A DNA stretch of 32,889 nucleotides from Eubacteriales bacterium (GTDB taxonomy: Bacteria > Bacillota > Clostridia > Saccharofermentanales > UBA5734): the NCBI GenBank assembly GCA_028685755.1, contig JAQUDJ010000019.1, positions 1 to 32,889 on the forward strand, read 5' to 3'. The translations under genes and the position numbers were made by a program. The notes under the pieces were generated by a model. That model saw nothing but the letters and a program-made list of their open reading frames with translations, was not told where the DNA came from and did not search any database. Positions 1 to 32,889 of this stretch are shown one piece after another (position 1 is the stretch's first letter; each line of letters starts with the position of its first letter).

Positions 1-10
1 CCTCAACCCT

Positions 11-126
11 TCCGGTGGAAATGACAGAGAGGTCACACCTGTTCCCATCCCGAACACAGCAGTTAAGCTCTCTCGTGCCGAAAATACTTGGCTGGTAACG
101 GCCCGGAAAAATAGGTCTCCGCCGGA
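11..126 (+). rRNA. rrf: 5S ribosomal RNA
   Basis: This is the 5S rRNA of the large ribosomal subunit. The conserved core TTCCCATCCCGAACAC at 42-57, followed by AGTTAAGC, is diagnostic. The 5' TCCGGTGG (11-18) pairs with CCGCCGGA (119-126), with one G-U pair, forming terminal helix I and fixing both ends within a base or two. The length of about 116 nt is normal. Bases 1-10 are probably the 23S-5S spacer, so an rRNA operon should lie immediately to the left. The tRNA follows after 8 bases, so both are probably processed from one transcript. Confidence 0.95.
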
Positions 127-134
127 TTTTATAT

Positions 135-210
135 TCCTCAATAGCTCAGTTGGTAGAGCATGCGGCTGTTAACCGCAGGGTCGTAGGTTCGAGTCCTACT
201 TGAGGAGCCA
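135..210 (+). tRNA. tRNA-Asn (anticodon GUU)
   Basis: A full cloverleaf can be drawn. The acceptor stem is TCCTCAA (135-141) with TTGAGGA (200-206), the D-loop contains AGTTGGTAGAG, the anticodon stem TGCGG/CCGCA encloses the loop CTGTTAA with anticodon GTT, and the T-arm contains GGTTCGAGTCC. Discriminator G207 is followed by an encoded CCA (208-210). The gene is co-transcribed with the 5S rRNA and ends just before a hairpin terminator. Confidence 0.97.
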
Positions 211-214
211 ATCG

Positions 215-241
215 GAGTCGGTAGTAATACCGACTCTTTTT
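215..241 (+). terminator. rho-independent terminator of the rRNA/tRNA operon
   Basis: GAGTCGGTA (215-223) and TACCGACTC (228-236) form a perfect 9-bp stem with a four-base GTAA loop, followed at once by TTTTT (237-241). It lies 4 bases after the tRNA CCA end and should terminate the rRNA operon. Confidence 0.92.
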
Positions 242-249
242 GTTATAAT
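241..249 (+). promoter_or_regulatory. extended -10 promoter for queT
   Basis: TGTTATAAT fits the extended -10 form TGnTATAAT exactly. No convincing -35 is present at the usual distance, as expected for extended -10 promoters. Transcription would begin near 256, leaving a leader of nearly 150 nt before the queT start codon. The promoter overlaps the last T of the preceding terminator. Confidence 0.5.
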
Positions 250-255
250 CAGTCT

Positions 256-396
256 AGTTCTTATGGTTCCCGAAAATGACCCTTTGCGAACCTGCAAATC
301 AGGCTTTTCGTTTGAATCACAGCCCACGCGAGGAATAGGTGTAATAGCTTGTGCCTTAATTGAAGCCGGTGACAGTTTCACCCAAGCTTGAGGAGG
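256..396 (+). promoter_or_regulatory. structured leader of queT, candidate preQ1-type riboswitch
   Basis: A long leader precedes a gene of the QueT family, whose members are commonly controlled by preQ1 riboswitches. Visible pairings are GGTTC (265-269) with GAACC (288-292); as an alternative, CCTG (291-294) with CAGG (300-303) inside GCGAA/TTCGT (286-290/307-311); GGTGA/TCACC (368-372/378-382); and AGCTTG (346-351) with CAAGCT (383-388), which ends just before the AGGAGG ribosome binding site at 391-396. The stem beside the RBS suggests translational control. I cannot match it confidently to class I or II consensus. Class III is a possibility based on gene context and lineage, not on an alignment. 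Confidence 0.45.
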
Positions 397-403
397 AAAA
401 ACA

Positions 404-1033
404 TTGAAATTCGGTAAGACATTGGATCATGGAAAGCAACTGAATCAGGGAAAGCAACTGAAACACGAAACGCCATTAAACCATGAATCGCCTCAATTCC
501 CAAAATCTTTGATCCGTAGCCCACTCTTTTTAACACAAGCTGCAATTATCGCCGCAGCGTACATCATACTAACCTATCCCTTTGCTAGCCTATCGTTCGG
601 CCCGATCCAGTTCCGTTTGAGCGAAGCATTAACTGTTTTGGCTGCATTAACACCTTCAGCTATACCAGGACTTTTTCTTGGATGTCTGCTAACAAACACT
701 TTTTTTAATCCTTCACCACTTGGTCCGATAGATATCGTGTTTGGTAGTTTAGCCACTCTAGTTGCAGCGACTTTAACATGGTATTTGGCCCGACGATTAC
801 AAAAATATGCAAAGGCATGGCACATGATCTTTGTTTTAATGCCCGCTGTTGTCATTAATGCTTTAGTCGTTGGAACGTATCTGCCTTTTCTCATACCTGA
901 AATGGAAACATCCTGGGCTATTATTGGTGGATTTATTCTATCGATTGGCCTTTCAGAAGCAGTTGTTGTTTATTTAATAGGCTGGCCTCTACTGCTCGGA
1001 TTGATCAGAACAAAAATAATTAAAAGCGTATAA
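404..1033 (+). CDS. queT: QueT family queuosine-precursor transporter
   Basis: This predicted integral membrane protein of 209 residues probably imports preQ1 or a related deazapurine for queuosine synthesis, as a substrate-binding S component of an ECF transporter. The conserved FGPIQFRLSEALTVLA motif at about residues 66-81 and several hydrophobic segments after residue 45 identify the family. A TTG start is chosen because AGGAGG (391-396) sits 7 bases upstream and no ATG in this frame is better placed. The hydrophilic N-terminal extension of about 40 residues (HGKQL/QGKQL repeats) is unusual for the family. No ECF ATPase genes are nearby, so it would use a shared energising module encoded elsewhere. 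Confidence 0.85.
   Translation: MKFGKTLDHGKQLNQGKQLKHETPLNHESPQFPKSLIRSPLFLTQAAIIAAAYIILTYPFASLSFGPIQFRLSEALTVLAALTPSAIPGLFLGCLLTNTFFNPSPLGPIDIVFGSLATLVAATLTWYLARRLQKYAKAWHMIFVLMPAVVINALVVGTYLPFLIPEMETSWAIIGGFILSIGLSEAVVVYLIGWPLLLGLIRTKIIKSV
431..462 (+). repeat. tandem 14-bp repeat within queT 5' coding region
   Basis: GGAAAGCAACTGAA occurs at 431-444 and again at 449-462, an 18-base period that adds six residues in frame (GKQLNQ/GKQLKH). It lies in the hydrophilic N-terminal extension of QueT and may have arisen by slippage or duplication. Confidence 0.8.
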
Positions 1034-1063
1034 ATAGAAAGACTGTTGAATAGGAGCTTAGAC

Positions 1064-1663
1064 ATGGCCCATTATTTTGATGTCGATCCTCAATCGGCTC
1101 ATCAAATCCGTGAAATTGAAACTCGACTCCATGGGATTGATTTTCGATTTGTGACCGATCGTGGGGTTTTTTCGAGAACGCGACTGGATTATGGTTCAGA
1201 ATTGTTAATCGAAACGGTGTTGGCAGATCAACCTAAAATGACCGGTAAATTAATTGATTTAGGTTGTGGTTATGGCCCAGTTGGAATAATTTTTAAAAGG
1301 GCACATCCATCATTAGATGTCACCTTGACTGATATTAATCAGCGGGCGCTAACGTTGGCACGGCAAAATGCCAAAGCAAATCAAGTAGCCTATTTGACGA
1401 TATTGCAATCTGATGGCTTAGCGGCGATAGAGGGACCGGTCGACTATGTGTTGACAAATCCACCGATTCGGACTGGCAAAGCTGTCGTCTATCGATTTTT
1501 TGCTGAAGCACGGCAGAAACTCAAGCTGGGCGGCGTACTTTATGTGGTTATTCAGAAAAAGCAAGGCGCTCCATCTGCGTTGGCTCACCTTCAAACGTTA
1601 TTTACTGATGCGGATGTGATCGAACATTCTGCCGGCTATTGGATCATCAAGGCTGTTGTTTAA
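1064..1663 (+). CDS. class I SAM-dependent methyltransferase, RsmC/MTS-like
   Basis: The 199-residue protein has a Rossmann methyltransferase fold of the small-domain MTS family (Pfam MTS, PF05175), seen in rRNA guanine N2-methyltransferases such as RsmC. The SAM-binding glycine motif DLGCGYGPVG is at about residues 67-76 and the catalytic-type NPPI motif at about residues 132-135. NPP[YFI] is typical of enzymes that methylate exocyclic amino groups of bases. The ATG at 1064 is preferred over an in-frame TTG at 1046 because TAGGAG (1051-1056) lies at the right distance upstream of it. It follows queT by 30 bases and is probably in the same operon. The exact RNA target cannot be read from sequence. 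Confidence 0.85.
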   Translation: MAHYFDVDPQSAHQIREIETRLHGIDFRFVTDRGVFSRTRLDYGSELLIETVLADQPKMTGKLIDLGCGYGPVGIIFKRAHPSLDVTLTDINQRALTLARQNAKANQVAYLTILQSDGLAAIEGPVDYVLTNPPIRTGKAVVYRFFAEARQKLKLGGVLYVVIQKKQGAPSALAHLQTLFTDADVIEHSAGYWIIKAVV

Positions 1664-1681
1664 TTAATTTCAGACAATAAT

Positions 1682-1724
1682 TTCGGGAATATGTCGAAAA
1701 TAAGTAGCCAAGGTACTTCCCGAA
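1682..1724 (+). repeat. inverted repeat between methyltransferase and mrp
   Basis: TTCGGGAA (1682-1689) is perfectly complementary to TTCCCGAA (1717-1724) with 27 bases between them. There is no T-run after the stem, so it is not a standard terminator. It could be a weak processing hairpin or protein-binding site in the 126-base gap before mrp. Confidence 0.35.
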
Positions 1725-1789
1725 TGAATTGAATTTGCCTATGATGGATATGTTCATGTTTTCATACCAGGTGAAAGGTCGTAACAATC

Positions 1790-2692
1790 ATGGCGTCTTG
1801 TAGTTCTTGTTCTAGTCAATCGTCTTGTTCATCTGCTTCTGAGAGTGGCTCTTGCACGTCGGGGGAACCCACGCAACAGTCTTTTGCTTCGATGCGGGCA
1901 GATCAACACGAATTATCTGAAATACGTAGCATAATCGGAGTTGCAAGTGGTAAAGGTGGCGTTGGTAAATCGATGGTCACAACGCTTTTGGCAGCTAATC
2001 TCGCGCGCAAAGGCTATCGTGTAGGTATTTTAGATGCAGATATTACCGGACCTTCGATCCCGAAAGCCTTTGGCTTGGAAGACCGATTAGAAGGCTTTGA
2101 CGGTGGTATTTTCCCATCCAAGACCACGAAATTTGGTGTGCGCATCGTATCCATCAATTTAATGCTCGATGATCCCGAAGCGCCTGTTCTCTGGCGCGGA
2201 CCAATATTATCGGGTCTTGTTAAGCAGTTTTATACGGATGTCGTCTGGGATCAGATGGACGTTTTAATTCTGGATATGCCCCCGGGTACCGGTGATGTAC
2301 CATTGACCATTTATCAGTCAATCCCCTTAGATGGCTTGATTGTTGTTTCGACGCCACAGGATTTGGTTTCGTTGATCGTCAAAAAGGCTCGCACGATGGC
2401 GACGATGATGGAAGTGCCACTCCTTGGATTTATTGAGAATATGTCGTACTTTAAATGTCCTTCTTGCGACCAAGAACATCAAGTTTTTGGCCCAGGCAAA
2501 ACCGCTGACGCTGCCGCGGCGATGAATGTTCCACTTTTAGATCGGGTACCCCTTGATCCGAAGATCACGGAATATGTCGATGCTGGTACGATTGAAGAAT
2601 TTGAGAACGACTATTTGACAGGTGCTATCGATGCGGTTGAGGCATTGTTAACGACCAAACCACCGTTGACGATGAATCATCACAAGCATTAA
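1790..2692 (+). CDS. mrp: Mrp/NBP35-family P-loop ATPase, iron-sulfur carrier
   Basis: The 300-residue protein belongs to the ApbC/Mrp/Nbp35 family of iron-sulfur cluster carrier ATPases, which bind and transfer Fe-S clusters to apoproteins in the cytoplasm. The deviant Walker A GKGGVGKS is at about residues 54-61, with LDADITGPS, the DMPPGTGD segment and a C-terminal CPSC pair (about residues 223-226) that forms the cluster site at the dimer interface. The N-terminal tail is rich in Ser and Cys (C4, C7, C13, C22), with a CX2CX5C spacing like part of the Nbp35 N-terminal cluster motif. No DUF59 domain is present, as in many anaerobes. It is followed after 9 bases by a lipoprotein gene. Confidence 0.92.
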   Translation: MASCSSCSSQSSCSSASESGSCTSGEPTQQSFASMRADQHELSEIRSIIGVASGKGGVGKSMVTTLLAANLARKGYRVGILDADITGPSIPKAFGLEDRLEGFDGGIFPSKTTKFGVRIVSINLMLDDPEAPVLWRGPILSGLVKQFYTDVVWDQMDVLILDMPPGTGDVPLTIYQSIPLDGLIVVSTPQDLVSLIVKKARTMATMMEVPLLGFIENMSYFKCPSCDQEHQVFGPGKTADAAAAMNVPLLDRVPLDPKITEYVDAGTIEEFENDYLTGAIDAVEALLTTKPPLTMNHHKH

Positions 2693-2701
2693 TGGTGTGG
2701 C

Positions 2702-3247
2702 GTGAATAGAAAAGCACTATTTACTAAAAAATCCAAGCAACACAGACAGCGCGGCAGAGTGATTCTGCCGTTGCTGTCTGTTTTTTTGATCATGTTCTTT
2801 TTATTAAGCAACGTATTTCTACTTTCGGGCTGTGATCAGAATTCGCCCATTGGCGAAATCGATGGCCAAGCGAGTTTGGCAGTCATGCGTTTCGAGCAGA
2901 TTGATCAAGACTTTTCGGGGATCGTCTATCGAGAGGTCAACAATTTTGCAGCTCTCTTGAATCAAACCGAAACACCCATATTGATTGCTGTTTATCACCC
3001 ACTTGGCCAGACCAATGCACAAATCATCCCTGCTTTGGAACAACTCGCAGATGATTATCAGGATCAATTGATGATTATTTGGGTTGATGGGACGATCGAG
3101 ACGAAAATAGCTTCAGATTTTGGCGCAGAGTCGTTGCCACAATTTACAATGCTTGTTCATTCAGAAGTCAAAAGAACCTTGGTTGGCTTTGCTGAAAATG
3201 GTGCTGAGGATCTCCAAATCTTGGTAGAATCATATATAGGAAAATAG
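2702..3247 (+). CDS. lipoprotein with Cys-less thioredoxin-like domain
   Basis: The 181-residue protein has a basic N-terminus, a hydrophobic helix (about residues 20-40) and the lipobox LSGC with lipidated Cys44. Residues about 65-180 look like a thioredoxin fold: the strand TPILIAVYHP, a following helix, the strand LMIIWVDG, and LPQFTMLV containing the probable cis-proline P146. The usual CxxC is replaced by HPLGQTN, so it should not be an active disulfide enzyme and may act as a binding or chaperone domain on the outer face of the membrane. The start is GTG, without a strong RBS, suggesting coupling to mrp. The family is tentative and the function unknown. Confidence 0.65.
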   Translation: MNRKALFTKKSKQHRQRGRVILPLLSVFLIMFFLLSNVFLLSGCDQNSPIGEIDGQASLAVMRFEQIDQDFSGIVYREVNNFAALLNQTETPILIAVYHPLGQTNAQIIPALEQLADDYQDQLMIIWVDGTIETKIASDFGAESLPQFTMLVHSEVKRTLVGFAENGAEDLQILVESYIGK

Positions 3248-3316
3248 GCTTTAATAAATAAGCAATCTCATAAAAGCAATTAATCAAAATGCAAGAAATA
3301 GAGGAGGCTACTGATT

Positions 3317-3880
3317 ATGGATGACAGAGTTCGCCTAATTGCGGAACGTTTGCGCGCGCTTCGTGAGGATCTTGATTTTTCACCGGAAAAAATTGCAATT
3401 GCTACGGATATATCAGAAGCGGAATATCGGGCCATTGAATCTGGTGACGTGGATATTGGATTCTCTTTTTTGTATAAAGCAGCGAACGTCTTGAATGTTG
3501 ATATGACGGAACTGCTGACAGGTGAACCCGCACGCTTGCAGGGGTACGCGATAGTCCGCCAAGGTGAAGGTTTGCCAATTGATCGCCGTCGCGGATTTTC
3601 TTATCAAAACCTAGCTTTTCGATTTAAGGATCGCAATGTTGAACCATTTTTAGTCATGGCACCTTTTGAGACGGGCGCGGATGCGGATCGGATCGCTCTC
3701 AATACGCATCAAGGCCAAGAAATGGATCTCATTTTGGCGGGTAGTTTACGCATTAAAATTGGTGATCATATTGAGACACTTAATGAGGGTGACACGATCA
3801 TTTATGATTCGAGTGTGCCGCATGGAATGGTTGCGATTGATGGGATGCCCTGTCAGTTTTTAGCGATATTGACGCGCTAA
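3317..3880 (+). CDS. XRE-family regulator with C-terminal cupin domain
   Basis: The 187-residue protein has an N-terminal helix-turn-helix of XRE type (about residues 5-65; IATDISEAEYRAIESGD fits the recognition region) and a C-terminal cupin_2 beta-barrel (about residues 105-185) with GSLRIKIGDHIETLNEGDTIIYDSSVPHGM, including the His of the second cupin motif. Such proteins are usually repressors or activators that sense a small molecule through the cupin. A strong RBS (AGGAGG, 3302-3307) precedes the ATG. The gene sits 92 bases before an acyl-CoA synthetase, an arrangement often seen in Clostridia, so it probably controls that gene and responds to a carboxylate or CoA ester. The ligand is inferred, not seen. 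Confidence 0.88.
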   Translation: MDDRVRLIAERLRALREDLDFSPEKIAIATDISEAEYRAIESGDVDIGFSFLYKAANVLNVDMTELLTGEPARLQGYAIVRQGEGLPIDRRRGFSYQNLAFRFKDRNVEPFLVMAPFETGADADRIALNTHQGQEMDLILAGSLRIKIGDHIETLNEGDTIIYDSSVPHGMVAIDGMPCQFLAILTR

Positions 3881-3893
3881 TCGACCGGTTTGG

Positions 3894-3935
3894 CAATTTT
3901 ATATGTCGTACGTCTAGCCAATTTTAATGTCGTAC
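3894..3935 (+). repeat. two tandem near-identical motifs, possible operator
   Basis: CAATTTTATATGTCGTAC (3894-3911) and CAATTTTAATGTCGTAC (3919-3935) differ by one inserted base and start 25 bases apart. They lie wholly in the 92-base space between the XRE-cupin regulator and the acyl-CoA synthetase, and I saw no copy upstream of the regulator. They could be paired regulator-binding sites. Confidence 0.5.
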
Positions 3936-3972
3936 TCAAAGACGCAAAAATAACAGAAGGAGCCCTAGATAC

Positions 3973-5655
3973 ATGCTCAACCTCTATCAGCAATACTTGA
4001 CTGAGACCCTATCGCCAGAGGGGATTGTCACCGATTATCAACTTAAAGTTCCTGGTCCATTTAATTTTGCTTATGATGTGATCGACCGAATTGCTGGGGC
4101 TGAGCCAAATCGCCGTGCGATGTTTTGGATCAATGAAGCCGGAGACTCGAAAACCTTTAGTTTTGCGGATTTTAAAGCGCAAAGTGATCGGGCTGCAGCG
4201 TATTTTTTGGCAATCGGGATTCGCAAGGGTGACCGCGTCATGCTGATTCTCAAAAGGCATTACGAGTTCTGGTTTGCGATTCTCGGTCTTCATAAAATTG
4301 GCGCAGTAGCGATTCCGGCAACGAATCAATTGCAAGTCAAAGATTTGATTTATCGATATGAAGCAGCCGAAATAAAATGTGTTGTGTGTACTTCAGATGG
4401 TGAGATCGCTGACCATGTCGACACCGCGTGTCAGCAAAGTGGCCGTGATGTGATTCGTGTGATCACGCGTTCTGAGCGAGTTGGTTGGCTTTCATTTGAT
4501 CAGGGACTCCAAAATGCGCCACCTTTTGTCAGACCAACAGGTGATGATGCAACACAAAATGAAGATCTGATGCTGTTGTATTTCACATCGGGAACGACGG
4601 GTATGCCCAAAATGGTCACGCATGATTTTACCTATCCCATTGGCCATATTCCAACGGCAAAATATTGGCATAAAGTCGATCCCGATGGCTTACATCTTAC
4701 CGTTGCAGATACGGGTTGGGCGAAGTCTGCTTGGGGTAAATTATATGGCCAATGGCTGATGGAAGCAGGCATTTATGTTTATGATTACGATCGATTTGTG
4801 CCACAAGCGATGCTTTGGCGATTGCAAGAAGACAAGGTCACGACATTTTGTGCACCACCTACGCTTTATCGCTTCTTGATCAAAGAAGATCTGGCTAGCT
4901 TTGATTTAAAACATTTACAACATTGCACGATCGCAGGTGAAGCGCTGAATCCTGAAGTCTATGAACAATTCAAAAAAGCGACTGGTCTGGAAATCAAAGA
5001 AGGTTATGGTCAGACTGAGATGACATTGGCTGTCGTCACTAATTTTTGGGAAAAAACAAAACCAGGCTCAATGGGCAAGCCTTCGCCGGTTTACAACATT
5101 GTTTTACTAGATGACGATGATCAGGAAGTCGGGTCTGGTCAATCGGGTGAAATTTGCATCCGTATCAAGCCTGACACCTTGCCGGGGATGTTCCGCGGCT
5201 ATCATCGAGATTCAGATTTGACCAATCGAGTTTGGTACAATGGCATTTATCACACGGGCGATCTCGCGTGGCAGGATGAAGACGGCTATCTTTGGTTTGT
5301 CGGTCGCGCCGATGATATCATTAAAAGTTCTGGGTATCGCATCGGCCCATTTGAAGTGGAAAGTGTCTTGATGGAACATCAGGCTGTCCTCGAATGTGCG
5401 ATTACCGGGGCGCCCGATCCAGATCGTGGTCAAGTCGTCAAAGCGACTGTTGTGCTCGCTCGTGGGTATGTTGCGAGTGACGAGTTGCGAAAAGAACTTC
5501 AGGAATATGTCAAAACGCATACTGCACCGTACAAATACCCTCGTGTGCTAGAATTCGTTAGTGAGTTGCCAAAGACTATCAGTGGCAAGATTCGTCGCGT
5601 TGAGATCCGCCAGGGAAAATCGACAGGGCCACAGGCGCCAGAAACAGACGATTGA
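3973..5655 (+). CDS. AMP-forming acyl-CoA synthetase (acetyl/medium-chain type)
   Basis: The 560-residue enzyme belongs to the ANL superfamily and activates a carboxylate with ATP to an acyl-AMP and then to acyl-CoA. The core motifs are present: FTSGTTGMPK (P-loop, about residues 203-212), GYGQTE, YHTGD, the hinge region GRADDIIKSSGYRIGPFEVE and the C-terminal PKTISGKIRR carrying the catalytic lysine near residue 539. Overall features, including TGWAKSAWGKLYG, resemble the acetyl/medium-chain acyl-CoA synthetase (ACSM-like) group rather than bona fide Acs. RBS AAGGAG is at 3957-3962. It follows the XRE-cupin gene and precedes ispF by 9 bases, so the three are probably co-transcribed. The acid substrate cannot be deduced. 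Confidence 0.9.
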   Translation: MLNLYQQYLTETLSPEGIVTDYQLKVPGPFNFAYDVIDRIAGAEPNRRAMFWINEAGDSKTFSFADFKAQSDRAAAYFLAIGIRKGDRVMLILKRHYEFWFAILGLHKIGAVAIPATNQLQVKDLIYRYEAAEIKCVVCTSDGEIADHVDTACQQSGRDVIRVITRSERVGWLSFDQGLQNAPPFVRPTGDDATQNEDLMLLYFTSGTTGMPKMVTHDFTYPIGHIPTAKYWHKVDPDGLHLTVADTGWAKSAWGKLYGQWLMEAGIYVYDYDRFVPQAMLWRLQEDKVTTFCAPPTLYRFLIKEDLASFDLKHLQHCTIAGEALNPEVYEQFKKATGLEIKEGYGQTEMTLAVVTNFWEKTKPGSMGKPSPVYNIVLLDDDDQEVGSGQSGEICIRIKPDTLPGMFRGYHRDSDLTNRVWYNGIYHTGDLAWQDEDGYLWFVGRADDIIKSSGYRIGPFEVESVLMEHQAVLECAITGAPDPDRGQVVKATVVLARGYVASDELRKELQEYVKTHTAPYKYPRVLEFVSELPKTISGKIRRVEIRQGKSTGPQAPETDD

Positions 5656-5664
5656 GGTAGAGGC

Positions 5665-6213
5665 ATGGCTTTTGAATATCGCAGCAGTATTGGCCAAGAC
5701 AGTCACCGTTTTGTCGATCGACTTAATCGCGAGACGACAGCCGTGGAGCGGTCACGTCCTCTGATGCTAGGTGGCGTGAAAATTGGGACATCCGATGCCC
5801 TGCCCGCTGGTTCTTTAAATGTTGGACTTTCTGGTAACAGTGATGCGGATGTTGTGCTTCATGCTTTAACTAACGCAATATCAGGTCTGACCGGTGTGAA
5901 TATTTTAGGCAAAATCAGTGACGAGTTATGCCTTGTGCAGGGGATCACAGATAGCCGGGTATATTTAGAAAAGGCCTTAGACTATTTGGGTGATTGGCAA
6001 ATTTGTCATGTTTCGTGTACCTATGAGGGTAAACGACCGCACTTGGCGGTTTGGATTGATCCCATCCGCCAGCAAATGGCGGATTTATTAGGATTAGATG
6101 TTGAAAATATCGGTTTTACGGCAACTACGGGCGAAGGCTTGACTGATTTTGGCCGCGGTGATGGTGCGCAAGTATTTTGCATCTTAACCGCACGGCGCCC
6201 TGAATTAGACTGA
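5665..6213 (+). CDS. ispF: divergent IspF-like 2-C-methyl-D-erythritol 2,4-cyclodiphosphate synthase
   Basis: The 182-residue protein is recognisable as IspF of the DXP isoprenoid pathway by IGQDSHRF (residues 9-16; metal ligands D12 and H14), NSDADVVLHALTNA (58-71; metal ligand H66) and ATTGEGLTDFGRGDG (153-167; E157). It differs at several usually conserved places: HSDADV reads NSDADV, the GDIG segment reads NILG, the following FPDT motif is missing, and the usual NVD.T...Q.PK stretch reads HVSCTYEGKRPHL. The zinc site seems intact but the nucleotide-binding part is altered. The last 9 bases overlap the convergent ispD. It may be an active but divergent enzyme or a paralogue with another substrate. 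Confidence 0.78.
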   Translation: MAFEYRSSIGQDSHRFVDRLNRETTAVERSRPLMLGGVKIGTSDALPAGSLNVGLSGNSDADVVLHALTNAISGLTGVNILGKISDELCLVQGITDSRVYLEKALDYLGDWQICHVSCTYEGKRPHLAVWIDPIRQQMADLLGLDVENIGFTATTGEGLTDFGRGDGAQVFCILTARRPELD

Positions 6214-6927
6214 TCCCGCCAATGCTTCGCCGATCACGAGGTCTTCCGGCGTTGTCATTTTGATGTTGGTGTAATCCCCGCTGACAAGGTAGGTTGGCCG
6301 GCCAATTGCTTCCATGACGGCAAGGTCATCGGTAACATGTTGGCCGGTTTTTTCGAGTTGTCGGTAACCCTCAAGTAGATCAGTAAAGGGGGCACCTTGC
6401 GGTGTCTGCATCGCAAAGAGCGTGTTGCGATTCAATGTTTTTTCAACTTTGCCGTCATGTTGAACTAATTTTATGGTGTCTTTGACTGGGACAGCGACGC
6501 CACATGCGGCATCATGTGTGATAATGCCATCGATACAGCGATCGATGACCTCGGTATTGATAAAGCAGCGTGCGCCGTCATGGACAAGCGCGATGGATTC
6601 GGATAAATCATGGACCATCGTCGCTATTTTTTGCAAGCCAGCTAGGACCGAGGCTTGACGTGTGTCGCCGCCGATGGCAAAAGCTAAAAATTTCTTAAAA
6701 TCATACTGAGCAATCAATGCCGCCATGGCTTCTTGATCTTCTTGTGCTGTGACCACAACAATTCCTGTGATACGTGTGTTTTGCTCAAATGTGATTAAGG
6801 TTCTGATGATGAGTGGTAATCCCCCGACCTCGAGAAATTGTTTGTTGCGACTAGCACCCATGCGCCGGCCACTGCCAGCTGCTGGGATGACCACGTAGAC
6901 TGAACGTTTGTCTAATGAAGTCGACAT
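6205..6927 (-). CDS. ispD: 2-C-methyl-D-erythritol 4-phosphate cytidylyltransferase
   Basis: The 240-residue enzyme makes CDP-methylerythritol from CTP and MEP in the third step of the DXP pathway. The signature IPAAGSGRRMGASRNKQFLEVGG spans residues 14-36 and contains the CTP-binding glycine loop and the Arg/Lys residues. VHDGAR, VPVKDTIK, the TPQ segment and TDDLAVMEA are all present, and length is normal. The start at 6927 is supported by AAGAGG 8 or so bases upstream. Its 3' end overlaps that of the opposed ispF gene, so the two pathway genes are convergent rather than co-transcribed. Confidence 0.95.
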   Translation of the reverse strand: MSTSLDKRSVYVVIPAAGSGRRMGASRNKQFLEVGGLPLIIRTLITFEQNTRITGIVVVTAQEDQEAMAALIAQYDFKKFLAFAIGGDTRQASVLAGLQKIATMVHDLSESIALVHDGARCFINTEVIDRCIDGIITHDAACGVAVPVKDTIKLVQHDGKVEKTLNRNTLFAMQTPQGAPFTDLLEGYRQLEKTGQHVTDDLAVMEAIGRPTYLVSGDYTNIKMTTPEDLVIGEALAGSV

Positions 6928-6979
6928 AATTACCTCTTGTTATTAACGGATGCACTGATTGGAATGGAATTATATTTAT

Positions 6980-8407
6980 TTAGAAGATGATGTCCATCGC
7001 CTCGGTCATGCGATCGACATAGTAAATCTCACATTCATCCGGCAATTTAACTTTGGACAGGGATTGGCGATTGCTTGCAGGGACGATAAATCGCTTAAAG
7101 CCGAGTCGGCTCGCTTCACTGACGCGGCGATCGAGCTGGCTGATTGCTCTTACTTCACCGGTTAGGCCAACTTCCCCAATAATGATCGCCTGGCTTTTGA
7201 CCGGTTTGTTTTTAACGGATGAAACAACTGCGGAAATGATTGCCAGATCGGCGGCAGTTTCTGAGACTTTTAGTCCGCCGACGACATTGAGATAGGCATC
7301 GAGATTACCTAAGCCAAGGCCAAGTTGCTTTTCGACGACTGCCAAGAGCATTGACAAGCGGTTGCGCTCAATGCCTTGCGCCATGCGGAGGGGCGCTGCA
7401 TAGGTCGAGGCATTCATCAAGGCTTGGAGTTCCACTAAGAGTGGTCTAGTGCCTTCTAGACAAGCGGTTATAACTGAGCCTGGCACAGACAAGGGGCGAC
7501 CCGATAGTAAAGCTTCACTCGCATTGAGTACTGAGACGAGGCCGACATCCGTCATTTCGAAAAGTCCTAATTCATCCGTCGCCCCAAAACGGTTTTTGAC
7601 GGCGCGCAACATGCGGATATCTTGGTGGCGCTCACCTTCAAAATAGAGGACGGTATCCACCATGTGTTCTAGCACGCGAGGGCCTGCAATCGCGCCGTCT
7701 TTGGTGACATGGCCGACAAGGACGATCGTGATACCTAAACCTTTGGCAATCCGCAATAAACCGGCTGCGGATTCGCGAACTTGACTGACGCTCCCCGGGG
7801 CAGCACTTAATTCTTCAACGTAAAGTGTTTGAATCGAATCCACAATCGCTAACTGCGGTCTGGTTTTTTCAAGTGCGGCTGCAACGGTTTCAAAATCGGT
7901 CGCCGATAACAAGGACACGCGATCGGGCGATGTACCGAGGCGATCCGCGCGCAGGCGAATTTGTTCGGCGGATTCTTCACCGGAGATATAGAGGGTGGAG
8001 GTGTTAGGCGGTAATAAGCCGAGCACTTGTAAGAGTAATGTGGATTTGCCAATACCTGGGTCACCTCCAAGGAGGATTAGCGACCCGCGGACAAATCCGC
8101 CACCGAGCACCCGATCAAATTCGCTCAAACCACTCGATAAGCGAGTATTTTGACCCGTCTTGACCGCATCAAGACGGATAATCGGCGCACTCCCTGCGCG
8201 TGTTGCGGCGCCACCGGAGACTTTTGATGTGTTACCGTCGTCAGTTAGCCAAGCACCGCGGCGGGAGGGTTTTGTTGATGCCGATCCCGTGACGGTCCGT
8301 TCCTCGACAAGCGTATTCCAGGCACCACAACCTGGACATTTTCCAAGCCAACCACTTGCTTCATGGCCACAATCACTGCAGAAAAAACTGGTCTTTGCCT
8401 TGGCCAT
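6980..8407 (-). CDS. radA: DNA repair protein RadA
   Basis: The 475-residue RadA/Sms protein is a RecA-like hexameric helicase that promotes branch migration during recombination. In order it has a four-cysteine zinc finger (C10, C13, C24, C27), Walker A GGDPGIGKS (114-122), the Walker B strand LAIVDSIQT (about 186-194), the RadA-specific KNRFG motif (271-275) and a C-terminal Lon-like domain (about 300-475). Length is typical. A good RBS (AAAAGGAG, minus strand) precedes the ATG at 8407. It lies 52 bases upstream of ispD on the same strand, so the two may form one transcript. Confidence 0.97.
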   Translation of the reverse strand: MAKAKTSFFCSDCGHEASGWLGKCPGCGAWNTLVEERTVTGSASTKPSRRGAWLTDDGNTSKVSGGAATRAGSAPIIRLDAVKTGQNTRLSSGLSEFDRVLGGGFVRGSLILLGGDPGIGKSTLLLQVLGLLPPNTSTLYISGEESAEQIRLRADRLGTSPDRVSLLSATDFETVAAALEKTRPQLAIVDSIQTLYVEELSAAPGSVSQVRESAAGLLRIAKGLGITIVLVGHVTKDGAIAGPRVLEHMVDTVLYFEGERHQDIRMLRAVKNRFGATDELGLFEMTDVGLVSVLNASEALLSGRPLSVPGSVITACLEGTRPLLVELQALMNASTYAAPLRMAQGIERNRLSMLLAVVEKQLGLGLGNLDAYLNVVGGLKVSETAADLAIISAVVSSVKNKPVKSQAIIIGEVGLTGEVRAISQLDRRVSEASRLGFKRFIVPASNRQSLSKVKLPDECEIYYVDRMTEAMDIIF

Positions 8408-8472
8408 GGGGTCTCCTTTTGCGGGGACAAATTAGGTATCCACTTTCGGGGTGTTCTCGGATCTATTATTTC

Positions 8473-8502
8473 ATTATAATGGTAAGCACTCGCGAATTCC
8501 AA
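8473..8502 (-). promoter_or_regulatory. candidate promoter for radA-ispD
   Basis: On the minus strand TTGGAA (8497-8502) and TATAAT (8473-8478) are separated by 18 bases, pointing towards radA 65 bases downstream. The -10 block ATTATAAT is itself palindromic, so a promoter in the other direction cannot be excluded, although no good -35 is seen for it. Confidence 0.45.
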
Positions 8503-8565
8503 ACGATGTCTTAAAAGCCAATGTGAATTAGACAAATTTGCCCTCGTGGCGTCACGATATGGAGT

Positions 8566-8581
8566 TGACCGCATACGGTCA
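8566..8581 (+). repeat. perfect inverted repeat upstream of acyl-CoA ligase
   Basis: TGACCG-CATA-CGGTCA (8566-8581) is a perfect 6-bp inverted repeat with a four-base loop, 23 bases before the start codon of the following ligase. No T-run follows. It could be an operator or a leader hairpin. Confidence 0.4.
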
Positions 8582-8604
8582 GAAAGCTAAGGTCAATTAC
8601 AAGT

Positions 8605-10359
8605 ATGGCTACTATAATCGATACACCTTGGATGAAACACTACGACCCCTGGTTTCAACCCACCCTAGATTATCCGGATACAACGCTTTTTGAGCAATTT
8701 GCGGATGCCGCAAAACAATTCCCCGACTACCCAGCGCTTACTTTTTTTGGTCATTCCCAAAGCTACCATGATGTCCTTTTACAAGTTGAGCAAGCAGCGA
8801 CGGCTTTATCGGTTATCGGGTTCAAACCCGGTCAGGTTGCGACAATCTGCCTACCCAATGTCCCACAAGCTGTAATTTTCTTTTATGCAGTCAATCGGCT
8901 CGGCGGGATCTGTAATATGGTCCATCCGTTATCCCCTCCAGAAGAGCTCAGACATTATCTTAAAACAGCACAATCGGATATTCTGATCATTCTTGACGCA
9001 ATGTTGACCAAACATGTCGAACTATTGGCGGCACATCCGCTGCGCAAGACAATCGTCTGCTCGATCATGGATTATCTCCATTTCCCGATCAATCTGGGGT
9101 TCTATTTGACAAAAGGTCGCAAAATCAAACCTATACCACATGCAGAGGTTTATGTGCGTTGGCCTGATTTCATGCAACTTGGTCAGGTTGACTCTACGGA
9201 TGTTTTTACAGTTTCAGGAAATTATACGCGTCAAATCTTGCCAGATGACTGTGCCGTTTATCTCCACAGTGGGGGGACAACTGGCGAGCCGAAAACAATC
9301 ATGTTGTCGTCAAAGAACTTCAACATCCTTGCTTATCAAGGCCCTCAAGTCATCGGCAGCCCGCGGGATGAAAAATACGACCCCAAAGGGTTATCGATGG
9401 TTATGATTTTGCCATTGTTCCATGGTTTTGGATTATGCATGGGGATGCATACAATGCTGACCAATGGGATGCGTTGCATACTCGTCCCACTATTTTCGGC
9501 GGATGTCTTAGCGGACATTATTGTCAAAGAAAAACCGACTTTTATCGCCGCGGTACCGACCTTGTTTGAAGGAATACTGCAAAATAAGAAATTAAAAAAT
9601 GCTGATTTGTCTTGTCTAAAGGCTGTATTTTGTGGTGGTGATACCCTGACAAGTGATCTCAAACAGCGTTTCGACGATTTCATCAAAGCACGTGCGGCTT
9701 CCTGTTTTTTACGCGAAGGCTATGGGTTGACCGAAACAGTCACTGTTTGTGCCGTCAATCCGCAACTCAATTCACGACCAGATACAGTTGGTTTACCTTT
9801 GGCCGATGTGTTGATGAAAGTCATTAACCCAGAAACGCAAGAAACAGTACCTAATGGCCAGCATGGTGAATTTTGCATTCATGCTCCAACGCGCATGATC
9901 GGATACTTGAACGATCCGGAGGCAACCGCCCAAACGATTCGCATCCACGCAGATGGTCGAGATTGGGTCCACACCGGTGATTTTGGCTTTATGGACGATG
10001 ATGGCTATTTTCATTTCCGGCAGCGCATGAAGCGTATTCTAAAGGTTTCCGGGATCCCGGTATTCCCGTCGCAAGTTGAAGATGTGATCAGTTCAGTGCC
10101 CGGCGTCAGGCTTGCTTGCGCAATCGGGGTACCCCACCCCTACAAAATGCAAGTTGTTAAGGCATTTGTCGTAGCAGAAGACCCCAAAGCCAACCGCGAT
10201 GAATTAAAAAATCAAATCATTTCCCGCTGTGAGACCGCACTTATTGCATATGCTATTCCCAAAGAAATTGAATTTCGCGACGATTTGCCACGCACAAAAG
10301 TCGGCAAAATCGATTTTATCGAGTTGGAACGTCAAGAATTAGCGATTCGCGAAGCCTAA
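8605..10359 (+). CDS. AMP-forming long-chain acyl-CoA ligase
   Basis: The 584-residue ANL-superfamily enzyme probably forms acyl-CoA (or acyl-AMP) from fatty acids. HSGGTTGEPKT (about residues 220-230) is the ATP-binding loop, GYGLTET (about 372-378) the A5 motif, VHTGDFG the A7 motif, RMKRILKVSGIPVFPSQVE the hinge motif, and PRTKVGKIDF near the C-terminus carries the catalytic lysine. It is only distantly similar to the other synthetase in this window. An extra segment between about residues 150 and 195 (YLHFPINLGFYLTKGRK) is hydrophobic and may contact the membrane. The ribosome binding site is weak (AAGG, 12 bases before ATG). It is monocistronic and divergent from radA. Confidence 0.88.
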   Translation: MATIIDTPWMKHYDPWFQPTLDYPDTTLFEQFADAAKQFPDYPALTFFGHSQSYHDVLLQVEQAATALSVIGFKPGQVATICLPNVPQAVIFFYAVNRLGGICNMVHPLSPPEELRHYLKTAQSDILIILDAMLTKHVELLAAHPLRKTIVCSIMDYLHFPINLGFYLTKGRKIKPIPHAEVYVRWPDFMQLGQVDSTDVFTVSGNYTRQILPDDCAVYLHSGGTTGEPKTIMLSSKNFNILAYQGPQVIGSPRDEKYDPKGLSMVMILPLFHGFGLCMGMHTMLTNGMRCILVPLFSADVLADIIVKEKPTFIAAVPTLFEGILQNKKLKNADLSCLKAVFCGGDTLTSDLKQRFDDFIKARAASCFLREGYGLTETVTVCAVNPQLNSRPDTVGLPLADVLMKVINPETQETVPNGQHGEFCIHAPTRMIGYLNDPEATAQTIRIHADGRDWVHTGDFGFMDDDGYFHFRQRMKRILKVSGIPVFPSQVEDVISSVPGVRLACAIGVPHPYKMQVVKAFVVAEDPKANRDELKNQIISRCETALIAYAIPKEIEFRDDLPRTKVGKIDFIELERQELAIREA

Positions 10360-10373
10360 TTGGCCAAATCGTA

Positions 10374-10402
10374 TTGACAGTTATCTATATGTGGGCTATT
10401 GT
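10374..10402 (+). promoter_or_regulatory. promoter of the ArsR-permease operon
   Basis: TTGACA (10374-10379) is a consensus -35. Seventeen bases later TATTGT (10397-10402) is a plausible -10. The -10 runs into the palindromic operator, so a bound repressor would block RNA polymerase. Confidence 0.7.
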
Positions 10403-10426
10403 GATATAGATAATTATCTATATCAC
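10401..10426 (+). promoter_or_regulatory. 26-bp perfect palindrome, ArsR operator
   Basis: The half GTGATATAGATAA (10401-10413) is followed directly by its exact reverse complement (10414-10426). A further half-site copy, TTATCTATAT, lies at 10381-10390 between -35 and -10, matching 10414-10423. The palindrome ends 11 bases before the ArsR start codon. Size, symmetry and position are those of an autoregulatory ArsR-family operator. Confidence 0.85.
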
Positions 10427-10437
10427 AAAGGGGTCCT

Positions 10438-10800
10438 ATGCAATTATCATTTACGGATACAGCCCTCATTTTTAAAGCCTTATCAGATGAAACGCGCCTT
10501 AAAATTGTCGACATGTTATCGGCACATGAGCTATGTGCTTGTAACATTCTTGAAGCGTTTCACATAACCCAACCGACATTGTCGTATCATATGCGGATTC
10601 TCTGCGAATGTGGCCTGGTCATTCCTCGAAAAGAAGGCTCATGGACGAAATATTCACTCAATATAGCCCTTTTTTCAGCGATGTTAAATGTCCTCAATTC
10701 TGTGAAAGCGAATTTTCGCGACAGTGATGTGGAGGGTATGAATCGTGTGCATCAAGACTTGACATGCACCTCGACTAAAACGTCCGGAGGTGTTTCATGA
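10438..10800 (+). CDS. ArsR/SmtB-family metalloid-responsive repressor
   Basis: The 120-residue protein is a winged-helix repressor. The segment FKALSDETRLKIVDML (about 12-27) is the family signature. ELCACNILEAF (31-41) corresponds to the ELCVCDL metal-binding motif of arsenic sensors, with Cys33 and Cys35. The recognition helix follows in ITQPTLSYHMRIL. Further Cys residues (57, 59 and 109) could add a third ligand. Its start codon is right after the palindromic operator, and its stop overlaps the permease start (ATGA), so it regulates its own operon. It probably senses As(III) or Sb(III), or an organic arsenical; the ligand is inferred from the motif. Confidence 0.9.
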   Translation: MQLSFTDTALIFKALSDETRLKIVDMLSAHELCACNILEAFHITQPTLSYHMRILCECGLVIPRKEGSWTKYSLNIALFSAMLNVLNSVKANFRDSDVEGMNRVHQDLTCTSTKTSGGVS

Positions 10801-11819
10801 ACATCCTAGTTGAAAGCTTTGGCTGGCTCAATGATCAAGTCCTTAAGATGAATTGGCTTTCTGATCTGATTCGATTACTCGTCGAAAAAGGCTTTGGTTT
10901 AGAAACAACCGAGCGAATCGGCGCAAGCGTCCATTTTTACCTTTATGACACGATCAAAATATTTATATTATTATCTGTCTTGATCTTCGCGATTTCATAT
11001 ATTCAGAGCTTTTTCCCGCCCGAACGAACGCGACAAATCCTCGGTCACATGACAGGGTTGCGCGCGAATATTCTTGGGGCGTTGCTCGGTACAATCACCC
11101 CCTTTTGTTCATGTTCGTCGATCCCATTATTTATTGGCTTTACGAGTGCCGGTTTGCCTATAGGGGTCACTTTTTCGTTTCTAATTTCGTCACCTTTAGT
11201 TGATCTAGCTTCAGTCCTACTGTTGGCAAGCATTTTCAATTGGAAAATTGCCATTGCTTATGTGGTGGTCGGTCTGATTCTGGCTGTTATTGGCGGCTCA
11301 ATCATTAGCAAACTCAAACTCGAAAAATACGTTGAGTCATATGTGTATCAAATTAAGGGTGCTGGCGAGGGTCTGGAAATGCCTGAACAATCGACCCGCG
11401 AACGTTTGCGATTTGCCCGCGAACAAGTTTTGTCGATTATTCGCAAGGTTTGGCTCTATATTTTAATTGGCGTCGGTATCGGTGCGGCAATTCATGGCTG
11501 GATTCCCGAAAATCTCATTTCAGCGGTTTTAGGGCAGCAAAATGCATTTTCAGTTTTAATCGCAACCCTAGCGGGTGCGCCGATGTATGCCGATATATTT
11601 GGTACATTACCGATAGCTGAAGCGCTCGTTGCCAAAGGTGTCGGGATTGGAACCGTGCTCGCCTTTATGATGTCCGTGACAGCGTTGTCGTTGCCTTCGA
11701 TGATTTTGTTAAAAAAGGTCGTCAAAACGCGGCTGCTGGTGATTTTTGCTAGTATCGTTCTCGTCGGAATTTTAATCATCGGGTACGTATTCAACGCATT
11801 GAGTTATTTGTTGGTCTAA
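10797..11819 (+). CDS. DUF318/ArsP-type permease
   Basis: The 340-residue polytopic protein has about eight hydrophobic segments and belongs to the ArsP_1 (DUF318) permease family. The family motif TPFCSCSSIPLF (about residues 101-112) carries two of the Cys residues, and a second repeat-like GAPMYADIFGTLP block lies near residue 265. ArsP of this family exports trivalent organoarsenicals in Campylobacter; other members have unknown substrates. It overlaps ArsR by 4 bases and is followed by a small CxxC protein, the standard trio for this family. It probably exports a thiol-reactive metalloid compound. Confidence 0.85.
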   Translation: MNILVESFGWLNDQVLKMNWLSDLIRLLVEKGFGLETTERIGASVHFYLYDTIKIFILLSVLIFAISYIQSFFPPERTRQILGHMTGLRANILGALLGTITPFCSCSSIPLFIGFTSAGLPIGVTFSFLISSPLVDLASVLLLASIFNWKIAIAYVVVGLILAVIGGSIISKLKLEKYVESYVYQIKGAGEGLEMPEQSTRERLRFAREQVLSIIRKVWLYILIGVGIGAAIHGWIPENLISAVLGQQNAFSVLIATLAGAPMYADIFGTLPIAEALVAKGVGIGTVLAFMMSVTALSLPSMILLKKVVKTRLLVIFASIVLVGILIIGYVFNALSYLLV

Positions 11820-11850
11820 TCAATCAGAAAATATAAAGGAGTCAGTCATT

Positions 11851-12087
11851 ATGGAAATCAAAGTGGTGGGATCAGGTTGTGCTAATTGCAAGAATTTGCT
11901 GAAAAAAACGCAAGATGCGGTCGCAGAGCTTAGGATCGACGCCCAAATCATTTATGTCACTGACATGCAAGATATTATTGCGACCGGCATTCTGCAAACA
12001 CCTGGCTTAATGATCAATGGAAAGATTAAGAGCACGGGTCGTGTCCCTTCCGTTAAAGAAATCATTGAACTGATCAAAGGCGCTTAA
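11851..12087 (+). CDS. small thioredoxin-like redox-active disulfide protein
   Basis: The 78-residue protein has the compact thioredoxin fold of the TM0996/MTH895 family (redox-active disulfide protein 2). The active pair is in GSGCANCKNL (Cys10 and Cys13), and the cis-proline loop is TPGLMINGKI. RBS AAAGGAG is at 11835-11841. It is 31 bases after the permease and probably hands over or reduces the permease's thiol-bound substrate, or keeps its cysteines reduced; this role is inferred from the constant linkage with DUF318 permeases. The last base of its stop codon is the first base of the rarD start codon. Confidence 0.88.
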   Translation: MEIKVVGSGCANCKNLLKKTQDAVAELRIDAQIIYVTDMQDIIATGILQTPGLMINGKIKSTGRVPSVKEIIELIKGA

Positions 12088-12992
12088 TGAAATCACAACG
12101 CACCGTGGGCTTAACCGCAGCCCTTGCCTCGTATGTCATTTGGGGTGTGCTACCGATTTACTGGAAACAGCTCAAGGCAGTAAACGCTGTGGAAGTCTTA
12201 TCACATCGGATCATTTGGTCATTTGTGTTTGTCGTGTTGCTCATTTTCAGCATGCGTCAATGGGCAACTGTGCGCGAGGTGATCAGAAATCGTAAAAAGC
12301 TACTTTTAATCTTCGCTGCCGCTATTTTGATCACAATCAATTGGGGCTTGTTCATTTGGTCGATCCAAGTCAATCGAATTCTTGATTCTAGCCTTGGCTA
12401 TTTTATCAATCCCCTTGTGGCTGTTTTGTTGGGGGTATTCATTTTTCGGGAGAAACTCGATCGCTGGCAACAGGTAGCGATCGGCTTAGCAACTGCAGGT
12501 GTCCTCGTTTTAATTATAGAATTCGGGCAGTTTCCATGGCTTTCAATGAGTCTTGCATTGAGCTTTGGCTTCTATGGAGCCATCAAGAAATTCGTCCAGA
12601 TACCTTCGATTATTGGTCTTGCTTTGGAAACTGCGTTCATCTTACCACTTGCGTTGGGATGGGTGATGTTTCGCCAGATCACACAGGTGGGGGCACTAGG
12701 TCGTGTGTCACTTGTTGAAACAGTCTTACTCTTGGGCGCTGGTGTGATCACTGCTGTGCCGCTTTTGCTTTTTGCTGAAGGTGCGAGCCGTATTCCGCTT
12801 TCGATGATGGGCATCACACAATATATTTCACCGACGATGATGTTCATTCTGGGCTTATTTGTTTACCACGAACCGTTCAAACTTGTTAATGGCATCAGCT
12901 TTGGACTGATTTGGTTAGCCTTAATTGTCTATACGATTTCGCAAACAAAATGGGTCGTTAAAACTGCATCAAAGCCCGTGACAACGGACTGA
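12087..12992 (+). CDS. rarD: RarD-type EamA/DMT-superfamily transporter
   Basis: The 301-residue protein has about ten hydrophobic helices in two repeats of the EamA type. SYVIWGVLPIYWKQL near the N-terminus, the EVLSHRIIWS segment and SSLGYFINPLV are signatures of the RarD subgroup. Substrates of RarD proteins are not established. The ATG shares one base with the stop codon of the thioredoxin-like gene, so translation is coupled and the gene is part of the ArsR-controlled transcript. Such linkage with an arsenic cassette is unusual. A terminator overlaps the end of the gene. Confidence 0.87.
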   Translation: MKSQRTVGLTAALASYVIWGVLPIYWKQLKAVNAVEVLSHRIIWSFVFVVLLIFSMRQWATVREVIRNRKKLLLIFAAAILITINWGLFIWSIQVNRILDSSLGYFINPLVAVLLGVFIFREKLDRWQQVAIGLATAGVLVLIIEFGQFPWLSMSLALSFGFYGAIKKFVQIPSIIGLALETAFILPLALGWVMFRQITQVGALGRVSLVETVLLLGAGVITAVPLLLFAEGASRIPLSMMGITQYISPTMMFILGLFVYHEPFKLVNGISFGLIWLALIVYTISQTKWVVKTASKPVTTD

Positions 12993-13026
12993 TCGCTCGA
13001 TTTCCGCATATTTCCGTTGTTTTTTT
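12981..13026 (+). terminator. terminator of the ArsR-rarD operon
   Basis: ACAACGGA (12981-12988) pairs perfectly with TCCGTTGT (13013-13020), followed by TTTTTT. The loop is long (24 bases). The left arm lies inside the last codons of rarD. Confidence 0.7.
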
Positions 13027-13077
13027 AAACGTTTACGGACCGCTGCTTGCTGGATAAAACTTTGTATCATTTATGCG

Positions 13078-13106
13078 TTCAATATTCTTTAACTCTCTGC
13101 TATGAT
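13078..13106 (+). promoter_or_regulatory. candidate promoter for serC-serA
   Basis: TATGAT (13101-13106) is a good -10. TTCAAT (13078-13083) at 17 bases is a weak -35. The position, about 60 bases before the serC start and after the rarD terminator, fits. Confidence 0.4.
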
Positions 13107-13164
13107 AGACAGGTGTCAATTTGGAGTCATACTACAATGTCTAATTGAACAGGAGACTAAACAC

Positions 13165-14247
13165 ATGAGCAGGGTATTTAATTTCTCAGCTGGACCATCG
13201 ATGTTGCCGCTTCCCGTTTTGGTAAAAGCTGCGGCCGAAATGACGGATTATCCCGGAAGCGGGATGTCTGTGATGGAGATGAGCCACCGATCTCCGGTTT
13301 ATGAGAAAATTATTGCCGATGCTGAACAGCTCGTCCGTTCAGTACTAGCCGTTCCAGATAATTACAAAGTGCTATTTCTGCAGGGTGGCGCGACGACCCA
13401 GTTTTCGGCCATCCCTTTAAACCTGATGAATGGTTCGGGCAAGGCTGACTACGTGGTCAGTGGAATGTTTTCGAAAAAATCATATGAAGAAGCCAAGCGC
13501 TTTGGCGATGTCAAAGTCTTAGCCACAAGTGCCGACAAGAATTTTACATATATTCCAACATTTAATGTCGCAGATATCCGTCCGGATGCGGACTATGTGC
13601 ATATTTGCTACAATAACACGATTTTTGGATCGCGCTATCCGGCGATTCCGGACACGGGTAACGTTACCTTAGTAGCAGACCTGTCGTCATGCATCTTGTC
13701 TGAACCCATTGATATTTCCCGCTTTGGTTTAGTCTATGCCGGTGCTCAGAAGAACATGGGGCCATCTGGTTTGACTCTTGTGATCGTCCGCGACGACTTG
13801 ATAGGTAAAGCACGTGAAACGACACCGATTATGCTCGATTATAAGGTTGCCGCCGATAACGATAGCATGTACAACACCCCACCGACCTATGCTATTTATG
13901 TGGCTAAACTTGTTCTCGAATGGGTCCGTGACGAAATTGGTGGTCTCGAAAAAATGGCAGAGATCAATCGCCGTAAAGCGCAAAAACTGTACGATTACCT
14001 GGATTCATCAAAACTCTTTTCGGCCCCTGTTGAATTAAATTCACGCTCAATCATGAACGTGACGTTTGTCACCGGCAATGATGAGATTGACAAGAAGTTT
14101 TGCAAAGACGCAGAAAAAGCGGGCCTCGTCAATATTAAGGGACACCGCAGTGTCGGAGGCATGCGGGCCTCGATCTATAATGCGATGCCGGAAGCCGGTG
14201 TTGACAAGCTGATCGAATTCATGAAGGAGTTCGAAAAAAATGTATAA
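13165..14247 (+). CDS. serC: phosphoserine aminotransferase
   Basis: The 360-residue PLP enzyme converts 3-phosphohydroxypyruvate and glutamate to phosphoserine. FNFSAGPSMLP at the N-terminus, LQGGATTQFSAIPLNL, and AGAQKNMGPSGL with the PLP-binding Lys196 are clear. The ATG at 13165 with AGGAGA upstream (13151-13156) is chosen over an in-frame ATG at 13102, which would add 21 unrelated residues and overlap the promoter. The end overlaps serA by 8 bases, giving a tightly coupled serine-synthesis operon. No serB phosphatase is present here. Confidence 0.96.
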   Translation: MSRVFNFSAGPSMLPLPVLVKAAAEMTDYPGSGMSVMEMSHRSPVYEKIIADAEQLVRSVLAVPDNYKVLFLQGGATTQFSAIPLNLMNGSGKADYVVSGMFSKKSYEEAKRFGDVKVLATSADKNFTYIPTFNVADIRPDADYVHICYNNTIFGSRYPAIPDTGNVTLVADLSSCILSEPIDISRFGLVYAGAQKNMGPSGLTLVIVRDDLIGKARETTPIMLDYKVAADNDSMYNTPPTYAIYVAKLVLEWVRDEIGGLEKMAEINRRKAQKLYDYLDSSKLFSAPVELNSRSIMNVTFVTGNDEIDKKFCKDAEKAGLVNIKGHRSVGGMRASIYNAMPEAGVDKLIEFMKEFEKNV

Positions 14248-15409
14248 AGTTAAAACACTCAACAAAATTGCCGCGATTGGCACCAAACGATTTGATAAAA
14301 CTCGCTATGAAGTCAGCAACACCGCTGAGAATCCAGATGCGATACTCGTTCGTTCAGCGAATATGCTCGACATGGACATGCCACATGAACTAAAAGCAAT
14401 CGCACGGGCTGGTGCCGGTGTCAACAATATTCCGGTTGAACTTTGCTCGCAGAAGGGCATCGTCGTCTTCAATACCCCCGGTGCGAACGCCAACGCGGTT
14501 AAAGAGTTAGCCATTGCTGCGCTCTTGATGTCGTCCCGTAAAATTGTTGCTGGGGTTCAGTGGGCAGCCGGTTTGTCCCATAATATCGACGTCGCGAAAG
14601 AGGTCGAAAACGGCAAAAAGGACTTCGTTGGGCCAGAACTTTATGGCAAGAAACTCGGCGTATTTGGCCTCGGCGCAATTGGCGCCATGGTCGCAAACAC
14701 TGCGACCGAATTGGGCATGGATGTTTACGGTTATGATCCGTACATTACGATTGATAACGCCTGGATGCTTTATCGTAATGTCAAACGCGCCACCGATCCG
14801 AAAACCATATACGAACATTGCGATTATATATGCTTGCATGTGCCATCAACACCGGAAACCAAAGGCTTCATCAATACCAAAGCTTTCGACATGATGAAAC
14901 CAGGTATGCGGGTGATCAACCTGTCGCGTGGCGATCTCGTCAATAACGAAGACATGGCAGCTGCGCTCGAAAGTGGCAAAGTTGCGAGTTACCTGACCGA
15001 CTTCCCATCCGCTGATGTCTTAAAAATGAAAAATGTCATTGCCATTCCGCACCTCGGAGCCTCAACACCTGAAAGCGAAGACAACTGCGCTGTGATGGCA
15101 GTCGATGAATTAATCGACTTCCTCGAAAATGGGAACATTAAAAACAGCGTCAATTTCCCGGACGTCCAAAATCCTAAAGGTGGCGACGAAAGTATTTGCG
15201 TTATCCACAAGAATGTCCCAAATGTTTTAGCTCAGATTTCAGCAGCCATTTCGAGTGAAAGCTTAAACATTGAAAATCTCTCGAGCCGCAGTAAAAAAGA
15301 TTACGCCTATTCGGTTTGCGAAATCGCTGGTCATTGCCCAGATTCCCTGATCGAAAAATTGACAGCAGTCGAAGGTGTTATCCGCGTCAACGTCATTCGA
15401 AATCGCTGA
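14240..15409 (+). CDS. serA: D-3-phosphoglycerate dehydrogenase
   Basis: The 389-residue NAD-dependent enzyme catalyses the first step of serine synthesis. It has the substrate-binding RAGAGVNNIP (about 52-61), the Rossmann loop GVFGLGAIGAMV (about 140-151), the catalytic Arg in NLSRGDLVN, the catalytic His in PHLGASTPESE, and a C-terminal ACT domain (about 320-389) that usually gives serine feedback control. It is the short form with an ACT domain but no intervening domain. The start overlaps the end of serC, and its RBS (AAGGAG, 14223-14228) lies inside serC. It ends directly against the opposed asparaginase gene with no base between them. Confidence 0.95.
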   Translation: MYKVKTLNKIAAIGTKRFDKTRYEVSNTAENPDAILVRSANMLDMDMPHELKAIARAGAGVNNIPVELCSQKGIVVFNTPGANANAVKELAIAALLMSSRKIVAGVQWAAGLSHNIDVAKEVENGKKDFVGPELYGKKLGVFGLGAIGAMVANTATELGMDVYGYDPYITIDNAWMLYRNVKRATDPKTIYEHCDYICLHVPSTPETKGFINTKAFDMMKPGMRVINLSRGDLVNNEDMAAALESGKVASYLTDFPSADVLKMKNVIAIPHLGASTPESEDNCAVMAVDELIDFLENGNIKNSVNFPDVQNPKGGDESICVIHKNVPNVLAQISAAISSESLNIENLSSRSKKDYAYSVCEIAGHCPDSLIEKLTAVEGVIRVNVIRNR

Positions 15410-16417
15410 TTAGCTGATTTCACCGCGCAAATTCTGATTCATTTTTAGTTTGATAGTGGTGCGATCTAAATCTAGACTGAGCAGATAGTAAAGCTTAGTA
15501 ACCGCTGCTTCGACCGTCATATCGCCACCACTGACGGCGCCGGCGGTTTTAAGCATGCTGCTAGTCTCGTATTGACCGATCGTTGCCGAGCCACGCAGAC
15601 ATTGTGTGCAAACGACAATTACGGTGTCATGGGCTTTCGCCTTCAGCAAGAAATGATTCAATGATTCGCTTTCAGGGATATTGCCAGCGCCAAATGCTTC
15701 GAGTACGAGACCACCTAAGTGATCCGATAAAAGATTTTCGAAAAAATCAAATTGTATGCCTGGAAAAATTTTAAGTACGGCAATTTTTTGCGGTGAGAAG
15801 GGGACAACCGATAAGCGCGTCCCTGGCTTTAAGACAAGCGGCCGATTGACTTCAATTTTGACGCCTGCTTCAGCTAGGGGTGGGAAGTTTGGCGAGTCAA
15901 AGGCGATTAGCTCATCGGAACTGATTTTGGTAGCGCGATTGCCGCGAAAGAGTTTATTGCCAAAGTAGAGACAGACTTCCGGTATGGGTAGATCAGCTGC
16001 TGCGATCAAGACGGCACTAATGATGTTATCGCGAGCGTCGTTGCGAACCTCACAGAGTGGGATCTGGGAACCAGTGATGATAACGGGTTTTTTAAGACCG
16101 TCGAGCATGAAGGATAACGCTGATGCGGTGTAGGCCATGGTGTCCGTGCCGTGTAGGATCACAAAACCATCATATGCAGCATCATTTGCTTCAATCACAC
16201 GGGCCAGCTTGATCCATTCGTTGACTGCGATGTTCGACGAATCGAGTAATGGATCAAATTCAATTAGATCGCAAACCGGCATCGATTGGTCTTGGAGCTC
16301 AGAGATATGTTGGAGCGCTGTCTGTAAATAATCGGATTGCGGGGCATAACCAGCCGCAGTTCGGGTCATCCCGATTGTGCCTCCGGTATGGATCAGACAG
16401 ACTTTACGCCGGTGCAT
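15410..16417 (-). CDS. ansA: cytoplasmic type I L-asparaginase
   Basis: The enzyme (335 residues from this start) hydrolyses asparagine to aspartate and ammonia. The nucleophile motif TGGTIGM is at residues 11-17 and HGTDTMAYTA at 89-98, with TGSQIPL and RGNRATKIS further on; no signal peptide is seen, so it is cytoplasmic and AnsA-like. The ATG at 16417 begins one base after the livF stop and matches the usual N-terminus; an in-frame ATG at 16447, inside livF, would add ten residues. Neither has a clear RBS, so translation probably depends on ribosomes finishing livF. It is the last gene of the liv operon, tying amino-acid uptake to deamidation. Confidence 0.9.
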   Translation of the reverse strand: MHRRKVCLIHTGGTIGMTRTAAGYAPQSDYLQTALQHISELQDQSMPVCDLIEFDPLLDSSNIAVNEWIKLARVIEANDAAYDGFVILHGTDTMAYTASALSFMLDGLKKPVIITGSQIPLCEVRNDARDNIISAVLIAAADLPIPEVCLYFGNKLFRGNRATKISSDELIAFDSPNFPPLAEAGVKIEVNRPLVLKPGTRLSVVPFSPQKIAVLKIFPGIQFDFFENLLSDHLGGLVLEAFGAGNIPESESLNHFLLKAKAHDTVIVVCTQCLRGSATIGQYETSSMLKTAGAVSGGDMTVEAAVTKLYYLLSLDLDRTTIKLKMNQNLRGEIS

Positions 16418-16418
16418 A

Positions 16419-17138
16419 TTAGTGAGCTGAGGTGCCGAGATAGGCATCCTGAACGCTTTTATCTGTTAAAAGATCATGCCCAGCACCGCTCATCATGACT
16501 TCACCTGTGACAAGCACATAACCACGGTCTGCGACTTTGAGTGCAGCATTTGCATTTTGTTCGATCAAGAGGACGGTTGTGCCCTGCTCGTTGATTTTGC
16601 GGATGATGGAGAAAATGTCACGGACGATCAACGGCGCGAGTCCAAGTGAAGGCTCATCCATCATGAGGATTTGGGGCTTGGCCATCAACGCTCGGCCGAC
16701 CGCCAGCATTTGTTGCTCGCCGCCAGATAAGGTACCGGCCATTTGCCAATGCCGTTCTTTGAGGCGTGGAAAAAGGTCATACATCCGTTCAATATCAGCG
16801 GCTACACCGGCGTGATCATGTCGTAAATATGCCCCGATTTTGAGATTTTCGAGAACACTGAGATTCGAAAAGACTTTGCGTCCTTCAGGAACGAGCACGA
16901 TCCCGCGTTCGACAATTTGTTGAGTGTCGAGGCCACTGATGATCTCACCATTATGTTTAATCGTTCCACCAGACGCACTGACCAAGCCGCTGATGCTTTT
17001 TAGCGTCGTCGACTTGCCCGCGCCGTTTGCGCCAATCAAGGTCACAATTTCGCCAGCATTGACTGTAAATGAGATGTTCTTTAGCGCTTCGATTCCACCG
17101 TAGTGGACGCTTAGATTTTCAATTTCGAGAAGACTCAT
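16419..17138 (-). CDS. livF: branched-chain amino acid ABC transporter ATP-binding protein LivF
   Basis: The 239-residue ATPase is one of the two nucleotide-binding subunits of a HAAT-family amino acid importer. Walker A GANGAGKS is at about 36-43, the signature LSGGEQQM at about 138-145, Walker B LMMDEPSLGLAP follows, and the switch His region reads LLIEQN (Gln/Asn in place of His, normal for LivF). The ATG overlaps the livG stop by 4 bases (ATGA). It works with LivG on the cytoplasmic face of the LivHM pore. Confidence 0.95.
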   Translation of the reverse strand: MSLLEIENLSVHYGGIEALKNISFTVNAGEIVTLIGANGAGKSTTLKSISGLVSASGGTIKHNGEIISGLDTQQIVERGIVLVPEGRKVFSNLSVLENLKIGAYLRHDHAGVAADIERMYDLFPRLKERHWQMAGTLSGGEQQMLAVGRALMAKPQILMMDEPSLGLAPLIVRDIFSIIRKINEQGTTVLLIEQNANAALKVADRGYVLVTGEVMMSGAGHDLLTDKSVQDAYLGTSAH

Positions 17139-17980
17139 TCGTCGACCCCCAAATAAGCGGCGATTACCGCAGGATTGTTTTGAACCTCTTCGGGCGTTCC
17201 CGTAGCGATCAATTCGCCAAAATCGATAACGTAAATACGGTCGGAAATATCCATGACCAAATTCATGTGATGTTCGATCATTAGGATTGTTAAATTGAAA
17301 TCGTTCTTGATTTGATGAATAAAATCCGTTAGTGCTTCGGTTTCCTGAGGATTCATCCCCGCAGCGGGCTCATCCAGTAACAATAGTTCAGGCTTGGTTG
17401 CTAACGCGCGGGCGATCTCGAGGCGACGTTGCTTGCCATATGGCAAATTATTAGCGATTTCGTCTTTGAGATCGGCTAAGCCTAGCATGTCAAGGAGTGC
17501 TAAGCTCTCGGCTCGCATGTTCTTTTCTTCTTTGGCATTCAATCGGAAAACAGCGGCAAAAAATCCGGCTTTCATGTTCATGTGTTTGGCAATAAGCACG
17601 TTTTCGAAGACGGTCATGTTTTTAAAGAGTCGGATGTTCTGAAAGGTGCGGGCAATGCCTTTTTTTGTGATTTGGTCTGGGGTGGGTTGTACACTGCCCT
17701 TGTACACACCTTTGTTCTGTCCAGCATAAAGCTTTTGCATTTTACCTTGAGGTGAGTTTTTCGCAATGACTTGATTACCGAATGAAACCTGGCCATTCGT
17801 TGGAGCGTAAACCCCGGTGACCACATTAAAGACGGTTGTTTTGCCGGCGCCATTCGGACCAATCAGGGCAACTATTTCGCCTCGACGGACTTCAAGCGAG
17901 AGATTGTCAACTGCGACAACACCGCCAAATTGCATCGTGACATCACGCAGGGCAAGGACCGTTGATGCTGAATTATCCAC
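17135..17980 (-). CDS. livG: branched-chain amino acid ABC transporter ATP-binding protein LivG
   Basis: The 281-residue ATPase has Walker A GPNGAGKTT (about 38-46), the LivG-type signature PYGKQRRLEIARAL, Walker B LLLDEPAAGMNPQE, and MIEHHM. The GTG at 17980 is chosen: an AAGGGGG Shine-Dalgarno sequence lies about 10 bases upstream, it overlaps livM by 8 bases, and the protein then begins VDNSASTVLALRDV. A longer frame from 18115 would put 45 unrelated residues inside livM. An insert of about 20 residues after FGNQVIAKNSPQGKMQKLY is a common LivG variation in Clostridia. Confidence 0.93.
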   Translation of the reverse strand: MDNSASTVLALRDVTMQFGGVVAVDNLSLEVRRGEIVALIGPNGAGKTTVFNVVTGVYAPTNGQVSFGNQVIAKNSPQGKMQKLYAGQNKGVYKGSVQPTPDQITKKGIARTFQNIRLFKNMTVFENVLIAKHMNMKAGFFAAVFRLNAKEEKNMRAESLALLDMLGLADLKDEIANNLPYGKQRRLEIARALATKPELLLLDEPAAGMNPQETEALTDFIHQIKNDFNLTILMIEHHMNLVMDISDRIYVIDFGELIATGTPEEVQNNPAVIAAYLGVDE

Positions 17981-19127
17981 GTTTGTTGGCCCCCTTTTTA
18001 GCTTTTGGCATTCGTTTGGGCCAAGATAATAAGGCACTCCACGAGAATTCACGATTGCCCATGAGGCCACGACGGAAGAAGAGTACAACAACCATGAGGA
18101 GGACTGAGAAAACAACCATTCGGAAGCCGGTGCGGAACAATGGGATTGTTATGCCTCCAGTGATCAAGGGCTGATCAAAGAACCGTAACCACCATTCCTT
18201 GGAGGCAGTCACGAGGAAGGCACTGAGGATGCTGCCGGTTATACTGCCGAGACCGCCGATCACGACAATCAGCAGAATATCGTAGGTCATACTGATCTGG
18301 AAAGTGCGCGCATCAATCGATCGCATAAACATGGCCAACAGACCACCGGCAATTGCAGTCATGAAGGAACTGACAATGAATGACAATTCCTTGTGCTTAA
18401 GCAAATTGATTCCCATCGCTTCAGCTGCGACGCCATCTTCACGAATCGCCATGAACGCTCGGCCATACGAACTTTTAATGAGCATGACCATAAAGGTAAT
18501 GCAGAGAGCAGCGATCGCAAATGGGACCAACAGGGAGCCGGTTCCTACGGGGAGGAAGTCGCTCTCAATTGCAAAGCCGGGGATGTTTTTCAAACCGTAG
18601 GAGCCATTCGTGATTTGATCCATTTGGGGACTCGATAGAATGGCTCGGATGATTTCCGAAAACCCGAGAGTCGCAATCGCGAGATAGTCACTTTTTAAGC
18701 GCAATACCGGGATACCGATCAAGGCAGCAAATAAGCCGGCTACAACACCGCCGAGTAAAAGCCCAAAGAGAATACGGATCGCGCTTGGGAAGACGTCTAG
18801 GCCAAGTTTAAACGACATCAACCAGGGGGCGAGACCGCTTGTGTAGTAGACGCTATCGATGGTATCTGAAGAGATCGAGAAAATGGCTGTGATATAGGCA
18901 CCGATTGCCATAAAGCCAGCCTGACCGAGCGAAAACAGTCCGGTGAATCCATTTAAAAGATTCATCGAAACAGCAACAATCGACAAGATGACACTTTTTT
19001 GCAGAATTGAAACCGCCATACCGAAGCTGTTCTTATTAATTTCGAGTAAATAAAGTAAGGTCACGAGCACGACGACGGCTGTCAGATTGAGGAGGGTAGT
19101 GGATTTTTTGGTCATTGAACGCAACAT
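17973..19127 (-). CDS. livM: branched-chain amino acid ABC transporter permease LivM
   Basis: The 384-residue permease has about nine or ten membrane helices. NLLNGFTGLFSLGQAGFMAIGAY (about 57-79) and LRLKSDYLAIATLGFSEIIR are the LivM signatures, and the EAA-like loop AIREDGVAAEAMGINLLKHK contacts the ATPases. It has a basic C-terminal tail (KRMPKAKKGANKRG). A strong RBS (AAGGAAGGGG, minus strand) precedes the ATG. It is 14 bases after livH. Confidence 0.95.
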   Translation of the reverse strand: MLRSMTKKSTTLLNLTAVVVLVTLLYLLEINKNSFGMAVSILQKSVILSIVAVSMNLLNGFTGLFSLGQAGFMAIGAYITAIFSISSDTIDSVYYTSGLAPWLMSFKLGLDVFPSAIRILFGLLLGGVVAGLFAALIGIPVLRLKSDYLAIATLGFSEIIRAILSSPQMDQITNGSYGLKNIPGFAIESDFLPVGTGSLLVPFAIAALCITFMVMLIKSSYGRAFMAIREDGVAAEAMGINLLKHKELSFIVSSFMTAIAGGLLAMFMRSIDARTFQISMTYDILLIVVIGGLGSITGSILSAFLVTASKEWWLRFFDQPLITGGITIPLFRTGFRMVVFSVLLMVVVLFFRRGLMGNREFSWSALLSWPKRMPKAKKGANKRG

Positions 19128-19141
19128 CCGATACCCCTTCC

Positions 19142-20023
19142 TTAGACTTTATCCGTGACGGTTTCGCCAATAAGGCCCGTCGGACGGAAGATGAGGATTA
19201 AAATGAGCAGGAGGAATGTGAAAGCATCGCTGTAGGTCGAGTAGCCCATGGCTGTGAGAAAAGTTTCGCTGATTCCGATGATGAAGCCACCAAGAACGGC
19301 GCCAGGAACGCTACCAATACCGCCGAGGACGGCTGCAACAAAGCATTTGAGGCCAGGTAAAGTTCCGGAAAAAGGTGTCACCGACATGCGGTCTGTGAAA
19401 TAGAGAATTGAACCGATAGCGGCCATCGCAGAGCCAATTACAAAAGTCACGCTAATAATCTGATTGATCTTTATGCCCATGAGCTTTGCCGTATCGTAGT
19501 CCTTAGAGACTGCGCGCATCGCCATACCGAGCTTCGTGTGATTGATTAAATACATCAAAATAAAAACGAGGATCAACGTCAAAACAGGGGTCAAGAAAGT
19601 GACGAGCGAAGCTGAAACCGATCCGATTTGGAAAACGCGTTTGAGGGGGGAGATGGTCGGGTAACCTTTTGGCAGGGCGGAAAACAGGTAGGTTGCCAAA
19701 TTTTGCAAAAGATAGGAGACACCGATGGAGGAAATCATGATTGACATCCGTGGCGCTGCCCGCAAGGGCTTGTAGGCCGCCTTTTCGATGACGACACCGA
19801 GAAAAATCGTCACGGCAATCACAAGGGGAATCGCGATAGGCCAAGGCATCACCGCCATCGCGAAAACCATAAAGTAACCAGCCATCATAAAAATATCTGA
19901 GTGGGCGAAGTTAATTAACAAAAGTATGCCATAAACCAGGGTGTAACCAATCGCGATCAGCGCGTATGCGCCACCGAGCGAAATCCCGGTCAGAATATGC
20001 TGAATAATGGTCGTAGACGTCAT
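19142..20023 (-). CDS. livH: branched-chain amino acid ABC transporter permease LivH
   Basis: The 293-residue permease has about eight membrane helices. GISLGGAYALIAIGYTLVYGILLLINFAHSD (about 13-43) is the LivH signature, with MRAVSKDYDTAKLMGI as the ATPase-contacting loop and AAVLGGIGSVPGAVLGG in the second half. RBS GAGGTAGGG is visible upstream on the minus strand. It follows livJ after 76 bases, which contain a hairpin. Confidence 0.95.
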   Translation of the reverse strand: MTSTTIIQHILTGISLGGAYALIAIGYTLVYGILLLINFAHSDIFMMAGYFMVFAMAVMPWPIAIPLVIAVTIFLGVVIEKAAYKPLRAAPRMSIMISSIGVSYLLQNLATYLFSALPKGYPTISPLKRVFQIGSVSASLVTFLTPVLTLILVFILMYLINHTKLGMAMRAVSKDYDTAKLMGIKINQIISVTFVIGSAMAAIGSILYFTDRMSVTPFSGTLPGLKCFVAAVLGGIGSVPGAVLGGFIIGISETFLTAMGYSTYSDAFTFLLLILILIFRPTGLIGETVTDKV

Positions 20024-20051
20024 AGCCCTACCTCAGATCTTTTAACATACG

Positions 20052-20083
20052 AAAAGCGGCATACGCTGTTGCGCATGCCGCTT
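20052..20083 (-). terminator. intercistronic hairpin between livJ and livH
   Basis: AAGCGGCAT (20054-20062) and ATGCCGCTT (20075-20083) form a 9-bp stem that can be extended by further pairs, followed on the minus strand by a short T-run (complement of 20052-20055). It is probably a leaky terminator or RNA-stabilising stem that lets the binding protein be made in excess over the membrane subunits. Confidence 0.65.
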
Positions 20084-20099
20084 GGGGTCCGATGGGGGA

Positions 20100-21281
20100 T
20101 TAGCCAACTTTGACAGTTTTAAGGAATTGGAATTTGCCATCTTTAATGGTTTTGATGTAGGCCATGTCTTTATTGGCATCGCCGTTTTCATCAAAGGTGA
20201 CAGCACCGGTTACGCCAGCATAGGAAACCTTAGCCAGGGCATCGCGGATTTTGGCTGTGTCGGTTGATCCTGCAGCTTTAATGGCTTCGAGTGCAACCAT
20301 ATAAGCATCATAGCCGAGAGCGGAAACGGCTGCGACGCCTTCGCCGCCATTTTTAGAAAGGCTATCCGGATTGGCTTTGAGATATTCTTTGAAGCCCTTG
20401 ACGAAATCAGCAGCGATGACATTGCTGGTATCATTTTCGTCGAAGAAAGTAGAGAGGGTAACCCCTTCAGCATCAGCACCGGCATTATCAATGATGCTGG
20501 TGTTTTCCCATGTGTCGCCAGCAGCGATCGGGGCAGTGATGCCTAGTTCGCGAGCTTGCTTGATCATCAACGGGGCGGTGGCGATTGAAGAAGGCGCGAA
20601 GATGATGTCTGGGTTAGCAGCTTTGATATTGGTCAAAATCGCTTTGAAATCGGTTTGGTTGGTCTGGTACTGTTCCTGAGCAACAATTGTGCCACCTTTT
20701 TCTTCAAAGGCTTTTAGGAAAAAGTTGCCGAGACCTGAGCTATAGTCATCACCGAGTTGGGTGACAACTGCAGCAGTTTTCGCACCAGATTCCATGGCGT
20801 AATTAGCCATAACTGTCCCCTGAAAAGGATCAAGGAAACAAACACGGAAGTAGAAATCATTGCCAAGGGTGACCTGCGGGTTGGTGCAGGATGCGCCGAT
20901 TGCGGCTACTTTGTTTTCTTTGAAGATTTCACCGGCGGCAATTGAGACGCCAGAGCCATAAGAACCGAGAACGACGGAGACTTTGCTCGACATTAGACTC
21001 TGAGCTGCTGTGACGGCTTCGGTTTTGTCGGATTTGTTGTCAACTTCGACGAGCTCAACGGTGTAGGTTTTACCACCGATATCGACTGTGTTGACTTTGC
21101 TGTTGGCATAACGCATGCCTAGGACTTCTTGGAATCCACCACCGCCATTTTCGCCGGTGACCGGTTCGAAAACACCGATTTTGATCACATTGCCACCGGC
21201 AGCATTGCCAGTTGCAGCACAACCAGATAGGACGGATAGCATCAGGACAGAGATCAGCAGGATTGCTAAGAACTTCTTCAT
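20100..21281 (-). CDS. livJ: amino acid ABC transporter substrate-binding lipoprotein LivJ
   Basis: The 393-residue extracellular protein carries a lipoprotein signal (KKFLAILLISVLMLSVLSGC, Cys21) and a type I periplasmic-binding fold (about 33-390) of the Leu/Ile/Val-binding family (Peripla_BP_6). IKIGVFEPVTGENGGGGFQ, VVLGSYGSG and GYDAYMVALEAIKAA are typical. RBS AAAGGAAAG precedes the ATG. It is the first gene of livJHMGF-ansA. Family members bind branched-chain amino acids but also other amino acids, amides or urea; the asparaginase at the operon end leaves asparagine open as a substrate. Confidence 0.93.
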   Translation of the reverse strand: MKKFLAILLISVLMLSVLSGCAATGNAAGGNVIKIGVFEPVTGENGGGGFQEVLGMRYANSKVNTVDIGGKTYTVELVEVDNKSDKTEAVTAAQSLMSSKVSVVLGSYGSGVSIAAGEIFKENKVAAIGASCTNPQVTLGNDFYFRVCFLDPFQGTVMANYAMESGAKTAAVVTQLGDDYSSGLGNFFLKAFEEKGGTIVAQEQYQTNQTDFKAILTNIKAANPDIIFAPSSIATAPLMIKQARELGITAPIAAGDTWENTSIIDNAGADAEGVTLSTFFDENDTSNVIAADFVKGFKEYLKANPDSLSKNGGEGVAAVSALGYDAYMVALEAIKAAGSTDTAKIRDALAKVSYAGVTGAVTFDENGDANKDMAYIKTIKDGKFQFLKTVKVG

Positions 21282-21301
21282 AACGAGCTTTCCTTTCGTT
21301 G

Positions 21302-21328
21302 GGCGAATGATTGGTGAAATCGTTCGCC
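21302..21328 (-). promoter_or_regulatory. hairpin in the livJ leader
   Basis: GGCGAATGATT (21302-21312) and AATCGTTCGCC (21318-21328) form an 11-bp stem with a single G-U wobble position and a five-base loop. It lies between the proposed promoter and the livJ RBS. It has no T-run, so it is more likely an operator, mRNA stabiliser or regulatory stem than a terminator. Confidence 0.5.
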
Positions 21329-21348
21329 ATATTTAATATGCACTGACC

Positions 21349-21376
21349 ATTTTACACGATATCAATGATGATTCAA
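21349..21376 (-). promoter_or_regulatory. candidate promoter of the liv operon
   Basis: On the minus strand TTGAAT (21371-21376) and TAAAAT (21349-21354) are 16 bases apart, giving a start near 21342 and a leader of about 60 nt that contains the hairpin at 21302-21328. Confidence 0.45.
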
Positions 21377-21425
21377 CAGGTATCGGCGGGGTTTGCCAAA
21401 ACTCAAACGACCTTGTCAAAGGCTG

Positions 21426-21434
21426 TGATATAAT
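21426..21434 (+). promoter_or_regulatory. extended -10 promoter of the DUF2207 gene
   Basis: TGATATAAT is an exact extended -10 element, 50 bases before the start codon of the DUF2207 gene. No strong -35 is visible. Confidence 0.5.
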
Positions 21435-21484
21435 ATGGCCTAGGATTGACTTGAAATCGAATACCATCTGGAGGTCTTGAAGCA

Positions 21485-23404
21485 ATGCCGTTTCCCTTCC
21501 GGCGCTCATTATCCGGATCGTCACCCCACTTTAAATTAATAAAAATCGGACTCGCATTGGCCATAGTCGCAAGCATTTTGCTACAGGTGCCATTTGCACC
21601 ATTTTCACGTATTCAATCCAAACAAGAATCCGCCTTGGACAATGACGCGAAAGTATCTGCGGCACTTTTCCGCGCCTATTGCATCGATGGTTATCGGGTG
21701 GATCTGAAAGTTTTAGCAGATGGCTCCGCACAGGTCACGGAAAGCATTGACCTGTTTTTTAATAATGACTGCGATTCGATCACTTTTAATTTAGCCCTGC
21801 AAGGGGCAACCGCATTGCAATTTGATTCGGTAGCAATTGCGAATGTTAACTCAGCTGGCGAGGCTGCTTCACAAATTGAGGTTTTGCCAGCAGCGTCTGC
21901 CCAACAGGCTGGCAATCAAACGCTGTCCTACACCTTAAACGAGGCCGCGTTGAATTCAGAAAATCCGGCAACACGACTGCATGTCAGTGCATATATTCCA
22001 GCAGGATCTGCTTCGCGCTTTATCGTCAACTATACGCTGCGTGGCGGATTTCAATATGTCGATCAATCTGTTTTTATTCGCCGAAGTTTTTTCCAGTCTC
22101 TTGGCCAGCAGGTGATCACAGAACCGATCTTGATGATTAGCTATCCAGACGGGATTGCTGTGGCGGATGTCTGGTACCAGGCGATCTCAAAAGCTTCTTT
22201 TCTTGTAGCACAGGTTGACGCGGTTACGGTTCAAATGAGTGCAATTGAATTGGATCCAAACCAGCAGATGGAAGCCGTACTCGTATTGCCACTAGCTAAC
22301 CTGCAGATGTCGTTCGCTGAGCAATCAGAACCTTCCAACATCAATCGAGCAGTATTTATTCAAACCATTGAAAAGGAAGCCCAAAAACTCAAACGCCACA
22401 CTCAAACGCGGGCATTCTTGATCAGTCTAATCTGGATCTTATTGTTGCTTGCTGGCTTGGGTTATGGTTTGCTGTATATCCTGTTTGACCGGGAAGGCCA
22501 AATCCAACTCAGACAAACGATCAAGCCACAACTTCAAAATGTTTGGCGACCTGCGATGTTAGCCCGCCTCTTCCGCAATCATAACCCAGGTCAACTCCTC
22601 CTAGGCACGTTACTTGATTTAGTCCAACGCGGCAAATTGAAATTGGATGGCCATGTTTTTCGCCAAGAGAATGGACACGCAGCGAGCCTCTTTCAAGGGC
22701 TAACGGCCTATGAGATTTTTTTACTTCAATGGTTATTTGAGCGCGTTGCAACCACAGATTCTGTATCGCCCGCTCAGATTCGCAAGTATGCCTTAGATCA
22801 TCGGACTGCGACAGAATTCTCTGCCTATTACGAGCAGTTTATTACTCTGATTCAGGATGAATTATTGGCCGAAAAATTGATCGATTCGAGCAAAATGATC
22901 CATGGCCGTCGAATCGGGGTCTCGTTAGCCAGTGTTTATGCAATTCTCGCAGCCGTATTCGGTATATTGACATTAAACTGGCTTTCACTGATCTTAGCCG
23001 TGCCATCAAGCCTCTTTTTATACTATGGTCTGAAATGGCGTCACTTAACGGGCGAAGGCAATCGGCAAGCTGATATAGGTCGCGTTTTCCGCAAGACCTT
23101 GCGTCATTTTAGTGCGCATTTAACGGTCGAACAAGCCACCGATCTCCAACTTGGTGAACAACTCGCTCGCCTTTTACCCCATGCTGTTGCATTAGGGGTT
23201 GTGCGGCCTTTCCTGTCACAAACGGCTCATTTGACTCAACAAAAACCGGACCAGTTGCAAGCATTTCTCCGGACGTTCTCCCAGAGTTTGATTGCGACGG
23301 ATCCGGCTCAACAATTAACTGACTTTCAACGTGACCTCGAGGCGATGGACTCCATGTTGTCAGCTAGCCTCTATCTCGCTCTCGGCTTCCACTTCTACGA
23401 GTAA
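21485..23404 (+). CDS. DUF2207 family membrane protein
   Basis: The 639-residue protein matches the layout of DUF2207 (predicted membrane protein) proteins. An N-terminal signal-like helix (about 19-40) is followed by an extracellular beta-rich domain (about 60-280) with DGYRVDLKVLADGSAQVTESI, the family's characteristic start. A membrane helix follows (about 310-333), then a cytoplasmic winged-helix-like region (LLGTLLDLVQRGKLKLDG, about 372-389), two more helices (about 478-515) and a C-terminal cytoplasmic tail. RBS GGAGG is at 21470-21474. Function of the family is unknown. The usual Gly/Ser-rich low-complexity C-terminus is missing; the last 15 codons overlap the convergent RCC1 gene. 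Confidence 0.78.
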   Translation: MPFPFRRSLSGSSPHFKLIKIGLALAIVASILLQVPFAPFSRIQSKQESALDNDAKVSAALFRAYCIDGYRVDLKVLADGSAQVTESIDLFFNNDCDSITFNLALQGATALQFDSVAIANVNSAGEAASQIEVLPAASAQQAGNQTLSYTLNEAALNSENPATRLHVSAYIPAGSASRFIVNYTLRGGFQYVDQSVFIRRSFFQSLGQQVITEPILMISYPDGIAVADVWYQAISKASFLVAQVDAVTVQMSAIELDPNQQMEAVLVLPLANLQMSFAEQSEPSNINRAVFIQTIEKEAQKLKRHTQTRAFLISLIWILLLLAGLGYGLLYILFDREGQIQLRQTIKPQLQNVWRPAMLARLFRNHNPGQLLLGTLLDLVQRGKLKLDGHVFRQENGHAASLFQGLTAYEIFLLQWLFERVATTDSVSPAQIRKYALDHRTATEFSAYYEQFITLIQDELLAEKLIDSSKMIHGRRIGVSLASVYAILAAVFGILTLNWLSLILAVPSSLFLYYGLKWRHLTGEGNRQADIGRVFRKTLRHFSAHLTVEQATDLQLGEQLARLLPHAVALGVVRPFLSQTAHLTQQKPDQLQAFLRTFSQSLIATDPAQQLTDFQRDLEAMDSMLSASLYLALGFHFYE

Positions 23405-25318
23405 TTGTTTGCGTTTCGTGCGACGGTGCTGACTGACGCTCGCAGTGATCATTAATAACACAAGGATACTGGCACCGACCATGTAAGGTGCATAGGGGCC
23501 TAAGATTTTCTGCTTGTTTTGAATTGATTCGATGGACCAAGGCACTTCGGGCGCTTGACGATGGCCGCTTGGGTCGGGCTGCCAGTTGTGACGATCGAGA
23601 TCAATAGGCGCAGTCACGGCAGCACTCGCGACAAAATAAGCTGAAATTGATTGGCCATCAGGCAACACATAGCCGGTCAAATGACCGAGTTCAGGTCGAT
23701 AGACTTCTTTGCTATAAGCGTCATAAACATAAACGACAATCTGCACAGGTGTGCCTTCTTGTAAATTAGGTACGGATATCGCCGTACTCAACCCTGCATC
23801 GTACACGACAGGTTCCTGTCCCGGTGTTGTAATTTCGACCCAATACCCCGCAACCGCTGTATTGTCTTGTGCTTCTGGCCATTTTAAACGCAATATTGTT
23901 CCGTCTTTCCAGCTCGTGTGGATCGTTTGATTAGATAACCAACGTGGGCGGATCAAGTCCGTCGTTGTGACCTGTGTTAATTGGGTTGCGTTGACGACCT
24001 CGCCGTAGCCTAACTGGCCGCGACTATTATCACCAGCTGATGCCAGTAGGCCTTTGCTGCTTTGAATTAAAATATGATTATTGCCAAAGGCGATACTCTC
24101 GATCGGCAGGAATTTTTTTCCGAAATAACCGTCATAAAAGCCTTTGATTTGCACAGGTTCATAGCGGCTTGTTGTTTCTTGTTGCGCTAGCTGATATGTA
24201 TTATTTAAGCCCCATAAATAAATTTCGTTCTTAGGGGTTGGCGTCCAAAATCGTGAGGTTGAGGCATCTCTGAGCACCGCAGATTGAGAATATCCAGCAT
24301 AGATGCCAACGATTCGCTCATCACTCGGATCAAGGTCGCCTGTTAAATCAAGGGCAACGGGGTGATCGACGAATGAGTTCTGATCATTGAGTTTGCCAAG
24401 GCCGAGCTGACCAATAGCATGGCTGCCCCAGACGTATAGCTGCGGGTAACCGGATTGACGAGTAATGGCTAAAACGTGTTCATAACCGGCAGCGATTGCA
24501 GATATTTGATTCACACCCGTTACTAAAGCGGGTGTGCCATGGGCAACCGTTGAGCCATCACCGAGTTGACCCTTGCTATTATCCCCCCATGCAAAGAGTT
24601 GACCGGTCAGATCAATATATAGGGAAAAATTGCCACCGGCAGCGATTGCTGTAGCGCCCTCTTTGACAATTTGCACCGGGTGGGTATTTCGCAAGGCGAT
24701 GATTTCACCGTCGAGACCTAAGACTTGCTCTGATTGAATCTCGCCAACTTGCTGTTGGGTATTGTTACCCCAGGCCCAAACACTGCCATCAATTCCGAGG
24801 GCAAGTGAGTGATAGGCGCCGGCAGCGATCGCTTGGATGATTGGCAAACCAGGCACAACATCTGGACTAGCAACATTTGCGACTTCACCGTTGCCGATTT
24901 GGCCGAAGGCATTGCGACCAAATGCATAGACGGTTCCACTGCGCCCTAAAACAAGTGTGTGGTAAGCGCCAGCAGCAACTGCCGCCGCCGGTTCTGGCAT
25001 CTCAAGGTAAGTCGGGGTATCAGTATGATCACCGACATCCATGCCGAGCTGACTGTAAGCGTTATCGCCCCAGACATAGACGAGACCGTCATAATCGAGT
25101 TGCACGCTGTGCGACACACCCGCGGCAACCGTCGCAGCTGGGGGGATTGGCTGCATTTTGGGATTGAGATCAGCAAAACTCGGAGACGGGGTGACCATAA
25201 TGGGAAAGCTGATCATAACCCCAATCAAAATAGCTAAATAAAAAAAGACAGCCGATAAACGGCGGTGAGTGACGTGCAAATGGGGCTTATGGGGCTTTTT
25301 GGGTTGATTTTGGCGCAT
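23360..25318 (-). CDS. membrane-anchored RCC1-repeat (seven-bladed propeller) protein
   Basis: The 652-residue protein has an N-terminal membrane or signal segment (about 22-49) and seven RCC1 repeats (about 55-450), recognised by VYVWGDNAYSQLG, VYAFGRNAFGQIG, VWAWGNNTQQQVG, LFAWGDNSKGQLG, LYVWGSHAIGQLG, IYLWGLNNTYQLA and SAGDNSRGQLG. This is enough for one complete propeller. A fibronectin III-like domain follows (about 455-545, ending near VYVYDAYSKEVY), then a membrane helix (about 612-634) and a short tail of basic then acidic residues. The propeller should be outside the cell and may bind a ligand or partner. The fifth and sixth repeats contain insertions. Its 3' end overlaps the DUF2207 gene by 45 bases. 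Confidence 0.82.
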   Translation of the reverse strand: MRQNQPKKPHKPHLHVTHRRLSAVFFYLAILIGVMISFPIMVTPSPSFADLNPKMQPIPPAATVAAGVSHSVQLDYDGLVYVWGDNAYSQLGMDVGDHTDTPTYLEMPEPAAAVAAGAYHTLVLGRSGTVYAFGRNAFGQIGNGEVANVASPDVVPGLPIIQAIAAGAYHSLALGIDGSVWAWGNNTQQQVGEIQSEQVLGLDGEIIALRNTHPVQIVKEGATAIAAGGNFSLYIDLTGQLFAWGDNSKGQLGDGSTVAHGTPALVTGVNQISAIAAGYEHVLAITRQSGYPQLYVWGSHAIGQLGLGKLNDQNSFVDHPVALDLTGDLDPSDERIVGIYAGYSQSAVLRDASTSRFWTPTPKNEIYLWGLNNTYQLAQQETTSRYEPVQIKGFYDGYFGKKFLPIESIAFGNNHILIQSSKGLLASAGDNSRGQLGYGEVVNATQLTQVTTTDLIRPRWLSNQTIHTSWKDGTILRLKWPEAQDNTAVAGYWVEITTPGQEPVVYDAGLSTAISVPNLQEGTPVQIVVYVYDAYSKEVYRPELGHLTGYVLPDGQSISAYFVASAAVTAPIDLDRHNWQPDPSGHRQAPEVPWSIESIQNKQKILGPYAPYMVGASILVLLMITASVSQHRRTKRKQLLVEVEAESEIEAS

Positions 25319-25428
25319 GCTCTTTTCTACTTCACCTATGTCGGTTTATGATAGGAATATGTCGTTAAATGATACACGCTCGTCTTTTATTATGCAATCG
25401 GCTAACAGCGACTGACGGGAGCGGTGCA

Positions 25429-25452
25429 ATGATTCTACACCAAACATGCTAA
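25429..25452 (+). CDS. seven-codon mini-ORF overlapping the cca start
   Basis: A short frame, MILHQTC, begins at ATG 25429 behind a good Shine-Dalgarno-like GGGAG (25418-25422) and stops at 25452, overlapping the cca ATG at 25446. The cca start itself has no visible RBS. It may couple translation; it could also be chance. Confidence 0.3.
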   Translation: MILHQTC

Positions 25453-26834
25453 ATCCAGCAGATTGGATGAACCTCGTTCCACTTCATGTTTATGATGTGA
25501 TTGACCGACTCGACGCGGCTGGCTATCAAGCATGGCTAGTTGGCGGTTGTGTTCGAGATTTAGCACTCGGCCGGACACCGTACGATTTTGACATCGCAAC
25601 CAGTGCCCGTCCGGAACAAGTCATGGGAATCTTTGAACAAACTATTGCGACTGGCTTGTCGCATGGGACAGTCACCGTTATAATCGACCATCATCCGATT
25701 GAAGTGACAACTTTTCGATCAGAAGGTCACTACACTGACAGCCGTCGCCCTGACTTTGTTGCCTTTGAAACGGATCTTTATCTCGATTTGTCGCGCCGTG
25801 ATTTTACGATCAACAGTATGGCCTTTCATCCACAAAAAGGCCTGATGGATCCGTTTAACGGGTGGCAGGACTTGATTGATCACAGATTACGCACTGTTGG
25901 TGATGCGACGATTCGCTTTCGCGAAGATGCCCTACGGATGTTAAGAGCGCTACGATTGACCTTGAATTATGATTTAGTGCCTGAGCCACATTTAATCAAG
26001 GCTATTGCTGCGGAACGGGAACGTGCCAAGCGATTGAGCGTCGAACGGATTACCCATGAGCTCAAACGGATGATAACAAGTCCTCATGGCTCGAATGTGC
26101 TTTATTTTACCGATAGTCAGATATTAGCGGTCATTGCGCAGATTTTACTTGGGCTACCGGCTGATAATCAGAAACTCACCCAGCTGCTATCTCAATGGAT
26201 TACACCTTCGTGGCATGCTGATCAAGCGATTCCATTGTTTTATTTGGCTGCACGCTTAAGCACGCTAGAACCGCTAGATGATGCGTTAAACGTTAGCCAC
26301 TTGCGCCGGATGTTGACACCTAAATCTCTCAAAAATTTAGCCCGTCATTTTCAATACGATTGCCGGATGTCTAAATTGGCCGCCCGTCATGGCCATGCGG
26401 CCCTGTTTGTTACTAGTCTCAGGTTATGGCAACCGCTAGATCAGGCATACACGAGTCTTGAACTTGCCCGGGTCCTTCGGGTACTCGACCGTAAATTTGC
26501 CCTGGGACCGGATGGCGCGCGACGCTGCCTGGCTGACGGCTTATCAATTTTGGTTAAATTATTCCCAAATTCTCAAGGCGTAATGCATGATTTGATGAAC
26601 GTACGCCAGCAAATTCAACTTGAATGGGACACACAGGGGGCTTATGAATGGCCAATTACATTAAAGGACTTAGCCATTGATGGGCGTGATCTGTCGTTTT
26701 CATCTCATGCTAACGACCATCGATTAGGAGTTAGATTAGAGCGCTTGCTCTCGCTCGTGCAAGTACACCCGACTGAAAATTCGTTAGAATCACTGAGGAA
26801 ACATGTGTTGGACGAGGACTTTTTTGGTGTATAA
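25446..26834 (+). CDS. cca: CCA tRNA nucleotidyltransferase
   Basis: The 462-residue class II nucleotidyltransferase adds or repairs the 3' CCA of tRNAs. The catalytic core shows LVGGCVRDLALGRTPYDFDIAT (about 31-52, with the D-x-D metal ligands in DFD), SRRDFTINSMAF, DP.NG..DL, RTVGDATIRFREDALRMLRALR (about 150-171) and KRLSVERITHELKRM. No HD phosphohydrolase domain is evident, as in most Gram-positive Cca proteins. The start could be 25446 or 25467 (second Met); neither has a clear RBS. tRNA-Asn in this window has an encoded CCA, so for it the enzyme would serve repair. Confidence 0.93.
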   Translation: MLNPADWMNLVPLHVYDVIDRLDAAGYQAWLVGGCVRDLALGRTPYDFDIATSARPEQVMGIFEQTIATGLSHGTVTVIIDHHPIEVTTFRSEGHYTDSRRPDFVAFETDLYLDLSRRDFTINSMAFHPQKGLMDPFNGWQDLIDHRLRTVGDATIRFREDALRMLRALRLTLNYDLVPEPHLIKAIAAERERAKRLSVERITHELKRMITSPHGSNVLYFTDSQILAVIAQILLGLPADNQKLTQLLSQWITPSWHADQAIPLFYLAARLSTLEPLDDALNVSHLRRMLTPKSLKNLARHFQYDCRMSKLAARHGHAALFVTSLRLWQPLDQAYTSLELARVLRVLDRKFALGPDGARRCLADGLSILVKLFPNSQGVMHDLMNVRQQIQLEWDTQGAYEWPITLKDLAIDGRDLSFSSHANDHRLGVRLERLLSLVQVHPTENSLESLRKHVLDEDFFGV

Positions 26835-26851
26835 ATGCAAACAGTTTGCAA

Positions 26852-26880
26852 TATTATGGTCAAAAATCCTGTGCTATAAT
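26852..26880 (+). promoter_or_regulatory. extended -10 promoter of the PP2C-like/LysM gene
   Basis: TGCTATAAT (26872-26880) is an exact extended -10 with TATAAT at 26875-26880. The hexamer TATTAT at the -35 position (26852-26857) is poor. The start codon of the next gene is 34 bases downstream. Confidence 0.55.
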
Positions 26881-26913
26881 AGGAACTTGGACTAATCAGG
26901 AGGAATTTCTTGT

Positions 26914-28320
26914 ATGGCGAAAACACCTCATGCGTCGCTCTCGCGCATAGCGGCGACTGTAACTGCCCGATATTTTCCAGGCTCAGGGGTCACCGATAAC
27001 TATTATTTAGATGGTCGACTGACGAGCCGCCGCGAACACCGCGCCGCCGATACCACGTTAGACCGTGAAGACCGTGGCTTGTTCTATGCCGCATTTGCCC
27101 ACCAAACCGGTCATGGACCAGACGAAGTAATGGCAACGCGTGTTCACAAATCGCTCGAACGCATTTTGACAGATGTCAAACAAAATGTGCGTAATATAGA
27201 TGCCGAGATCAACGAATTAGCCGAGTGCGCGGTCGATATCGCGGGTCGGATCACCTTGCAACACGAGAATATTCGCCAGCCTTATTTTGCTGGCGTGATG
27301 ATCAAAGATGCTGAATTGGCAGCGATTACGATGGGTCACGGTTGTGCCTATTTGTACCGCAATGATGCCCTCTATCCCTTGACCCATGACGATGTCAATT
27401 TAGAAGCAGTCGATTTTCACGGCAAACCCGTTCCCGGTCAAGATATTTATTGCGCCGGTGTGGCGGGAACTGTCCGTTATTCAAATATTGCGCAATTGCA
27501 ACCAGATGATTGCATTTTAGTATGCAACAAAGAAGTGATTACGACGCTTGGACAACGTGAAATTTTGCGTTTGCTCTACGAAGCGGAAGACCAGGCTGAT
27601 GCTGCTGGGTTAATCATTACCGCCGCTTCTGCCAAGCTTCCCGGGATTCCGATGCAAGTCATAGCTTGTTTCGTTGAGTCACTCAAGCAAGTTGAAAAAA
27701 CCGTCCGTCCAGCAACGAATCGAACGACTCAAGACGCTTCGTTGCTCGGTCGATTAGGCCAAGTGGGCAAAGCTGGAGCTGCTGCTGCAATCAAACAAGA
27801 AGATCATGCCCCGGTTCCGATGCACAACGCGCCTGCTTTAGAAGAAGATGAAGTAAGTCCTTATGACCGAGGTTATTTTGAAAAACCGCGTGATGAAGGT
27901 GGCCGGATTCGCCGACTTGCTTTGTATATGGTGATCACGGCCGTTACGATCGGTGCTGTGTTTGCAATCTTCAATATGATATTTGGCAAGAGTGGCGGTC
28001 CGGCTGTGACCGAACCAACTGAAATTGTTGAATCACTCGATGAAGAGACCGCTGAAACAACGCCTGTTGCCAGTGAATCGATCATCGAAGAAACAACCGA
28101 AACGACAATCGAAGAAACAACTGCCGCGCCAACTGAAACAACAGTTGCAGCGGGTGAAATCTCCCATACGGTAAAATCCGGCGATACCCTATATTCTATC
28201 GCTGTCCAGTATCTCGGCAGTGGCTCGTTAGACACCATCAAAAAAATTAAAGATTACAACAATATCAAGTCTGACAGTCTATCCGTCGGTCAGGTGATCA
28301 AAATACCACCGAAGGGATAA
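26914..28320 (+). CDS. degenerate PP2C-like protein with membrane helix and extracellular LysM domain
   Basis: The 468-residue protein has an N-terminal domain (about 15-256) whose pattern follows PPM/PP2C phosphatases: FYAAFAHQTGHG (57-68) at the VADGMGG site, TMGHGCAYLYRNDALYPLTHDD (139-160) at GDSRAYLYR..LT.DH, and LQPDDCILVCNKEV (195-208) at L.PGD.LLLCSDGL. The metal-binding Asp residues are replaced (His63, His142, Lys206), so it is probably a pseudophosphatase. A linker and one membrane helix follow (about 335-357), then a Thr/Glu-rich stretch (361-413) and one LysM domain (about 417-467; HTVKSGDTLYSIA...VGQVIKIPP) that binds peptidoglycan. RBS AGGAGG (26899-26904). A cell-wall-to-cytoplasm signalling role is an inference. 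Confidence 0.75.
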   Translation: MAKTPHASLSRIAATVTARYFPGSGVTDNYYLDGRLTSRREHRAADTTLDREDRGLFYAAFAHQTGHGPDEVMATRVHKSLERILTDVKQNVRNIDAEINELAECAVDIAGRITLQHENIRQPYFAGVMIKDAELAAITMGHGCAYLYRNDALYPLTHDDVNLEAVDFHGKPVPGQDIYCAGVAGTVRYSNIAQLQPDDCILVCNKEVITTLGQREILRLLYEAEDQADAAGLIITAASAKLPGIPMQVIACFVESLKQVEKTVRPATNRTTQDASLLGRLGQVGKAGAAAAIKQEDHAPVPMHNAPALEEDEVSPYDRGYFEKPRDEGGRIRRLALYMVITAVTIGAVFAIFNMIFGKSGGPAVTEPTEIVESLDEETAETTPVASESIIEETTETTIEETTAAPTETTVAAGEISHTVKSGDTLYSIAVQYLGSGSLDTIKKIKDYNNIKSDSLSVGQVIKIPPKG

Positions 28321-28338
28321 AATTCGATTAAAGACAAG

Positions 28339-28370
28339 GGCCTCCGGAATAGATTTCCGGAGGCCTTTTT
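28339..28370 (+). terminator. strong rho-independent terminator
   Basis: GGCCTCCGGAA (28339-28349) and TTCCGGAGGCC (28355-28365) form a perfect 11-bp GC-rich stem with a five-base loop, followed by TTTTT. It lies 18 bases after the LysM-protein stop codon. Confidence 0.95.
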
Positions 28371-28616
28371 GCTTTGAGGTGTTTCCGATAATCCATACTT
28401 CCTATAAATATGATTGACCTTATTGTTCGAAAGACACACTATTAATACAAACATATAGACGTCAAGGATGATTGCAATAAGTAAATTCAGATCTGGAAAA
28501 TGTTGACCAAAGGTAATGGGATAATCAAGGCTTCTCATGCAAAACTTGTATGCGTTAACAATCATGGTGAACATATACTGGTTTAGTACCGTCTGTGATC
28601 TGGGAGGAAAACTGAC

Positions 28617-29312
28617 ATGCTTGAACTGACGGATGTTTCCCGCATATACCCTTCCGGCGAAAGCCAATTTTATGCGCTTAACCACATCGACTTGACCATT
28701 CCCGATGGTGAGTTTGTCGTCATTTTAGGACCATCTGGTTCCGGAAAATCGACTCTGCTTAATCTGATCGGCGGTATCGATCAGCCTGACACCGGAACCA
28801 TTCTGGTCAACAAGGTCGACGTGGCCAAAATGAGTGATCGAATGCTAACCCGCTACCGCCGCCACAATTTGGGTTTTGTCTTTCAATTCAACAATCTAAT
28901 ACCTGACCTGACGGTCCGGGAGAATATCGAAGTGACTGCCCATCTGAGTAGCTCGGCCGGCAAACCACTTCAACTGCTCGATCGGGTTGGTTTGATCGAC
29001 AAGGCCGATAAATTTCCGCACCAACTTTCCGGCGGCGAACAGCAACGCGTATCGATCGCCCGCGCGATCGTCAAGCGACCTTCAATGTTATTATGCGATG
29101 AACCGACCGGCGCACTGGATTTCAAATCGTCATTGAGCGTGCTCCAGCTTTTAGAAGAAATCAATCAACAGGACAAAACAACCGTCCTGATCGTCACCCA
29201 CAATGCGGCAATTGCCGCCATGGCCGATCGGGTCATCCGGATGCGCAGCGGTGAATTTACCGAGATAACCCAAAACAGCGTCAAAGCCAGAGCTGACGAG
29301 GTGGAGTGGTAA
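28617..29312 (+). CDS. ABC transporter ATP-binding protein, LolD/MacB type
   Basis: The 231-residue ATPase is of the MacB/LolD/FtsE group that works with FtsX-type permeases. Walker [10 protein letters not shown] is at 38-46, the Q-loop in [15 protein letters not shown], signature [15 protein letters not shown] at about 138-152, Walker [13 protein letters not shown] and the switch His in VTHN. A good RBS (GGGAGG, 28603-28608) precedes the ATG. The permease gene begins 1 base after its stop. Members move peptides, antibiotics, lipids or lipoproteins, or act mechanically; no substrate is indicated. Confidence 0.93.
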
Positions 29313-29313
29313 A

Positions 29314-31614
29314 ATGGTACTTAGAAAGCGTATACCCCGTCAGCTGCTTAAGCACAAGGGTCGATTTATCAGCCTGATATTCCTGATTTTTCTCGGCAGT
29401 ATGACACTGACGATGCTCAACATGGTCGTTACGAATCTTCAGGGTAGTTTTGACTGGCTCACTGAGGTCGGCAAAGCGGACGACATCCGCGTCTGGACCC
29501 TCAACGAACCAAGCAACCTGGAAAGCCTCGGCAAAATTTTAAATGCAGACGTCGAAGCGAGGACCGCGGTCGATGCTAAATGGCAGGATGATATCACCCT
29601 GCGGGTTTTTGAAGTCAATTACAGTGTAGATCAACCGGTCATCCTTGATGGCAATGCTCTACAACGAGATTCAGATATCCTTCTGGATCCAGCTTTTGCC
29701 GCCATGCAGAAACTAGCCATCGGCGATACAATTGAACTGGCTGGCCGGACATTTTGGATCAGCGGCTATATGGCGCTGCCGGATTACATTTATCCGACAC
29801 ACTTCGAAACGGATCTGGTGACCGACCCGGCCTCTTTTGGCGTAGCTGTCGTCACCAAACGGGCTATCATGCAACTGGTCAGTGACGCACCAGCTGAAGA
29901 TTGGACGGTCGACCGTTCCTATGGAATTCGCTTTCATCCCGGTTTTGCGTTAAACCAAGAAACGACTGAGAATCAGAGCCAAACGATATATCAAGATTTA
30001 AAGGATCGTTTCAAAGACCGATACGGCTTGGTCCGTTGGCTTGAACGCAAAGATAATATTCGGATCAACATGGTCAAAAGTGAAATTGCTGGACAAAAGG
30101 CCATGTCCAAATCCCTGCCAGTTGCCATTTTTATGATCAATATCGTCCTGTTAGCTTCGGTGCTCTGGCGCATGATCCGCATGGAATTTCAGTTAATCGG
30201 GACTCTTCGTGCACAAGGCTTATCCAAAATGGAAGTGCTACGTCATTACCTAACGTTACCTCTGACTCTGGCCGTAATTGGCGGGATCTCCGGAACCTTA
30301 GGTGGAATCGGGGTCGCCCGGCCGTTCCTCGTGTATTACACCCAATTTTTTGCCCTACCGTTAAAACAGGCCCAATATGATCCGCTAATTATCCTCTCAG
30401 GCACGCTGATCCCGGTCCTGCTGCTGGGCTTGACTGCAACATATGTTGTCATGCGAGCAGTCAAACTGCCGCCGAAGACGCTGATGCGCGGCTTTCGTCG
30501 CAAACCGAAAGCCATGTTTATTGAGCGCCTGTTCCGCTTCCATAATCTGAAGTTTGCTATGAAATTCAGAGCCCGCCAAATGGTTCGGAGTGCGGGCAAG
30601 CTTTTTGGCGCTGCCATCGGTGTAGCCTTTGCTTCCATGATGATGCTGACCGGATTTCTTATGTCTGATTCCTACAGTTCATTTATGGGTGATGGTCTGA
30701 GCGATATCTTCCAATACGAAAAGAACTATGTGTTTAAAACTGAGCAATCAATTAATCGTTACGATGGAGAGCAGTATCAGATGTTGGCAGCAAGAACACT
30801 GGATAAAGGTTACGCCATCCTGATCGAAGGTCTGCCGGAAAACAGCCAACTTCTGAAGTTGACCGACAAAAGTGGCCAAACCATTGATCTGAAGCCCGGA
30901 AGCAAGGCCTGCATTATTACCCGGGTTTTGGCGGACAAAATGAAAATCGGACCTGGAGATGTAATTTCCTTTATCAATGATATCGACGATGAAATCCACT
31001 ATATCCGAATCAGCGGGGTGGCCGAAATTTATACACTCAGCACGGTATTTATCCCGCTAGATGAATTTAACCGGCGTTTCGATCGCCCAAAGGACAGTTT
31101 TATCGGGCTTTATAGCATTCAGACACATCATATCCCCAGTGAAGATCTTCTACTGACTGAGGATATGAACGACTTGCTTACGTCACTTGATTCCTATACC
31201 AACCTGATGCGGATTTCCCTGCTCAGTATCGGTTTTTTTGCCAGTCTAATGGCTCTTGTGATTCTCTATATCTTGTTCTCGCTGCTGATTGATGAAAATG
31301 GCAAAACCATCGCCCTTTTGAAAATACTCGGTTATGAAACGCGGGAAATTCGTACGCTGATGTTACGTATTTTTGACGCACCGTTTTTGATCGGTTTTAT
31401 CCTGGGCATCCCAATGCTTTTTAACTTTTACGGCGCCTTGATGGCACAGTCTTTTCAGGAAATCAACATGACCATGCCATTATATTTGAGCACGAAAAAT
31501 ATCGTAAGCGGATTTGCCATCTTGTATATTACTTACGTCCTGACTCGCAATATCTCCGGGCGCAAAATTCTGAAAATCGATATGACCGATGTCTTGAAAT
31601 CGATAGGAGAGTAA
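29314..31614 (+). CDS. FtsX-type ABC transporter permease
   Basis: The 766-residue permease has a first membrane helix near 17-40, a large extracellular domain (about 45-265), three helices (about 268-395), a central cytoplasmic linker and a second helix (about 432-452), another extracellular domain (about 455-640) and three final helices (about 645-750). This duplicated FtsX layout is found in bacterial putative macrolide, lipid or peptide exporters. LRAQGLSKMEVLRHY and LKILGYETREIRTLML are the two coupling-loop motifs that contact the ATPase. It starts 2 bases after the ATPase stop, so the two are coupled. No recognisable substrate-specific domain is seen. Confidence 0.9.
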   Translation: MVLRKRIPRQLLKHKGRFISLIFLIFLGSMTLTMLNMVVTNLQGSFDWLTEVGKADDIRVWTLNEPSNLESLGKILNADVEARTAVDAKWQDDITLRVFEVNYSVDQPVILDGNALQRDSDILLDPAFAAMQKLAIGDTIELAGRTFWISGYMALPDYIYPTHFETDLVTDPASFGVAVVTKRAIMQLVSDAPAEDWTVDRSYGIRFHPGFALNQETTENQSQTIYQDLKDRFKDRYGLVRWLERKDNIRINMVKSEIAGQKAMSKSLPVAIFMINIVLLASVLWRMIRMEFQLIGTLRAQGLSKMEVLRHYLTLPLTLAVIGGISGTLGGIGVARPFLVYYTQFFALPLKQAQYDPLIILSGTLIPVLLLGLTATYVVMRAVKLPPKTLMRGFRRKPKAMFIERLFRFHNLKFAMKFRARQMVRSAGKLFGAAIGVAFASMMMLTGFLMSDSYSSFMGDGLSDIFQYEKNYVFKTEQSINRYDGEQYQMLAARTLDKGYAILIEGLPENSQLLKLTDKSGQTIDLKPGSKACIITRVLADKMKIGPGDVISFINDIDDEIHYIRISGVAEIYTLSTVFIPLDEFNRRFDRPKDSFIGLYSIQTHHIPSEDLLLTEDMNDLLTSLDSYTNLMRISLLSIGFFASLMALVILYILFSLLIDENGKTIALLKILGYETREIRTLMLRIFDAPFLIGFILGIPMLFNFYGALMAQSFQEINMTMPLYLSTKNIVSGFAILYITYVLTRNISGRKILKIDMTDVLKSIGE

Positions 31615-31617
31615 AGC

Positions 31618-31758
31618 ATGAACCGACAAGCATTCAAATTAGCAGATGCTGCTATTCAACGGCAACTTAAGCGTTATTTCTGCCTTCCGGGTCATTCAGA
31701 ATCGTTATACCGTCCACTAGACCAGGGCCGGCAATTTCAACTAGATTGTCTGTTTTAA
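31618..31758 (+). pseudogene. possible truncated third gene of the ABC operon
   Basis: An ATG at 31618 stands three bases after the permease stop, with a strong AGGAG RBS (31605-31609). The frame encodes 46 residues, beginning MNRQAFKLADAAIQRQLKR, then runs into the antisense of the HlyD 3' end, where it stops at 31758. The start looks genuine, while the rest looks like chance translation of opposite-strand coding sequence. I read it as the 5' remnant of a gene cut off by a rearrangement; a true 46-residue protein is not excluded. Confidence 0.4.
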
Positions 31759-32889
31759 GACCGAGCGTGACAGAAATATTCGTTCGAGTGACACCATCTG
31801 TCCCAAGTGCGACAACGACTGTTTCCCCCTGATCGTCTAGCGTCACAGCGTTGAATGGCACCGAATAGGCGCTTGCCTTGCTCGCGAGAACGATCGTCAG
31901 TTTGGCATTCATACCTAGTCGCAATCGAGAGTCGGGCGAATCGATCAGTACAATTACAGTGAAATCGCCGTCTGAATTAATCGCTTTCGGCGAAATCTGG
32001 GTGACCGTGCCGGACAAATCATCCGAACCAGTCGCCTCGGTTGTGAAATGAACGACCTGACCAAACTCAATCTGAGCAATATCATATTCGGCAACGGTCG
32101 TGGAAATTTCCAGTGAATTTATATTTTCAATAGCAAATAGTTGGCCAGTCGGATAATCACCTTGTTTGGCATATACTTCGGTAATCGTCCCATCGCAGGG
32201 AGCAAGTACGGTCGTTTCAGCAAGCAACCTTTTTGCTGTTTTTAACTGGCTCGCAAGAGCCTGGGCGGGGTTTTGAAGGTTGTGGTTAAACTGCGTGTAG
32301 GCACTTTCTTGTATAGCCAGATCGTTTGATCGGACGTAGTTGAAATGAGCGGTAATCGCAGCATCCAAAGTAATCTTTGCTACATCAATTGTTTCATAGC
32401 CGGCATTAAAAGCCTTGTCGTAGGCCGTCTGCCATTCGTCGCTCCAGATCGCTTCCTTTTGATTATCCCAGGTAGCTTTATAATCATCGTAGGCTTCATC
32501 GTAAGTAGACTTATTAGCGATTGTCGGTGATTCGATGTAAGAGACTCTTACAGCAGCCAATCGAGCAGCCGCGTACAGGACATCCTCGTCAGCTGCCGTG
32601 CGGATATCTAATGCGGCGTCAGCTGCCTGGTGTGCGCTGGTCTCTAAATCGATAATCGCGTCATTTAAATTGACTTGAGCAACATCGATGTCATGCTGCC
32701 GTTGATCCAAATCAATGATTTTCTGATTTTTGGCATCTTGCAATCGCTTGGCATCTTGACTGAGTAGTGCTTTTTGCTGAGCTTCGGTGTCAGCTATTAG
32801 ATTATAGATATCATCAACCGACTGTTGATAGTCCGTTGGATCCAGGCGAGCTAGCACATCGCCGACATTTACTACATCGCCGGTTTTTA
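31667..32889 (-). CDS. HlyD-type membrane fusion protein (partial at right edge)
   Basis: The gene reads leftward and continues past the window, so its N-terminus (signal and first strands) is missing. The visible part, about 407 residues, starts inside the biotinyl-lipoyl half motif (KTGDVVNVGDVLARLDP), continues in a long helical coiled-coil (about 200 residues, rich in Asp, Ala, Gln) and the second half motif APCDGTITEVYAKQGDYPTGQLFAIEN, and then has beta-barrel and membrane-proximal domains ending EGRNNA. Such adaptors normally pair with an ABC ATPase and FtsX permease in one operon, but here the gene is convergent with that pair. The GTG at 32857 lies inside the lipoyl motif and is not the start. 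Confidence 0.85.
   Translation of the reverse strand, partial: KTGDVVNVGDVLARLDPTDYQQSVDDIYNLIADTEAQQKALLSQDAKRLQDAKNQKIIDLDQRQHDIDVAQVNLNDAIIDLETSAHQAADAALDIRTAADEDVLYAAARLAAVRVSYIESPTIANKSTYDEAYDDYKATWDNQKEAIWSDEWQTAYDKAFNAGYETIDVAKITLDAAITAHFNYVRSNDLAIQESAYTQFNHNLQNPAQALASQLKTAKRLLAETTVLAPCDGTITEVYAKQGDYPTGQLFAIENINSLEISTTVAEYDIAQIEFGQVVHFTTEATGSDDLSGTVTQISPKAINSDGDFTVIVLIDSPDSRLRLGMNAKLTIVLASKASAYSVPFNAVTLDDQGETVVVALGTDGVTRTNISVTLGLKTDNLVEIAGPGLVDGITILNDPEGRNNA

Follow-up and report, generated by a model that had tools for sequence, protein, structure and literature searches.

An open reading frame at 26914-28320 of the window, the full 32,889-nucleotide stretch of DNA analysed here from a bacterium of the order Saccharofermentanales (Clostridia; below, the order), encodes a 468-residue protein that joins a PP2C-like domain across the membrane to a LysM domain, at the position given by an earlier note made from the letters alone. 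It is preceded by a gene for a CCA-adding-type nucleotidyltransferase (25446-26834) and followed by an ABC transporter pair, and, given these neighbours, is probably transcribed alone or as the last gene of an upstream unit. The locus is laid out as follows.

26898..26903, + strand: good ribosome-binding site AGGAGG, 10 bases 5′ of the ATG (sequence reading)
26914..28320, + strand: whole gene, PP2C-like pseudophosphatase-linker-membrane helix-stalk-LysM, 468 aa (homologues in 55 of 58 related genomes)
26935..27687, + strand: PP2C-fold domain, residues 8-258, predicted to be dead from its sequence (AlphaFold, Z about 16, hhalign)
27688..27897, + strand: cytoplasmic disordered linker, residues 259-328 (pLDDT <50 at 260-327; fast-evolving)
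27898..27984, + strand: single membrane helix, residues 329-357 (hydrophobicity, AlphaFold, genus comparisons)
27985..28152, + strand: extracellular Thr/Glu-rich stalk, residues 358-413 (sequence; AlphaFold)
28159..28314, + strand: LysM, residues 416-467 (PF01476; modelled at pLDDT about 90)
28336..28368, + strand: strong intrinsic terminator of 14 pairs, just 3′ of the reading frame

Domain layout and selection

The protein has one hydrophobic segment, which peaks at residue 335 and has RIRR just before it, and the AlphaFold model places a single helix at residues 329-357 between disordered stretches at 260-327 and 359-413. Since RIRR precedes the membrane segment, the PP2C domain is predicted to lie inside the cell, and the positive-inside rule together with the LysM domain suggests the same for the N-terminus. 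The LysM domain was matched by PF01476 at residues 418-465 (E 1.7e-14) with 53.9 bits against a curated cut-off of 20.9, which identifies it as a member of that family; it is the only LysM found in the window genome. The model, the hydrophobicity and the PF01476 match thus bear out the arrangement of single membrane helix, Thr/Glu-rich stalk and extracellular LysM that had been read from the sequence.

For congener pairs with unsaturated synonymous sites, the PP2C-like domain has a dN/dS of about 0.03 and the LysM one of 0.04-0.05, whereas the linker reaches 0.13-0.17; residues 331-358, which make up the membrane segment, are identical in all genus comparisons made, which covered five congeners. 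Together with the near-universal presence of the gene, this strong selection suggests that the protein probably serves in binding or docking and not in catalysis. Of the 50 members scanned, 41 belonging to the order and nine to other families, 36 had a LysM call. Two members (L042 and L044) carry a bacterial SH3 domain (SH3_3), typical of wall-binding proteins, in place of LysM, and four members of one genus (L034, L036, L038 and L043) measure 1,030-1,229 aa, the linker that separates the domain from the membrane helix being very long in these proteins.

Fold and catalytic positions of the N-terminal domain

Pfam and NCBIfam gave no match to the N-terminal domain. None of PF00481, PF13672 and PF07228 recognizes the window protein, which leaves it outside Pfam's PP2C families, and the HMM search with the first two, which the earlier note had put forward as a check, accordingly came back empty; phmmer and hmmsearch against the PDB sequences returned nothing meaningful either. 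The AlphaFold model of the domain, computed from 43 rows of homologues from related genomes, reached a mean pLDDT of 88.6 and a pTM of 0.86, and its best solved structures in Foldseek are all PP2Cs (SpoIIE, PstP and tPphA; prob 1.00, E to 1e-9). VIA-align scored it at Z 16.7 against S. agalactiae STP (195 residues, 3.6 A), 16.4 against PstP, 16.0 against Stp1, about 16 against tPphA and 13.8 against the pseudophosphatase TAB1; these scores and the Foldseek matches assign the window protein to the PP2C/PPM beta-sandwich fold. Independently of structure, hhalign aligned the domain over 240 columns (prob 96, E 3e-9) with an intact PP2C-TM-LysM protein of another Clostridia family (L151) and, more weakly, with a genuine PrpC (130 columns, prob 92, 22% identity). 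The PP2C fold that the earlier note had claimed therefore emerges from both fold and profile comparison. While the missing Pfam match would be expected of a chance resemblance or a decaying gene, such an origin is contradicted by these fold and profile matches, by the presence of the gene in 55 of 58 genomes and by its dN/dS of about 0.03, and we give it almost no credence.

We then read the catalytic columns of the window protein against PrpC and L151 in an alignment with 43 members of the order.

26995..26997, + strand: D28, kept Asp of the PP2C NED motif (alignment; 39 of 43 rows)
27097..27102, + strand: A62-H63, where PP2Cs have the Asp-Gly of DGxGG (alignment)
27337..27339, + strand: H142, where PP2Cs have the Asp of GDSR, a third-metal ligand (alignment)
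27388..27390, + strand: D159, kept Asp at the TxDH position (alignment; 28 of 43 rows)
27529..27531, + strand: K206, where PP2Cs have the Asp of SDGL (alignment)
27646..27657, + strand: I245-Q248 (IPMQ), where PP2Cs have DNxT (alignment)

All four metal-ligand Asp residues are replaced in the window protein, by A62, H142, K206 and, within GIPMQ, I245. The statement that every metal-binding Asp had been replaced holds for the metal ligands proper but not for D28 and D159, which are still acidic; likewise, H142, K206 and the GIPM at DNxT had been named correctly, whereas H63 lies one residue off the aligned A62. The superposition of the predicted structure on PstP, also suggested at the time, yields a PP2C match, and the metal ligands are absent from the aligned sequence. 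Across the order, the DGxGG and SDGL columns hold Asp in 0 of 43 members, the GDSR column in five and the DNxT column in two; no member retains more than one of the four, and the phosphate-binding Arg column is lost in all 43. The Asp ligands of DGxGG, GDSR, SDGL and DNxT thus set the window protein apart from active PP2Cs. Because these ligands are missing, two-metal catalysis is predicted to be absent, and the domain has, to judge from its residues, probably lost phosphatase activity. With a PP2C fold, lost catalytic residues and a gene kept under selection, it is a pseudophosphatase, TAB1-like in kind.

The former ligand positions vary among members (H/N/G/S/R/D at 142, K/R/S/Y/G at 206), and R11, D33, D96, T139, S190 and Q248 are invariant, the last present in 43 of 43 aligned members; the most strongly conserved residues (R11, D33, D96 and S190) are located away from the former catalytic sites. 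It is conceivable that the replaced residues form another active site on the old fold, that of a hydrolase or an altered-metal phosphatase, as the retention of D28 and D159, the six invariant residues and the long stem branch of the order's proteins (2.5-2.9 changes per column; see below) might indicate. However, positions 142 and 206 vary freely, which would not be expected had a new active site arisen there, and we regard a new enzyme as improbable. D28, D159 and lineage-specific His residues do leave room for an altered metal site, comparable to the zinc binding of PHLPP2 (PMC12002173).

Relatives and descent within the Clostridia

A profile search of 391 Clostridia genomes matched 33, of which 18, outside the order, matched weakly; the contig search used a narrower alignment (A2), the whole alignment (A1) being too diverse as a query. 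Beyond the class, two weak matches among 398 genomes yielded no convincing member, and a phage origin was discarded when the phage records searched gave no match. The clearest relatives outside the order again have the PP2C-TM-LysM architecture. A PrpC-rooted tree unites the LysM-fused proteins in a single clade (99/97), in which L151 is basal and the proteins of the order cluster together (100/100) on the long stem mentioned above. By domain order and common ancestry, the window protein thus belongs to a Clostridial PP2C-TM-LysM clade. Its branches are long and leave the order of splits within it uncertain, but the common architecture is separate evidence for the clade.

L151, the best profile match, differs from the window protein in having all catalytic motifs intact and two LysM domains, and is the only fully intact LysM-fused PP2C seen. 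L148 keeps three of the four ligand Asp residues, L171 two and the others two or fewer, so that the clade, as far as its residues tell, runs from fully intact through partly degraded to near-complete loss in the order.

The order also has tail-anchored PP2Cs of its own with mostly intact motifs and without LysM (L186, L187, L188, L189, L190, L191 and L194); L186-L191 share with the window protein an NED-N-F/Y type PP2C domain and a membrane helix. An origin from these proteins was considered, and the corresponding grouping was rejected (AU p 0.004). A further PP2C (L173:1462-3033), partly degraded and equipped with a membrane helix and a Thr/Pro-rich tail, stands apart from the LysM clade in the tree and apparently represents a second, independent loss.

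Compared with known systems, the window protein resembles bacterial PrpC, PstP and Stp1 in fold (residues 8-258, Z about 16) and motif order, but lacks their metal ligands, carries a LysM across the membrane and is too divergent for Pfam. PstP of Mycobacterium tuberculosis likewise has a cytoplasmic PP2C, one membrane helix and an extracellular C-terminus (PMC12088040), although PstP is an active enzyme and has something other than a LysM on the outside. The eukaryotic PPM pseudophosphatases TAB1 and PHLPP2 likewise have a PP2C fold whose metal centre does not work, and they set a precedent for retaining such a dead fold in non-catalytic functions (PMC12002173), but they keep a single metal site and are not membrane-spanning wall-binding proteins. 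In the open-access literature searched, we found neither a bacterial PP2C pseudophosphatase nor a PP2C-LysM fusion described, and a survey from 2025 of how domains are arranged in bacterial PP2Cs makes no mention of LysM (PMC12088040).

A putative wall-anchored binding protein

We favor the reading, with a probability of roughly 0.6, that the protein is a wall-anchored PP2C pseudophosphatase, whose non-dephosphorylating domain binds a partner at the membrane while its LysM grips peptidoglycan. Lacking its catalytic metal ligands, the PP2C fold would not dephosphorylate, but would bind another protein, be it a phosphorylated substrate, a Ser/Thr kinase or a different phosphatase, and keep that partner at the membrane; the helix and stalk would connect the fold to the LysM, and the complex would take up its place at sites of suitable wall, or solely while such wall is available. 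Partner binding as a scaffold or decoy is the most likely role of the dead domain, and the LysM presumably binds peptidoglycan, although it might just as well be a static wall anchor as a sensor, and its target may be some glycan that is not part of the cell's own wall.

Contrary to the expected adjacency to PASTA kinases, no kinase or phosphatase adjoins the gene in about 65 neighborhoods, so that only ancestry makes a connection with the kinase pathway plausible. The neighbors vary by family (radA-ispD-gene-alaS, cca-gene-DUF2298 and others). A real kinase/PP2C pair does exist in related genomes: in congeners, an intact PrpC adjoins a Ser/Thr kinase elsewhere in the genome from the pseudophosphatase gene. 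For the window genome, we infer this pair from the congeners, since its PrpC is interrupted by a contig end and no PASTA kinase was found in the assembly, where the PASTA matches fall in an apparent penicillin-binding protein.

In a more specific form of the favored explanation, the dead domain would compete or pair with PrpC for substrates of a PASTA-type kinase, as a decoy or allosteric subunit, and wall binding would set the balance. The PrpC beside a kinase in related genomes and the competition of STYX with DUSP4 (PMC10211241) lend this some appeal, but the genes are not adjacent, and a common substrate surface with PrpC is not evident given the 22% identity over 130 aligned columns; we hold this version to be possible yet rather doubtful. 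Alternatively, the PP2C fold may be a stable cytoplasmic docking face for an envelope or division protein, with no tie to Ser/Thr phosphorylation. The housekeeping neighborhoods (radA-ispD, cca) and the concentration of conservation in R11, D33, D96 and S190, away from the old catalytic positions, are consistent with such a pure envelope tether, but the family's descent within a clade of catalytic PP2Cs, one LysM-fused member of which is intact, makes a signaling origin likely, and we would accept the tether only with considerable reserve.

Returning to the wall-anchored pseudophosphatase, it is tempting to speculate that it acts as a bacterial receptor, in which binding of peptidoglycan by LysM would alter the dead domain's hold through the invariant helix and thereby set the Ser/Thr phosphorylation of wall-synthesis proteins; we offer this tentatively, as an unlikely but attractive extension. 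If it were true, the Clostridia would preserve an intact-to-dead series of receptor phosphatases. A whole order keeps its PP2C pseudophosphatase under strong constraint. Since intact, partly degraded and dead versions survive in related families, these proteins offer a natural series for the passage from enzyme to binding protein, which also bears on whether a phosphatase-shaped receptor reports the state of the wall to Ser/Thr signaling.

Three further observations concern the surroundings of the gene and the kinases of the assembly. An RCC1-repeat protein at 23360-25318, which carries a signal-like segment at its N-terminus and a hydrophobic helix at its C-terminus, has a relative near the pseudophosphatase family in 13 loci, and relatives of the DUF2207 membrane protein at 21485-23404 lie near the gene in 21 loci. 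The only Pkinase match in the window assembly (G000:C46:7317-7706; L199) falls in a 649-aa reading frame after clpX, which combines a kinase-like domain with an apparent MinD/CpaE-type ATPase region.
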